Below the pieces are notes generated by a model that worked only from the letters and a program-made list of their open reading frames with translations, had not been told where the DNA came from and did not search any database. From contig CALLIL010000009.1 in the NCBI GenBank assembly GCA_938009755.1, positions 62,001 to 126,000 on the forward strand: a DNA stretch of 64,000 nucleotides, in the 5' to 3' direction. Of the stretch, positions 1 to 64,000 are shown piece by piece; positions within the stretch are counted from its first letter, which is position 1; the number at the start of each line of letters is the position of its first letter. The translations under genes were made by a program, and so were the position numbers. The DNA is from an uncultured Marinomonas sp. GTDB taxonomy: Bacteria > Pseudomonadota > Gammaproteobacteria > Pseudomonadales > Marinomonadaceae.

Positions 1-1160
1 ACAATCGCACAAACGGTTTGACCATATAGCGTGATATCAGGGTTGCCACCAACGTTTGGCGTTCCGCCAGCAAAGACACCAACAAGAATAACCGCAATAA
101 AGCCTGTTATGCCGTGTACGCCAACTGCACCAACAGCGTCATCAATACCCATTTTTTCAAGGAATTTAGCAGAACCAACCGCAACGAAGCTCATGCAGAT
201 TGCGATGATGAACGCTAAGCCTGGATCGTATAGATCTAAACCAGCGGCAACAGAAATGATACCAACAAGGCCACCAGACATCGTCCAGAAAGGGTCGCGA
301 GTAGCAATGTAACAACCGATTACACCACCTGCGAAGCCCATTAAGGTATTGAAAGCAAAAGCAGATAAGTTCGTTGGTGTGTTGTAAATCGTTGTCCAGC
401 CAGTATCGCCACCATTAAAGATAATACAACCGCCTAGGAAGCCGAAGAAACCGAAGATGATCATCATCAAGCCGATCAATGTCATCGGCAGGTTGTGAGC
501 TTTAATTTGCTGAGCCACACCGTTGACGTATTTACCAACACGAGGTCCTAAGTTGATCAACACACCTAGCGTGAAGAAACCTGCAATCGCGTGAACCACA
601 CCAGACGCACCAACATCGTGGTAGCCGAACTTAGTCAGCATCCAGCCGTCTGGGTGCCAGCCCCAAGCGCCCGCAAGAATCCATATAGCACTACCTAGAA
701 GGATAGCAAGGATCAAAAATGCACTTACACGGATACGCTCGATGACCGCACCAGAAAGAATGGAACCTGTAGTCGCACCAAATAAAGCGAAGGCTGCCCA
801 GAAAATACCGGAACCCATGTCTTGAACATCTGGGCCCATACTTGTGGACCAAGGTAATGCACCGGATGCTTCAGCAGGAATAATGCCTGCAGGGAAAGCG
901 TTGTAAATCCACCAGCCGAACAAGTAGAAGGTTGGAATGATGACGGCGAGTGCAAGGATATTTTTTACACCTGCTGCCAATGCGTTTTTACTACGGGATG
1001 CACCCATTTCGTATGCCAAGAAGCCTGCGTGAATCATCACCATGATGGCTGTACACCACCAATAAAAGACTTCTACGTTCATCGCTTGATGCATGTTGAA
1101 TACCGCCTGCTGCGCATCGAGTGCAGCTTGGAGGGACTCAAGCGTCGTTTCTGTCGCCAT
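1..1160 (-). CDS. amt: Ammonium transporter (Amt family), C-terminus cut off by the window edge
   Basis: Reverse-strand reading from CAT at 1158-1160 gives MATETTLESLQAALDAQQAVFNMHQAMNVEVFYWWCTAIMVMIHAGFLAYEMGASRSKN...GWHPDGWMLTKFGYHDVGASGVVHAIAGF, typical Amt sequence. Confidence 0.93.
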   Translation of the reverse strand, partial: MATETTLESLQAALDAQQAVFNMHQAMNVEVFYWWCTAIMVMIHAGFLAYEMGASRSKNALAAGVKNILALAVIIPTFYLFGWWIYNAFPAGIIPAEASGALPWSTSMGPDVQDMGSGIFWAAFALFGATTGSILSGAVIERIRVSAFLILAILLGSAIWILAGAWGWHPDGWMLTKFGYHDVGASGVVHAIAGFFTLGVLINLGPRVGKYVNGVAQQIKAHNLPMTLIGLMMIIFGFFGFLGGCIIFNGGDTGWTTIYNTPTNLSAFAFNTLMGFAGGVIGCYIATRDPFWTMSGGLVGIISVAAGLDLYDPGLAFIIAICMSFVAVGSAKFLEKMGIDDAVGAVGVHGITGFIAVILVGVFAGGTPNVGGNPDITLYGQTVCAI

Positions 1161-1403
1161 AATATTGTTCCTTATTGTGGGATAAGTTAAACAAAGAGAT
1201 CATTGATCTGTTGGTTCTTATTACCGCTTATTGCTAAGTGGCTTGTTCTCAGTTCAGCATCTTTGTGCTGTTTTCTGATTCTTTCGATTTTCAATCCTGA
1301 TTGATCCAATGATTGAAAATATTATTCTCCTGAATTTTTTAATCCTGATGGTAAAGAATAATTGCAAATAGTGTGCCTACTCTTTGCAATTTTCTGACAT
1401 TGG

Positions 1404-2294
1404 CTAGTTCGTTAAGAAATTACGTGACTCCACTTCTTCATTCAGTATTAAGTCATTATCTGAGCGATCTTTTAGGTTCACGCCAGACAGTTTTAGTGTG
1501 CGAGCTTCGTTTAATAAGTAAAACGCCTTACGCGCGGCTTCTTGGTATACAAGCCCTGCAGGGCGGACATTTGAGATGCAATTTCGTGAGGCGTCTGTAA
1601 GGCCGACTTTGCCTTCCCAAGTGAGGTAAAGTCCCAAACTGTCGGGTGAGCTTAACCCTGGGCGTTCACCTATTAATACCAATACGCATTTGGCGTTTAG
1701 GCGCTGGCATATATCATCACCAATGGCCACTCGACCTTGTTGTACGATACAAATTGGTGCGATATTCCAGTGCTCTTGTGCATGTTTGGAAGTTGTATTG
1801 TTTGGATTTAAGTAAGTGGATAAAGCCGCAAGGAAAGGAACGGTGTTTTGCTCAATGGCCAATGAAGACAATCCATCAACCACAGCAATCGCCAAATCGT
1901 ATTGCGCTAGGTGAGGGTTCTCTGCTGTGTGTTTATCCAAAATACGTCCAGATTCGTCATCCAGTCGGCGACCATAATCTGGGCGCTGTAAATAAGTTGC
2001 GCGGTCCGTCGCGCGACTGTGCAAAATTAGGGGTGCGCAGTCGGGAGCCCAATCCTGCTCCGTAAGGGCCTTTGCAAGCTGGTGAGTGTCTAGTTGAGTA
2101 TGTACAGCGTCGATGGCTTGAGCGTGCGCCAATTGAAAGGCGAGTAAGTGTTTAGTTGGCACACTGACACCAGATCGCCCTAAACCAACTCTTGCGTCTG
2201 TGAAAGCATTGAGTGTTTGCCATGGGTTTTCGATCACCGCTTCTTCATTTGCACTTGCGTTTATATCAAGTGTTTTTGTCTTTTTTGTGCTCAT
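1404..2294 (-). CDS. eutC: Ethanolamine ammonia-lyase small subunit
   Basis: EutC-like protein (GLGRSGVSVPTKHLLAFQLAHAQAIDAV...LIGERPGLSSPDSLGLYLTW). Start taken at ATG 2294, overlapping the eutB stop; the longer ORF-track version reads into eutB out of frame. Confidence 0.93.
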   Translation of the reverse strand: MSTKKTKTLDINASANEEAVIENPWQTLNAFTDARVGLGRSGVSVPTKHLLAFQLAHAQAIDAVHTQLDTHQLAKALTEQDWAPDCAPLILHSRATDRATYLQRPDYGRRLDDESGRILDKHTAENPHLAQYDLAIAVVDGLSSLAIEQNTVPFLAALSTYLNPNNTTSKHAQEHWNIAPICIVQQGRVAIGDDICQRLNAKCVLVLIGERPGLSSPDSLGLYLTWEGKVGLTDASRNCISNVRPAGLVYQEAARKAFYLLNEARTLKLSGVNLKDRSDNDLILNEEVESRNFLTN

Positions 2295-3712
2295 GAACGG
2301 CCTCCAATCATGCGGTTTAACGATTGTTGGAAGGCATCTGGTAATTGGTTGTTCAAGGTGAATTGCTCGTTGTTCTTGAAAATTTCCATTTTCGCGAGCC
2401 AAGCGTCGAATTCGGGCGCAGGTTTCAGCCCTAAAGCACGACGAGCGTACAAGGCGTCGTGAAAGGAAGTAGTCTGATAATTCAGCATAATATCGTCGGA
2501 GCCAGGAATGCCCATAATAAAAGTACAACCAGCCACGCCTAGCAGCGTCAATAAGTTGTCCATATCGTTTTGATCGGCTTCTGCGTGATTGGTGTAACAC
2601 ACATCGCAACCCATAGGTAAACCAAGTAATTTTCCACAGAAGTGATCTTCTAAACCCGCGCGGGTGATTTCTTTGCCGTCGTACAAATACTCTGGGCCGA
2701 TAAAGCCGACAACGGTATTTACTAAGAGTGGATTGAATTTTCGAGCAACCGCGTACGCTCTTGTTTCACAGGTTTGTTGGTCTAAGCCGTGATGCGCATT
2801 GGCCGAAAGCGAGCTGCCTTGGCCAGTCTCAAAGTACATGACGTTATTGCCGACCGTGCCACGATTTAATGACAGAGCAGCGTCTTGGGCTTCGGCGAGA
2901 TTGGCAAGGTTGAAACCAAAGCTGTCGTTAGTGGCTTGAGTACCGCCGATGGATTGAAACACCAAGTCCACGGGCGCGCCTTGGTCAATGCATTCAATGG
3001 TGTTGGTAACGTGAGTTAATACACAGGACTGCGTCGGAATCTCATAATGTTGGATGACTTCGTCCATCATTTTGATCAGTCGAGAGGCTTGCTGTACGTT
3101 GTCGGTGGCTGGGTTGATGCCAATCACCGCATCGCCATTGGCGTACAATAAACCATCTAGCATACTGGCGGCGATGCCGGTTAAATCGTCCGTTGGGTGA
3201 TTAGGTTGTAAGCGCGTGGATAAATGCCCCGGCAAACCAATGGTATTTCGAAAAGCGGTTTTCACATGGCATTTTTTCGCGACCAAAATGAGATCTTGGT
3301 TACGCATGATTTTACTCACCGCAGCGGCCATTTCTGGTGTGATGCCTTGGCGAATGCGAGTCAAAACTTCTGGTGTTGCCAAATCACTTAATAGCCAGTC
3401 ACGAAAGCCGCCAACCGTCAGGTGAGAAATCGGCGCGAACGCCTGTTTGTCATGGTCGTCTATGATGAGACGAGTGATTTCATCGTCTTCATAAGGAATC
3501 AGTAATTGTTCGAGAAAGATGGTGAGCGGCAAATCCGCTAATGTCATCTGTGCAATGACTCGTTCTTCTGCACTCTCAGCCGCCACGCCTGCCAATCGGT
3601 CTCCAGAACGTGCTGGTGTGGCTTTTGCCATTAGATCAGCAAGATCTACAAAGCCAAAGGTGCGTTCTCCCACAGTGTGATGGAATTGAAAAGAGGAATG
3701 TGGGTTGCTCAT
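2291..3712 (-). CDS. eutB: Ethanolamine ammonia-lyase large subunit
   Basis: 473 aa EutB-like protein; 4-nt overlap with eutC. Confidence 0.95.
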   Translation of the reverse strand: MSNPHSSFQFHHTVGERTFGFVDLADLMAKATPARSGDRLAGVAAESAEERVIAQMTLADLPLTIFLEQLLIPYEDDEITRLIIDDHDKQAFAPISHLTVGGFRDWLLSDLATPEVLTRIRQGITPEMAAAVSKIMRNQDLILVAKKCHVKTAFRNTIGLPGHLSTRLQPNHPTDDLTGIAASMLDGLLYANGDAVIGINPATDNVQQASRLIKMMDEVIQHYEIPTQSCVLTHVTNTIECIDQGAPVDLVFQSIGGTQATNDSFGFNLANLAEAQDAALSLNRGTVGNNVMYFETGQGSSLSANAHHGLDQQTCETRAYAVARKFNPLLVNTVVGFIGPEYLYDGKEITRAGLEDHFCGKLLGLPMGCDVCYTNHAEADQNDMDNLLTLLGVAGCTFIMGIPGSDDIMLNYQTTSFHDALYARRALGLKPAPEFDAWLAKMEIFKNNEQFTLNNQLPDAFQQSLNRMIGGRS

Positions 3713-3890
3713 ATAGAACTCGCGTTTTATCGAAAGATTAAGGCATAAGTTTTGCTGTTATTTACATTACTTAACTTTTCAAAGAGCTGTTATCGAATAA
3801 TGGCAAAACTATAAAAATTATATTTATCAAAAGGTTAGGTTTTATTTTTATTGTTTCTAATCAGAATGGGCAAAATAAATAGGGTTTGAA

Positions 3891-4850
3891 ATGCTGAATT
3901 CTACGGTAGATGCACCAAAAGGAAGCGTGAAACCTCGTATTTCAGAAGCGTACGATGCAGATTTACACGCTGGGAACCTGACGGATTGGCAGCAGGAATA
4001 CGACCAAATAAGCCGTGGTGCTTTTTATGGTCGTATTACGGAGTTAGCCTTTGAAGGCTTACAGGTATTTTGTGAGTATACTAGTCAAGCGTTGCAGCAA
4101 AAATGCGTTGTATGGCCCGATTCTGTTTGGCTTGGCATTCCCTTAGAAAACCAAAAAGAAAGCCGAATAAATGGCTTAACCATTCAATCTGATAGCGTGA
4201 TGTGTCGAATGGGAAGCTGTGATTTCCAATTATCAACCCCAGAAGAGTACGATTTATATGGTTTGGTAATAGACCAAAACATGTTGATGAAATTAGCAAA
4301 TATCCATGGCGTTGAGCTGAATTGGCGAGAGTTATCAGAGCATGGTCGATTAAGCATACCAGACAAAACTTTAGCAAAAGTACGTTTTCTCTTGGGGCGA
4401 TTATTGAGTGCCCAACACATGCAAACCCCGCCGCGATTACAGCAAGACATTGTCATGATGGCGTTGCTGGAAGTATTAAAAGAAGAAACGCCAAAACCGG
4501 CCCAAAAACAGAGTTATTATCACCGCAAAGCTGTAGTGGATTGCGCTTGTCAGTTTCTTGACGCCAATTTAGATCAAGCGGTTACTGTGACGCAGTTATG
4601 TGAAATCACCAATGTCAGTCGCCGTACCTTGCAATACAGCTTTGAAAGCATTCTTGGCGTCAGCCCAATTCAATATCTTCGTATGACTCGTTTGAACGGC
4701 GTTCGTCGTACCTTGATTCAATTTGACCAGAGCCAATCCATCAGTGAAATTGCCTCTCAATGGGGGTTTTGGCATCTCAGCCAGTTTGCCAAAGATTACA
4801 AACAGCTTTTCGGAGAAAAACCTTCTCAAACATTAGAGAGGAGACGCTAA
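3891..4850 (+). CDS. AraC-family transcriptional regulator, probably EutR-like
   Basis: C-terminal AraC HTH (VTVTQLCEITNVSRRTLQYSFESILGVSPIQYLRMTRLNGVRRTL); divergent from eutBC. Confidence 0.85.
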   Translation: MLNSTVDAPKGSVKPRISEAYDADLHAGNLTDWQQEYDQISRGAFYGRITELAFEGLQVFCEYTSQALQQKCVVWPDSVWLGIPLENQKESRINGLTIQSDSVMCRMGSCDFQLSTPEEYDLYGLVIDQNMLMKLANIHGVELNWRELSEHGRLSIPDKTLAKVRFLLGRLLSAQHMQTPPRLQQDIVMMALLEVLKEETPKPAQKQSYYHRKAVVDCACQFLDANLDQAVTVTQLCEITNVSRRTLQYSFESILGVSPIQYLRMTRLNGVRRTLIQFDQSQSISEIASQWGFWHLSQFAKDYKQLFGEKPSQTLERRR

Positions 4851-4854
4851 TACA

Positions 4855-5358
4855 ATGGAGAGAATGCAGATTCGGCCGTCTGTGATCGACGATTTGCCGT
4901 CACTTACGGACATGTATAACCATTATATTTTGCATACTGCGATTACTTTTGATATTGAGCCTTATACCGTTGAAGGCCGAAAAGTCTGGTATTCACAATT
5001 CGCGGATACGGGTCGACATCAATTGCTGGTGGCGGAACTTAATAATGAAGTGATCGGTTTTGCTTGCAGTGCGCCATTTAAGCCAAAGCAAGCGTATGAA
5101 ACTTCTGTCGAAGTGAGCATTTACTTGACGCCCGACAGACAAGGTCAAGGCGTAGGAAAACGTTTGTATGAGGCATTGTTTGACGCGCTGGCGAAAGAAG
5201 ACGTACATCGAGCGTATGCAGGCATTTCATTACCCAATGCCCCTTCACGAACGATCCATCAAAAGTTTGGTTTTAAATCGGTTGGTATTTATCGTGAAGT
5301 AGGGCGTAAGTTCGGTAAATATTGGGATATTGAACAGTTTGAAAAAGCCATTGGGTAA
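4855..5358 (+). CDS. GNAT N-acetyltransferase, phosphinothricin acetyltransferase-like
   Basis: MQIRPSVIDDLPSLTDMYNHYILHTAITFDIEP... PDRQGQGVGKRLYEAL. Confidence 0.85.
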   Translation: MERMQIRPSVIDDLPSLTDMYNHYILHTAITFDIEPYTVEGRKVWYSQFADTGRHQLLVAELNNEVIGFACSAPFKPKQAYETSVEVSIYLTPDRQGQGVGKRLYEALFDALAKEDVHRAYAGISLPNAPSRTIHQKFGFKSVGIYREVGRKFGKYWDIEQFEKAIG

Positions 5359-5506
5359 TTTAGCAGATTTATATCTCACTGAATAAGTGGTATGAGTCTA
5401 CTGCACTTAAAGTGCGGTAAATTGATATCGCTTAACTTAGGTTAATTCCTTTCTTCGTTTGCCTCTATATTCTTTGCTCCTATTGGTTATATCAAAGGAG
5501 CAAAGC

Positions 5507-6361
5507 ATGTCATTACCATTAAGTTTACAACGCTATATTTCAGATCTTGGCTTGGCCATTCCCGTACCATTAGACATGGGGTTTGTAGAGTCACTGCAAG
5601 CGACACATATTGCCCGATACAGTTTTAACAGCTTGGCTGTGGTGATGGGAGAAGATATCTCTTTGAACCTAGAAGATATCAGTCAGAAAATCGTGAAACG
5701 TGGTTTGGGTGGTTATTGTTTTGAACATAATAAGCTTACCTTTGAGCTTCTAAAAGCCTTGGGATATGACGTTAAATTGGTGATGGCTCGTGTGCTTAAA
5801 AATCAAGAGCAAGAGGTTCCTAGAACACATCGCTTTACTTTATTGAATCATGAAGGTCGCCTGTATTTGGTGGATACAGGGTTTGGTGGCGATTGTCCGA
5901 TTACGCCTTTGTTGCTGCAACCAGATGTGCTGCAAAAGTCAGGTAATGATGTGTACCGCATTGTGGCTAAGCCGGAGGGAGAGTACGACTTACAGATTTT
6001 GAAGCAAGGCGATTATTACACTATGTATCGTTTTGACTTGGCGGTTTATACCGATGCAGATTGTTTAGCGGGTAACTTCTATTCTCACCGATATCCAATG
6101 GCTGGCTTTGTTAATAATTTAATGGTTGGCTTAAAAGACGCGTCGCGTACGATCTTTTTGATAAACCATGAGTTAATGGAAAGGCAGCAAGGAAACCTGA
6201 AAAAGCAGGTCTTATCTTCGCCTAACGATTTATACCAAGTGTTAACCAACACATTTGGGTTGGATATTGAATGGGTGATTGCTGAGCATTTGTTTGATCG
6301 CTTTTTGGCGAATAACTTGGGACTATTAAACAAGGAAGATCAGTCTGAGGCCGTGTTATGA
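5507..6361 (+). CDS. Arylamine N-acetyltransferase
   Basis: RGLGGYCFEHN active-site Cys motif, THRFTLL and VDTGFGGDCPITPL; start at ATG 5507 after AAAGGAG. Confidence 0.88.
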   Translation: MSLPLSLQRYISDLGLAIPVPLDMGFVESLQATHIARYSFNSLAVVMGEDISLNLEDISQKIVKRGLGGYCFEHNKLTFELLKALGYDVKLVMARVLKNQEQEVPRTHRFTLLNHEGRLYLVDTGFGGDCPITPLLLQPDVLQKSGNDVYRIVAKPEGEYDLQILKQGDYYTMYRFDLAVYTDADCLAGNFYSHRYPMAGFVNNLMVGLKDASRTIFLINHELMERQQGNLKKQVLSSPNDLYQVLTNTFGLDIEWVIAEHLFDRFLANNLGLLNKEDQSEAVL

Positions 6362-7266
6362 ACCACACTATCACCTTGTTGGCTTGGGCTTGGTTGATGG
6401 CTTCCTCCTTTATTGTGTCTGGCCTTATTGTGGATTACGCGAGTCCAATTGCCACCTCGACGTTTCGCTTCTTTTTGGCGTGCCTGATTATGTTTTGCGT
6501 TCTTGTCGTAAGGTGGCGTAAGAAAGGGCTTAAGGTTCGCGATCAGTTTAAGGCGCTGTTTGTTTGTCGCAGCCGAGTTTTCCATTATGTGATTATCAGT
6601 GGCGCTTTGGTTGGCTTTTTTATCGGGCTATTTGCCGCATTGCAATCGACTACACCACTGAATACGTCTGTACTTTACACTTTGGTGCCTTTGATCGGCG
6701 TTTTTATCGCCAGAGTATGGTTGCATGAAATCTCGCCGTGGCTACGTATTTTGGGATTTGTCATAGGTTCCTGTGGCGCTATCTTGGTGTTGTTTTCGAC
6801 ACAAGCTGTTGGTGATTTTACGTGGCATTCAGGCGACCTTATTTTTATTGGTGCTTGTGTTCTATTGGCCTTGCATGTTGTGTCTGTACAGAAATGGGGA
6901 CGATCTCTAGAGGCTTTGTCAGGCGCTTTTATGATGATGCTTTTTGGCTGTATTTGGTTGTTGCCGATTGCTTTATTCTGGGGAGACTTAGAGAAGGTGC
7001 AATGGCAAACAAGTGGCTTTTGGTTTTACGGATTATATTTAACGGTATTTACGACGTTATTTACCTTCGTGCTACAACAGCGTTTGGTGGTTGCGGTAGG
7101 CGCAAGTCGATTATTGGCTTTTTCTTATACAATACCGGTTTGGGTGGCGCTTTTTGTTTCTGTCGCTAACGCTCGTGTATTCAGCTTGTTTAATTGGGGC
7201 TTTCTTGCTGGGTTGTTGTGTTTGGGCGTGGCCTTGTTTTTAATTGATAGAAAACAATCAGAGTGA
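6358..7266 (+). CDS. DMT/EamA-family transporter
   Basis: Multi-TM EamA-like protein; overlaps the preceding gene by 4 nt. Confidence 0.83.
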   Translation: MNHTITLLAWAWLMASSFIVSGLIVDYASPIATSTFRFFLACLIMFCVLVVRWRKKGLKVRDQFKALFVCRSRVFHYVIISGALVGFFIGLFAALQSTTPLNTSVLYTLVPLIGVFIARVWLHEISPWLRILGFVIGSCGAILVLFSTQAVGDFTWHSGDLIFIGACVLLALHVVSVQKWGRSLEALSGAFMMMLFGCIWLLPIALFWGDLEKVQWQTSGFWFYGLYLTVFTTLFTFVLQQRLVVAVGASRLLAFSYTIPVWVALFVSVANARVFSLFNWGFLAGLLCLGVALFLIDRKQSE

Positions 7267-7275
7267 AGTGACGTT

Positions 7276-7863
7276 ATGGAGCAAACCCAATTAACAAATA
7301 GTTTGCAGACCTATTTTAATCGACTAGGGCATGATATTGATCTATCGATTCTTACTCTGCCCGTAGAGGTCCATTCCTTATCTAAAGGGGATTACCTTTT
7401 TCAGCAAGGCGATGTTGCGAGTAATTTCTACTTTTTATCTACTGGACTGGTTCGTTATGTCAGTGTGTCTGATGAAGGGAAAGAGTTTACCCAAAGCTTT
7501 GTTAAAGGCCCGAGTGTTATTGGTTCCACCAAATCTATGGTAACAAAATCAAAGGCATCATTTGGGATTCAAGCGTTAGAAGAGAGCATTGTTTTGTCTT
7601 ACCCTTGGACCGCGTTTTATGAGCAAATGCGAGAGGATAAAAACTTTCTGGAGTTTTACGTCAAATTATTAGAAAGGATTTTTATCAGCAAAGAAGAGCG
7701 AGAAAGTGCGTTCATGAAACACTCTGCTGAGCGTCGATATCTGGATTTTTGCGTTGCCTTCCCAGAGCTAAAAGACACTATTCAACAGCAGCAAATAGCT
7801 TCTTACATTGGCATTACACCTGTGGCGTTAAGCCGTATTCGGCAGAAGCTAAAGCTGTGTTGA
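7276..7863 (+). CDS. Crp/Fnr-family transcriptional regulator
   Basis: Cyclic-nucleotide-binding-like fold (GDYLFQQGDVASNFYFLSTGLVRYV) and C-terminal HTH (IASYIGITPVALSRIRQKL). Confidence 0.83.
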   Translation: MEQTQLTNSLQTYFNRLGHDIDLSILTLPVEVHSLSKGDYLFQQGDVASNFYFLSTGLVRYVSVSDEGKEFTQSFVKGPSVIGSTKSMVTKSKASFGIQALEESIVLSYPWTAFYEQMREDKNFLEFYVKLLERIFISKEERESAFMKHSAERRYLDFCVAFPELKDTIQQQQIASYIGITPVALSRIRQKLKLC

Positions 7864-7883
7864 TCGATGCTAGCAATTCAAGC

Positions 7884-8546
7884 TTATTCTTCCGAACTAG
7901 ACTCGCTTGCCATGATTTCTTCAAGAGCTTGTTTGAAGCTCTCTGCGGGTTGGCCGCCAGTAATCGCGTATTTGTTGTTGATGATCACGGTGGGTACCGA
8001 GTTAATGCCGTTTTGTTGCCAAAATTGCTGTTGTTTACGCACTTCTTCTGCGTAGCGGTTATCTTCTAAAACGCTTTTCGCAGCGCCCATGTCTAAGTCA
8101 ACGCTGGCTGCTAGCTTTGCCAATACTGTGTGGTCGCTTACATCTTGGTTGTGTGTGAAGTGGGCAGTAAATAGCGCCATTTTTAGCTCAGCTTGTTTGC
8201 CTTCCAATTCCGCCCAATGCAATAAGCGATGTGCATCAAAGGAGTTACGCATGCGGCTGCTTTCAGTGAAATTGAAATCAAAGTCCAGCTCTTTTCCTCG
8301 TTCTTGCATTACCGCGCGGTTTTGATCCGACTCTGCTTTTGAAATGCCATATTTCTCGGTGATGTGTTCATCGAAGTTTTGACCTTCTGCAGGCATAGAA
8401 GGGTTAAGCTCGAAAGGCTGAAAGGTAATGTCCGCAGAAACGCTTTCATTGAGCTCTGTGAGTGCCTTGTTTAAATTGCCGAGACCAACGACGCACCAAG
8501 GGCACATAATATCCGATACGAATTGAATGTCTATTGAGTCTTTCAT
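7884..8546 (-). CDS. DsbA-family (FrnE-like) oxidoreductase
   Basis: IQFVSDIMCPWCVVGLGNL CxxC motif; GINSVPTVIINNKYAITGGQP. Confidence 0.9.
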   Translation of the reverse strand: MKDSIDIQFVSDIMCPWCVVGLGNLNKALTELNESVSADITFQPFELNPSMPAEGQNFDEHITEKYGISKAESDQNRAVMQERGKELDFDFNFTESSRMRNSFDAHRLLHWAELEGKQAELKMALFTAHFTHNQDVSDHTVLAKLAASVDLDMGAAKSVLEDNRYAEEVRKQQQFWQQNGINSVPTVIINNKYAITGGQPAESFKQALEEIMASESSSEE

Positions 8547-8917
8547 GGGTTATGGCCCTGATATTAAATGGAAATATATTGTTATGGGTTAAGTCTAGGA
8601 ATAAAAGCGGTTGATCATTATTTTTATAAAATAAATTTTGAGAGTAGGAAATTTAATATTGTATTAAACCTACAATTTCTGGGTATTTTTCGGCTAATTG
8701 CCAATAAAAATGCCTCATAATATGACAAAATCGACTTTCATAGCACTGGCTTAGTGCGGCGATCATTCATAGTTTTTTCCTTTTTACTTCTAATAAATAT
8801 CATACTATGCACTTGGAAGTGTTGCTCTTAAACTGTTTTTAAGCGTTGGTAAATCGTTAAGAATTTTTATAACAAAATCGACTTACTAATAACGATAAAC
8901 ACAATTGGAACGACACT

Positions 8918-9943
8918 ATGAAATATATTGTTAAAAGTACATTTACAGTCTTTGTCTCAGCTCTGTTCTTACTGACCACCTCTTTATCTGCTACGGCAGC
9001 ACCTAAAAAACTGGATATTTTAATATCGCCTTCAGGCTCTGGTCCTTACCTTGCTTGGGCCACTATGCAAAACTACGCGAGTGACTATACCGATAAGATT
9101 GCGCCGATGGCGGTTGAAACCCCTGGTTTTACTTATAATGTTCGCTACTTAGCTTCTTCTCCACAGCTTTGGAAAAATACTATTATTGGCTCAGGGCAAG
9201 TTGTTGAGTGGGCAGCAAAAGAAGGTATATCGCCTTTCTTTCCTAAACCAATGGAAGCGGTGAAGGATTTTCGTGCTCTAGGAGTAATGAGTCGTACCAG
9301 CAATATGTTTGTGACTCTGGATCCATCTATTAAGAGTAAGGATGACTTTGTTGGTAAGCGTGTCGCTGTTGGTTTGCTGACACAAAATGAATGGGGCATG
9401 CATCAGCGCATGATGCTTGATGGTTGGGGTATAACCAAAAAATTGAAATCTTTTGATGCATTAGGCCCAGCTCAAAATATCAATGCTCTTTTAGACGGTA
9501 AGGCCGATATTGGTACGCTGACGACTCACAGTAATCGTGATTTCAGTTTCACTTTGCAAGCAGGCCCGTTTAAAACCTTAGAAAGTGCTGGTAGAGAATA
9601 TGCTTTTATCGATATTGATAAAAAAGACATCCAGTCTTATATCGACAAAACAGGTGCCCCTTTTAGCATACAAACTTTGCCTGCAAACACAGTAGCCAAT
9701 CAGCCTGAACCGGTGACGAGTTTTGGTAATTATACTTTGTTGTCTGTACACAAGAGCTTCCCTGAGGAAGACGCTTATGAGATGACAAAGCTATGGCTTA
9801 AATCTGGTATTAAATTAGGCGAATACAGCGCAATTGCCAAAATATGGGATGAAGATACCATTGCAACTATCGCTAAAATTGGGCCAGAAAACATTCACCC
9901 TGGTGCGCTTCGAGCTTATAAAGAATTTGGGCTTATAAAATAA
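8918..9943 (+). CDS. TAXI-family TRAP transporter solute-binding protein
   Basis: Signal peptide plus TAXI-like sequence (FVGKRVAVGLLTQNEWGMHQRMMLDGWGI); followed by a fused TRAP permease. Confidence 0.82.
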   Translation: MKYIVKSTFTVFVSALFLLTTSLSATAAPKKLDILISPSGSGPYLAWATMQNYASDYTDKIAPMAVETPGFTYNVRYLASSPQLWKNTIIGSGQVVEWAAKEGISPFFPKPMEAVKDFRALGVMSRTSNMFVTLDPSIKSKDDFVGKRVAVGLLTQNEWGMHQRMMLDGWGITKKLKSFDALGPAQNINALLDGKADIGTLTTHSNRDFSFTLQAGPFKTLESAGREYAFIDIDKKDIQSYIDKTGAPFSIQTLPANTVANQPEPVTSFGNYTLLSVHKSFPEEDAYEMTKLWLKSGIKLGEYSAIAKIWDEDTIATIAKIGPENIHPGALRAYKEFGLIK

Positions 9944-10005
9944 GAGGCCTTTGCACGACGAATGAGTGTGCTAATACTTTTTTAAAATAAGCTAGAGCTC
10001 TGATT

Positions 10006-11910
10006 ATGTTAGAAAAAAGTTCAATAATGACACGACTTAGTCATTGGCTTTTATGGACGGTGGGAGGGTTACTTCTCACCTATCATATGGTCACTCTTTG
10101 GGTCAGTCTGCATGGTGCAATGAAGCACTACACAATACATTTAACAGCGATACTCATTCTTGGTGCGCTGTTAATTCTGAAGAATTATTCTGGCGATAAG
10201 TCCTTATCAAAAACGATTGATCTTGTGGCCTCGCTGATCAGCTTAGTGCTTGCAACAGGCGCGGGTGTTTTCCTTTACACAAATGCTGAGATATTAGAAA
10301 TCACGCAACCTTTTGTTACTGATGAAGCACTTATTGCTGGTGCATGTCTTATCACAGCGGTTGTTTTGATTACGTGGCGTATGTGGGGAGCGACGATAGC
10401 GTTTGTCTGCTTAATCAGTGCTGCTTATATGACGTTTGGGCATTTGTTACCAGAGTCTTTAGCGTCACGTCAGCAGCCATTAAATGTGGCGATTAGCTTT
10501 CTGAGTGGTATCGGCGGGCCTCGTGGCGTGCTCAATTATATGCCTTTATCCGCTGATATGATTTTCTTATTGCTTGTTTATGGTGGACTGCTGCATGGTA
10601 CGCGAGTCATTGATACCTTTGGCGAACTGGGTCAAGCGATTGGTTTAATTGTTAAAGGGGGAGTCGCTTATTCGGCAGTGGTTGCTAGTACATTAATTGG
10701 CATGGTAACCGGTCAGGCGATTAGTAATATTGCACTGTCTGGTGTTATGACGATTCCCACCATGAAGAAGAATGGATTCACTGCTAATGAAGCGGGTGCC
10801 ATTGAGGTAATGGCCTCAACAGGAAGTCAGTTGCTGCCTCCTATTATGGGGTTGGGCGCTTTCTTAATGGCGGTGATACTGGGTGTCTCATACATTGAAG
10901 TGGTGATTGCTGGGCTGATTCCAGGCTTGCTGTATATGTTTGCCATTGGCATTGCCTTGTACAGTTTAGTGGGTCATAAACCTCGTGCCGCTTCAGAAAA
11001 ATACACGATTAATTGGCACAAAATTGGTTGGACTCTGCCTTCATTTATTCTGTCTTTTATCGTCTTGATTACTCTTTTGGTATTGCGTTATTCGCCTGCT
11101 ATGGCTGGTTTTTGGGGAGGGTCTCTGGTTGTCTTGCTGTCCTTTTTCCGCCCAGCGGAATATCGCCCCAATATTAAAGAGTTGTTACAAGGTTGTCTGA
11201 CGGGATTAGAGACAGCAATACAGTTGACTGTTGTACTTGCGGCTATTGGGCTGGTTGTACAAACCTTAACAACAACAGGACTTGGCGTGTCGGCAGGACA
11301 TCTTATTTCTGTTTACACAGACGGCAATATTATCATTGCTCTTATGATCGGTATGGCGGTTTCTCTTGTGGTTGGTATGGGGTTGCCCACACCTGCGGCT
11401 TATGCCTTGATTGCAATTATTGTGGTTCCTGGGTTAATTGATGCTGGCTTGTCGCCAATGGCGGCGAATATGTATGGTTTTTACTTTGCTATTTTCTCAG
11501 CTCTTACACCACCGGTTGCCGTTGGCATTTTAGTAGCGGCGAGAATATCGGGTGGCAGCTTTATGGGCAGTGCTCTTGAAGCGGCTAAACTGGGCAGTTG
11601 TGCCTTATTAGTGCCTTTTGTTTTTGTTTCCATTCCTAGTGTTTTAGACCCTGCGAACATGACTGCAACGGCGGCGTTTGGGCTGGTCGTGTTTTTATGC
11701 GCGTCTGTTTTAACCGCTGGTGTGATTTATGGGGCCATCGGGCAGCCACTTAGTGCAAGAGAACGCTGTATTTATGGGTTAACTGGCCCATTACCTTTGA
11801 TCCTCTATTTGCTAACGCACAATGTCTGGGTCGGCCTTATTCCTATTATCACCATTATGGTCAGAGTGCTGTTAATGCGTCGCAAGAAAGTGGCGAGCGC
11901 CGTTAATTAA
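10006..11910 (+). CDS. TRAP transporter fused permease (TAXI type)
   Basis: 634 aa polytopic protein with GLPTPAAYALIAIIVVPGLIDAGLSPMAANMYGFYFAIFSALTPPVAVG. Confidence 0.9.
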   Translation: MLEKSSIMTRLSHWLLWTVGGLLLTYHMVTLWVSLHGAMKHYTIHLTAILILGALLILKNYSGDKSLSKTIDLVASLISLVLATGAGVFLYTNAEILEITQPFVTDEALIAGACLITAVVLITWRMWGATIAFVCLISAAYMTFGHLLPESLASRQQPLNVAISFLSGIGGPRGVLNYMPLSADMIFLLLVYGGLLHGTRVIDTFGELGQAIGLIVKGGVAYSAVVASTLIGMVTGQAISNIALSGVMTIPTMKKNGFTANEAGAIEVMASTGSQLLPPIMGLGAFLMAVILGVSYIEVVIAGLIPGLLYMFAIGIALYSLVGHKPRAASEKYTINWHKIGWTLPSFILSFIVLITLLVLRYSPAMAGFWGGSLVVLLSFFRPAEYRPNIKELLQGCLTGLETAIQLTVVLAAIGLVVQTLTTTGLGVSAGHLISVYTDGNIIIALMIGMAVSLVVGMGLPTPAAYALIAIIVVPGLIDAGLSPMAANMYGFYFAIFSALTPPVAVGILVAARISGGSFMGSALEAAKLGSCALLVPFVFVSIPSVLDPANMTATAAFGLVVFLCASVLTAGVIYGAIGQPLSARERCIYGLTGPLPLILYLLTHNVWVGLIPIITIMVRVLLMRRKKVASAVN

Positions 11911-11938
11911 AACTATTTAATAAGAGATTTAAAATTCA

Positions 11939-12994
11939 ATGACTTCACATACAACTAAAAAAAACATCGTTCGAGTGGCGGCAGCTCATGTTTCTTCTGA
12001 GTTTTTCGACCCTGCTGGTGGCGTGACGAAAGCCATCAAATATTTAACGGAAGCCGCTCAAGCGGGGGCGGAATTAATTGTGTTTCCCGAAAGTTTTATT
12101 CCTGGGTTTCCGATTTGGAACGCGCTGTCTAGCCCAATCACAGGGCATGAGAACTTTGTGAAATTTGCGGCGGCGTCGTTACGTGTTGATGGGCCAGAAA
12201 TCAAAGCCATTGCCAGTGCCGCAGCACAACAGAAAATATCTGTTTCGCTTGGCTTTTCAGAGGTTGCTGACTATTCCGCTGGGTGTTTATGGAACGCCAC
12301 GGTTTTGATTGATGCACAAGGTGTTATTGTGAATCATCATCGTAAATTAGTGCCGACTTTTTATGAAAAATTAACATGGAGTCGAGGTGACGGAGCAGGT
12401 TTGTCTGTTGTTGATATGCCGATAGGGCGAGTGGGCGGTTTGATTTGTGGGGAAAATGGTAACCCTCTTTCACGTTATACGCTGATGGCACAAGGGGAAG
12501 AGATTCATTGTGCTAATTACCCGCCTATTTGGCCATTCAAAGACCCACGTAAATCAGAGCCTTATGACTTAGCGGATGCCATTCGTGTGCGTGCTGCTGC
12601 TCATTGTTTTGAAGCAAAAGTGTTTACTATTGTTTCGTCTGGCTTTTTAACGGATGAGAATTTGTCCTTAGTATGCAATGACGATGAAGCCACCGCCATT
12701 CTTGAAAACTCGCCACGGTCAGCGTCCATGATCGTCATGCCGAATGGATTGACTTTAGGCAATACCTTGTCTGATCGTGAAGGGCTTGTATTGGCTGATA
12801 TTGATGTCAGTAGTTTGGTTGAATTAAAGCAACATCATGATATGGCGGGTTATTACAATCGACATGATGTCTTCCATGTTTCGGTGAATCGCTCTCGACA
12901 AAAGCCATTACATGACGTGGTGGATCAAGGCGCAAACGGTTCGGCTCCTATGATCCATACAAGTCTGCAAGAAAGTTTGGATTCTATTAATTAG
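11939..12994 (+). CDS. Carbon-nitrogen hydrolase / nitrilase
   Basis: Candidate E-K-C triad: VFPESFIPGFP, HHRKLVPTFYEKLTW, GGLICGENGNPLSRYTLMAQGEEIH. Confidence 0.9.
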   Translation: MTSHTTKKNIVRVAAAHVSSEFFDPAGGVTKAIKYLTEAAQAGAELIVFPESFIPGFPIWNALSSPITGHENFVKFAAASLRVDGPEIKAIASAAAQQKISVSLGFSEVADYSAGCLWNATVLIDAQGVIVNHHRKLVPTFYEKLTWSRGDGAGLSVVDMPIGRVGGLICGENGNPLSRYTLMAQGEEIHCANYPPIWPFKDPRKSEPYDLADAIRVRAAAHCFEAKVFTIVSSGFLTDENLSLVCNDDEATAILENSPRSASMIVMPNGLTLGNTLSDREGLVLADIDVSSLVELKQHHDMAGYYNRHDVFHVSVNRSRQKPLHDVVDQGANGSAPMIHTSLQESLDSIN

Positions 12995-13015
12995 GCGAAC
13001 TTTTACTGTCATGAC

Positions 13016-13918
13016 TTATTGAGTCTTCTCGAAAAACTCCACCACATGTGCGGCAAAAATCTCAGCAATACGCCGAGGTTTTAGCCGCCGATAATGAATC
13101 AACACAATATTGAGAGGGTCTACTTTATCCCTGATTGGCTTAATGACGACTTTGTTTCCATTATAAGTGGTTGCAGATTTTGGCTCTAAGTTTAAGACTG
13201 AAACCCCTAAGCCGCTGGCAACAAAGGTTCTTACTGTTTCAAATAAGGTGGTCCGATAGCGAATATTAGGAATCAATTTCTTTTTTGCGAACAGTGATAA
13301 AAAGTAGTTATTCGTATGGGGCAAATCCATTAACACAAAAGGACGCTGAACAAGCTCTTTAAGTTGCACATCTTCTTGTGAGGCTAACGGATCATTGGCA
13401 GGTAATAAGGCATAAGGCTCTCGGGCAACAATGTGTTTTGTGTTCATGGATTTGGGGACGTCTAGATCAAACGTTAAAGCCAATTCCGCTTTACCACTAC
13501 TAAGGGCATCAAAAATAGCCGATTGGTCTAAATCGTGAATATGGATGTTAATGTCAGGGTATTTTTCCGCGAACGTTCGGATGATTTCTGATAAATAATG
13601 GGAGCCTATATTAAGAAAACAGGCGATAGAAAGGTTGCCTCTAAGTTGTGAACTGACTGCGCTGGCGGCCACTCGAAAGGATTCTGCATGTCTTATCAGT
13701 ATTCTGGCTTCTTCTAAAACTTTGATACCTTGTGCAGTTAAGCGAATGCCTTTTGAGGGGTAGCGTACAAAAAGTTGTAGATCGAGCGTTTCCTCTATTT
13801 CTACGATGGCAGCGGAAATACTGGGTTGTGATATATGCAGTTTGTTTGCTGCCTCAGATAGACTGCCACATTCGGCTGCTGCGATAAAATAGCGAAGGGG
13901 GCGTAGTTTTATGTCCAT
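13016..13918 (-). CDS. LysR-family transcriptional regulator
   Basis: N-terminal LysR HTH (LRYFIAAAECGSLSEAANKLHISQPSISAAIVEIEETLDLQLF). Confidence 0.93.
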   Translation of the reverse strand: MDIKLRPLRYFIAAAECGSLSEAANKLHISQPSISAAIVEIEETLDLQLFVRYPSKGIRLTAQGIKVLEEARILIRHAESFRVAASAVSSQLRGNLSIACFLNIGSHYLSEIIRTFAEKYPDINIHIHDLDQSAIFDALSSGKAELALTFDLDVPKSMNTKHIVAREPYALLPANDPLASQEDVQLKELVQRPFVLMDLPHTNNYFLSLFAKKKLIPNIRYRTTLFETVRTFVASGLGVSVLNLEPKSATTYNGNKVVIKPIRDKVDPLNIVLIHYRRLKPRRIAEIFAAHVVEFFEKTQ

Positions 13919-14106
13919 AACTTTTCCTAACGACGTTGATACGGTGATGTGTTTCTAGTCGTTGTTATTTGATAAGAAAGTGATAACGTTTTGTATCGGA
14001 AAATTTTGCATTATTTATGCCATATTTACTGTGGAAAAGTGATGTTTATTTCTGCTGATACGCCGTCTTACATAGTCTCTTATTTGAATTTTTAGTCGAG
14101 TGTTTT

Positions 14107-14856
14107 ATGCAAGATGTTTCTATATGGCTTCTCTTAGTATTTATCTTAGGAAGTTATGTTCAAAGTATAACAGGGTTTGCTTTTGGCCTGATTGTTATGA
14201 GCGTTGTGGGGCTATTTTCACTGGTGCCATTAGACATTGCTGCGTTTGCTGTCAGCGTGTTGAGTATGACCAATGCGGCGACGGGGTTATATGGCGGTGC
14301 TTGGAAGCAGGTTAACGCAAAGAATTTGCTTGCATTCTTTATCTCTTCTACGCCAATGATCGTTATTGGTGTGTATTTGCTGGATTATTTTGGTAAGAAT
14401 GCATTGAATTGGTTGCAGCTTTTTTTGGGTATTACCATTATTTTGGCTTGTTTGATGAGTTTGGTAAAACCTAAGAAAAGTACTCAGCCTTCAGGCTCTT
14501 CGGGGTATTTTGTATTTGGTGCTCTTTCGGGAATACTTGGCGGTTTGTTTTCGACCGCAGGGCCGCCTATTTCGTATTTTATGTACCGCCAACCTATTTC
14601 TATTGAGGTTATCCGTTCTACCTTGTTGAGTGTTTTCTTTGTTTCCAATGTACTACGAATAACGATCATGGGAGGCAGTGGACAAATTACTACGCCAATG
14701 GTTTGGATTAGTTTAATCGGCTTCCCTTGCGTTGTGATTACAGCGCTATTAGCCAAGCGTTATCCACCAAAAATATCCCCTCAAATAATCAAGCGTATCG
14801 CTTTGGCTTTGTTGCTTTTTTCTGGTGTGAGTTTGTCATTGAAGGCATTGCTTTAG
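14107..14856 (+). CDS. TauE/SafE-family sulfite exporter/permease
   Basis: QSITGFAFGLIVMSVVGLFSLVPLDIAAFAVS; multi-TM. Confidence 0.87.
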   Translation: MQDVSIWLLLVFILGSYVQSITGFAFGLIVMSVVGLFSLVPLDIAAFAVSVLSMTNAATGLYGGAWKQVNAKNLLAFFISSTPMIVIGVYLLDYFGKNALNWLQLFLGITIILACLMSLVKPKKSTQPSGSSGYFVFGALSGILGGLFSTAGPPISYFMYRQPISIEVIRSTLLSVFFVSNVLRITIMGGSGQITTPMVWISLIGFPCVVITALLAKRYPPKISPQIIKRIALALLLFSGVSLSLKALL

Positions 14857-14895
14857 TTGGCAATCAGGTAGGCGGAAACGTTCATAAAGGACCAT

Positions 14896-14925
14896 AAAAA
14901 AGGCACTCATTAGAGTGCCTTTTTT
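14896..14925. terminator. Bidirectional intrinsic terminator between convergent genes
   Basis: Perfect stem AAAAAAGGCACTC-ATTA-GAGTGCCTTTTTT. Confidence 0.92.
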
Positions 14926-14943
14926 CATAAACAGAGAGCGGTA

Positions 14944-15783
14944 TTAAATAACCCCAAGCTCTACTAAACGCTCATGTAGATAACTTTGAGCTGTGTAGCG
15001 ATCAGACAACACCACTTCTGGTTTTGGGTGCAGGAACAACGGCAAAGAAATGCGGGATTTTGTCTTGTCTGCGCCATCAGGGTTGATCACTCGATGGGAC
15101 GTTGATGGGAAGTGTCCGCCTGATGCTTCTTGTAACATATCGCCAATATTGACGATCAAAGTTCCGAAATCGCAAGGCACGTCCATCCAAGAACCATCTT
15201 TTGCTTGTACTTGCAAACCGGGTTCGTTAGCGGAAGGTAAGATAGTCAGTAGGTTGATGTCTTCATGCGCGCCAGCACGAATAGCACCTAATTCTTCATC
15301 ACCTTTCAATGGCGGATAATGCAATACGCGCAACAAGGTTTGGTCGCTGTTCTCGACCATGCTTGAAAGAGATTGCGTGTAGTTTTTAGCAATGTCAGCG
15401 GGTGTGTATTTTTCCACCCAAGCCAATAATTCAGCCGCTAAGCCCGTGGCTTCAGAGTAATATTGGTCGAGTAGTGCGCGCTTGTCTTCTGGGCACTGTC
15501 CCCAAGGGTAGTAATGGAAATACTCTTTGATGTCTTTTTTCGTATGACCTTTTGCTGTTTCAGACACGTCTGGCGGGAAAAAGCCGTCTTGTGTGCCAAC
15601 GTTATAACGGTAATCGTATTTTGATTCGTTATCGAAAAAGGTTTGCCATTCAGCGTAAATTGCACTGACCAAGGCTTTTTGGATTGGGTGATTTTTTAAA
15701 ACGCCAAAGCCCGTCTCGTGTAGTGATTTGACGAAGTCTTCTTGTGCGGTTGCGCTTGTGTAGTCGATTGCTTGTAGTTGCAT
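14944..15783 (-). CDS. Isopenicillin N synthase-like 2OG-Fe(II) dioxygenase
   Basis: GAHEDINLLTILPSANEPGLQVQ...GDMLQEASGGHFPSTSHRVINP (HxD...H). Confidence 0.9.
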   Translation of the reverse strand: MQLQAIDYTSATAQEDFVKSLHETGFGVLKNHPIQKALVSAIYAEWQTFFDNESKYDYRYNVGTQDGFFPPDVSETAKGHTKKDIKEYFHYYPWGQCPEDKRALLDQYYSEATGLAAELLAWVEKYTPADIAKNYTQSLSSMVENSDQTLLRVLHYPPLKGDEELGAIRAGAHEDINLLTILPSANEPGLQVQAKDGSWMDVPCDFGTLIVNIGDMLQEASGGHFPSTSHRVINPDGADKTKSRISLPLFLHPKPEVVLSDRYTAQSYLHERLVELGVI

Positions 15784-15849
15784 GTGGGTTGCCTCTTTCT
15801 ATCTATATCATTTTAGTTGTGTGTGAGAATAAAAATAATAAAAAGAAAG

Positions 15850-16005
15850 CTATGACGACCAACCACTGTGGAAAAAGTAACGCAAATCTACGGTTTCCGC
15901 TTGATAATGCTGTGTCCATTGCGCCAATGTCATTTTCTCCAGACGAGCCAATAGCGCGACCAGTGTCGAGTTACCTTGTGCGTTTGTTGATGAAATGAGG
16001 CGCAT
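15850..16005 (-). CDS. Possible small ORF (51 aa)
   Basis: Reverse-strand ATG-to-TAG reading MRLISSTNAQGNSTLVALLARLEKMTLAQWTQHYQAETVDLRYFFHSGWSS; below the ORF-track cutoff, no strong SD. Confidence 0.25.
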   Translation of the reverse strand: MRLISSTNAQGNSTLVALLARLEKMTLAQWTQHYQAETVDLRYFFHSGWSS

Positions 16006-16335
16006 TGTTTTTGTGATTTCCAGCGTTTTTTAATCAATGTTTGACCAAGAGGACAATACTGTAGTTTACTGTTTGAATGTTGTTTTTTGAAGTGGCTCTG
16101 TAAAAAATCTTTATTTAACAGCGTTTAAACTCTAGTTTACTCTATACTGCGTTATGTGATTGTACTTCTGACATTGCTTTTTATCTTCTTTTTGGTTGTC
16201 TGTTTTACCTCGTTTTTGAGGCTTGAGATCGTTTCTTTGTTCCGCGTTTGTAATTAGTTTTAACAGCTCAGCACTTTTTAAACCGATCTGTATTGGCGCG
16301 ATGTTGGCGCTTTTTTATTCATTTAAAGAGGGTTC

Positions 16336-16908
16336 ATGACTATGAATGCATTTTTCGATTCTTTTAAAAACCATTTTCTTATTTCCATGCCGCATCTCGA
16401 TGATCCACACTTTGAACACACCGTGATTTATCTTTGCGAACATTCTGTTGAAGGTGCAATGGGGATTGTGATTAATCGACCTTCTAATGTGGATTTTACT
16501 GAATTAGCTGATTACCTAAAAATGAACATCACGGATTCTAATGTGGCGGCAGAGCCTATTTATACTGGCGGGCCAGTGGAAGCCGAGCGTGGTTTTATCT
16601 TGCATACAGCGGATAAAAAATGGGACAACACGTTAACCGTGACCAATGAAATTTCTTTGTCAGCCTCATTAGAAGCGTTGGAAGACATTGCAAAAGGCAA
16701 TGGTCCAGAGTCTTTCCTCATTACATTAGGTTGTGCTGGATGGGACGGTGGACAATTAGAAACGGAAATTGCAAACAATGATTGGCTAGTATGTGAGGCG
16801 GATTTAGACGTATTATTCAATACACCAAGTGACATGCAGTTTACCGCCGCGACTCAAGTGTTGGGCATTGACATGGCACGACTCTCACCGGATATAGGAC
16901 ATGGTTAA
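16336..16908 (+). CDS. yqgE: YqgE/AlgH family protein
   Basis: FLISMPHLDDPHFEHTVIYLCEHSVEGAMGIVINRPS; GCAGWDGGQLE. Confidence 0.95.
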   Translation: MTMNAFFDSFKNHFLISMPHLDDPHFEHTVIYLCEHSVEGAMGIVINRPSNVDFTELADYLKMNITDSNVAAEPIYTGGPVEAERGFILHTADKKWDNTLTVTNEISLSASLEALEDIAKGNGPESFLITLGCAGWDGGQLETEIANNDWLVCEADLDVLFNTPSDMQFTAATQVLGIDMARLSPDIGHG

Positions 16909-17364
16909 ATGACAGCGTCTACAACAGACAGTCAAACAAAGCCCAATACAGTTCGCTCTGTATTGGGCTTTGATTTTGGTACCACACGAATGGGTGTGGC
17001 CATTGGGCAAACAATCACAGGAACAGCGCAACCGCTTGATCCGATTAAAGCAAAAGACGGTATTCCGAACTGGGACGACATAACCAAGATTGTAAAGGAA
17101 TGGCAACCTGATGCCTTTGTGGTTGGTTTGCCATTAGATATGGATGGCGAAGAAAATGAAATGTGCCAGCGGGCGCGTAAATTCGCCAAACGATTGCATG
17201 GACGTTTTAACCTCCCTTACCATATGATGGATGAAAGGTTGTCTTCTTATGAAGCAAAAGGGCAGGTAATTGCGCGTGGTGGTAATCGTAATTTTAAAGA
17301 CAACTCTGTGGATGGTTTAGCAGCACAGATGATTGTCGAAACGTGGTTTTCAGAACTTTTGTAG
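16909..17364 (+). CDS. ruvX: Holliday junction resolvase RuvX/YqgF
   Basis: VLGFDFGTTRMGVAIGQ; VGLPLDMDG; DERLSSYEA; next to yqgE. Confidence 0.95.
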   Translation: MTASTTDSQTKPNTVRSVLGFDFGTTRMGVAIGQTITGTAQPLDPIKAKDGIPNWDDITKIVKEWQPDAFVVGLPLDMDGEENEMCQRARKFAKRLHGRFNLPYHMMDERLSSYEAKGQVIARGGNRNFKDNSVDGLAAQMIVETWFSELL

Positions 17365-17403
17365 ACCATAACAATGTAGATTTAAAACAGGGTGTGAATT
17401 CTG

Positions 17404-17901
17404 ATGAAGTTAGATTTAGAGCGTTCTCTCGCGTCGATGAAAACGCAATTAGCGGAATACTGCGACAAGAAAAAAATTGAAGATGCGATTGTAGTAGGCA
17501 TTCACTCTGGCGGCGTTTGGGTGGCAGAGCAGCTGATGGAAAATATGCCAACCAATGAGCCTTTGGCGACATTAGACATTACCTTTTATCGAGATGATTT
17601 CACCAAAGCGGGTTTGAATCCGAAAGTAAACCAAACCTTGCTGCCAGCGATTGAAGATCGTCACGTAATTTTAGTGGACGATGTCTTGATGTCGGGTCGT
17701 ACTATTCGTGCTGCGATGAACGAGATTTTTGACTTTGGCCGACCAGCCAGTATTACCTTGGCGATTCTGTATGATCTTGGGCAGCACGAGTTACCCATTT
17801 CGGCCGATATTGTTGGCGAGAGATTAACGCTTAATGCTGACCAAAGGGTTAAGTTGTCTGGGCCTCGGCCACTTAGTGTTTCTTTAATGGATACACATTA
17901 A
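17404..17901 (+). CDS. pyrR: PyrR: pyr operon regulator / uracil phosphoribosyltransferase-like
   Basis: VILVDDVLMSGRTIRAAMNEIFDFGRPASI PRPP motif; upstream of pyrB. Confidence 0.93.
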   Translation: MKLDLERSLASMKTQLAEYCDKKKIEDAIVVGIHSGGVWVAEQLMENMPTNEPLATLDITFYRDDFTKAGLNPKVNQTLLPAIEDRHVILVDDVLMSGRTIRAAMNEIFDFGRPASITLAILYDLGQHELPISADIVGERLTLNADQRVKLSGPRPLSVSLMDTH

Positions 17902-17951
17902 TTCCTCTCATAAGGCTTTATTTTTTGTCCGACTCATACGACAATTAGCCC

Positions 17952-18077
17952 ATGAATTATATTAACGATAAATCAGTGCTAACCAACCCCGTTATTCCCT
18001 CTCAAGGGCGTAATCAGCCGTTATCGTTATCAATGCCCGATCTCAGAATTTTCTGTATCGGGCATTTTATTATCTAG
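17952..18077 (+). CDS. Candidate pyrB leader peptide (41 aa)
   Basis: ATG...TAG reading MNYINDKSVLTNPVIPSQGRNQPLSLSMPDLRIFCIGHFII; overlaps the terminator at 18032-18068 upstream of pyrB. Confidence 0.45.
   Translation: MNYINDKSVLTNPVIPSQGRNQPLSLSMPDLRIFCIGHFII
18032..18068 (+). terminator. Intrinsic terminator / possible attenuator upstream of pyrB
   Basis: Perfect 10-bp stem AATGCCCGAT...ATCGGGCATT followed by a short TTTTATTAT tract. Confidence 0.7.
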
Positions 18078-18158
18078 GCGTTTAGTATTGATTCGCTGGA
18101 CGACCTGCAATTAATAAAAAAGGCAATTTTGTCTTTTTCAGTTTGAGGAAAGCATACC

Positions 18159-19181
18159 ATGGTTCAATCCGACCCTCGGGCATTACAACTAAATGAACAC
18201 GGCCAGCTTAAGCACTTTTTGACGTTAGACGGATTGGATAAAGGTATCCTCACAGAAATTCTTGATCGTGCTGACTCTTTCCTTTCCATGGGTGAGCAAT
18301 CGGTTAAAAAAGTGCCATTGCTTCGCGGCAAAACCGTGGTGAATCTTTTTTTCGAAAACTCCACTCGAACACGTACCACTTTTGAGTTAGCCGCAAAGCG
18401 ATTGTCTGCGGATGTGATCAATCTAAACATAGAAACTTCTGCAACCTCTAAAGGCGAATCCCTTCTCGATACATTACAAAACCTGCAAGCAATGCAAAGC
18501 GACATGTTTATCGTTCGACATTCAGACAGCGGTGCTCCACATTTTATTGCAGAGCATTGCACGCCAAATGTGGCCATTATCAATGCGGGGGACGGACGAC
18601 ACGCACATCCAACACAAGCCATGTTGGATATGCTGACTATTCGTCGTCATAAAGGAAGTTTCGAAGGGTTGAAAGTGGCCATCGTGGGAGACATCTTGCA
18701 TTCACGAGTGGCGCGTTCCCAGTTACAAGCGTTAACGACATTAGGCGTTGATGAAGTACGTTTGGTTGGGCCAAAAACCTTGGTTCCATCTTTCTTTGCT
18801 GAAATGGGGGCAACCATTTGTCACGACTTAGAAGTTGGGCTGAAAGACGTCGATGTCGTAGTGATGTTGCGTTTGCAAAAGGAGCGTATGAAAGGCGCTT
18901 TATTGCCAAGTGAAAGTGAGTTTTATCGTTTATATGGTTTGACGGAAACGTCTTTGTCTTGGGCAAAACCCGATGCCATTGTTATGCACCCAGGACCAAT
19001 TAACCGAGGCGTTGAGATTTCTTCTGAAGTAGCAGATGGCGACCATTCAGTGATTTTGAATCAAGTAACGAACGGTATTGCGGTACGAATGGCTGTTATG
19101 TCTATGGCCATGAGTGGCCAGCTACAAGATGCACAAACAGACGTTAATGAAACAGCCTCGGCGACGGAAGGTGGAAATTAA
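18159..19181 (+). CDS. pyrB: Aspartate carbamoyltransferase catalytic subunit
   Basis: [51 protein letters not shown]. Confidence 0.96.
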
Positions 19182-19182
19182 G

Positions 19183-20460
19183 ATGAAATTACGAATTCAA
19201 AATGGTCGCTTAATAGACCCAAGCCAAAACCTGAACTGTGTTGCTGATTTGTTTATTGAAAATCATAAGATTGTTGCCATAGGTGAAGCACCAGTGGGAT
19301 TCGATGACGCTGACGTTGTGGATGCTGAAGGGCATTGGGTGTTGCCAGGTTTGGTGGATGTGGCTGTCTCATTACGTGAGCCGGGTTTTACGCAAAAAGG
19401 CAGTATCGCAACGGAAGGACGAGCGGCTGTTTCTGGTGGTGTGACGACGGTTGTTTGTCCACCTGATACAAGTCCAATTGTCGACACGCCAGCCGTTGCT
19501 GCATTGATTCAAGACAAAGCAGATGAAGCGGGCATGGCGAATGTCTTTCCGATTGGCGCTTTGACCCAAGGCTTAGAAGGTTCGCATTTAAGTAACATGG
19601 TGTCATTAACGGACGCAGGTTGTGTGGCGCTGTCGAATGGTCGTCATGCCATGGCGAATACGAAAGTATTATCAAGAGCATTGGAATATGCAGCCACTCA
19701 TGATTTGCTGGTTGTGTTTCATCCTGATGAGGAAAGTTTGTCTGAAGGTGGTTGTGCCCATGAAGGTCTAATGTCCACCATGCACGGTTTGAGTGGTATT
19801 CCTGAAACTGCAGAAACCATCGCGCTTACACGTGATTTATTATTGATTGAGAAAACAGGAGTGCGTGCACACTTTGCGCGTCTGTCGAGTGCTAAGTCGA
19901 TTGAGATGATTGCGAATGCAAAACTATCTGGCTTGGATGTGACAGCCGATGTAGCAGTGCACAACTTATTGCTCAATGACGATGTATTGGATCAGTTTGA
20001 CGGTCAATATCATGTTTTACCACCACTGCGTGCTGAGAATGACAGATTGACATTAATTGAAGGCGTTAAGCGTGGCGTGATTTCCGCCATTTGTTCCGAT
20101 CATCAGCCTCACGAGAAAATGGCCAAAGTAGCGCCTTTTGCGGCAACGGAACCAGGTATGGCAAATGTTGAAGTTCTGTTGCCTTTGGCGATGCGCCTGG
20201 TGGATGAAGGGGATTTAGATTTTGATTCCTTGTTGTCTTGTCTAACGTCTGGGCCAGCGTCTTGCTTTGGATTGGAGGCAGGTTCTTTATCGGTTGGCAG
20301 TTTTGCGGATTTTATTTTGTATGACAGTACTGCCCGTTGGACTTGGGAGTACAAAAACCGCAAAACCAAGGGGCATAATTCTGCATTTTTTGGAAGTGAG
20401 TTTGTCGGTCAAGTGGTAGCCAGTTACATATCCGGTCAATGTGTTTATCGCAACTTGTAA
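19183..20460 (+). CDS. pyrC: Dihydroorotase-like protein (PyrC/PyrX type)
   Basis: Amidohydrolase fold protein MKLRIQNGRLIDPSQNLNCVADLFIENHKIVAIG; immediately after pyrB. The N-terminal part lacks an obvious HxH metal motif (DVAVSLREPG), so it may be a non-catalytic PyrC'. Confidence 0.88.
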   Translation: MKLRIQNGRLIDPSQNLNCVADLFIENHKIVAIGEAPVGFDDADVVDAEGHWVLPGLVDVAVSLREPGFTQKGSIATEGRAAVSGGVTTVVCPPDTSPIVDTPAVAALIQDKADEAGMANVFPIGALTQGLEGSHLSNMVSLTDAGCVALSNGRHAMANTKVLSRALEYAATHDLLVVFHPDEESLSEGGCAHEGLMSTMHGLSGIPETAETIALTRDLLLIEKTGVRAHFARLSSAKSIEMIANAKLSGLDVTADVAVHNLLLNDDVLDQFDGQYHVLPPLRAENDRLTLIEGVKRGVISAICSDHQPHEKMAKVAPFAATEPGMANVEVLLPLAMRLVDEGDLDFDSLLSCLTSGPASCFGLEAGSLSVGSFADFILYDSTARWTWEYKNRKTKGHNSAFFGSEFVGQVVASYISGQCVYRNL

Positions 20461-20605
20461 GCTTTTGTCACATAAAGTGATGAAACTTAAAGAAAAGTAA
20501 GGATATTTTAGTAAAAGTGCATGTTTGGCCTTACTATGACTTTACTTTTAAGGTTAGGTCATTAATCTTGTTGGTATTGGATTTTATTATGGACTTTATT
20601 TTTGT

Positions 20606-21679
20606 ATGACTGTTGTTGGCGCTTCACTCTCATTGTCACCTGAAAAAGAACGAGATTTTATTAAAAATCTGTACGTTGACATGCCTGAGACTATTCAGAT
20701 GATTGCAAAAGGTGCGCCTTTAAATTCATTGCTCAATCGTTTCAAAGGCAAATTACAATCTCAACTTTCATCGGCTTACTGTTTATTCATTGTCTGCGAC
20801 AAAGATTGCTTGCAATGGAGTCTTCCTTATACCGACTCTGTGAATGAGCCGCTGTTGGCTATGAATGGTCAATTGGCTTCTGTGCCTCAAGATTTGGTGC
20901 GCTTTGCAGCAACTCAGTCTAGTACTAAGCGGTACGACACAGGAATCCAAGAGTCGACGGGCTGGTCTTTATGGCAATCTTTTTTTCAAGAGCATAACTT
21001 CACTGATGTAGCGATGGTGAGTGTGTCTGATGGTCGAGGCTCGATTCATCTAATGCTGGTGTTGCAGAAAAACAACCAATCATTAGACAAGTCATTAATG
21101 GAATTAGCGCTGGATGCTTACTCTTCTTGGGTTAGCGCCGCTTTTGAACGTGAAAAGGCCGATTATGTACTGCTTGAAAATACCCATAAAAATCCTGAAA
21201 CTGGGTTGTTGCGCCGTTACACTTTTGAAAGTAATTTTGGCATTGTATTGAAGGATTCACGTCGACATTTTCAACGTGCTGCGTTGCTGTCTTTGCGACT
21301 TCTGTCCGATGCTAAAGCAGAAACACCTGAGCTTAAGCAGTTGGCAGGTGTGATGCGTGATGCTGTTCGCGATAACGATCTGATTGCTCATTATGACGAG
21401 CGCGAATTGGTTATGGGGATTCGTATCCAAAACTTAGAAGATGCGGAAGTGGTTGCTGAAAAACTTCTCGATTCCCTGCGCAACCCGAAATATTCCAATA
21501 ATCGCCTGATACACGCTGGTTTCTCTATCGGGATTGCGTTTTATCCAGAACACTCATCTATAGAGGCGCTTTATCAAGCGGCTTGCTTTGCTGCCAATTC
21601 ACTGAAAAACACACCTGGATATCGCCTTGAATTCCATGATGCGTTTTATGAATCCAGCTCTGACTTTTACGCCGAGTAG
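20606..21679 (+). CDS. Protein with a degenerate GGDEF-like C-terminal domain
   Basis: NPETGLLRRYTFESNF...HYDERELVMGIRI...IHAGFSIGIAFYPEHSSIEALYQAACFAANSLK follows the diguanylate cyclase pattern without GGDEF/GGEEF. Confidence 0.65.
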   Translation: MTVVGASLSLSPEKERDFIKNLYVDMPETIQMIAKGAPLNSLLNRFKGKLQSQLSSAYCLFIVCDKDCLQWSLPYTDSVNEPLLAMNGQLASVPQDLVRFAATQSSTKRYDTGIQESTGWSLWQSFFQEHNFTDVAMVSVSDGRGSIHLMLVLQKNNQSLDKSLMELALDAYSSWVSAAFEREKADYVLLENTHKNPETGLLRRYTFESNFGIVLKDSRRHFQRAALLSLRLLSDAKAETPELKQLAGVMRDAVRDNDLIAHYDERELVMGIRIQNLEDAEVVAEKLLDSLRNPKYSNNRLIHAGFSIGIAFYPEHSSIEALYQAACFAANSLKNTPGYRLEFHDAFYESSSDFYAE

Positions 21680-21797
21680 GTCTTTTTCTCGTTATTCTAA
21701 ATGATGTTATGATGCGCTCTGATGCTTTTCATGAAAGATGAAAAGCAAGATACGATGTAATTGGTCAGTATCTAGGTGTAATTCGGAGCGCTCAATC

Positions 21798-22526
21798 ATG
21801 ACAATAGAACTCGAAAAAGAAGATGCAGAGAGTATTAAAAATAATTTATCTGCGGTGTCTCTTCAAATCACACAAGCTATCCAACAATTTGGCCGCACGC
21901 CTGAGAGCGTCCGATTGCTTGCCGTCAGTAAAACCAAGCCTGTTTCCGCACTGGCTGCCGCGTACGCTGCTGGTCAAAGGGCGTTTGGTGAAAATTACGT
22001 TCAAGAAGCGGTTGATAAATACCATGCATTGGGTGATTTAGCGGATATCGAATGGCACTTTATCGGCCCTATTCAATCGAATAAATCCCGTTTAATCGCA
22101 GAAAGCATGGATTGGGTGCACACGATTGATCGTGACAAAATTGCGTTGCGCCTCAATGAGCAGAGACCAGAAGATAAGGCACCACTGAATGTGTGTGTAC
22201 AAGTAAATATCAGCGGCGAAGAAAGTAAGTCTGGTATTCTGCTGTCAGAGTTAGATGCAATGGTTTCCTTGGTGTCAGACCTCCCAAATTTACGTTTAAG
22301 AGGCTTGATGGCTATTCCAGCACCTCAGCAAAGTCATCAACAGCAATGCGACGTTTATAAACCTTTAACCGACGCTTTTCTTGAATTATCAAAATCCGAT
22401 AGCATGATAGATACCTTATCCATTGGCATGTCTGGAGATTTATCCGCTGCCATTGCGTCAGGCAGTACAATGGTTCGTATTGGTACCGCCATTTTTGGAG
22501 AAAGAGATTACGCCGTTAAGCTATAA
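21798..22526 (+). CDS. yggS: YggS family PLP-binding protein
   Basis: VRLLAVSKTKPVSALAAAYAAGQRAFGENYVQEAVDK; LSIGMSGDLSAAIASGSTMVRIGTAIFG. Confidence 0.95.
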   Translation: MTIELEKEDAESIKNNLSAVSLQITQAIQQFGRTPESVRLLAVSKTKPVSALAAAYAAGQRAFGENYVQEAVDKYHALGDLADIEWHFIGPIQSNKSRLIAESMDWVHTIDRDKIALRLNEQRPEDKAPLNVCVQVNISGEESKSGILLSELDAMVSLVSDLPNLRLRGLMAIPAPQQSHQQQCDVYKPLTDAFLELSKSDSMIDTLSIGMSGDLSAAIASGSTMVRIGTAIFGERDYAVKL

Positions 22527-22609
22527 TAGTGATGTATAGCGACGATTTTTATGGCGTCTTTTGGATGTTGATAGAATCTCATTAGCTTAAATAAACAATA
22601 GGATGAAAC

Positions 22610-23443
22610 ATGGCTCTTAATATTGCCTTTATAGGCGTAGGAAATATGGCTCGCGCAATTTTTAGTGGCATGTTAGCCAGCGGCTATCCAGCAGAGAACA
22701 TTATTGGTACTTCTAGAACGCCTGAAAAACGCGATTTTTATCATGAGCATTATGGTGTGTCCATGTTGGCCGATAATTTTGCTGCGGTAGATGACGCTGA
22801 TGTGGTTGTCTTGTGTGTGAAACCTGCGCAAATGAAAGTGGTGGTTGAAGAGTTCTCTGAGCACGTGAGAAGCGATCAATTATTTATTTCGGTTGCGGCT
22901 GGTATTGAACTGAATGCGTTGGAAAACTGGTTAGGCAAGCCCGTTTCGATTGTTCGAAGCATGCCAAATACGCCGTCACAGTTGGGCGCCGGTATGACAG
23001 GTTTGATTGCTAATGAGCAAACAACAGACGAGCAAAAAGAGTGGGTTTCTGAATTATTCGCCAGTATCGGGCATTCCGTTTGGGTGGACCAAGAAGACCA
23101 TATGCATACGGTAACGGCTTTGTCAGGCAGTGCGCCAGCGTATTTTTTTCGCTTCCTTGAATCCATGATCACCAACGCAAAAGCGCAAGGAATGGACGAA
23201 GAAACCAGCCGACAGTTAGCAAGCCATGCGATGCTTGGTGCCGCAAAAATGGTCGTGGAATTAGAAGAGCCGATTGAACAGCTGCGTAAAAATATTACTT
23301 CTCCAAATGGCACAACCGAGCAAGCTTTGTGGTCTCTTGATGCGTCTGATATTGATAGAGTGGTTGGTGATGCGATGACCGCGTGTATAAATCGATCCAA
23401 AGAAATGTCGAATGACTTTTCTGTTCAAAGTGATGAGGAATAA
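22610..23443 (+). CDS. proC: Pyrroline-5-carboxylate reductase
   Basis: IAFIGVGNMARAIFSGML; RSMPNTPSQLGAGMTGL; ALSGSAPAYFF. Confidence 0.96.
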   Translation: MALNIAFIGVGNMARAIFSGMLASGYPAENIIGTSRTPEKRDFYHEHYGVSMLADNFAAVDDADVVVLCVKPAQMKVVVEEFSEHVRSDQLFISVAAGIELNALENWLGKPVSIVRSMPNTPSQLGAGMTGLIANEQTTDEQKEWVSELFASIGHSVWVDQEDHMHTVTALSGSAPAYFFRFLESMITNAKAQGMDEETSRQLASHAMLGAAKMVVELEEPIEQLRKNITSPNGTTEQALWSLDASDIDRVVGDAMTACINRSKEMSNDFSVQSDEE

Positions 23444-23448
23444 ATTGA

Positions 23449-23991
23449 ATGAGTTCTAGTCCGTTCATTAGTTTAGTAACGATTATTTGTAATCTTTACT
23501 TGTTTATCGTGTTGCTGCGTTTGGTGCTTCAACTAACACGCGCCGATTTTTATAACCCTATTAGCCAAGGTGTTGTGAAAGCAACCAGCCCGCTTATTTT
23601 GCCATTGCGTAAAGTCATTCCTGCGATTGGTCGCTTGGATACGGCGTCTTTAGTGTTAGCGTTAGCGGTACAGTTTTTAACCGTGCTGTTGGTTGTTTTA
23701 CTAAAGGGTGCGTATTTGCCTCCTGTTGGCTACGCCATTCATACAGTGGCAGGTACGTTTTATCATTTATTGAATTTGTATTTTGGCGCGATGTTGATCT
23801 CGGTGATTTTAAGCTGGGTTGCACCTGGTGCAAATCATCCTGGCGCAATGTTGGTTGGCCAGATTACGGCGCCTTTATATCGGGCGGTTCAGCGAGTCAT
23901 TCCGCCATTGGGTGGTTTGGATATTTCGCCTATATTTATCTTTTTAGGCATTACTTTTTTGAAGTCGATACTGGCACCATACGCAGTCTAA
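23449..23991 (+). CDS. yggT: YggT family membrane protein
   Basis: Two YggT-like repeats (NPISQGVVKATSPLILPLRKVIPAIG; APLYRAVQRVIPPLGGLDISPIF). Confidence 0.92.
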   Translation: MSSSPFISLVTIICNLYLFIVLLRLVLQLTRADFYNPISQGVVKATSPLILPLRKVIPAIGRLDTASLVLALAVQFLTVLLVVLLKGAYLPPVGYAIHTVAGTFYHLLNLYFGAMLISVILSWVAPGANHPGAMLVGQITAPLYRAVQRVIPPLGGLDISPIFIFLGITFLKSILAPYAV

Positions 23992-24150
23992 GCGATGTGA
24001 AACACCGTTAAGGCGAAGTGAATTAGCGCTTGGTTTGGTTCGTTGAATTGAGAATAGGGGCATATTCCTATATGATGCGCCCCTAAATGGGAACGAACGT
24101 AGCTATTATCGTGTTACGGGTAGTGTCCTGACTTCTTATCCCTTATTTAA

Positions 24151-24651
<501 letters not shown>

Positions 24652-24667
24652 TAACGTGTTTTTTTAG

Positions 24668-24928
<261 letters not shown>

Positions 24929-24946
24929 TCATAAGGTTGCGCATCT

Positions 24947-26683
24947 ATCGATACTAATAGTTTTATTTTCCTCGCTGGCATCTTACTGTTAGTAAGCATT
25001 CTTGCCAGTTCTTTAACTGTTCGTGTTGGCTTACCTCTACTGCTCGTTTTCCTTGGGATGGGAATGCTTGCAGGAGAAGAGGGAATTGGCCGATTAGACT
25101 TCGACAACTCAAATTTAGCCTTCTTCGTTGGTAATCTCGCATTGGCTGTCATTTTGTTAGATGGCGGAATGCGCACCAAAACCAGCACCTTTCGCGTTGC
25201 TCTATGGCCCTCGTTATCTCTTGCTACATTAGGTGTTGTTCTTACAACCGCAAGTGTCGGCGTGTTTGCCGCTTGGTTACTTGGTGTGCCGTTAATCTAT
25301 GGTTTGTTATTAGGTGCCACCGTCGGTTCTACCGATGCTGCGGCGGTGTTTAACCTTTTACGAAACAGCGGCGTTAAGCTAAACGAGCGAGTGGGTGGCA
25401 CGCTAGAAATCGAATCTGGAGCCAATGATCCCATGGCGATTCTGTTAGTTGTCATGCTAACGGGATTATTGCAAAGTGCAGATCATATTAGTGTTCTGTC
25501 CTTTTTAGGGCAGATGCTACAGCAATTCGCTATCGGCAGTATTGCTGGCGTATTAGGCGGAAAACTCCTTCTCGCTGTTTTGAAAAAAGTGCCTTTAGTC
25601 GAAGGTTTGTACGCGTTATTAATCATTTCTTTTGGTTTGGCTGTGTTTTCAGGCGTCAATATTATTGGCGGCAGTGGCTTCTTAGCGGTTTACCTTGTTG
25701 GATTAACCGTGGGAAACGGCCGAGTCAAACAATTAGAAGCCGTCTCTCAAGTCATGGACGGTTTGGCTTGGTTGGCGCAAGCAGGCATGTTCTTGTTACT
25801 TGGCCTGTTGGTAACACCTTCTAGCTTGTTGACACATGGTTTAGAGGCGGTCGCAATCGCGGCGTTCTTGATTTTTATCGCACGACCTTTGGCTGTAATG
25901 ATTTGTTTATTACCGTTTGATTTTAGGTGGCCAGAGCGACTGTATATTAGTTGGGTTGGATTGCGTGGCGCGGTACCGATTGTACTGGCGCTTTATCCTA
26001 TCATTGCGGGATTATCGAACTCAAATTTGTTGTTTGAAATTACCTTCACGGTTGTGCTGATTTCTTTATTGTTACAAGGCTCAACCGTACCGTTAGTAGC
26101 GCGTTGGTTGAACATTATCGTACCCGCAGCACCTGCGCCCACGACGCGCTTTTCATTGGTTGATAACACCGCGTCTCATTACTCGCTTGAGTTGTATGAG
26201 TTCTTGGTTCAAGCGGAAAAAGTGAAAATCCCCGCTGCCATTGTGCAAAATGTGCCAAGTAAAACGGTATCTACACCACAGCTTGTGTCTTTGGTTCGAG
26301 ATCATCAGCCGATCATCGTCAATGAAGAAACGATATTAACGACGGGTGACAGAATCTGGATGTTATTGCACCCAGAAGATGTGGAAGATGTTGCGGTTAT
26401 CTTTTCTCAAGAAGCATCTAGCTCGTTTCTGCTGCAAAACTTCTTTGGTGAATTCTCTATTCGAGGCGATGCGCCATTGCTGGACCTTGCTAAAGCGTAT
26501 GGTGTTCCTATTGATGGTCTTGACCCTCAGGACACCGCAGAGCAACTGCTACAGCGTCAGATAGGTAAAACCCTCGTTGTTGGTGACCGAGTGCGCTTTG
26601 GTTCACTAAGGCTGACGGTGAGAGAGATGAAAGAAGGGAAAGTGGAAGCAATAGGGCTCAAGTTACAAGATAAGTCACATTAA
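24947..26683 (+). CDS. nhaP2: Potassium/proton antiporter (NhaP2/CvrA type, TrkA-C domain); start codon uncertain, possible ATC
   Basis: NLALAVILLDGGMRTKTSTFRVALWPSLSLATLGVV; VGSTDAAAVFNLL; WVGLRGAVPIVLALYPI. Reading frame is open upstream of the ORF-track ATG (25058) back to the TAA at 24932-24934 and encodes transporter-like sequence. Confidence 0.88.
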   Translation: MDTNSFIFLAGILLLVSILASSLTVRVGLPLLLVFLGMGMLAGEEGIGRLDFDNSNLAFFVGNLALAVILLDGGMRTKTSTFRVALWPSLSLATLGVVLTTASVGVFAAWLLGVPLIYGLLLGATVGSTDAAAVFNLLRNSGVKLNERVGGTLEIESGANDPMAILLVVMLTGLLQSADHISVLSFLGQMLQQFAIGSIAGVLGGKLLLAVLKKVPLVEGLYALLIISFGLAVFSGVNIIGGSGFLAVYLVGLTVGNGRVKQLEAVSQVMDGLAWLAQAGMFLLLGLLVTPSSLLTHGLEAVAIAAFLIFIARPLAVMICLLPFDFRWPERLYISWVGLRGAVPIVLALYPIIAGLSNSNLLFEITFTVVLISLLLQGSTVPLVARWLNIIVPAAPAPTTRFSLVDNTASHYSLELYEFLVQAEKVKIPAAIVQNVPSKTVSTPQLVSLVRDHQPIIVNEETILTTGDRIWMLLHPEDVEDVAVIFSQEASSSFLLQNFFGEFSIRGDAPLLDLAKAYGVPIDGLDPQDTAEQLLQRQIGKTLVVGDRVRFGSLRLTVREMKEGKVEAIGLKLQDKSH

Positions 26684-26704
26684 GCCCGTATTCATACGAT
26701 TAGG

Positions 26705-27166
26705 CTAATTCATCTCATAACCCAACTGACGCCATGATTCATAGACCATAACCGCCACAGTATTGGACAAGTTCAAACTGCGAGACTCTGCTTGCATAGG
26801 CAAACGAAGCCTTTGAGGCAAAGGTAAAGCTTCAATGAACTCGGCTGGCAGACCTCGTGTTTCCGGTCCAAAAACCAACACGTCGTTCTTCGCGAAGCTC
26901 GCTTCGCTGTGTGTTCTACTGCCCTTCGTAGTGAGTGCGTAAATCGTTGCGATCTCGTTTTGATCGACAAAACTCTGGAAGTCAGGGTAGCGTTTAAGAC
27001 GAGTGAATTCATGATAATCCAACCCTGCTCTACGGAGTTTCTTATCTTCTAATTCAAAGCCAAGCGGCTCGATCAGATGTAAATGGTATCCGGTGTTCGC
27101 ACACAGACGAATAACATTGCCTGTATTTGGTGGAATTTCTGGTTGGTAAAGTACAATGTGCAGCAT
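26705..27166 (-). CDS. trmL: tRNA (cytidine(34)-2'-O)-methyltransferase
   Basis: SPOUT family: [60 protein letters not shown]. Confidence 0.95.
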
Positions 27167-27247
27167 GAGTTTATCTCCTTGATATTAGAGAGATAATACC
27201 AGAACTCCCTTCAATCCTAACTTTTTAATTTTTTTTGAAAAAAACTA

Positions 27248-27275
27248 TTGACCCTCCAAGAGGTTTCTCTATAAT
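27248..27275 (+). promoter_or_regulatory. Sigma70-type promoter for tRNA-Phe
   Basis: TTGACC-N16-TATAAT ending 12 nt before the tRNA, with a GC-rich discriminator (ACGCCCC). Confidence 0.85.
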
Positions 27276-27286
27276 ACGCCCCACTT

Positions 27287-27362
27287 GCCCAGATAGCTCA
27301 GTCGGTAGAGCAGAGGATTGAAAATCCTCGTGTCGGCGGTTCGATTCCGTCTCTGGGCACCA
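27287..27362 (+). tRNA. tRNA-Phe (anticodon GAA)
   Basis: Cloverleaf with 7-bp acceptor GCCCAGA/TCTGGGC, anticodon arm GGATTGAAAATCC, TTCGATTCC, encoded CCA. Confidence 0.97.
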
Positions 27363-27371
27363 TGATTAAAG

Positions 27372-27404
27372 AAAGCTCGCTAGTTTACTAGCGGGCTTTT
27401 TTTT
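27372..27404 (+). terminator. Intrinsic terminator after tRNA-Phe
   Basis: AAAGCTCGCTAGT-TT-ACTAGCGGGCTTT stem and T-tract. Confidence 0.9.
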
Positions 27405-27592
27405 CGTCTGGAGTTTATGGGTGGCTTGTTCTTTTTGTTTATAAGAGTTTGCAAGCCACTGTATATTCTTGTCTGTGTTTAACTTGTCTTTTTTCTCTTC
27501 TCTGTCTTGTTGTGTTTTTTTTCATATTACGGCTATTATTGTTTTACTCTCCCGATCTTTTTTGTTTCAAGTCATTAATGGAAGACTGATGT

Positions 27593-30500
27593 ATGGTGCA
27601 GGCTGCAAAGGTAATATCGATTACGGCGCTTGGGTATTTCGTTCTAGGTTTAATTGGGTCAGAGCTTTCTTCCTTTCCAAGTGATACTTCTGTTATATGG
27701 CCAGCTTCTGGCTTGGCGCTTGTCGCTGCCATGCTTTACCCAAAACAGGCTTTTATCGGTGTGTTTATTGGTGCTTTTATGGTTGCCTATAAAATAACGA
27801 TGAAAAGTCCTGACTCTTTTAATCTTGTTTTTTTGTTAGTGATTGCCACGTCTTCAGCATTACAGGCGAGTGTTGGAGCATATCTTGTTCGCCGCTTTAT
27901 CGGTTTTCCTTTTCTATTTCATCGCATACGTCTTGTTTTGCTTTTTGTCTTTCTCGCGGGCTTCGTGTCCACGATTATTACTGCTGTTTTTTGCTCTCTT
28001 GCATTGCTTTATTGGGAGATGATCAGTGTTGAAGAGTTTTGGTTGTGTGGGTTGCTTTGGTGGTATGGCGATATTATTGGCGTGCTTGTCATGGTGCCTT
28101 GGCTGGCTATCTTCTTTCCTCGATATTTTGACAGCCATTTTGAACACCCTAGGCGTTTATTGAGTGGGTTTTTATTAGTTGTCTTTGTGACGGCCACGTT
28201 ATCTTGGGGGAGTGCTTACTCTGAGCACAATAAGCAATCAAGAGAGTTTTATTCTAATGCAGAATTATTGGAAGTGTTGCTGAATAATCGCCTTAAAAAT
28301 ACAGCCGATATTTTATATAGCTTTGCGGGTTTTGCACAAAGTAATGAGACATTCACTATTGAAAAGCACGAAGCGTTCTCGGCTGATATTAGTCGGCGCG
28401 ACAGCTCTATTCTTGCTGTGACGATTGGGTTTCTTGTTTCAGGGGAAGATATTTCAGAGTTTGAAGCGTCGATGCAGAAGAACTATCCGGACTTTGAATT
28501 CAAAGTACGAGAGTTAAATGACAGTGGTAAGTTGGTAAAGGCAACGCCGAGAGATAGACATATTATTGCAAGCTTTATTGCACCTAAGGAAAGGGTTCAA
28601 AACTTAGCAGGCTATGATATTTACTTTCAGGAAGATAGAAGGCTTGCTTTGGATAAGGCCATAGCCTTGAACGATGTTTACCCTTCAGAGCCTATTATGT
28701 TAATGCGAGGTAATCGGGGCGTCTTACTAGCATTGCCGTTTAATCATATGAAAACAGGTGAGCTTTTTGGTATCACTACGGCAGTGATTGATCTCGATAT
28801 TTTGACGAATAATATTATTAATCAAGGTGTGCTGCCAAACACGGATTTATATTTAGTGGATCTAGACGGCACGGATAATAAGCCTATGTTGATTACTCAG
28901 AGCGAGTCTGCGTCTTTGTCTTTGGACGCTATGATATCTCGTTATGAAGCAGGAAACTTTGATCATGCGGTGAGTTTTGATATCGAAGTGGGAGCGAAAA
29001 CGTGGCGTCTATTTCAAGTCAGTGACCGTTATTTTTTTAAACAACCTTGGATTGTACAGTTCGTGTTTGGAAGCAGCTTTATTCTAACGGGACTCTTCGG
29101 TTGGTTCTTATTGATTGTGAGCAGCTACGCCTCAGCGGTGGAAGACAATGTGCGATTAAGAACGCAAGATTTAGAACGAGCGAATGAATATTTAAAAGCC
29201 TCTGAGCTGGAACAAAGTAAAGCCAAAGAAGAAGCGGAAGAAGCTAACCGTGCGAAAAGTGAATTTTTGGCCAATATGAGTCATGAGATCCGTACGCCTT
29301 TAAATGGTGTAATTGGCGGCTTATCTTTATTAAAAACACACCCTTTGACCCTAGAACAATATAATCTCGCTAACCTTTCACAACAGAGTGCTGAGTCATT
29401 ATTAGACATTATTAATGATATTTTGGATTTGTCGAAAATAGAAACAGGAGAGTTTGAACTTGAGTGTGAAGCTTTTGAGCTGAGGGAGTTGGTGGAAGAA
29501 GTAACAGGGATTTTTATCTTAAAAGCAGAAGAAAAGGGCATTGTCTTAAATTCTCCAGCGGTGCCTATTGTGGCCTTAAATGTCATGGGAGATCGACTAA
29601 GGTTAAAGCAAGTGTTGGTGAACTTAATGGCGAACGCGGTGAAGTTCACACAAGAAGGCGAAGTGTCTTTGTTTCTTTTTATTGAACCTGTGAACGATGA
29701 TGAGATTATTTTACATGTGTCGATAGCGGACACTGGTATTGGTGTACCGCAAGATAATCAAGAGCATTTATTTGATCGATTTAAGCAAGCGGATGGCTCA
29801 ACAACGAGGCGGTTTGGTGGTACAGGGCTTGGTTTGGCGATCTGTCGGGAAATTGTGGTAAGCATGCAAGGGCAGATCGGATTGACTTCTGAAGAAGGTG
29901 CAGGTTCTACCTTCTGGTTTAATTTGCCACTTACGCTTGCTACTGAGCCAGTGCCTGTGGATACGTTAAGTTATAAAACGCAGGCGACGGTTATTTATCA
30001 AAATAAAACAGGGCGCGATTATTTGAGCGCTTTGTTAGACACGCTAGGCGTCGAACATAATGTGTGTAGCAGTGTGAGTGAAGCCTTGCTGCATGATACT
30101 TGGTATGAGCCGTTTGTGTTTGTCGACGCTTATGCTCTAGGTGTCGCGAGTTCCGAGGATTTACTTGCGTTCGAGAATGTATGTGAACAAAAAGCCATGA
30201 AACAAATTCTGTTACACGATCGCACCAATACAAAATTTGATGTCAGTGCCTATGAAACATCCATTATCAAACCTATTTTTCACCGCGCTTTAGTTGAAGC
30301 ATTGGAAAGAGTGAAACCGGGCGGTGCTGATGTTATCGATGAACATGTTATAGAAAATACTACCGAGTACCGTTTGTCGTTCGATGCAAAGGTCTTACTG
30401 GTAGAAGATAATCTAACCAATCAGATTGTGGCAAAAGGTTTGTTGAATTTGTACGGTGTTGACGTTAGCGTCGCAGAAAACGGCCAAGAAGCCATTGAAA

Positions 30501-30754
30501 TGGTGAAATCTATGCGGTTTGATCTGATTTTTATGGATTGCCAAATGCCGATTTTAGATGGCTATGAAGCCACAAAACGCATTCGACAATTGATTGATGC
30601 CAAAACACCTGCGGATGTGCCTATTATTGCGTTGAGTGCGAATGCAATGAAAGGAGAAGAAGAGAAATGCTTTGACTCTGGAATGGACGACTATGTCGCA
30701 AAGCCTATTTCTCAAGATAAAGTGGAAGCCGCCTTGGTTAAATGGTTTGCATGA
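27593..30754 (+). CDS. Hybrid sensor histidine kinase: MASE1, CHASE-like, HisKA, HATPase, degenerate receiver, receiver
   Basis: N-terminal multi-TM; H-box FLANMSHEIRTPLNGVIGG; G-box DTGIGVPQ/GGTGLGLAICREIV; C-terminal receiver VLLVEDNLTNQIVAKGLL...DLIFMDCQMPILDGYEATKRIR. Confidence 0.9.
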   Translation: MVQAAKVISITALGYFVLGLIGSELSSFPSDTSVIWPASGLALVAAMLYPKQAFIGVFIGAFMVAYKITMKSPDSFNLVFLLVIATSSALQASVGAYLVRRFIGFPFLFHRIRLVLLFVFLAGFVSTIITAVFCSLALLYWEMISVEEFWLCGLLWWYGDIIGVLVMVPWLAIFFPRYFDSHFEHPRRLLSGFLLVVFVTATLSWGSAYSEHNKQSREFYSNAELLEVLLNNRLKNTADILYSFAGFAQSNETFTIEKHEAFSADISRRDSSILAVTIGFLVSGEDISEFEASMQKNYPDFEFKVRELNDSGKLVKATPRDRHIIASFIAPKERVQNLAGYDIYFQEDRRLALDKAIALNDVYPSEPIMLMRGNRGVLLALPFNHMKTGELFGITTAVIDLDILTNNIINQGVLPNTDLYLVDLDGTDNKPMLITQSESASLSLDAMISRYEAGNFDHAVSFDIEVGAKTWRLFQVSDRYFFKQPWIVQFVFGSSFILTGLFGWFLLIVSSYASAVEDNVRLRTQDLERANEYLKASELEQSKAKEEAEEANRAKSEFLANMSHEIRTPLNGVIGGLSLLKTHPLTLEQYNLANLSQQSAESLLDIINDILDLSKIETGEFELECEAFELRELVEEVTGIFILKAEEKGIVLNSPAVPIVALNVMGDRLRLKQVLVNLMANAVKFTQEGEVSLFLFIEPVNDDEIILHVSIADTGIGVPQDNQEHLFDRFKQADGSTTRRFGGTGLGLAICREIVVSMQGQIGLTSEEGAGSTFWFNLPLTLATEPVPVDTLSYKTQATVIYQNKTGRDYLSALLDTLGVEHNVCSSVSEALLHDTWYEPFVFVDAYALGVASSEDLLAFENVCEQKAMKQILLHDRTNTKFDVSAYETSIIKPIFHRALVEALERVKPGGADVIDEHVIENTTEYRLSFDAKVLLVEDNLTNQIVAKGLLNLYGVDVSVAENGQEAIEMVKSMRFDLIFMDCQMPILDGYEATKRIRQLIDAKTPADVPIIALSANAMKGEEEKCFDSGMDDYVAKPISQDKVEAALVKWFA

Positions 30755-30835
30755 TATCTTGATTTAGTGCCCTCAAATGCATGACGTTTTTTCGTTCATT
30801 GCCTTTCACGTTTCCCCTGATCTTTTAAGTATTTA

Positions 30836-30870
30836 GTTTCATTTGAGTGATTCTGTTATTCAAATGAAAC
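30836..30870. promoter_or_regulatory. Inverted repeat upstream of ugpB, candidate regulator operator
   Basis: GTTTCATTTGA-N13-TCAAATGAAAC perfect 11-bp arms. Confidence 0.55.
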
Positions 30871-30964
30871 CATTCCATCATCAAAATGAAATATTTCTTC
30901 TTTATTGTCGTGTTTTCTGAATAAACAATTTTTAGTTCATAACGCTCTTTCTGAATAACGACTG

Positions 30965-32284
30965 ATGGTGAGGAATGTGGAAATGCAAAATCTTAAAATA
31001 GCGTCAATGGTTGTCGGTATGTCTCTTGCGAGTTCTGGGTTTGCCGCAACAGAAGTAGAATGGTGGCATGCAATGGGCGGTGCAAACGGTGAGAAAATCA
31101 ATGAGATCGCGAAAGGTTTCAATGATTCTCAAGACGCCTATGTGGTTAAGCCTGTTTTTAAAGGCAACTACACAGAAACAATGACCTCAGCGATTGCAGC
31201 GTTTCGAGCAAAACAGCAGCCAGCGATTGTTCAAGTATTTGAAGTGGGTACTGCCAGCATGATGGCAGCAAAAGGCGCGATTTATCCTGTACATCAACTG
31301 ATGCGTGAATCGGGTCAGCCGTTTGATGAAAGTGCTTATTTGAGTGCGGTAACAGGCTACTACACGAGCAGTGAAGGCAAGATGCTTTCTATGCCTTTTA
31401 ACAGCTCAACGCCAGTTCTGTATTACAACAAAGATTTGTTTGAAAAAGCGGGTATTACACAAGCGCCAAAAACGTGGCAAGAAGTGGAAACAACCGCGAA
31501 GAAACTGCAATCATCGGGTGTCAGTTGTGGTTTCACAACGGCTTGGCAGTCTTGGGTTCAATTAGAAAACATGAGCGCACGCCACAATGTTCCATTTGCG
31601 ACCCTTGATAATGGCTTTGGCGGCTTAAAAACAGAATTGGCCTTTAACGGTGACCTGCAAGTTGCACATGTTAAGAAAATGGGTGAATGGCAGCAGAATG
31701 GTATTTTCAGCTACTCTGGCCGTACTAACGATGGCGCAGCAAAATTCTACAGCCAAGAATGCGCCATGTTTACCGAGTCGTCTGCAGGCTACGCGGGTAT
31801 CAAGCGTAATGCGACATTCGATTTCGGTGTGACAGAGCTTCCTTATTGGGAAGGTAAGGTAAAGCAGCCTTCTAATACCATTATTGGTGGCGCGTCTTTG
31901 TGGGTGCTTCAAGGTCACTCAAAAGAAGAATACAAAGGCGTTGCGTCTTTCCTAACGTACTTGTCTCGTGCGTCTGTTCAAGCGGACTGGCACCAGTTCT
32001 CTGGTTATTTGCCAATCACAACAGCGGCTTATGATTTAACCAAAGGTCAAGGTTTCTATGCTGCGAATCCTGGTACAGAAACTGCGGTTGTACAAATGAC
32101 AACTGGCACGCCAACGGCCAACACCAAAGGCTTACGCTTAGGTAACTTTGTTCAGATTCGTGGTGTGATCGATGAAGCGCTAGAATCTGTTTGGAGTGGC
32201 GATGTTGACGCGCAAACCGCTCTTAATACAGCAGTAAAACGTGGTAACGCTTTGCTTCGTAAGTTCGAAAAAGCCAACGATTAA
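30965..32284 (+). CDS. ugpB: sn-glycerol-3-phosphate ABC transporter substrate-binding protein (start may be ATG 30983)
   Basis: Signal peptide; VEWWHAMGGANGEKINEIAKGFNDSQDAYVVKPVFKGNYTETMTSAIAAFRAKQQPAIVQVFEVGTASMM. Confidence 0.94.
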   Translation: MVRNVEMQNLKIASMVVGMSLASSGFAATEVEWWHAMGGANGEKINEIAKGFNDSQDAYVVKPVFKGNYTETMTSAIAAFRAKQQPAIVQVFEVGTASMMAAKGAIYPVHQLMRESGQPFDESAYLSAVTGYYTSSEGKMLSMPFNSSTPVLYYNKDLFEKAGITQAPKTWQEVETTAKKLQSSGVSCGFTTAWQSWVQLENMSARHNVPFATLDNGFGGLKTELAFNGDLQVAHVKKMGEWQQNGIFSYSGRTNDGAAKFYSQECAMFTESSAGYAGIKRNATFDFGVTELPYWEGKVKQPSNTIIGGASLWVLQGHSKEEYKGVASFLTYLSRASVQADWHQFSGYLPITTAAYDLTKGQGFYAANPGTETAVVQMTTGTPTANTKGLRLGNFVQIRGVIDEALESVWSGDVDAQTALNTAVKRGNALLRKFEKAND

Positions 32285-32301
32285 TCTTTTGATTGTGCAA
32301 T

Positions 32302-32345
32302 AGAGCGTCTTCATAGCGATGTGAAGACGCTCTTCGTTTTTGTTT
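32302..32345 (+). terminator. Terminator/attenuator between ugpB and ugpA
   Basis: AGAGCGTCTTCA-8nt-TGAAGACGCTCT perfect 12-bp stem followed by TCGTTTTTGTTTTTTC. Confidence 0.85.
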
Positions 32346-32369
32346 TTTCTTCTTTTAGGTGCAAGCGTT

Positions 32370-33248
32370 ATGACGGTTACCTTTCCTCAAAAAGGCCTGC
32401 CTTGGCTGTTACTTTTACCTCAATTATTAGTAACGGCGGTATTTTTCCTTTGGCCTGCGGAGCAAGCTTTGGAACAAGCGTTTTATCAAGAAGACGCCTT
32501 TGGCTTGAGTCGTGAATTTGTTGGTTTAGATAATTTCCTAGATTTGTTTACAGACCCTTTGTATTACCAGTCTATGTTGACAACCTTAGTGTTCAGCTTT
32601 TCCGTGGCCATTTTCGGTATGTCTATCGCGTTATTATTGGCGGTTATGGCGGACCGTGTTATTCGAGGCAAACTGACCTACCAAACATTGTTGATTTGGC
32701 CATACGCTGTCGCGCCAGCATTGGCTGGGGTTTTGTGGTGGATTTTATTTGATCCGAGTATGGGGCCAATTGCGCTCTGGCTCGAATCTATGGGACTGGA
32801 TTGGGATCATTATCTTAATGGTGGTCAGGCGATGATTTTGGTTGTGATTGCCGCCACATGGAAACAAATTAGCTACAACTTCTTATTCTTTTTGGCTGGT
32901 TTACAAGCTGTACCGCGCTCTTTGATTGAAGCGGCAGCGATTGATGGCGCTGGGCCATTTAAGCGCTTTTGGACTATTGTGTTCCCGCTTCTTTCTCCAA
33001 CGACGTTTTTCTTATTAGTGATTAATCTTGTGTACGCTTTTTTCGATACCTTTGGTGTGATCGATGCGACGACGAAAGGCGGGCCGGGACAAAGTACTAA
33101 CATATTGGTTTACAAGGTATTTGAAGACGGTTTTGTCGGTTTGGATTTGGGAAGTTCCGCTGCTCAATCGGTTGTTTTGATGGCGATTGTCGGCGTGATG
33201 ACCGTGATTCAGTTCCGTTTTATTGAGCGTAAGGTGCAGTACTCATGA
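32370..33248 (+). CDS. ugpA: Glycerol-3-phosphate ABC transporter permease
   Basis: [32 protein letters not shown] loop; between ugpB and ugpE. Confidence 0.93.
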
Positions 33249-34093
33249 TAGAAAATCGACCTTGGCTGACCTTTGTTGGTCACGCAACATTATGGCTTGG
33301 TGTTGCTTTGGTGGCGTTACCTGTTTGGATGGCGTTGGTGGCGTCGACTCATCCTGCGTCGGCGTTTGGTGTGGGTCATATTCCTTTGTGGTTTGGTGAC
33401 GCAGGTGTGGAAACGTGGAAGTCTGTTTTACTGGAAGAGGCGGGTAACGGCATTGAATCCTCTGTTACCTTTATGATGCTGAATTCCTTGGTAATGGCGC
33501 TGGGTATTACGTTTGGCAAAATCGCTATTTCCTTGTTGTCTGCTTATGCGATTGTGTTTTTTCGATTTCCATTCCGTAATTTCTGTTTTTGGATCATCTT
33601 CATGACATTGATGCTACCAGTGGAAGTACGCATCGTGCCGACTTATGAAGTGGTGGCGAACCTTGGTTTGTTAAACAGTTTTACGGGATTGACGTTGCCT
33701 TTGATTGCCAGTGCGACGGCGACTTTTTTGTTTCGTCAGTGCTTTTTGAGCATCCCAAGTGAACTAGTAGAAGCGGCCCGCATTGATGGCGCAGGACCGT
33801 TTCGCTTCTTTTTCGATATTTTATTGCCGTTGACTCGAACCAATATCGCGGCTTTGTTTGTGATCTTGTTTATCTATGGTTGGAATCAGTATTTATGGCC
33901 TTTGATCATCACTACGGACAATGCTTATTACACCTTGGTGATGAGTATAAAGCGCATGTTGTCTGTAACCGATGGCGACATTGAGTGGAATCGAATTATG
34001 GCGACCACTTTATTGGCGATGTTGCCGCCTGTGGCAGTGGTGATTGGTATGCAGAAGTTGTTTGTTAAAGGCTTAGTAGACGCGGAGAAATAG
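33245..34093 (+). CDS. ugpE: Glycerol-3-phosphate ABC transporter permease
   Basis: [44 protein letters not shown]. Confidence 0.93.
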
Positions 34094-34095
34094 TA

Positions 34096-35163
34096 ATGAC
34101 GGATGTGATTTTAGAAAACGTCGGTAAAACCTATCCAAATGGGTATCACGCGATACCGAGTGTGGATTTGTCGATTGAAGAAGGTGAGTTTATTGTTTTG
34201 GTTGGCCCTTCTGGTTGTGGTAAATCGACTTTGTTACGCATGGTGGCGGGTTTAGAAAGTATCACGCAAGGCGAGTTGCGCATTCGTGATGAGCGTATGA
34301 ATGACAAAGAACCTGCCGAGCGAGACATCGCCATGGTGTTCCAAAATTACGCCTTGTATCCGCACATGACGGTTTACAATAACATGGCGTATGGTTTGAA
34401 AAATCGCGGTGTGGGGAAAACTGACATCGAAGAAAAAGTCAGCAATGTTGCTGACATGCTTGGATTGACGGAATTGTTGCAACGTAAACCAGGCCAATTG
34501 TCTGGCGGGCAGCGTCAGCGCGTAGCAATGGGGCGCGCTATGGTTCGAGACCCGAAAGTGTTTTTATTCGATGAACCTTTGTCGAATTTGGACGCGAAAT
34601 TACGAGTGCAAATGCGCATTGAGATTCGTCAATTACAACGTAAATTAGGTACGACAACGCTTTATGTGACACACGATCAAGTGGAGGCCATGACGTTGGC
34701 TGACCGTTTGGTGGTGTTAAATAAAGGCAAAGCAGAGCAAATCGGAACACCGATGGATTTGTATGATAAGCCAGCAACACCGTTTGTCGCTTCGTTCATA
34801 GGGTCGCCTTCGATGAATTTATTGCCTGCAAACTTAGTCGAACAAGGTATTAAACTATCGGAAACGTTGATTCTCCCTTTGTCTCATGCACATCGTGGTG
34901 GTGTGGTGTGGGGCATTCGCCCTGAGCACTTAGAAGTATCAGATGAACAAAATGCGGATTTCGCTTTGCGAGTGCAAGCTGTCGAGTCTCTTGGTGCGGA
35001 AACCTTGATACATGGTGCGCTAGAAGATCAATCTGGTAGAATCACGTCTCTGGTTATTCGGCTTTCAGGACCTCATTTGCCTGAAATTGACAGTTTAATA
35101 TGGCTGATCGCGCCAACAAAACACTGGCATGTTTTTGATGCTATTACTCAACAACGATTATGA
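34096..35163 (+). CDS. ugpC: ABC transporter ATP-binding protein
   Basis: VGPSGCGKSTLLRMVAG, LSGGQRQRVAMGRAMVRDPKVFLFDEPLSNLDAKLR. Confidence 0.95.
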   Translation: MTDVILENVGKTYPNGYHAIPSVDLSIEEGEFIVLVGPSGCGKSTLLRMVAGLESITQGELRIRDERMNDKEPAERDIAMVFQNYALYPHMTVYNNMAYGLKNRGVGKTDIEEKVSNVADMLGLTELLQRKPGQLSGGQRQRVAMGRAMVRDPKVFLFDEPLSNLDAKLRVQMRIEIRQLQRKLGTTTLYVTHDQVEAMTLADRLVVLNKGKAEQIGTPMDLYDKPATPFVASFIGSPSMNLLPANLVEQGIKLSETLILPLSHAHRGGVVWGIRPEHLEVSDEQNADFALRVQAVESLGAETLIHGALEDQSGRITSLVIRLSGPHLPEIDSLIWLIAPTKHWHVFDAITQQRL

Positions 35164-35170
35164 GAAAATT

Positions 35171-35932
35171 ATGACAAACAGTGCAATTTCAAATGACAAG
35201 GTGTTAAACACAAAAGTAATGGGACACCGTGGCGCTGCTTTGCTTGCGCCAGAGAACACCTTGGCGTCGATTCGTGCCGCCGCAGAGGCGGGTGCGACTT
35301 GGGTTGAAATTGATGTGTATTTGATCGCCGAAGGTGGTTTGGTTATTTTTCATGATGACACTTTGGAACGTTGTACAAATGGTTTTGGTGTGACGCGAGA
35401 AGCGACACCAAATGATGTAGCGAAATTGGACGCAGGCTCGGCTTTTTCTTCTCAATTTGCAGGAGAGAGTGTGCCTACTTTATTAGAGGCATTAGAGTGT
35501 ATTCAGTTTCTAGGTTTAGGGTTAAATCTAGAAATAAAGCATGATGGGGCAGATGTTGAGAATATTGTGCCCACTGTGATGGCCATGTTACGAGATCATT
35601 GGCAGGATAATGATAAATTGATCATTTCCAGTTTTAATCATAACGCTATGTTGTTGTGTTATGAGATTGGTGATGATCGTCACTTAGCGCAATTGTACGA
35701 AGCCATCCCGTCTGATTGGCAGGTGCAGTTAGAAGCCATACAAGCTTATAGCTTAAATTGTGACTATTCTTTGTTAACCGAAACTCATGCCCGTGCTATT
35801 AAAGCAGCGGGTTATAAGCTGCTTTGCTATACAGTGAATGACCCTGAAAGTGTGACAGAGTATTGGGATTGGGGTATGGACACTGTTATTACCGACGACC
35901 CAACAAAGTTTGCTTTTTTATTAGCGCCTTAA
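35171..35932 (+). CDS. ugpQ: Glycerophosphodiester phosphodiesterase
   Basis: MGHRGAALLAPENTLASIRAAAEAGATWVEIDVYLIAEGGLVIFHDDTLERCTNG. Confidence 0.95.
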   Translation: MTNSAISNDKVLNTKVMGHRGAALLAPENTLASIRAAAEAGATWVEIDVYLIAEGGLVIFHDDTLERCTNGFGVTREATPNDVAKLDAGSAFSSQFAGESVPTLLEALECIQFLGLGLNLEIKHDGADVENIVPTVMAMLRDHWQDNDKLIISSFNHNAMLLCYEIGDDRHLAQLYEAIPSDWQVQLEAIQAYSLNCDYSLLTETHARAIKAAGYKLLCYTVNDPESVTEYWDWGMDTVITDDPTKFAFLLAP

Positions 35933-35954
35933 CAAATAGAGAGAAGATGACTTC

Positions 35955-36713
35955 GTGAGTGTAAACGAACGGCAGAATCAAATTTTAAATTGGGTTCAAC
36001 AAGAAGACGTCTTACTAGTAGAAGAGATGGTGACGCGTTTCAATGTGTCATCACAGACCATACGAAAAGACATTAATCAATTGGCTGAACGGCATTTGGT
36101 ACGTCGAACTCATGGTGGTATTGCGCCAGTGTCCAGTATGGAAAACCTGCCGTTTGATCATCGACAGTTCTTGAATAGCGAAGCGAAAAGCGCCATTGCG
36201 CAGAAAGTTTCTGAGTTTATTCCGGATGGCGCATCGGTGTTTTTGGGGATTGGCACCACCGTCGAATACGTTGCTAAAGCATTGGTGTCTCATCGACACT
36301 TGCAAGTCTTTACGAATAACCTAACTGTGGCCGCGATTCTCGGTAATTGCCCTCATATTCAAGTGAGAGTCTTGGCAGGAAAATTACGTCATCAGCATCA
36401 TGATTTGGTGGGTGAAGATACCTTGTCTGGCTTGAGACAATATTACTTTGATTACGGCATATTAGGTTGTGGTGGCGTGGATGAAACCCAAGGCATTTTG
36501 GATTTTGACCCTGAAGAAGCTGCGGTTAGTCGAGTATTGGTCGAGCAAAGTCGGCACAGTGTTTTGGTGGCAGATCAACACAAATGGGGACGCAAAGCCA
36601 TGGCGCGTGTTCACCCATTTTCAGCAATACAGCACTTTTTTAGTGACCTTCTTAATGAAGAGCAAGCAAGCTTACTTGCCGCGAAAGGCGTGAAAGTACA
36701 ACTTTGTTCATAG
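35955..36713 (+). CDS. DeoR/GlpR-family transcriptional regulator
   Basis: N-terminal HTH (EMVTRFNVSSQTIRKDINQLAERHLVRRTHGGI) and DeoR C-terminal sensor domain; GTG start. Confidence 0.92.
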   Translation: MSVNERQNQILNWVQQEDVLLVEEMVTRFNVSSQTIRKDINQLAERHLVRRTHGGIAPVSSMENLPFDHRQFLNSEAKSAIAQKVSEFIPDGASVFLGIGTTVEYVAKALVSHRHLQVFTNNLTVAAILGNCPHIQVRVLAGKLRHQHHDLVGEDTLSGLRQYYFDYGILGCGGVDETQGILDFDPEEAAVSRVLVEQSRHSVLVADQHKWGRKAMARVHPFSAIQHFFSDLLNEEQASLLAAKGVKVQLCS

Positions 36714-36714
36714 G

Positions 36715-37533
36715 ATGAATATGGCTATTTCTGCACTGTCTGATATCGCAATACACCATTGTAACAATTTAGCGTTCATTCTAACCGATTTCGACGATAC
36801 GTTGACTTGGGAAGGCCAGTTGCCCGTGGTAACACTGGAAGCGATGGCAAAACTGGAGGCTAATGGCATTAAGGTTATCCCTGTAACGGGCGGTTGTGCT
36901 GGCTGGTCTGACATGATCGCCAGAGCCTTGCCTGTTGATGGTGTCATTACCGAAGGGGGCGCGTGTTTTATTGGTAAAACGCCAGAGAAACATTTGTCTT
37001 ATTCGTTTTGGCGAGAAGAAGCTATCATGCGTGCTGAGCAAGCGCGTTTGCGTGAATTGATAGAAAACCTTCTAAAAGATTTTCCTAAGTTGCGATTAGC
37101 TAGAGACCAAGCGTATCGACTCACTGATGTGGCGATTGATTACGCTCAAGATATTCAGCCAGCGGCAACACAAGAAAAAGACGCTTGCTTAGAAAAGTTG
37201 GTGGCTCTTGGTCTCAATGCAAAAGCCAGCTCGATACACATTAATGTGTGCTCAGATGGCTACGATAAGTTTTCTATGGCGCAGCGTGTCTTGGCTCAAG
37301 AATATGGTTTGAGTGAAGCAGAGCAGCGGGCGAAAGTTCTGTATGTTGGCGATGCGCCCAATGATGAAAGTATGTTTGCGCGTTTTCCTTTGAGTGTCGG
37401 TGTCTCGAATATCGAAAAGCACATTTCAGTAATGACACATCTTCCACGTTATCAAACCACTCAGCCGGGTGGTTTGGGGTTTGCAGAATTGGCGGATTTT
37501 ATCTTGTCTGTGCGTCAGTCTAAAAAAGATTGA
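36715..37533 (+). CDS. HAD-superfamily (IIB-like) hydrolase
   Basis: LTDFDDTLTWEGQLPVVTLEAMAKLEANGIKVIPVTGGCAGW; VLYVGDAPNDESMFARF. Confidence 0.85.
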   Translation: MNMAISALSDIAIHHCNNLAFILTDFDDTLTWEGQLPVVTLEAMAKLEANGIKVIPVTGGCAGWSDMIARALPVDGVITEGGACFIGKTPEKHLSYSFWREEAIMRAEQARLRELIENLLKDFPKLRLARDQAYRLTDVAIDYAQDIQPAATQEKDACLEKLVALGLNAKASSIHINVCSDGYDKFSMAQRVLAQEYGLSEAEQRAKVLYVGDAPNDESMFARFPLSVGVSNIEKHISVMTHLPRYQTTQPGGLGFAELADFILSVRQSKKD

Positions 37534-37637
37534 AACCTGCTAAAACGAACTAACATAGTGGCATTGTGTCGCAAGAATGTGTCATTGGATTGCATTCCGC
37601 TTCTGCTTTACACTTATCGAATATCGTCTGTCTTTTT

Positions 37638-38846
37638 ATGAGGTTTTATATAGTGGACTCTTCGCGCATTTTTCGTCGTTTGACGATGCCAGATTTGGTT
37701 CGTGTTCATCGTTATCAAAGCCTGCCTGAACAAGGCCCTAAAGTGCTATTTTTTAGCGGTGGTTCGGCACTGAATAAAATCAGTCGAGTCTTTAAAGAAT
37801 ATTCCCATCACTCTATTCATTTGGTTACGCCTTTTGACTCTGGCGGCAGTTCCGCCCGTTTGCGTGCTGAGTTTGATATTCCTGCCGTGGGCGATTTGCG
37901 AAGCCGTTTAATGGCGTTGGCAGATGAAACCGTTTTGGGACAGCCAGAAGTGTACACATTGTTTACGCATCGTCTGAGCCAACACGACACGCCAGAGCAG
38001 CTTGCTGCACAATTAGAGCAGCTGGTTAGCGGTGTGCACCCTTTGATTGAATGTGTTCCTAACCCGATGAAAGCGTTGATCAAAACTCAGTTGGCCGTGA
38101 CACAAACACGCATTGGCGTTGATTTTGATTTACGAGGGGCAAGTATTGGTAATCTTATTATTGCTGGTGGTTATTTAAATAATCTGCAACAATTAGACTT
38201 AATTGTATTTCTATTTTCCCGATTGGTGAAAACCTTGGGGGATGTGAAGACAACCATAGATACGAGTTTACATTTAGGTGTTGAGTTAGAAGATGGAAAT
38301 ATTGTCTTAGGACAGCATAATATTACAGGGAAAGAAACAGGCAGTTTATCTAGTCCGATTAAACGTATGTGGTTAAATAAAGGGTTGCGAAAAGTCGCTC
38401 CTATTAACCAACACATCGCAGACGATCGTAAAGATGCGATCGAGAGTGCGGATTTAATTTGTTACCCTCCCGGTAGTTTTTATAGCAGTTTATTAGCCAA
38501 TTTGATGCCAGAAGGCGTCGGTCGATCTATTTGTCAAAACTCAAACCCGAAAGTTTATTTGCCTAATTTAGGTGTGGATCCTGAACAGTTAGGCTTGTCA
38601 TTAATGGAAAGAGTGCGCCGTTTAATAAACGCAGTGACAGATGACATTTCAATAAATAACGAAATGAGGGAATATTTTCCTGCATTAGACTATTTGTTGC
38701 TAGATGACTCTTATGACTATGGCGATGTAGATATTGAAGCGTTGCAGGCATTAAATGTGTCTTTGATTAAAACGCCATTGATTGGAAATAAACCTGATAA
38801 ATACGATGAGCGACTCGTCACACAGGCTTTGCTGTCCTTTGTGTAA
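37638..38846 (+). CDS. CofD-like protein resembling the GAK-system CofD-related family
   Basis: VLFFSGGSALNKISRVFKEYSHHSIHLVTPFDSGGSSARLRAEFDIPAVGDLRSRLMAL; RGASIGNLIIAGGYL; CYPPGSFYSSLLANLMPEGVGRSI. Confidence 0.78.
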   Translation: MRFYIVDSSRIFRRLTMPDLVRVHRYQSLPEQGPKVLFFSGGSALNKISRVFKEYSHHSIHLVTPFDSGGSSARLRAEFDIPAVGDLRSRLMALADETVLGQPEVYTLFTHRLSQHDTPEQLAAQLEQLVSGVHPLIECVPNPMKALIKTQLAVTQTRIGVDFDLRGASIGNLIIAGGYLNNLQQLDLIVFLFSRLVKTLGDVKTTIDTSLHLGVELEDGNIVLGQHNITGKETGSLSSPIKRMWLNKGLRKVAPINQHIADDRKDAIESADLICYPPGSFYSSLLANLMPEGVGRSICQNSNPKVYLPNLGVDPEQLGLSLMERVRRLINAVTDDISINNEMREYFPALDYLLLDDSYDYGDVDIEALQALNVSLIKTPLIGNKPDKYDERLVTQALLSFV

Positions 38847-39028
38847 GTTGCGCACGGTACAATTATTCTTTTCTCTGAGTCAGCGCAAATATCCGAGCAT
38901 GTGCTATATTTTTCAAGTAGCGTAAATGACATAAAATTTTACGTGAAATAACACGTTAGTGCTTTTAAGAAATACTATTTAAATGTCATAGTGATGAACG
39001 GTGACGTTTTACTGAAAAGAGAAAAGTG

Positions 39029-40045
39029 ATGAGTACACGAGTACTAATTTGCGACGATTCGAAGCTCGCTAGGACACAGTTATCAAGAGTGTTACCAATG
39101 GACTGGGATGTGGACGTTCAGTTTGCAGAAAATGGCCAAGAAGCGCTGGACGCTATTTCGAATTCTCAATTCGATCTATTATTTTTAGATCTAAACATGC
39201 CTGTTAAGGATGGCTACCAAACATTGGAAGCGCTGGCGTCATTTGAAGACGCGCCTGCGGTGATTGTGGTGTCTGGAGACGTTCAGCCAAAAGCCATTGA
39301 GCGTGTCAAAGCAATGGGCGCAATGGAGTTTCATAAAAAACCAGCCGCAGAAGAGGATTTGCGTGAGCTTTTGGTTTCTTTGGGGCTTTTCACTGAAGGT
39401 GAAAGCCCGAACCGTCCTGTTCTTGAAAAAGTGACCGCCGCTGAGCAATTTACCTTAAATGAATGTTTGCAAGAAGTGGCCAATGTCGCCATGGGGCAAG
39501 CAGCCAGTGCGTTGGCCAACATGATGAACGTTTTTATCAAATTGCCTGTTCCAAAAGTAAATATTCTAGAAGTGAGTGAGCTGCACATGGCGCTCGATTA
39601 CAGTGTGCGTGACGACACATGCTCTTTGGTTTCCCAAGGTTTTGTAGGTTCAGGTATTGCGTTCGAGGCTTTGTCTGTTTTTAGTGATTCTAGCTTTCCT
39701 GATATGGCAAAACTATTGGGGATAGAAGGAAATATTACCAGATCCTTAGAAACAGAGCTTTTGATGGATGTGTCATCTGTGCTGGTTGGCCCTTTTATGA
39801 CGGCAATTGGGAAGCAGATCAACATCGATTTTAGTCACAGTCATCCCGTGCTACTTGGTCAGCATGTGAAAATTGCAGACTTAATCAACGCCAAGAAGTC
39901 CACATGGAAGCGTACGTTGGCGGTGGAAATTATATACGAAGTGGAAAACTATCAAGTGAATTGCGATCTGATGCTGTTGTTTACAGAAGATTCTATTTCA
40001 ACACTTGAAAATCTATTGTCGTTTTTGGTTGAGGAAGACGAATGA
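39029..40045 (+). CDS. Response regulator with C-terminal CheC/CheX-like domain
   Basis: Receiver VLICDDSKLARTQLSRVLP...DLLFLDLNMPVKDGYQTL, then CheC-like region (LQEVANVAMGQAASALANMMN...LETELLMDVSSVLVGPFMTAIGKQ). Confidence 0.83.
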   Translation: MSTRVLICDDSKLARTQLSRVLPMDWDVDVQFAENGQEALDAISNSQFDLLFLDLNMPVKDGYQTLEALASFEDAPAVIVVSGDVQPKAIERVKAMGAMEFHKKPAAEEDLRELLVSLGLFTEGESPNRPVLEKVTAAEQFTLNECLQEVANVAMGQAASALANMMNVFIKLPVPKVNILEVSELHMALDYSVRDDTCSLVSQGFVGSGIAFEALSVFSDSSFPDMAKLLGIEGNITRSLETELLMDVSSVLVGPFMTAIGKQINIDFSHSHPVLLGQHVKIADLINAKKSTWKRTLAVEIIYEVENYQVNCDLMLLFTEDSISTLENLLSFLVEEDE

Positions 40046-40524
40046 GTTATGACGACGGGTTAGCAGACCTACATTGGATGTTTGATATGCTTCACCATAT
40101 CGATGTGGGTTTGGTGGTTGTGAACCAACAATACGAAGTGAAATTGTGGAACAGTTTCATGGAAAACCACAGTGGCGTCAGCTCTTCCATTGCAAAAGAG
40201 CAATCGCTTTTGTCTATTTTTCCGACTCTGGATGAAAGTTGGCTATGTCAGAAAATGGAAACAGTTTTTGCATTGAAAACACCAATTTACATTTCTTGGG
40301 AACAACGCCCGAATCTATTTCCTTTTAAAAGTTGCCGACCAATTACAGGTATTGCAGATAAAATGTACCAGAATGTGGCGATTCGTCCTATTTCAAACCC
40401 AGATGGATCGGTGAAGCACCTTTGCTTGATTGTGTATGATGTGACAGATATTGCGACGAATAAAATGGCTCTGACGTCTGCGAATCAAAGGCTTCATCGA
40501 TTGATGAAAGCCCTTTCTAAATAA
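40042..40524 (+). CDS. PAS-domain protein
   Basis: MLHHIDVGLVVVNQQYEVKLWNSFMENHSG...GSVKHLCLIVYDVTDIA; 4-nt overlap with the receiver gene. Confidence 0.75.
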   Translation: MSYDDGLADLHWMFDMLHHIDVGLVVVNQQYEVKLWNSFMENHSGVSSSIAKEQSLLSIFPTLDESWLCQKMETVFALKTPIYISWEQRPNLFPFKSCRPITGIADKMYQNVAIRPISNPDGSVKHLCLIVYDVTDIATNKMALTSANQRLHRLMKALSK

Positions 40525-40590
40525 AATGTATTCTGTTTGCTGCTGTAAATAACTTTATTAATTAACGCTTACTTAATAAGAATCTAGCCT

Positions 40591-40622
40591 CTTTTCCATT
40601 GAGTTGGTAAAGAGGTTTTTTT
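40591..40622 (+). terminator. Intrinsic terminator
   Basis: CCTCTTTTCC...GGTAAAGAGG stem then TTTTTTT. Confidence 0.75.
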
Positions 40623-41100
40623 ATGGTGTCTTATACAGTGCAACTGACGCTTTTTTGTCCTTGTCCCCCAATAGACATTGGGCTTCTGGATCAATAAGAA
40701 CGTGACCGTTCATGGCTTCGCGACCTAAAAGCATTCTGTGGCCCATAGAATCACGGTTAGTTAGCGTGACTTCAATATCCCATGTTTTTTGCCCTAAAGA
40801 GACTGGGGTTCGAATGACTGGACGTTTTTCTTTGTCTCCACTTGAGCTCTTGACGACTCTTTGGTCAACCAGTGCGGCCTCACAATGGATGGCGATTGTT
40901 GTATTGCCTTGGAGCGGGTGAACGTCAAATTTGACCCAGTGCTCATTACCTTTCTCAAAGCGTTCAATATTGATGGCGTGAATGGATGATGTTTTTGCAC
41001 CTGAATCTACTCTCGCCTTAATGGCTGGGATCGCTAAATTAGGAAAGGTACACCATTCGCTGTTGCCTATAATAGTTTTCGATTCGTGTGATGGATGCAT
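40621..41100 (-). CDS. RimK-associated-type retropepsin-like (ATP-dependent zinc protease) protein
   Basis: IKARVDSGAKTSSIHAINIERF... RVVKSSSGDKEKRPVIRTPVSLG... MLLGREAMNGHVLIDP. Confidence 0.8.
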   Translation of the reverse strand: MHPSHESKTIIGNSEWCTFPNLAIPAIKARVDSGAKTSSIHAINIERFEKGNEHWVKFDVHPLQGNTTIAIHCEAALVDQRVVKSSSGDKEKRPVIRTPVSLGQKTWDIEVTLTNRDSMGHRMLLGREAMNGHVLIDPEAQCLLGDKDKKASVALYKTP

Positions 41101-41321
41101 GAAAATTGAGTGCCTTTTAGAAGGTAATAAAACTATTTCAAAAAAATATAATGTGGTTCTCTAAGAGGGGTTATAGCCTAAAATACGGATTAGGTTAAGT
41201 TTTTATTGATCCACAACAGAGTTATTTGTTTTGTTGAATTGTGACTATAAACATAAAGTATTGTAATCGTGTTCTCTAAAGTTAATATGTGCGCATAATA
41301 AATAGTTTAGCGGAGTTGTTG

Positions 41322-42242
41322 ATGAATGGCCGACTGATAAATGAGTTGGAAGAACTGGGCGGAGAGATACGTCCAGCAAGCTTGAAAAAGTGTGATGAGA
41401 TCGTGATCGATCAACCGGGTTTTAGTGCAGTTATCGCATTATGGGGCGGACATCTGGCAAGCTTTATTCCTGCTGGTCAAGAGGACCTTTTGTTTCAATC
41501 TGAGAATCTGGGTGGCAGTGGACGATTCGATCGACGTCATTTTGGTGTTCCTGTTTGCTGGCCTTGGTTTGGTGCTAATGAAGATCATGATGATTACCCA
41601 GCGCACGGTTTGGCTCGTTACTTCCGCTGGGAATTGATTGAGGCTGGTCGCTTCAAAAATGGCGATATTAAAATCGTGATTCGTTTGGCGTCGGAAACAC
41701 ATCCTTTAATTGAAGAAATGTGGTCTTACGCTTTTGAATTACGCCAAGTGTTTCGTTTCTCAAGCAAAGGTTTTTGCATCAACTTCTCGGCTGCAAACTT
41801 GTCTGATAAACCGATGCCGATCAGTGAGGCATTACATACTTATTTTAATGTTGGAGACAACCAAACGGCTCAAGTAAACGGTTTAGAGAATGTCACCTAC
41901 ATAGATAAATTTGATAATAACAAACGTGTAAATAGCGAAAATCCTATTACGCCTTGTGATTACATGGACCGAGTATATGTGTCTGCGCCTGAGAAGTGCG
42001 AGATTGAAGACGCGGAATTTAACCGCAGGCTCGTGATTAAGACTGAAGGTAGTCGAAATACAGTCGTGTGGAACCCAGGTGCGGCATTAGCGAAAACGCG
42101 TACGGACATGGAAGATCATGAATATCGTCGTTTTGTGTGCGTAGAGGCTGCTAACGTACTCGATCAAGGATATGAAATTGCACCGGGTGATATTCATCAA
42201 CTGAAATTGAAAGTCAGACACAAGCCAATCAGCGAAGAATAA
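41322..42242 (+). CDS. D-hexose-6-phosphate mutarotase (aldose 1-epimerase-like)
   Basis: GGSGRFDRRHFGVPVCWPWFGANEDHDDYPAHGLARYFRWEL; EALHTYFNVGD. Confidence 0.88.
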   Translation: MNGRLINELEELGGEIRPASLKKCDEIVIDQPGFSAVIALWGGHLASFIPAGQEDLLFQSENLGGSGRFDRRHFGVPVCWPWFGANEDHDDYPAHGLARYFRWELIEAGRFKNGDIKIVIRLASETHPLIEEMWSYAFELRQVFRFSSKGFCINFSAANLSDKPMPISEALHTYFNVGDNQTAQVNGLENVTYIDKFDNNKRVNSENPITPCDYMDRVYVSAPEKCEIEDAEFNRRLVIKTEGSRNTVVWNPGAALAKTRTDMEDHEYRRFVCVEAANVLDQGYEIAPGDIHQLKLKVRHKPISEE

Positions 42243-42264
42243 GTGTTTACAGTGTGCTGGATTA

Positions 42265-42311
42265 ACTAAAAAAACTCGCGCTTATTTTGAATAAACGCGA
42301 GTTTTTTAGTT
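42265..42311. terminator. Bidirectional intrinsic terminator between convergent genes
   Basis: Perfect 16-bp stem AACTAAAAAACTCGCG...CGCGAGTTTTTTAGTT. Confidence 0.92.
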
Positions 42312-42335
42312 AGAAATGTCAAACCGAGGTCAGTG

Positions 42336-43112
42336 TTAATCGATATTGTATTCCATGATTAACGGCGCGTGATCTGAGAAACGCTGTCCTTTGTAAATAC
42401 TGCCGCCTTGTATTAGACCTTTAATACCTGGCGTAACGATTTGATAATCGAGGCGTCCACCTTCATCTAGTTTCCAAGCGCGTTCGTAATCTGGCCACCA
42501 AGTGTATTGTTTGTCTTGTTTATTTACTTGGCGGAACGCATCAATGTATTCCAGTTCATTGAAGATTTCGTTGATCCATTTGCGCTCTTCTGGCAAGAAG
42601 CCTGAGTTTCGTTGGTTGACAAACCAGCTGCTCACATCGATAGGAGAGCGAGCTACGTTTGCTGTGCCGCAGAAAATATACTCACGGCGCTTTCTTCGTG
42701 TTTTCACTAAATGACTTTTGAAACCTTCCATAAAGCGATATTTGTGCTCCTGGAGGTCTTCTTCATGGTTTGATCCATGAGGTGTCAAAAAAGCACCAAT
42801 ACTGACTTTATCAAAGTCGGCTTGAATAAAGCGTCCCTCGAAATCACATTCAGGAAAACCCATGCCAGTCATAATGGCTTTTGGCATGGTTTTGCAATAG
42901 ATTGCCACACCTGCTTGCTCAGGATTTTCTAGCGAGTCAAAAAAGTACGTATTGTATCCAGGTGGAAAGAATACGCTGTCTTTTAGTGTGCGTTCATCTG
43001 CCTGTATGTCTTGCAGACATACAACATCTGGGTCCTGGCGAACCATCCATTCAAAGAAGCCACGATCTGCAGCTTGTCTTATACCGTTTACATTAAGGCT
43101 GATGACCTTCAT
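42336..43112 (-). CDS. xthA: Exodeoxyribonuclease III family
   Basis: MKVISLNVNGIRQAADRGFFEWMVRQDPDVVCLQDIQ... FSDHAPLIMEY. Confidence 0.93.
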   Translation of the reverse strand: MKVISLNVNGIRQAADRGFFEWMVRQDPDVVCLQDIQADERTLKDSVFFPPGYNTYFFDSLENPEQAGVAIYCKTMPKAIMTGMGFPECDFEGRFIQADFDKVSIGAFLTPHGSNHEEDLQEHKYRFMEGFKSHLVKTRRKRREYIFCGTANVARSPIDVSSWFVNQRNSGFLPEERKWINEIFNELEYIDAFRQVNKQDKQYTWWPDYERAWKLDEGGRLDYQIVTPGIKGLIQGGSIYKGQRFSDHAPLIMEYNID

Positions 43113-43229
43113 TTCTGGTCCCTACAATTCCTAACCGTGTGTTATATTAGCGCCTATCCAATGTTGGCATAGTTTCGCTCGTGTTTAAGTGACGCTTTGT
43201 TTTGTATTATTTATCTTTCTGGAGTTGGC

Positions 43230-43877
43230 ATGAAACCTTACCAAAGAGAATTTATTGAATTCGCTATCGAACAAAACGTATTACGCTTTGGCGAATTTAC
43301 TCTTAAATCAGGCCGCGTAAGCCCGTACTTTTTTAACGCTGGTCTTTTTAATTCTGGCCAAGCGCTTGCTAAGTTAGGTCGCTTCTACGCGGCGACACTA
43401 ATGGAAGCAAATGTTCCATTCGATGTTTTGTTTGGCCCTGCTTATAAAGGCATTCCATTGGCCACTACAACGGCCGTTGCCTTATATGATCTACATAATG
43501 TAGACACTCCGTATGTTTTCAACCGCAAAGAGGCAAAAGCACATGGTGAAGGCGGTTCTCTGGTCGGTGCGCCTTTGACGGGTGACGTCATGATTATCGA
43601 TGATGTCATTACCGCTGGTACCGCGATCCGAGAAGTGATGGCAATCATTGATGATGCCAACGCTAAACCGGCTGGTGTTCTTATCGCCTTAAACCGCGAA
43701 GAACGTGGTCAAGGTGAATTGTCTGCCATTCAAGAAGTCGAACGTGACTTTAATATGCCTGTCATCAGTATCGTCTCGTTAAACGATATTATGACTTACT
43801 TAGCAGAGCAAGATGCGCCTGAATTTGCTGAACATCTTGGTGCAGTGAAGGCATATCGCCTTAAATATGGCATCTAA
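43230..43877 (+). CDS. pyrE: Orotate phosphoribosyltransferase
   Basis: [57 protein letters not shown]. Confidence 0.96.
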
Positions 43878-43917
43878 TTCAAGCACATTACTAGGGTTGG
43901 AAGCTCGCTTCTCAGCC

Positions 43918-44514
43918 CTAGCGATTTAACATCAAGTTTTGTGCCAATGCTTTCCATTGTTCTTGCCAAACATTCATTGGCTTCACTTTAAATTCGCTAC
44001 GAACATAGTGGCGAATTTTGCCTTCTATAATGGCGACAAGGAAATTCGCGCAAGGGGCAACACCCATGGTCGGACGTAAACCTTGTTTTAAATCCGCTTC
44101 GCGAAGTACTTGTTTTAATTGAGTTTCGATTCTGTCGAACACTTGCGCAATGCGCAGGCGCAAACGTTCAGTTTCGCCGGCCAATGCGTCTGCCGTTAAT
44201 AATCGGCACATCCCCGGATTTTGCTCGGCGAACCCAAGAATCAGCATGAGCATCATTTCAACTCGAGCAATCGCGTCGTTTTCTTCTTGGATAATACGGT
44301 TAATACGAGTGAATAACGCTTCTTCAATAAACTCGATTAAGCCTTCAAACATTTTTGCTTTGCTAGGGAAGTGGCGATAAAGCGCCGCTTCAGAAACGCC
44401 AACTTGTTTTGCCAAAGACGCTGTCGTGATGCGAGCGCCTGGGCTGCTTTCTAGCATTTGAGCAAGCGCTTGTAATATCTGTGTTCGACGATCGTTTTTC
44501 TTAGTGCTCATCAA
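43918..44514 (-). CDS. slmA: Nucleoid occlusion factor SlmA (TetR family)
   Basis: ASLAKQVGVSEAALYRHFPSKAKMFEGLIEFIEE; located between pyrE and argB. Confidence 0.93.
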   Translation of the reverse strand: MMSTKKNDRRTQILQALAQMLESSPGARITTASLAKQVGVSEAALYRHFPSKAKMFEGLIEFIEEALFTRINRIIQEENDAIARVEMMLMLILGFAEQNPGMCRLLTADALAGETERLRLRIAQVFDRIETQLKQVLREADLKQGLRPTMGVAPCANFLVAIIEGKIRHYVRSEFKVKPMNVWQEQWKALAQNLMLNR

Positions 44515-44596
44515 TTTATCCAGTGTCTAACCAATCTACTTCATCAAGCGGATATCGCCTAGCGTCTATTTAAAAGACGATTGGCGATGTGATGTT

Positions 44597-45508
<912 letters not shown>

Positions 45509-45670
45509 CTACAACTCCTGTAAGTAAATAAAGGCAGCATAAACTCGGTATGAGCTTGAGGATACACAATGCTACCAATGAATAAATTAATGGGCTGCTA
45601 TGAAGAAGTGTTGCCATGAAAGGCGAACAATGAGTGTGAGCAACCACTTAGGTGGGAAATAATAGCGTGA

Positions 45671-45816
45671 TATAAAAGGATTAACTATAAAAAAATGTAT
45701 GAAACTTACGAAGTTAAGGCTTAAAAAAGTAAATATATTTTCAGTTTGAGGATAAGGGTGAGTTAATTCTTCAAGTGGGAAGTAATAGGTGAAAATAATT
45801 CACCTATTACAATATT
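45671..45816 (+). ncRNA. Candidate small RNA in the argB-dut gap (low confidence)
   Basis: Extended -10-like TGATATAAA at 45668-45676 and a plus-strand terminator-like hairpin at 45782-45810 with a following AATATTTTTT; no ORF between. Confidence 0.3.
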
Positions 45817-45820
45817 TTTT
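45782..45820 (+). terminator. Strong hairpin with T-rich tract on the plus strand
   Basis: GTAATAGGTGAA-AATAA-TTCACCTATTAC perfect 12-bp stem followed by AATATTTTTT. Confidence 0.7.
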
Positions 45821-45821
45821 G

Positions 45822-46280
45822 TTATTTTGTTCCAGTATGTCCGAAGCCGCCTTCGCCACGTTCAGTACTTTCAAACTCTGTCACAATATCAAACTCTGCT
45901 TGAACAACAGGCAGTAATACTAGCTGTGCAACACGTTCACCCGGTTCAATAGTGAAAGTTGTATTGCCGCGGTTCCAACAAGACACCATTAACTCGCCTT
46001 GGTAATCGGAATCGATTAAACCAACCAAGTTTCCTAGCACGATGCCATGTTTATGGCCCAAACCAGAGCGCGGAAGAATCGTCGCAGCTAAGCTCGGATC
46101 TTGAATATAAATAGACAAACCCGTAGGTAATAATGTGGTTTCACCTGGAGCGAGATCAATCGCAGCATCAAGGCAGGCGCGCAAGTCCAAACCTGCCGAC
46201 CCTTCTGTTGCATAGGTTGGTAATGGAATCCCATTGCCAATTTTATCGCTGAGTATTTTTAACTGAATAGGGTGTTTCAT
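45822..46280 (-). CDS. dut: dUTP diphosphatase
   Basis: [63 protein letters not shown]. Confidence 0.96.
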
Positions 46281-46320
46281 AGCTTTATTCTCTTCATTCT
46301 TTGTTTAGGGTAAGCCACGC

Positions 46321-47544
46321 TTAACGTACTGATTGAGTGTGCTTATAAATAAATTCGACGAGCTGGTTACCTAGCTCGCTTTTTGCGGCTTTTTCTGGCG
46401 ACCATGTTTGCTCTTTGGTAATGACAGTGACTTGGTTTTCATCTTGATTGAAGCCAATATCCGAACGAGAAACATCGTTGGCAACAATGATGTCTAAGCC
46501 TTTCCGTTCCAGTTTTCCTTGCGCGTATTCGATCACATTTTGTGTTTCAGCGGCAAACCCAACCATGGTTTTCGCATGCTTATTTTCCGACAGTGTGGCA
46601 ATGATGTCTGGGTTTTTCACCAAGACGAGCTGCATTTCATCTGTATCGGATTGCTTCTTCATCTTTTGGTCTGTGGCGGTTTTCATTTTAAAGTCTGCCA
46701 CGGCGGCGGCACCAATGAATACATCGGCTGGCGTAGCCATGCTTTGTTCACAGGCGGCTAACATCTCGTCTGCGCTTTTCACTGAAAGCAAATTGACGCC
46801 TTGCGGTGGAACGCATTGCACTGGGCCGCTCACTAGCGTGACTTTCGCGCCACGAGCCAATGCGGCGGTTGCTAAGGCGTAACCCATTTTTCCGGAACTG
46901 TGATTGCTGATGTAACGGACAGGGTCGATGGCTTCCATGGTTGGGCCAGCGGTAATGACCCAATGTTGCCCTGCTAAGTCTTGTTTAATCGACGTGTTAT
47001 TAAAGTGCTGAGATATGGCGTTAAAGATATCGCTTGGTTCGCTCATGCGACCTGGGCCAATATCGCCACAAGCTTGCGCGCCATCGGCAGGGCCAACACT
47101 TAGCACACCGCGTTTTGTTAATAGGGCATAATTATCTTGCGTTGCAGGATGTCGCCACATAGCTTGATTCATGGCTGGTGCCAACAGCACAGGTGATTCA
47201 GTGGCAATACAAAGCGTTGATAGTAAATCGTTTGCCATGCCTTGGCTGTAGCGTGCCATGAAGTCCGCAGAGGCCGGTGCGATTACAATCAAATCGGCCC
47301 ATTTCGCCAGCTCAATGTGTCCCATACCTGCTTCGGCGTTTGGGTCTAATAAAGTACTGCGCACTGGATGGCCAGAAATCGCCTGTAATGTCATTTCTGT
47401 CACAAAGGCTTTTGCGCCTTCTGTTAATACCACCTGAACATCCGCTCCAGCTTTGGTTAATAGTCGTATCAACTCAATGCTTTTGTAGGCGGCAATACCG
47501 CCGGTGATGCCTAATAGAATGCGTTTTTGCGATAGATCTGACAT
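46321..47544 (-). CDS. coaBC: Bifunctional phosphopantothenoylcysteine decarboxylase/phosphopantothenate-cysteine ligase
   Basis: RILLGITGGIAAYKSIELIRLLTKAGADVQVVLT; APAMNQAMW; ITAGPTMEAIDPVRYISNHSSGKMG. Confidence 0.96.
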   Translation of the reverse strand: MSDLSQKRILLGITGGIAAYKSIELIRLLTKAGADVQVVLTEGAKAFVTEMTLQAISGHPVRSTLLDPNAEAGMGHIELAKWADLIVIAPASADFMARYSQGMANDLLSTLCIATESPVLLAPAMNQAMWRHPATQDNYALLTKRGVLSVGPADGAQACGDIGPGRMSEPSDIFNAISQHFNNTSIKQDLAGQHWVITAGPTMEAIDPVRYISNHSSGKMGYALATAALARGAKVTLVSGPVQCVPPQGVNLLSVKSADEMLAACEQSMATPADVFIGAAAVADFKMKTATDQKMKKQSDTDEMQLVLVKNPDIIATLSENKHAKTMVGFAAETQNVIEYAQGKLERKGLDIIVANDVSRSDIGFNQDENQVTVITKEQTWSPEKAAKSELGNQLVEFIYKHTQSVR

Positions 47545-47677
47545 AAAAAACTTCTCAATTCTTTCTGTGATAGATAAAGTAAACTCTCAACGAAAACAAA
47601 TAAAGACAGGATGCCTTTTGTTTCGTTGGTGGTTTATTGAAATTAAAGCAAGATTATCATGGATCAAGGAGTAGATC

Positions 47678-48352
47678 ATGAGTATTAAACACTGGCCAGA
47701 ACAGGAAAGACCACGCGAAAAACTGATTCACCAAGGCGCGAGCGCGTTAACGGATGCAGAATTACTGGCGATTTTTCTTCGTACGGGAACGCAAGGTATT
47801 AGTGCCGTCGAACTTGCTAGACAAGTATTGACTCAATTTGGTGGATTACGTTCCCTTTTATCTGCAAGTCGAGAAGAGTTCTGCAAAGGCTTTGGGTTGG
47901 GAGACGCAAAATACACCCAGTTACAAGCGGTGCTTGAAATGTCTAAACGACATTTGAAAGAGCAGTTGGTGCGTGAAACCGTCTTTACCGATGCAGAACA
48001 TGTAAGAAGTTACCTTTCTTCCCAGTTACGACACTCTCAACGAGAAGTCTTTGCCGTTTTATTTTTGGATACGCAACATCGGCTCATCCGATACCAAGAA
48101 CTTTTTTTTGGCACCATTGACGCTGCAGCCGTTTATCCAAGGGAAGTCGTTAAGGCTGCATTGCAGAACAACGCAGCGGCGGTCATTCTTGCCCACAATC
48201 ACCCAAGTGGTGTCGCCGAACCCAGTCACGCAGACATTTCTATTACGGCGAAAATCAAAGACGCTTTGATGCTTATTGATGTGAGGTTACTTGATCACTT
48301 TATCGTGGGAGACGCGAACCCTGTGTCATTGGCAGAAAGAGGTTTGGTTTGA
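47678..48352 (+). CDS. radC: RadC family (JAB domain) protein
   Basis: [52 protein letters not shown]. Confidence 0.95.
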
Positions 48353-48360
48353 AGATGTTG

Positions 48361-48861
48361 CTACAGTGGGATGTCTAAACCGACTTTTACGTTATTTATA
48401 ACTATGTTGGAGTGGAGTTTCAAAATTGTCTCATCATCCATTAATAGAGTTTGCGTGATGAGTTCATACTCTTGCATGCTTGAAGCGGCAATCATTGAAA
48501 TAAAATCATTCTTGCCTGCGACGTAATAACACCGTTGTACGCTAGGGTGGTTTTGCATTTTTAGTTTGAAATTGTTGACGACGGAAGAGCCGCCTCGAAC
48601 GAGAACGACTTCTACGAGAATTAACACGTGACTGCCTATTTTTGAAGGGGATGATATCGCTACCTCTTTTTCAATGGCTTTAGAGTCTCTTAGGTGCTTC
48701 AATCTTCGTTGAACAGCAGTGGAAGATAAGCCGATTTCTTGTCCAATGCTTTCCGTTGTCCTGCGAGAATTTGACTGCATGATTTTTAAAATGTGATGAT
48801 CAAAATTATCTAGCGCGAAGGGATTTCCCATAAAATGAATAAATACGTAGTAATTCTGCAT
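48361..48861 (-). CDS. Lrp/AsnC-family transcriptional regulator
   Basis: LDNFDHHILKIMQSNSRRTTESIGQEIGLSSTAVQRRLKHLRDSKAIEKEVAIS. Confidence 0.93.
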   Translation of the reverse strand: MQNYYVFIHFMGNPFALDNFDHHILKIMQSNSRRTTESIGQEIGLSSTAVQRRLKHLRDSKAIEKEVAISSPSKIGSHVLILVEVVLVRGGSSVVNNFKLKMQNHPSVQRCYYVAGKNDFISMIAASSMQEYELITQTLLMDDETILKLHSNIVINNVKVGLDIPL

Positions 48862-48940
48862 TTTACTGTGTGTTTTTATGTGTTTGGTTTTTATTCTGCA
48901 CGTAAACTATTTGAAACCCAATATTAAGTAGGAGCGTTGG

Positions 48941-49852
48941 ATGCCTTTTAAGAACAAAGACATATTACTGGGTGTAGGAATGGGGTTGATTGCGTCATTA
49001 ATTTGGGGGAGTTGGCCTGTTCTGTCTAAGTTTGGGCAAATTCAAAATGTCACGTCTTTGGAACTCACGATATTACGTTTTGGCGTGTCAGGAATTATTT
49101 TATTGCCTGTATTGTTTTTCCACTCAGTTTCGTTGCGATTATTGTGTACTAAAGGCGTTGTTTTGGCGATTGGTGCTGGCGCGCCATATATCTTGTTGGC
49201 GATGAAAGGCATAACTTTATCTTCCAGTGCGCACTTTGGCATTGTTGCACCTAGTTGTATGCTGGTTTTCTCCACCTTAGGCAGCATGTATTTATTGTCG
49301 GAAAAGTTGTCTAAGCAGCGAATACTTGGCGTTCTTATCATTGTATTGGGTATTTTATTTGTTGGATTAAGCAGCTTTCACCGGATGAGTGTTGATGTTT
49401 TTATTGGTGATCTGATGTTTGTTGGTTGTGGCGCTTTATGGGCAAGTTTCACATTGTTGAGTAAATATTGGCAATTAAAAGCTTGGGTGGCAACGGCAAT
49501 GGTATCCGTGGTGTCTGGTGTTGTGTGTTTGTCTTTGTATTTACTTCACCAAGACACAACCTTCATTAGTTTGCCTATTACGACGGTATTAATGCACGGC
49601 ACGTTCCAAGGTGTGTTTGCAGCTATTGTTGCATTATACAGTTACTCAAAAAGTGTGACGCTTTTGGGGGCAGCGAAGGGTGCTGTCTTTGCTGCTCTGG
49701 TGCCGCCGTTTGCTCTGTGTCTAGGTGTGTTGATTCTTAATGAGACAGTGACTTGGGTTGAAATCATTGGTATTACTTGTGTTGTGGTGGGAATGTTGTT
49801 CGCTTTAGGCTTGGTTTCGTTCTCACAGAAAAAGGAATACGTGTCTAATTGA
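48941..49852 (+). CDS. DMT/EamA-family transporter
   Basis: Ten-TM-like EamA protein divergent from the Lrp regulator. Confidence 0.85.
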   Translation: MPFKNKDILLGVGMGLIASLIWGSWPVLSKFGQIQNVTSLELTILRFGVSGIILLPVLFFHSVSLRLLCTKGVVLAIGAGAPYILLAMKGITLSSSAHFGIVAPSCMLVFSTLGSMYLLSEKLSKQRILGVLIIVLGILFVGLSSFHRMSVDVFIGDLMFVGCGALWASFTLLSKYWQLKAWVATAMVSVVSGVVCLSLYLLHQDTTFISLPITTVLMHGTFQGVFAAIVALYSYSKSVTLLGAAKGAVFAALVPPFALCLGVLILNETVTWVEIIGITCVVVGMLFALGLVSFSQKKEYVSN

Positions 49853-50013
49853 TCATTTTTTTAACAAAAAGTTTGCTCGATAGGCTGTGTTATGGGAAAA
49901 TGCGCGCCGCTATACCCTTGGTATGGGATTTTTTTGATTCATAAGGAATCATGCTCCGCCTGAGGAAGTGTTTTACTTCCAATAATTCTGGATAGCACAA
50001 AAGGTATTTAATT

Positions 50014-50250
50014 ATGTCTCGCGTATGTCAAGTTACAGGGAAACGACCTGTTACAGGTAATAACGTTTCTCACTCAAAGCGTCGTACTAAGCGTCGTTTT
50101 CTTCCTAACCTTCACTGGCACCGTTTTTGGGTTGACAGCGAAAACCGTTACGTTCGTATCCGTGTATCTTCTAAAGGTATGCGTATTATCGATAAAAAAG
50201 GCATTGATGCAGTTCTTGCTGACATGCGTGCTAACGGCGAAAAAGTATAA
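50014..50250 (+). CDS. rpmB: 50S ribosomal protein L28
   Basis: [40 protein letters not shown]. Confidence 0.98.
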
Positions 50251-50261
50251 GGATCTGAATC

Positions 50262-50432
50262 ATGGCTTCTAAAGGCGCTCGCGATTTAATTCGCATGGTA
50301 TCTTCTGCTGGTACTGGTCACTTTTACACAACTGACAAGAACAAGCGAAATACTCCGGACAAACTTGAAATGAGAAAGTTTGATCCAGTTGTACGTAAAC
50401 ACGTTATGTACAAAGAAGCGAAAATCAAATAA
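50262..50432 (+). CDS. rpmG: 50S ribosomal protein L33 (absent from the ORF track because of length)
   Basis: My translation: [56 protein letters not shown] (56 aa). Confidence 0.97.
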
Positions 50433-50451
50433 TTTTGATTTTCCTCCGAAG

Positions 50452-50479
50452 AAACCGACTCCTAGAGTCGGTTTTTTTG
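50452..50479 (+). terminator. Intrinsic terminator after rpmG
   Basis: AAACCGACTC-CTA-GAGTCGGTTTTTTT. Confidence 0.93.
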
Positions 50480-50552
50480 TATCTAGTAGAACCATTTAAT
50501 ATTGTGTTGCCAGTAACCGTCTGTATTCATCTCATGATAGTCGAGGTCGCTT

Positions 50553-51371
50553 ATGCCTGAATTACCAGAAGTAGAAACGACACTGCGTGGTATTGAGCCG
50601 CATCTGGTGGGTCGAGCCTTGTCTCAAATCGACATTCGTCAACCTAAACTCAGATGGTTGATTACACCAGAGTTGGCGCCTGATATGACAGGACAAGTGA
50701 TTACGCATCTCTCAAGACGAGGGAAATACATCGGTGTGCACACAGCCAACGGAACCTTGATTGTTCATCTTGGTATGTCGGGCAGCTTATATTTTGTGCC
50801 AGAAGAAACGCCGCCTTTGTTTCATGATCATGTGGATTTTCGTTTTGCAGACAATCAACCTTGGTTGAGATACACGGACCCTCGACGTTTTGGTGCGATT
50901 CTTTGGACGAAAGACAATTGGCTTGATCATGAGTTGATTAAACACCTTGGCCCTGAGCCGCTATCAGATGATTTTAATGTTGAGCTGTTGTACTCCCGCG
51001 CGAAAGGTCGGAAAGTGCCGATTAAGACGTTTATTATGGACAGCAAAATTGTTGTTGGTGTTGGTAACATCTATGCCAACGAAGCGTTGTTCAAAGCAGG
51101 TATAAAACCCAGTCGAATGGCTGGCAATATTAGTAAAGCCCGTTTGGCTGTTTTGGTTGAATGCATCAAAATGGTGCTAGATGCTGCTATTAAACAGGGC
51201 GGCACCACGCTAAAAGATTTTGTTGGTGGTGATGGTAAGCCCGGTTACTTCAAACAAGAATTGTCTGTTTATGGTCGTGCAGGTAAGCCCTGTATAGCTT
51301 GTGGCAAGGTTTTAAAAGAAATTCGTCAAGCGCAACGCAGTACAGTGTATTGTACTTTTTGCCAAACTTGA
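50553..51371 (+). CDS. mutM: Formamidopyrimidine-DNA glycosylase
   Basis: MPELPEVETTLRGIEPHLVG; C-terminal zinc finger CIACGKVLKEIRQAQRSTVYCTFCQ. Confidence 0.97.
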   Translation: MPELPEVETTLRGIEPHLVGRALSQIDIRQPKLRWLITPELAPDMTGQVITHLSRRGKYIGVHTANGTLIVHLGMSGSLYFVPEETPPLFHDHVDFRFADNQPWLRYTDPRRFGAILWTKDNWLDHELIKHLGPEPLSDDFNVELLYSRAKGRKVPIKTFIMDSKIVVGVGNIYANEALFKAGIKPSRMAGNISKARLAVLVECIKMVLDAAIKQGGTTLKDFVGGDGKPGYFKQELSVYGRAGKPCIACGKVLKEIRQAQRSTVYCTFCQT

Positions 51372-51589
51372 CCATTTGTTCAACTTAGGCACGAGAATTG
51401 CTTTTGCCGTTAAGTTAGTGATTTTGTCGCTAAGATGAATTTTTTAATGACCTTTGTGTTTTATGTGTAAGAATATCGAGTAAAATAAGCAATATTATAT
51501 TGCGGTATGTCGTTAATCGGTTTATTTTTGACCAGTTGGGCAGAATTGATCGTAAATATATAATTAATAATTTAGGAAGAGGAACGAAA

Positions 51590-52579
51590 ATGAAAGGTGT
51601 ATTTATTGCGTCTCTGACAGCATTGGCTATTTCTTCAACAATGGCTCAAGCTGCGGATCCTGCGGTTGTTTATGACCAAGCAGGCAAATTTGATAAGTCT
51701 TTTAATGAAGGCGTTTACAACGGTGTAAAACAATACACTGCTGATAAAGGTGTTCAGGTTCGTGAATTTGAACCAAAAAATGAAGCGCAAGTAGAGCAAG
51801 GCTTACGTCGTCTTGCTAAACGTGGTTATTCACCAATCGTAACCGTTGGCTTCAACATGACTTCTGCTGTTGAAAAAGTAGCGAAAGACTTCCCAGAAGT
51901 TAAGTTCACTATCATTGACGGTGTGATCGATCTTCCAAACGTTCAATCTGTTGTCTTTAAAGAGCACGAAGGCTCTTTCATCGTAGGTGCGGTTGCGGCT
52001 ATGAAGTCTAAAACAGACGCTGTTGGCTTTGTTGGCGGCATGGACATTCCTCTTATTCGTCGATTTGCTTGTGGTTATGAGCAAGGCGCGAAATACGTTA
52101 CTTCTAATGCCACAGTTTTACAGAACATGACTGGTTCTACTGGTGCAGCATTTAATGACCCAACGAAAGGTTCTGAGTTAGCGAAAAGCCAATTTTCTAA
52201 AGGCGCTGACGTAGTCTTTGCAGCCGCTGGTGGTACTGGTATCGGTGTTTACCAAGCAGCAAAAGACGAAGGCAAATTTGCCATCGGTGTTGACTCAAAC
52301 CAAAACCACATTCAACCAGGCACAATGCTAACGTCTATGGTTAAACGTGTAGATTTGGCTGCATACAACACATACAGCGATGCGGCTGCCGGCACTTGGA
52401 AGCCAGGTGTTGTTGTTCTAGGTCTAGCGGAAGGTGGCGTTGATTGGGCGATTGATGATAACAACGCAAGTCTAATCACAGCGGACATGAAATCTAAAGT
52501 CCAAGACATTCGCGCTAAAATCATCAGCGGTGATATTACCGTGCATGATTACATGTCAGACAACACATGTAATTACTAA
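51590..52579 (+). CDS. BMP-family ABC transporter substrate-binding protein
   Basis: Signal peptide MKGVFIASLTALAISSTMAQA; DQAGKFDKSFNEGVYNGVKQYT; VGFVGGMDIPLIRRFACGYEQGAKY. Confidence 0.93.
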   Translation: MKGVFIASLTALAISSTMAQAADPAVVYDQAGKFDKSFNEGVYNGVKQYTADKGVQVREFEPKNEAQVEQGLRRLAKRGYSPIVTVGFNMTSAVEKVAKDFPEVKFTIIDGVIDLPNVQSVVFKEHEGSFIVGAVAAMKSKTDAVGFVGGMDIPLIRRFACGYEQGAKYVTSNATVLQNMTGSTGAAFNDPTKGSELAKSQFSKGADVVFAAAGGTGIGVYQAAKDEGKFAIGVDSNQNHIQPGTMLTSMVKRVDLAAYNTYSDAAAGTWKPGVVVLGLAEGGVDWAIDDNNASLITADMKSKVQDIRAKIISGDITVHDYMSDNTCNY

Positions 52580-52589
52580 TATGCATGTA

Positions 52590-52629
52590 AAAACAGCTGT
52601 CTACTATTAAGTAGGCAGCTGTTTTTTTT
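52590..52629 (+). terminator. Intrinsic terminator after the BMP gene
   Basis: AAAACAGCTGTCTACT-ATTA-AGTAGGCAGCTGTTTT (16-bp stem, one G-U) and T8. Confidence 0.92.
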
Positions 52630-52796
52630 GCCCTTATGTTTTATTCAGATTTGCTAAAACGGATTATGTAACCTGAGTGAACAGCTATAATAAAAATGAA
52701 CATGTAATACAAAGCACTATGTGTTTTAGCCGGCGACATATCGACATACAGATATATTCAGGGCGTTCCATTTAAGCAGACGAATTACTTTTAGAT

Positions 52797-54353
52797 ATGA
52801 CAAATAAAACAACGCCATACGCAATTGAATTGCGCGATATCAGCAAACGTTTTGGTGCGGTACAAGCCAACAAAGACATTTGCTTACAAGTTCCTGCGGG
52901 CTCTATTCACGGTATTATCGGTGAAAATGGTGCAGGTAAATCGACTCTAATGAGCATCATTTATGGCTTTTACGAAGCGGATGCCGGTTTCATTGAAGTC
53001 GATGGACAGCGTGTTGGTATTCACAGTTCTCAAGATGCTATCAATGCTGGAATAGGCATGGTGCATCAGCACTTCATGTTAGTAGAAAACTTCACGGTAC
53101 TTGAAAATGTTATTTTGGGTGCCGAAGGTGGCGCACTATTGAAAGGTGGCATCGATGCGGCCCGTGTTGAACTGCAAAGACTTGCAGAAGAATACAGTTT
53201 AGATATCGATGTAGACGCGATCGTAGAAGAGCTTCCAGTCGGTCTACAGCAACGAGTCGAAATTTTGAAAGCCTTGTATCGCGGTGCTCGTATCTTAATC
53301 TTAGACGAACCGACTGGCGTACTCACACCTCAAGAAGCCGATCATCTTTTCCGTATTCTAAAAGCCTTAAAAGAACAGGGCGTTACGGTATTGCTTATTA
53401 CCCACAAACTCCGTGAAATCATGGCTTCCACAGACAATGTTTCTGTGATGCGCCAAGGTCAAATGGTGGCTCATCGTGAAACAGTAAATACCAATAAAGA
53501 AGAGCTTGCAGAGCTCATGGTTGGTAAAAAAGTTCGTTTAACAGTAAACAAAGACGACGCGACACCAAGTGATGTTTTGTTGTCTGCGAAAGCGCTATCC
53601 CAGTTTGATGAGCAAGGCGTAAAGCGTCTGAAAGATGTGAATCTAGAGCTACGCGCTGGTGAAATTGTCGGCATCGCTGGTGTGTCTGGTAACGGACAAA
53701 GTGAGTTGCTGAATGTGCTTTCAGGCATTGAATCAATGAGCGAAGGCGAGATCCACATTGCAGGCGAAGTCATTACGGCACAGAATCCGAAGAACGCCGC
53801 TCAAATGCGCGACCTGAAAATGGCACACGTGCCTGAGGATCGTCATAAAATGGGCTTGGTAACAGGTTTTGAAGCGTACGAAGCAGCAGTGTTGGGTTAT
53901 CACAATTCAGAAACCTACAACGGCAAAGTCATCATGCACCGTAAAGTGATGATAGATGAATGCAAAGAACGCATGGCCGCTTGGGACGTTCGTCCACCGA
54001 ATCCGCATTTAAAAACGGCCAACTTCTCTGGTGGTAACCAACAAAAAATCGTTATCGCCCGTGAAGTAGAGCAAAACCCAGACATATTATTAATTGGTCA
54101 GCCAACACGCGGTGTCGACATTGGCGCGATTGAAAATATACACGAACAAATTGTAAAACTCCGTGACGCAGGCAAAGCCATTTTGCTGGTGTCCGTTGAA
54201 TTGGATGAAATTATGGCGTTGAGTGATCGCATTATTGTGATGTTTGATGGTGCGGTTGTGGGCGAGCTTGATGCAAAAGACGCTGACGAACGTACGCTTG
54301 GTCTGATGATGGCAAATGCCTACAACGAAGAGCAAGAAGGAGAATCCGCATGA
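52797..54353 (+). CDS. ABC transporter ATP-binding protein (nucleoside/BMP type, two nucleotide-binding domains)
   Basis: GENGAGKSTLMSIIYGFYEADAG and second domain VSGNGQSELLNVLSG; FSGGNQQKIVIAREVEQNPDILLIGQPTRGVDIGAIE. Confidence 0.93.
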   Translation: MTNKTTPYAIELRDISKRFGAVQANKDICLQVPAGSIHGIIGENGAGKSTLMSIIYGFYEADAGFIEVDGQRVGIHSSQDAINAGIGMVHQHFMLVENFTVLENVILGAEGGALLKGGIDAARVELQRLAEEYSLDIDVDAIVEELPVGLQQRVEILKALYRGARILILDEPTGVLTPQEADHLFRILKALKEQGVTVLLITHKLREIMASTDNVSVMRQGQMVAHRETVNTNKEELAELMVGKKVRLTVNKDDATPSDVLLSAKALSQFDEQGVKRLKDVNLELRAGEIVGIAGVSGNGQSELLNVLSGIESMSEGEIHIAGEVITAQNPKNAAQMRDLKMAHVPEDRHKMGLVTGFEAYEAAVLGYHNSETYNGKVIMHRKVMIDECKERMAAWDVRPPNPHLKTANFSGGNQQKIVIAREVEQNPDILLIGQPTRGVDIGAIENIHEQIVKLRDAGKAILLVSVELDEIMALSDRIIVMFDGAVVGELDAKDADERTLGLMMANAYNEEQEGESA

Positions 54354-55447
54354 GTCAGGCAAAAGTCCCTGCATGGGTAAATATTGCGCTTATTCCTTTC
54401 TTAAATATCATGCTCGCGTTCATCGTATCGGGTTTGGTTATTTTGGCAATTGGTGAAAACCCACTAGAAGCCGCGGGTTACCTTATTTACGGTGCCTTTG
54501 GTTATGACGAAGGTGTCGGTTACACCTTATATTACGCAACCAATCTTATTTTTACTGGTTTGGCTGTTTCTGTCGCCTTTAAAGGCGGACTGTTTAACAT
54601 CGGTGGTGAAGGCCAAGCGTATATTGGTGGTTTGGGTGTGGGTTTGGTGTGTTTGGCGTTCGATCAAACGATGCCATTTTACATCATCGCGCCATTGGCG
54701 ATTATTGGTGCGGCGGCGTTTGGCGCTGGCTGGGCGTATATTCCAGCGTATCTACAAGCCCGTCGTGGTAGTCACATTGTTATCACAACCATTATGTTCA
54801 ACTTCATCGCGTCTTCTTTGATGGTTTACTTAATTGTTAACTGGTTAAAAGAAGACGGACGCATGGCAGCAAACAGCCGTACGTTTGAAGAAAGCGCTTG
54901 GATGCCGTATTTGCATGAAATGCTGTCACCGCTTGGCATCGACATCGGTACTTCGCCATTGAATTTTGCGTTTATTTTGGCGTTGATTTTCTGTGTTCTT
55001 GTGTGGGGATTGTTGTGGCACACGCGTTGGGGTTATCAGCTTCGCACGTTAGGCACGAGCCCATCTGCTGCACAATACGCGGGCATTGATACGGCAAAAG
55101 TAACGATTTGGGCAATGATGATTTCTGGTGGTTTAGCGGGTTTTGTTGGTATCAACGAAATCATGGGCGTAAACCACAGCTTATTATTGAATTTCACTGC
55201 TGGTTACGGCTTCGCAGGTATCGCTGTATCTTTGATGGGGCGTAATCATCCTATCGGCATTATTATGGCCGCGGTTTTATTTGGCGCCTTGTATCAAGGT
55301 GGTTCTGAGTTGGCGTTTGAAATTCCAACCATTACGCCTGAAATTGTTGTTGTTATTCAAGGTTTGGTTATTTTGTTCTCTGGTGCGCTTGAACACATGT
55401 TTAAAGATCGTATTGAAGGCTTTTTTATTCGCAGAGCGGTAGCGTAA
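54350..55447 (+). CDS. ABC transporter permease (nucleoside type)
   Basis: FNIGGEGQAYIGGLG; between the ATPase and second permease. Confidence 0.92.
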   Translation: MSQAKVPAWVNIALIPFLNIMLAFIVSGLVILAIGENPLEAAGYLIYGAFGYDEGVGYTLYYATNLIFTGLAVSVAFKGGLFNIGGEGQAYIGGLGVGLVCLAFDQTMPFYIIAPLAIIGAAAFGAGWAYIPAYLQARRGSHIVITTIMFNFIASSLMVYLIVNWLKEDGRMAANSRTFEESAWMPYLHEMLSPLGIDIGTSPLNFAFILALIFCVLVWGLLWHTRWGYQLRTLGTSPSAAQYAGIDTAKVTIWAMMISGGLAGFVGINEIMGVNHSLLLNFTAGYGFAGIAVSLMGRNHPIGIIMAAVLFGALYQGGSELAFEIPTITPEIVVVIQGLVILFSGALEHMFKDRIEGFFIRRAVA

Positions 55448-55457
55448 GGGGAAAATT

Positions 55458-56426
55458 ATGTTTGAAACATTAATACTTATGTTAGACGCGACAATGCGAG
55501 TGTCTACGCCATTAATCTTCGCTGCGTTGGCGGGTTTGTTCTCGGAACGAGCGGGCATCGTTGACATCGGTTTGGAAGGTAAAATCTTAGGCAGTGCCTT
55601 TGCCGCTGCTGCTGCGGCGTCCATTTTTGGTTCCGCTTGGATTGGCTTGTTTTTTGGTATCGCGGCGTCTATTTCCTTAGCGATGATTCATGGCTTTGCG
55701 TGTATTACGCATCGTGGTGATCACATCGTATCGGGCGTGGCGATTAACACCATTGTTGCGGGCTTAACGGTTACCTTGTCTATGTATTGGTTTGGCATGG
55801 GCGGACAAACACCAACGCTATCGGGTGACGAGCGCTTCTTGTCCATCACCTTCCCATTTGCGGATGCGTTGGCGGATGTGCCTGTGATTGGCTTGATTTA
55901 CTCTGAGCTATTAAGCGGACACAACTTATTAGTGTATCTCGCTTTCGCCATGGTGCCATTTACCTACTGGGTGATTTATAAAACACGTTTCGGTTTGCGT
56001 TTACGCGCGGTAGGTGAAAACCCTCATGCGGTCGACACAGCAGGTATTTCAGTGGCTTTTCTTCGTTACCGAGCTTTGATTATTTGTGGCATCTTGTGTG
56101 GTATTGCTGGCGCGTACCTTTCGACAGCACACAACGCGGGCTTCTTGAAAGACATGAGCGCGGGTAAAGGTTACATGGCATTGGCCGCACTTATCTTTGG
56201 TAAATGGCGACCAGTTCCTGTTTTGTTGGCTTGTCTATTGTTTGGTTTCTTAGATGCTGTAGCGATTCGCATGCAAGGCGTGGTGATTCCAGGCATCGGC
56301 GAAGTACCAGTTCAAGCCATCGAAGTCTTGCCTTACGTTCTGACGGTTCTATTGTTGGCGGGTTTCATTGGCAAAGCGATCGGGCCAAAAGCCGTCGGTC
56401 GACCTTATGTGAAAGAGCGAGCTTAA
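55458..56426 (+). CDS. ABC transporter permease (nucleoside type)
   Basis: STPLIFAALAGLFSERAGIVDIGLEGKILGSAF. Confidence 0.92.
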   Translation: MFETLILMLDATMRVSTPLIFAALAGLFSERAGIVDIGLEGKILGSAFAAAAAASIFGSAWIGLFFGIAASISLAMIHGFACITHRGDHIVSGVAINTIVAGLTVTLSMYWFGMGGQTPTLSGDERFLSITFPFADALADVPVIGLIYSELLSGHNLLVYLAFAMVPFTYWVIYKTRFGLRLRAVGENPHAVDTAGISVAFLRYRALIICGILCGIAGAYLSTAHNAGFLKDMSAGKGYMALAALIFGKWRPVPVLLACLLFGFLDAVAIRMQGVVIPGIGEVPVQAIEVLPYVLTVLLLAGFIGKAIGPKAVGRPYVKERA

Positions 56427-56427
56427 T

Positions 56428-56859
56428 ATGTCAGAACTTAAAACGACAGAGTCTGATATTCAGATGGATGAACAGTTGTTTGGGCTTGCCAAAGATGCAA
56501 TGAGTAAGGCCTACGTGCCTTACTCACACTTCACGGTTGGTGCGGCAATCCGTACCGCCAGCGGCAATCTGTACACTGGTTGTAATGTTGAAAACGCGGC
56601 TTATCCAGAAGGTGTCTGCGCCGAAGGTGGCGCAATCTCTGCCATGGTGTTAGGCGGCGATAGGGAAATAAAAGACATTTACGTCATCGGAAAAGGCGAG
56701 CATTTAGTTACGCCTTGTGGCGGTTGCCGCCAGAAAATCCGTGAATTCGCCTCAGCGGATATTCAAATCCACATCTGTGGTCCTGAAGGTGTCCGCAAAA
56801 CATTGACCATGGAAGAATTGTTGCCACACTCGTTTGGCCCTGAAAACTTACAACAGTAA
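56428..56859 (+). CDS. cdd: Cytidine deaminase
   Basis: YVPYSHFTVGAAIRTASGNLYTGCNVENAAYPEGVCAE; TPCGGCRQKIREF. Confidence 0.95.
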   Translation: MSELKTTESDIQMDEQLFGLAKDAMSKAYVPYSHFTVGAAIRTASGNLYTGCNVENAAYPEGVCAEGGAISAMVLGGDREIKDIYVIGKGEHLVTPCGGCRQKIREFASADIQIHICGPEGVRKTLTMEELLPHSFGPENLQQ

Positions 56860-56975
56860 TTTTCCTTTCTCTGACGGCTTTTTTACTCTTATATGTTCTG
56901 CGTAGCATTGGTTGTTAAGAGGCATTTGTCTAACATGGCGTTTATCGATATGAATTAAAAAGGAAGATAGACGAC

Positions 56976-57356
56976 ATGCGACATATTGGCTCTTTTGGTT
57001 TAGTAATCATACTGTTAGCGTTGGCAGGTTGTGCCAGTGGGCCGATTTCTCGTGCCGATGCATCGGGTTTTGAGGAGCGCGGCGAGGCAAGTTACTACGC
57101 GGCAAAATACCAAGGCAGAGCAACGGCCAGCGGCGAGTTATTTGACCAAAACAGCATGACCGCAGCGCACAAACGTTTGCCTTTTGGCTCCAAAGTCAAA
57201 GTGACCAACGTGGCGAACGGGAAAAGTGTTGTGGTTCGCATTAATGACAGAGGGCCGTTTGTAAGTGGTCGAATCATCGATTTGAGCAAATCCGCCTTTC
57301 AGCGAATCGGCAATACAAACGCGGGTGTGATTGATGTGGAAATTGAAGTGTATTAA
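56976..57356 (+). CDS. RlpA-like (septal ring) lipoprotein with DPBB domain
   Basis: Lipobox LALAGC; GEASYYAAKYQGRATASGELFDQNSMTAAHKRLPFGSKVKVTN; RINDRGPF. Confidence 0.9.
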   Translation: MRHIGSFGLVIILLALAGCASGPISRADASGFEERGEASYYAAKYQGRATASGELFDQNSMTAAHKRLPFGSKVKVTNVANGKSVVVRINDRGPFVSGRIIDLSKSAFQRIGNTNAGVIDVEIEVY

Positions 57357-59752
57357 CTTCTCGCTTTATTGAGTAAATCTGGCGTGAGTTGAAGTGTTGC
57401 GATCACTTGTCCAAAGTCTTCTGGGTCTCGCTGAATGGTGAAACCCAAATGACGACAGAACTCGATCATGTGTTTGTTTTCTGCCAGTACAATGCCTTTC
57501 ATTACCTTGATTCCTTTGTCTGCGGCGACTTGAAAAAGTTGTCGCATAAGGTACGACGCCAACCCTAAACCTTGATATTCATCCGCTAATACCACAGCGA
57601 ATTCACAGCTTTTATCGTCAAAGTTATCTATGTAACGAGCGGTGCCAATCAGCGTGTCTTTCTCATCTTTTTGAACGACGGCCAGCAGCGCCATTTCTCG
57701 GTCGTAATCAATGTGCGATAAGCTTGCCAGCATGCGTGGCGTGAGCTCTGAAATACTGGATATGAAACGAAAATAGCGGGTTTCATTGGACATGCCGCGA
57801 ACAAAGTCGGCCAAAATCGCCGAGTCTCTTGGCAACACAGGTCGAATGGTCGCCAGCTCGTCATTTTTCAACAAACGTTCTGAAACCCATTGTCTTGGAT
57901 AAGGGTGAATGGCCAGATATTCATAACGTCGCCAATGGCTTGCGTCTCGCAGAGTAATGGACACATCAGCGTAAATACTGCCGCTTTCATGCAGCCTGAC
58001 ATCGGCCAATTCCAAATGCGCAATTTCGGGCAATTCACATACCATGGTAGACAAATTTCTGAGCAAGCTTTCAAGCTCAAAAGACGTTTCATTAGGAAAA
58101 GCACGTTGAATTAAGTCCTTCGCCAATACGGTGTTCAACGGCGGCAAAGCAACCGCTTCTGCTTGCTTGAGTTGATGAGCGCCTTCCAATGACAAACCAA
58201 TGGTTGGGCCGAAAATGGCGTCTTGGAACACACGCAAATGAATCGGTGCGCTAAGCAAGTGTGAAGGCTGACGACGGGTAATTAATGGAATATGAAACAG
58301 TTCAAAAATGTCTCGTAACGCATCGTTGTTTTGAAGCTTTTGGTCGCTTTTGGCCAATGCGCTTAAGGCGTTAGAAGCTTGCGATACGTCGATTTTGAAA
58401 CGAAACGCATGACTGTCAGCAGATTGCTTAGCGAGTAATTGGTTGCGTTTGAATTGCACCAAAAACTGGAAACCTTCCATCGCCGTTTCAGGCGTTCTAA
58501 ACGTCGGAATGCCCGCTTCGTTAATGCGTGTGCGCATGTTGGTCATATTGCCGCCGCCAAGCAAACACACCATGACGAGTTTCTTTTGGTCTTTGTGTAA
58601 TGCGGTGATGAAATCGTAGAGTGACTCTATATCGATCAACGCGGTTGGGCTGAGAGTGAGCAACACCGCGCCGCAATCGTCGCTGCTCAGAGCGTCCGCG
58701 GCAAGCTGGATAAAAAGATCTGTGGCGCAGCTCGCCCAAACGGTTGTCACCGAACCAACGCCGCCACGACCAGCCATGGTGGTTTCAAGTTTCGTACGCA
58801 GTTCGCCTTCAGGGTTGAGTAGGTCGATGTCCAATTCCATGGCGCGTTGCGCCGCTAATTCTCCCGGCCCTGCGCCGTTGCCAATGATCAATAACGAACC
58901 GTCTTTGACGCGTCTAGCATTAGTCATAACAGACGCCGCGGCAATCAAATCATTCAAGCGTCGACCACGAACCGCGCCCGTTCGGCTTAAGGCCGCATCC
59001 AGCACGCGTTCATCCGCGCCAACGGAATGTTCAGTAACAACCGCAACAGGCTTGCTTCGGCCTGTGGCGCGTAAGCTGCTGAGAAAACGTGTCGGTTTAC
59101 CGATTTTCTGCAAGTACATTAAAATCGCCTGACTTTCAAAATCCGTCGATAAATAATCCAATACTTGTGAAGGCAAAACATCCACTGGCGCGCCCATGGA
59201 AACCACTTGAGAGAAACCGATGCCTTGCCACGTGGCCCAATCCACCAAGGCGCTGGCAACGGTGCCAGATTGCGACATAAGCGCCAATCGTCCTGTTAAC
59301 GGTTGTGTGAGGCCAAGCCACGCAAAAACGCCTTGCTTCGGACGGCACACGCCAAAGCTGTTTGGGCCAAGTAAGCGAACATTATGTTCACGCAAAACAG
59401 GCAAGAGCTCGGCGGCTGGTTCTCCTGTCCAAGACAGCATCAATAACGAACCAATATGAGCGTCGCCACAGGCAGAAATAATGGCTTTCATGTCGGTGTG
59501 TGAATGGTCGCCAACCAGCACCGCAAGCTCTGGCGTCAGTGTGTTTTGCTCCAAGAGTGAAGGCAAAGAATCGAACAAAGGAAAATGACACGTTTGATTT
59601 GGCGCAACGCCGACGATACTCACAGGACACGACTTTTTGGCACTGGAAAGCGACGCCAATAACGCCAACATGAGCGGTTCGTTTTGGTCGTTGCCCGTTA
59701 GCACCACCATGGATTTTGGGGCAAGCAAAGGTTGCAATGCATGTTGGCTCAC
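57353..59752 (-). CDS. PatZ-like protein: CoA-binding/acyl-CoA synthetase (ADP-forming)-like region plus C-terminal GNAT
   Basis: LLGPNSFGVCRPKQGVFAWLGLTQPLTGRLALMSQSGTVASALVDWA; C-terminal GNAT LADEYQGLGLASYLMRQLFQVAADKG. Confidence 0.85.
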   Translation of the reverse strand: MSQHALQPLLAPKSMVVLTGNDQNEPLMLALLASLSSAKKSCPVSIVGVAPNQTCHFPLFDSLPSLLEQNTLTPELAVLVGDHSHTDMKAIISACGDAHIGSLLMLSWTGEPAAELLPVLREHNVRLLGPNSFGVCRPKQGVFAWLGLTQPLTGRLALMSQSGTVASALVDWATWQGIGFSQVVSMGAPVDVLPSQVLDYLSTDFESQAILMYLQKIGKPTRFLSSLRATGRSKPVAVVTEHSVGADERVLDAALSRTGAVRGRRLNDLIAAASVMTNARRVKDGSLLIIGNGAGPGELAAQRAMELDIDLLNPEGELRTKLETTMAGRGGVGSVTTVWASCATDLFIQLAADALSSDDCGAVLLTLSPTALIDIESLYDFITALHKDQKKLVMVCLLGGGNMTNMRTRINEAGIPTFRTPETAMEGFQFLVQFKRNQLLAKQSADSHAFRFKIDVSQASNALSALAKSDQKLQNNDALRDIFELFHIPLITRRQPSHLLSAPIHLRVFQDAIFGPTIGLSLEGAHQLKQAEAVALPPLNTVLAKDLIQRAFPNETSFELESLLRNLSTMVCELPEIAHLELADVRLHESGSIYADVSITLRDASHWRRYEYLAIHPYPRQWVSERLLKNDELATIRPVLPRDSAILADFVRGMSNETRYFRFISSISELTPRMLASLSHIDYDREMALLAVVQKDEKDTLIGTARYIDNFDDKSCEFAVVLADEYQGLGLASYLMRQLFQVAADKGIKVMKGIVLAENKHMIEFCRHLGFTIQRDPEDFGQVIATLQLTPDLLNKARS

Positions 59753-59933
59753 GGGCTTCTCCTGATTCAGATACGGAATAAACGGGTTATCAAGATACCA
59801 TGTTTTTCAACAATGAGAGTCTCAATTCATGGATTATAAGTTAAGAAGAGTCGTTAAGAAGAGTAGACGCGCTTTGCCATTTTATGGCTTGATATAACGC
59901 AATTAAAAATAATAAAAATCACAGGAAGATGAC

Positions 59934-60857
59934 ATGCCAACGGCTTACCTGACACACACGTATTGCGATCGACACAATATGGGCGACGAACATCCAGAAT
60001 CGCCTCAACGTCTTGGCGCGATTCAAAACCGCTTGATTACGGGCCAATTGATGGATTTTATTCGTCGAATTGAAGCGACGCCCGCCACCAGAGAACAACT
60101 GATCAACACCCATGACACCGCTTATGTGGACTCAATCTTTGCTCGTGCGCCAGAAGATGGTCATGTTGAGATCGCCGCTGAAACCTTAATGATGACACAC
60201 ACATTAGACGCCGCTTTGCACGCCGCAGGCTCCGTTGTCGATGCGGTGGATTTGGTGATGAAAGGCGACGTGGATAACGCCTTTTGCGCGATTCGACCAC
60301 CGGGACATCATGCCGAATTCGACAAAGCCATGGGCTTTTGTTTGTTCAATAACATTGCGGTTGGCACGCGTCACGCCATTCATCAACATGGATTAGAGCG
60401 CGTCGCCATTGTCGACTTCGATGTGCATCACGGTAACGGCACAGAAAACATTTTTAAAACAGACAACAAGGTTTTATACGCCTCCAGTTATCAACATCCG
60501 TTTTTCCCTTACGCTGATCCGGGCGCGTCCCACGACAACATTTTGCACATGCCATTGGAAGCGGGTTCTGGCAGCGAAGCCTTCCGCGCCATTATTTCCG
60601 AGCAATTATTACCAAGGCTGGAAAGCTTCAAACCTCAGCTCATCATGATCTCCGCGGGCTTCGACGCACACAAAGAAGACCCAATGGGGCAATTAAGGCT
60701 AGAAGAGTCGGATTTCGTTTGGATCACCGAGCGCTTAATGGCAATGGCGGACAAACATTGTGAGGGAAAAATCGTCTCGGTATTGGAAGGCGGCTACAAC
60801 ATCGACGCGCTTGGTCGAGCGGCTTTTGGGCATATTCGCAGCTTGATGAGGCTTTGA
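59934..60857 (+). CDS. Histone deacetylase-family protein
   Basis: HPESPQRLGAIQNRL; RPPGHHAEFDKAMGFCLFNNIAVG; DFDVHHGNGTENIF; SAGFDAHKEDPMG. Confidence 0.95.
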   Translation: MPTAYLTHTYCDRHNMGDEHPESPQRLGAIQNRLITGQLMDFIRRIEATPATREQLINTHDTAYVDSIFARAPEDGHVEIAAETLMMTHTLDAALHAAGSVVDAVDLVMKGDVDNAFCAIRPPGHHAEFDKAMGFCLFNNIAVGTRHAIHQHGLERVAIVDFDVHHGNGTENIFKTDNKVLYASSYQHPFFPYADPGASHDNILHMPLEAGSGSEAFRAIISEQLLPRLESFKPQLIMISAGFDAHKEDPMGQLRLEESDFVWITERLMAMADKHCEGKIVSVLEGGYNIDALGRAAFGHIRSLMRL

Positions 60858-60881
60858 GTCGGTGTGAACGCCTACTTTGTA

Positions 60882-61250
60882 TTAGAAGTAGGAAATGGCA
60901 TAGGTACAAATGAACAAAAAAAGAATCGTCAATGTGAACTCGTAAAAACCTGAAGGCAGTAGATTGGCTTTGGCTTGTAACCACAGCGTAGGGCGTTTGA
61001 GCAAAGAAGGCCACTGATCGACTTGCAGCAAAGGCAAACTGATGAGCATCATCAACAGACCAGACACCAACGCCGCATTTCCCCAAGATTCGCCAAGGTT
61101 TTGCGCGCCATACCAAAACACATTCCACGCGCCGGCCAACAACGCCAACAGAGCCAAATGACCTTGATAAGATTGCAGTCGGTCACGTATCGGAGACGGC
61201 ACCTTGAGCAACAAAATCACTACCATAAAAAACGTCATGACAATGCCCAT
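60882..61250 (-). CDS. Hypothetical membrane protein
   Basis: 122 aa, several hydrophobic segments; antisense 60724-61128 ORF rejected. Confidence 0.6.
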   Translation of the reverse strand: MGIVMTFFMVVILLLKVPSPIRDRLQSYQGHLALLALLAGAWNVFWYGAQNLGESWGNAALVSGLLMMLISLPLLQVDQWPSLLKRPTLWLQAKANLLPSGFYEFTLTILFLFICTYAISYF

Positions 61251-61511
61251 AAAACTTGTTCGCCTTACTTATGCTGATTAAATGAATAAAAGAGAGACAA
61301 CCATTAGACGTGGGAAGTTCAACATTCTTACACAAATGCCAAGAAAATATTAGCGGTTTGAAATGTAACGCTGTTTGAAAGAAGGTTTTAGCAGTTAAAC
61401 CACATACTTCTTTATGATGTTTGCTTTTTTGCTTCGCTCTACATCTCTCAAAATCTTAAGAGATATATTTCGGTATTAGCGATTTGTAAGCGCATCATTC
61501 ACATAGTACCT

Positions 61512-62435
61512 CTACGTCCACAAAGGCCTAGTCTCCCAATCTAAAGGGAAGCCCATTTTTGTCGTGTCTATATCATGAGTTTTTATTAAATTTTTAACAC
61601 GCGATTTCCAATGATGTTCAGGAGAAATAATATTCATAATGTAGAGAATGATCGTTAAAGTGTTGTAGAGCTTTTTTAAATTTCTATTTTCGTTAGGCAG
61701 GTTCAAAAGACTATTAATCAAGTCACTTGGGCCATTTTTGGGAAGCTTCATTTGTTTAGGGAATACTCGGTTCCATAGCCTTGCATGATGAGCCGCTTTG
61801 TTCCTTACTAAAGATAAGTGCTCGCAAAAAGAGGTCATGATTGCTTCATTAAGGCTATAGGCCTGACTGATCGCCATACGATCGCTTCTCTGGCTTATAT
61901 TGGAAAACCACTTAGATAGTTGTCCCATGGTCATTAACTCAACCACAGCCCATATTGGAGGCAAATCTTCTTTGTACTTTGTTCTTAGGTGGCAAATAAA
62001 GTCTTCGTCACTTTGGTTTACCTCATGTTCTAATTTCCTTCGTCCATTTTGATATTTTCTGTCGTCTTTAAAAGTCTCACTGACAAGGTGTGGATGGGAT
62101 GTATTGTGGCGATGACTTAATTGATAAGCCATTTGCGTGCGCAGAGAAACCTCGATTCGCTCAATAGCATCCATGAGCAATAAACGAAGCTCCCGATCAA
62201 AAGTATATAAGTTAAGCACATCATCAAAAGTGGTTCCTTCCAATATTTGATGAGTGTCATGATCCGTTTCAAATGGAATGCAATAAGCTGCTAGACGATA
62301 GTAATTGAGCTGGGATAAGTAGAATTCAGCTTTGTTTGTGTCTTGGATAATTAAGCCATGAGATTTCAGAATAGTGACCTGTTCTGAAAATGTTTTAGGA
62401 GGTTTATTGAAAGGGATTTTGTTCTGGTCAGTCAT
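61512..62435 (-). CDS. Abi_2 (AbiD/AbiF-like) abortive-infection family protein with HEPN RNase motif
   Basis: FLSQLNYYRLAAYCIPFE-like N-terminal core (YLSQLNYYRLAAYCIPFE), YTFDRELRLLLMDAIERIEVSLRTQMAY, and C-terminal LVRNKAAHHARLWNR (Rx4H). Confidence 0.9.
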   Translation of the reverse strand: MTDQNKIPFNKPPKTFSEQVTILKSHGLIIQDTNKAEFYLSQLNYYRLAAYCIPFETDHDTHQILEGTTFDDVLNLYTFDRELRLLLMDAIERIEVSLRTQMAYQLSHRHNTSHPHLVSETFKDDRKYQNGRRKLEHEVNQSDEDFICHLRTKYKEDLPPIWAVVELMTMGQLSKWFSNISQRSDRMAISQAYSLNEAIMTSFCEHLSLVRNKAAHHARLWNRVFPKQMKLPKNGPSDLINSLLNLPNENRNLKKLYNTLTIILYIMNIISPEHHWKSRVKNLIKTHDIDTTKMGFPLDWETRPLWT

Positions 62436-62439
62436 TTTC

Positions 62440-62506
62440 TACTCCCCAGAAACAAGTAACCCCTCGCAGGGCGCTGATCTTACGGGTAGCGGGAGGGGTG
62501 TTGTTG
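62440..62506 (-). ncRNA. Structured leader/ncRNA upstream of the Abi_2 gene, candidate abiF-type RNA
   Basis: Minus strand ACCCCUC-C-CGCU-ACCCGUAAGAUC-AGCG-CCCUGC-GAGGGGU: 7-bp outer and 4-bp inner stems in an otherwise AT-rich gap, just downstream of TTGCAA-N16-TATAAT. Confidence 0.62.
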
Positions 62507-62512
62507 CTGTTC

Positions 62513-62540
62513 ATTATATCCATTGAATCATCAGTTGCAA
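62513..62540 (-). promoter_or_regulatory. Sigma70-type promoter for the structured RNA / Abi gene
   Basis: Minus strand TTGCAA-N16-TATAAT; predicted start near 62506. Confidence 0.7.
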
Positions 62541-62597
62541 CGTTTTTGTATGCTCTTATTGAGCAAGATTGCAACGGAGAAAACTGGCAAATCCTTA

Positions 62598-62611
62598 TAT
62601 GTTTAAACATA
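62598..62611. promoter_or_regulatory. 14-bp perfect palindrome, candidate operator
   Basis: TATGTTTAAACATA between the XRE gene and the Abi promoter. Confidence 0.4.
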
Positions 62612-62720
62612 CTACCATCCATGAGTACGAATTAGAGAAATTTAAATTTGAGAGTTTAGCTTTTTCCTAGATTACCTATTTTTCTGAAGTTTTGCCTCAA
62701 TTTAAGGGAAAGAATACGTT

Positions 62721-63005
62721 TTAATGGGCAGATAGCGCTTTATAAAAATTCGGGTTTTCTTCAATCGTCGCCAATACTTTCGCCGCCAGCCCTGTAGGGT
62801 TTCGGCGTCTACTTTCCCAACTCTTGATAGTATCAACACTGGTGCCAAGCGCTTTGGCGAAATCCGCTTGAGAGACTTGTAAACTCTGGCGAATGCTCTT
62901 TACATCGGTGATGTCAAAGCGCGTCACTCTCGCCGCTTTTTTATCGCCTTGGTGTATCTCTACGGCTTCTTCTAAAGAGGATTTTAGATCGTTAAAAATG
63001 CTCAT
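62721..63005 (-). CDS. XRE-family HTH regulator / antitoxin-like (NadS/HigA-type)
   Basis: TDVKSIRQSLQVSQADFAKALGTSVDTIKSWESRRRNPTGLAAKVLATIEENP; start at ATG 63005 (MSIFNDLKSSLEEAVEIHQG). Confidence 0.88.
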   Translation of the reverse strand: MSIFNDLKSSLEEAVEIHQGDKKAARVTRFDITDVKSIRQSLQVSQADFAKALGTSVDTIKSWESRRRNPTGLAAKVLATIEENPNFYKALSAH

Positions 63006-63224
63006 GTTAAATTCCCAATGGAAAGTAGGTGTACATTGTACTCTTTTTTGTTTCATGAAAATACAAAAGAGCCATGCTTTTTGCTGTGAATGAGTGAGAC
63101 TTCATGTCATTTCTAAACAACGCATTAAACGCTATTTTTCTGTAAACCTCATGTAGTCATTAAATCCCAAGACTAAGTCAGTTATCATGGGCAAATATCA
63201 GTTTAGAAAAACAGGAATTAATAA

Positions 63225-64000
63225 ATGACAAGTTTGCAACAACGTGCCGAACTTCAACGCCAAATATGGGCGATTGCCAACGATGTGCGTGGTTCTGTGG
63301 ATGGTTGGGATTTTAAACAGTATGTACTTGGCACCCTGTTTTATCGCTTTATCAGTGAAAACTTTGTTGATTACATCACCGGTGGCGATGAAAGTATTGA
63401 CTACGCAACAATGGCGGATAACGATAAAAACCTTGAACTTGCTAAAGACGATGCCATTAAAACCAAAGGTTATTTTATCTACCCAAGCCAGCTGTTCAGT
63501 AATGTACAAGCCAATGCGAACAATAACGACAACTTAAACACTGACTTAGCCAAAATTTTTGCTGCCATTGAAAACTCAGCTAATGGCTATGATTCAGAAA
63601 AAGACATCAAAGGCCTGTTTGCGGATTTTGATACCACCAGTAACCGTTTGGGCAATACAGTAGAAGCAAAAAACAAACGCCTAGCAGCGGTATTAAAAGG
63701 CGTAGCTGGGCTTAACATTACCCAATTTGAAGACAATCAAAATGACCTCTTTGGTGATGCCTACGAATTCCTTATTTCTAACTACGCTGCAAACGCTGGT
63801 AAATCTGGTGGTGAATTTTTCACGCCTCAGCATGTTTCAAAGCTGATTGCACAGCTTGCCATGCATGGCCAAACCAGCGTTAATAAAATCTATGATCCTG
63901 CGGCAGGTTCTGGTTCATTACTGTTACAAGCCAAAAAGCACTTTGATGCCCATATTATTGAAGATGGCTTTTTTGGCCAAGAGCTCAACCACACCACTTA
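63225..64000 (+). CDS. hsdM: Type I restriction-modification system methyltransferase subunit, truncated by the window edge
   Basis: [47 protein letters not shown]... [17 protein letters not shown]... [18 protein letters not shown]. Confidence 0.95.

Follow-up and report, generated by a model that had tools for sequence, protein, structure and literature searches.

AbiF is the proposed ancestor of Cas13, and the RNA associated with it the proposed forerunner of crRNA. The general arrangement resembles type III toxin-antitoxin systems such as ToxIN, in which an RNA is the antitoxin of a ribonuclease toxin. Phage copies of the ToxIN antitoxin RNA, termed pseudo-ToxI, are known as an escape route from that system. 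Two AbiF systems are the closest described relatives of the locus considered here. In AbiFCd/RCd22, from the C. difficile prophage phi027, the RNA lies upstream of the gene for the AbiF HEPN RNase and shares a promoter with it, and RCd22 neutralizes AbiFCd in cis and in trans by direct binding, for which its stem is needed (PMC12373285). In PbAbiF/AbiFr (Zilberzwige-Tal et al., as described in PMC12373285 and PMC12737573), whose protein-ncRNA complex is PDB entry 8vz6, RNA-antitoxin action is also reported, according to the summary in PMC12737573.

The window, a stretch of 64 kb of Marinomonas DNA, contains a comparable pair on its minus strand: a 59-nt RNA (AACAAC...TTTCTG, 62447-62505) and, directly downstream, an abiF (AbiD/F, Abi_2) gene of 307 codons (61512-62435). 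We consider it very likely (probability about 0.85) that the locus is a two-part AbiF system composed of a type-III-like RNA antitoxin and a HEPN RNase, and that it is a sequence variant of the known kind. The anatomy of the locus, its conservation, the homology of both parts and their co-inheritance are direct observations.

The protein is a true AbiD/F homologue, as the first-pass annotation had supposed in calling it Abi_2/HEPN. It matches Pfam Abi_2 at 1.2e-51 (176 bits, against a curated cut-off of 25.6), PADLOC AbiD at 1.1e-75 and, over its full length, PbAbiF of 8vz6 at 1.4e-54. The RNxxxH motif is intact and reads RNKAAH, compared with RNQCAH in AbiFCd (PMC12373285); R211 and H216 align with R210 and H215, the HEPN residues of PbAbiF (PMC12373285). 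A NadS-family antitoxin-like gene is located just upstream of the RNA (window 62721-63005, minus strand, and L191), and beyond it is a divergent operon that by eye resembles type I restriction, the whole having the appearance of a small defence island.

The RNA hairpin noted on the minus strand at 62499-62459 is present and reads ACCCCUC-C-CGCU-ACCCGUAAGAUC-AGCG-CCCUGC-GAGGGGU. Its outer stem P1 has 7 bp (ACCCCUC, 62493-62499; GAGGGGU, 62459-62465) and is separated by a 1-nt linker (C, 62492) from an inner stem P2 of 4 bp (CGCU, 62488-62491; AGCG, 62472-62475), both stems being assigned from the window sequence together with the joint alignment described below. The loop is of 12 nt, and a 6-nt 3′ bulge (CCCUGC, 62466-62471) occupies the position of CAAAUC in the consensus of the Rfam abiF family, RF03085. 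The stems, bulge, promoter and spacing all fall as described within 62447-62540. All the sequence claims of the first-pass annotation hold: the hairpin is GC-rich (68%, whereas the preceding 221 nt have 33%), and 23 nt separate the stem from the ATG (62435).

Searched with a degenerate pattern, the 64 kb contain the motif once, and none of 100 shuffled sequences contains it. The motif itself is present once in the window and once in the genome, and in this the locus differs from ToxIN, where the antitoxin is tandemly repeated and the toxin has the ToxN fold rather than HEPN. RCd22 differs as well, as it has a second abiF motif and is separated from the gene by a terminator (PMC12373285), whereas the window has a single motif and no terminator is seen between RNA and gene. 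As for PbAbiF/AbiFr, one RNA motif per protein monomer is expected. The folding energy of 62436-62520 is ordinary (z = -0.77), so that the case for the RNA must rest on comparison and conservation. The same is true of the inner stem, because the minimum-energy fold of the sequence on its own has an inner part that differs from P2. A 64-aa open reading frame that spans the RNA (62428-62622) was considered and set aside; it has no Pfam match, and conservation tracks the RNA instead.

Ahead of the hairpin is the promoter that had been noted from the sequence, with a -35 element TTGCAA (62535-62540) and, after 16 nt, a -10 element TATAAT (62513-62518) located 7 nt before the conserved AACAAC at 62505. 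A TTG-type -35 and a -10 element at 16-nt spacing are found in most relatives, and the 7-nt distance recurs both in relatives and in the phage contig L045. The transcript probably starts at or near 62506-62505.

Conservation of the RNA is pronounced. In all 15 named relatives found through a protein search (58-78% protein identity), which include Marinomonas, Zhongshania, Alcanivorax, Nitrincola, Methylophaga, Endozoicomonas and Kistimonas, an almost invariant copy is located directly upstream of the Abi gene. Between Marinomonas and Zhongshania the RNA is identical at 59 of 59 nt, whereas identity is 67% in the coding sequence and 43% over the preceding 200 nt; because the 59 nt are conserved while the surrounding DNA diverges, the RNA is more than a chance resemblance. 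In three relatives (L036, L039 and L042) an extra hairpin is inserted in the loop, and the stems are unaltered. Further copies precede Abi genes in Teredinibacter, Salinimonas, a Salmonella plasmid and E. coli, where the RNA occurs in 33 of 5,426 genomes, three of which were inspected. In E. coli L059 and L060 the RNA-Abi pair is located inside a methylation-associated defence (MADS) locus, with mads1 and genes for an SNF2-related protein, an AIPR or hypothetical protein and a methyltransferase.

The relationship to the canonical abiF RNA is less direct than a database match. The first-pass annotation had pointed to the abiF motif and named the Rfam model as a check, and that check is negative: RF03085 matches nothing in the window, either at the gathering threshold (37 bits) or at E<=10, and nothing in the 15 relatives, nor does any Rfam family match the leader at E<=10. 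Controls were matched by the same model (L009 at 41 bits; phages at 40-62 bits). The annotation would have given up the abiF-like identity if the absence of a model match had been joined by the absence of conserved pairing; the pairing is conserved, so the identity stands, and it is supported by the shared architecture and by compensatory changes. The variant and RF03085 have in common the location upstream of an Abi_2 gene, an outer stem of 6-7 bp, a 5′ linker of 1 nt, an inner stem of 3-4 bp, a loop of 11-12 nt and a 3′ bulge of 6 nt. They differ in the letters of P1 (CCCCUC/GAGGGG in the variant, CCCGCC/GGCGGG in RF03085), in the first pair of P2 (C-G versus A-U), in the linker (C versus A) and in the bulge (CCCUGC or CACCGC, hence CMCYGC, versus CAAAUM).

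In a joint alignment of 18 variant and canonical RNAs (A4), 98.3% of cells are paired, compared with 78.8% after shuffling, and 7 of 10 pairs have compensatory changes, a number reached by none of 500 shuffles; this alignment was laid out by hand with fixed geometry, which favours structure. Covariation comes only from the comparison of variant with canonical RNAs, as none of the 11 pairs varies inside the variant.

Two alternative accounts of the RNA need to be weighed. A separate antitoxin family might have converged on the same place and shape, and the failure of RF03085 to recognize the RNA is in keeping with this, as are the changes in linker and bulge. We regard convergence as very improbable, however, because the geometry is identical, the flanks AACAA and UUACU of the window RNA are those of the canonical-type RNAs L008, L053 and L054, and intermediates exist. 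L008 and L053 combine a canonical core with window-type flanks, and in the protein tree their Abi proteins stand next to the variant clade; L183-L185 combine the linker A with variant bulges. In that tree the variant RNA is characteristic of one clade of AbiF proteins, adjacent to AbiFs that have the canonical RNA: the variant label requires 2 changes, compared with 19.3 when shuffled, the labels having been assigned by sequence pattern.

It is also conceivable that the hairpin is only a cis-acting leader that controls Abi through attenuation or a hidden ribosome site, with no action on the Abi protein. The short distance to the start codon would suit such a leader, and RCd22 itself also acts in cis through termination (PMC12373285). 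The Shine-Dalgarno sequence GGGGAG (62442-62447) could, as the first-pass annotation proposed, pair with CUCCC of the stem; that pairing is possible in the window, but it is not general, as the GGGG run is absent in L043 and L061. In L035, L040, L043 and L059 the Abi start is further downstream and the RNA is nearly unchanged; the letters of the linker and bulge are conserved, although attenuation does not need them; and near-identical copies of the RNA occur in phages without any Abi gene. A purely cis-acting role is therefore unlikely.

We favour an RNA antitoxin, and suggest the following scheme. The single promoter would give rise to the short structured RNA (62447-62505) and, by read-through, to the mRNA of the HEPN ribonuclease (61512-62435). 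The RNA would bind the RNase as an antitoxin and keep it inactive, the 3′ bulge being probably near the active site of R211/H216 at the dimer interface; a functional role for the bulge is suggested by analogy with that of PbAbiF (PMC12737573). During phage infection the RNA would be lost or titrated, and the RNase thus freed would cut RNA and stop growth. The antitoxin function of the window RNA is predicted from AbiFCd/RCd22 and PbAbiF/AbiFr, and RNA-protein binding, inhibition and toxicity at the window locus would be expected on the same grounds.

A variant AbiF RNA antitoxin is to be expected by homology. The surprising part is that RNAs of both types occur in phages as orphans. When IMG/VR was scanned for the variant, a full-length RNA together with phage genes was found on four contigs (L045, L046, L047 and L049); the RNAs of L045 and L049 are identical, and the stretch of L049 that was read is too short to type its genes. 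A fifth copy is on a phage-like element (L050), and Abi_2 is absent from the whole records of all five. The RNA of L045, which has the same promoter spacing, is identical at 58 of 59 nt to that preceding an Endozoicomonas abiF. A further IMG/VR contig, L048, was rejected as a chance match.

Canonical abiF RNA is found in 91 IMG/VR contigs (L064-L154), one of which (L101) may also be a chance match. An Abi gene is present in the DNA read for 18 of them, most being one C. difficile prophage type, and is absent from the DNA read for the other 73; over the whole records of 49 of these 73, many of them fragments, PF07751 found no Abi_2, while its positive control matched. The search pattern did not constrain the third pair of P2, yet all 53 of 53 distinct loops have complementary letters there, compared with 26 expected from shuffles, and two opposite pair types dominate, related sequences not being independent. 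The RNA stands beside Abi for 19 of 28 RF03085 matches in Gammaproteobacteria but for only 2 of the 56 distinct RNA cores from viruses (p = 3e-10 by Fisher's test, with different methods having been used to find the two sets).

Eight complete genomes of named phages (L155-L162) have an RF03085 match above gathering and no Abi_2 anywhere, the combination of antitoxin RNA present and toxin gene absent that characterizes the proposed decoy class. They are the Aeromonas T7-like phages PT2, T7-Ah, PZL-Ah8 and PZL-Ah152, the T4-like Acj61, the cyanophage S-SZBM1, the Salicola phage CGphi29 and the mycobacteriophage Baka. In the Aeromonas phages the RNA separates the portal (connector) gene from the scaffold gene and closely follows an apparent T7-type promoter, and in Acj61, S-SZBM1 and Baka it is close to tRNA genes or within them. 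Plasmid pT75-VIM has a restriction operon with an Abi gene, and the RNA immediately preceding that gene is matched at 88.9% by a 45-nt query taken from PZL-Ah8. The window RNA itself has no blastn match in the named phages.

We suggest, with somewhat better than even confidence and judging from sequence, that the stand-alone AbiF antitoxin RNAs of unrelated phages (T7-like, T4-like, cyanophages, mycobacteriophages and many metagenomic ones) and of mobile islands are counter-defence decoys, and that they represent a common RNA-based anti-defence strategy, under the pressure of which AbiF/RNA pairs would split up into matched specificity classes, the window variant being one example. Such decoys would keep the host AbiF inhibited, so that stand-alone phage RNAs of this type may switch the defence off. 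A competing view, to which we give appreciable though clearly lesser weight, is that the orphan copies are remnants of decayed AbiF systems, act simply as terminators, or regulate phage genes in cis. Many orphan RNAs have a U-run at the end and could also work as terminators, and phage fragments may miss genes. On the other hand, the complete named phages lack Abi_2 throughout, the letters of the linker, bulge and P2 are kept although useless to a terminator, and the complementarity of the third P2 pair by two opposite pair types points the same way, as do the close matches of L045 and PZL-Ah8 to bacterial antitoxin RNAs.

The nearest precedents for decoys differ in kind. Pseudo-ToxI copies are selected escape mutants, whereas the abiF-type copies are standing genes in many phages. 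RNA anti-CRISPRs (Racr) are likewise solitary phage-encoded mimics of a host defence RNA, directed against the CRISPR-Cas complex instead of AbiF (PMC10651486). Protection of phage 712 from AbiF by a region of sk1 DNA has been reported (Rince 2000, as cited in PMC12737573). RF03085 has no match in sk1 (L163) or 712 (L164), and both phages contain the same two weak matches to the geometry, so the protection is not explained by a recognizable abiF RNA. An abiF RNA has been noted in cyanophage S-CREM1, where it was not interpreted as counter-defence (PMC9964418; PMC12197685). No published proposal of orphan phage abiF RNAs as anti-AbiF decoys was found in a search that had Zilberzwige-Tal et al. 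outside its range, and for that reason this is not proof of novelty.

If the orphan copies in lytic phages are decoys, they would be a simple and widespread means for phages to disarm AbiF defence, and the strategy would be directed against the proposed ancestor of Cas13. The phage orphans make a direct test possible, in laboratory phages such as the T7-like Aeromonas phages and the M. smegmatis phage Baka. The window variant, for its part, constitutes an RNA class that is invisible to Rfam and tied to its own protein clade, which suggests that the specificities of RNA and protein change together.

Finally, 392 genomes of the order were scanned starting from the RNA with R1, a covariance model built from the variant, and 23 of them contain matches, 25 in total. 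About half of the bacterial matches are beside Abi, and roughly half have no Abi within 1.5 kb. Two weak matches were discarded: L186 looks like an ordinary hairpin, and L187 resembles a canonical abiF RNA encoded on the opposite strand. Seven Abi-less loci (L169, L172, L173, L175, L177, L178 and L179) share another setting, in which the RNA adjoins an opposite-strand gene of about 231 aa (VISDVLWASGNDWDREW...), function not assigned, and beyond that gene several of them have defence genes of various kinds. The copy on a Vibrio plasmid (L061) is similar to these on its left side, and in L190, the one locus followed further out, this setting is part of an island where an integrase-like gene adjoins a yicC-like gene, both named by eye. 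Other Abi genes of the Marinomonas group (L012, L017, L018, L022 and L028) have hairpins AACACGGCCCC...GGGGUUUUUU on their 3′ side, which appear to point toward the 3′ end of Abi, as if the RNA were encoded convergently rather than upstream.
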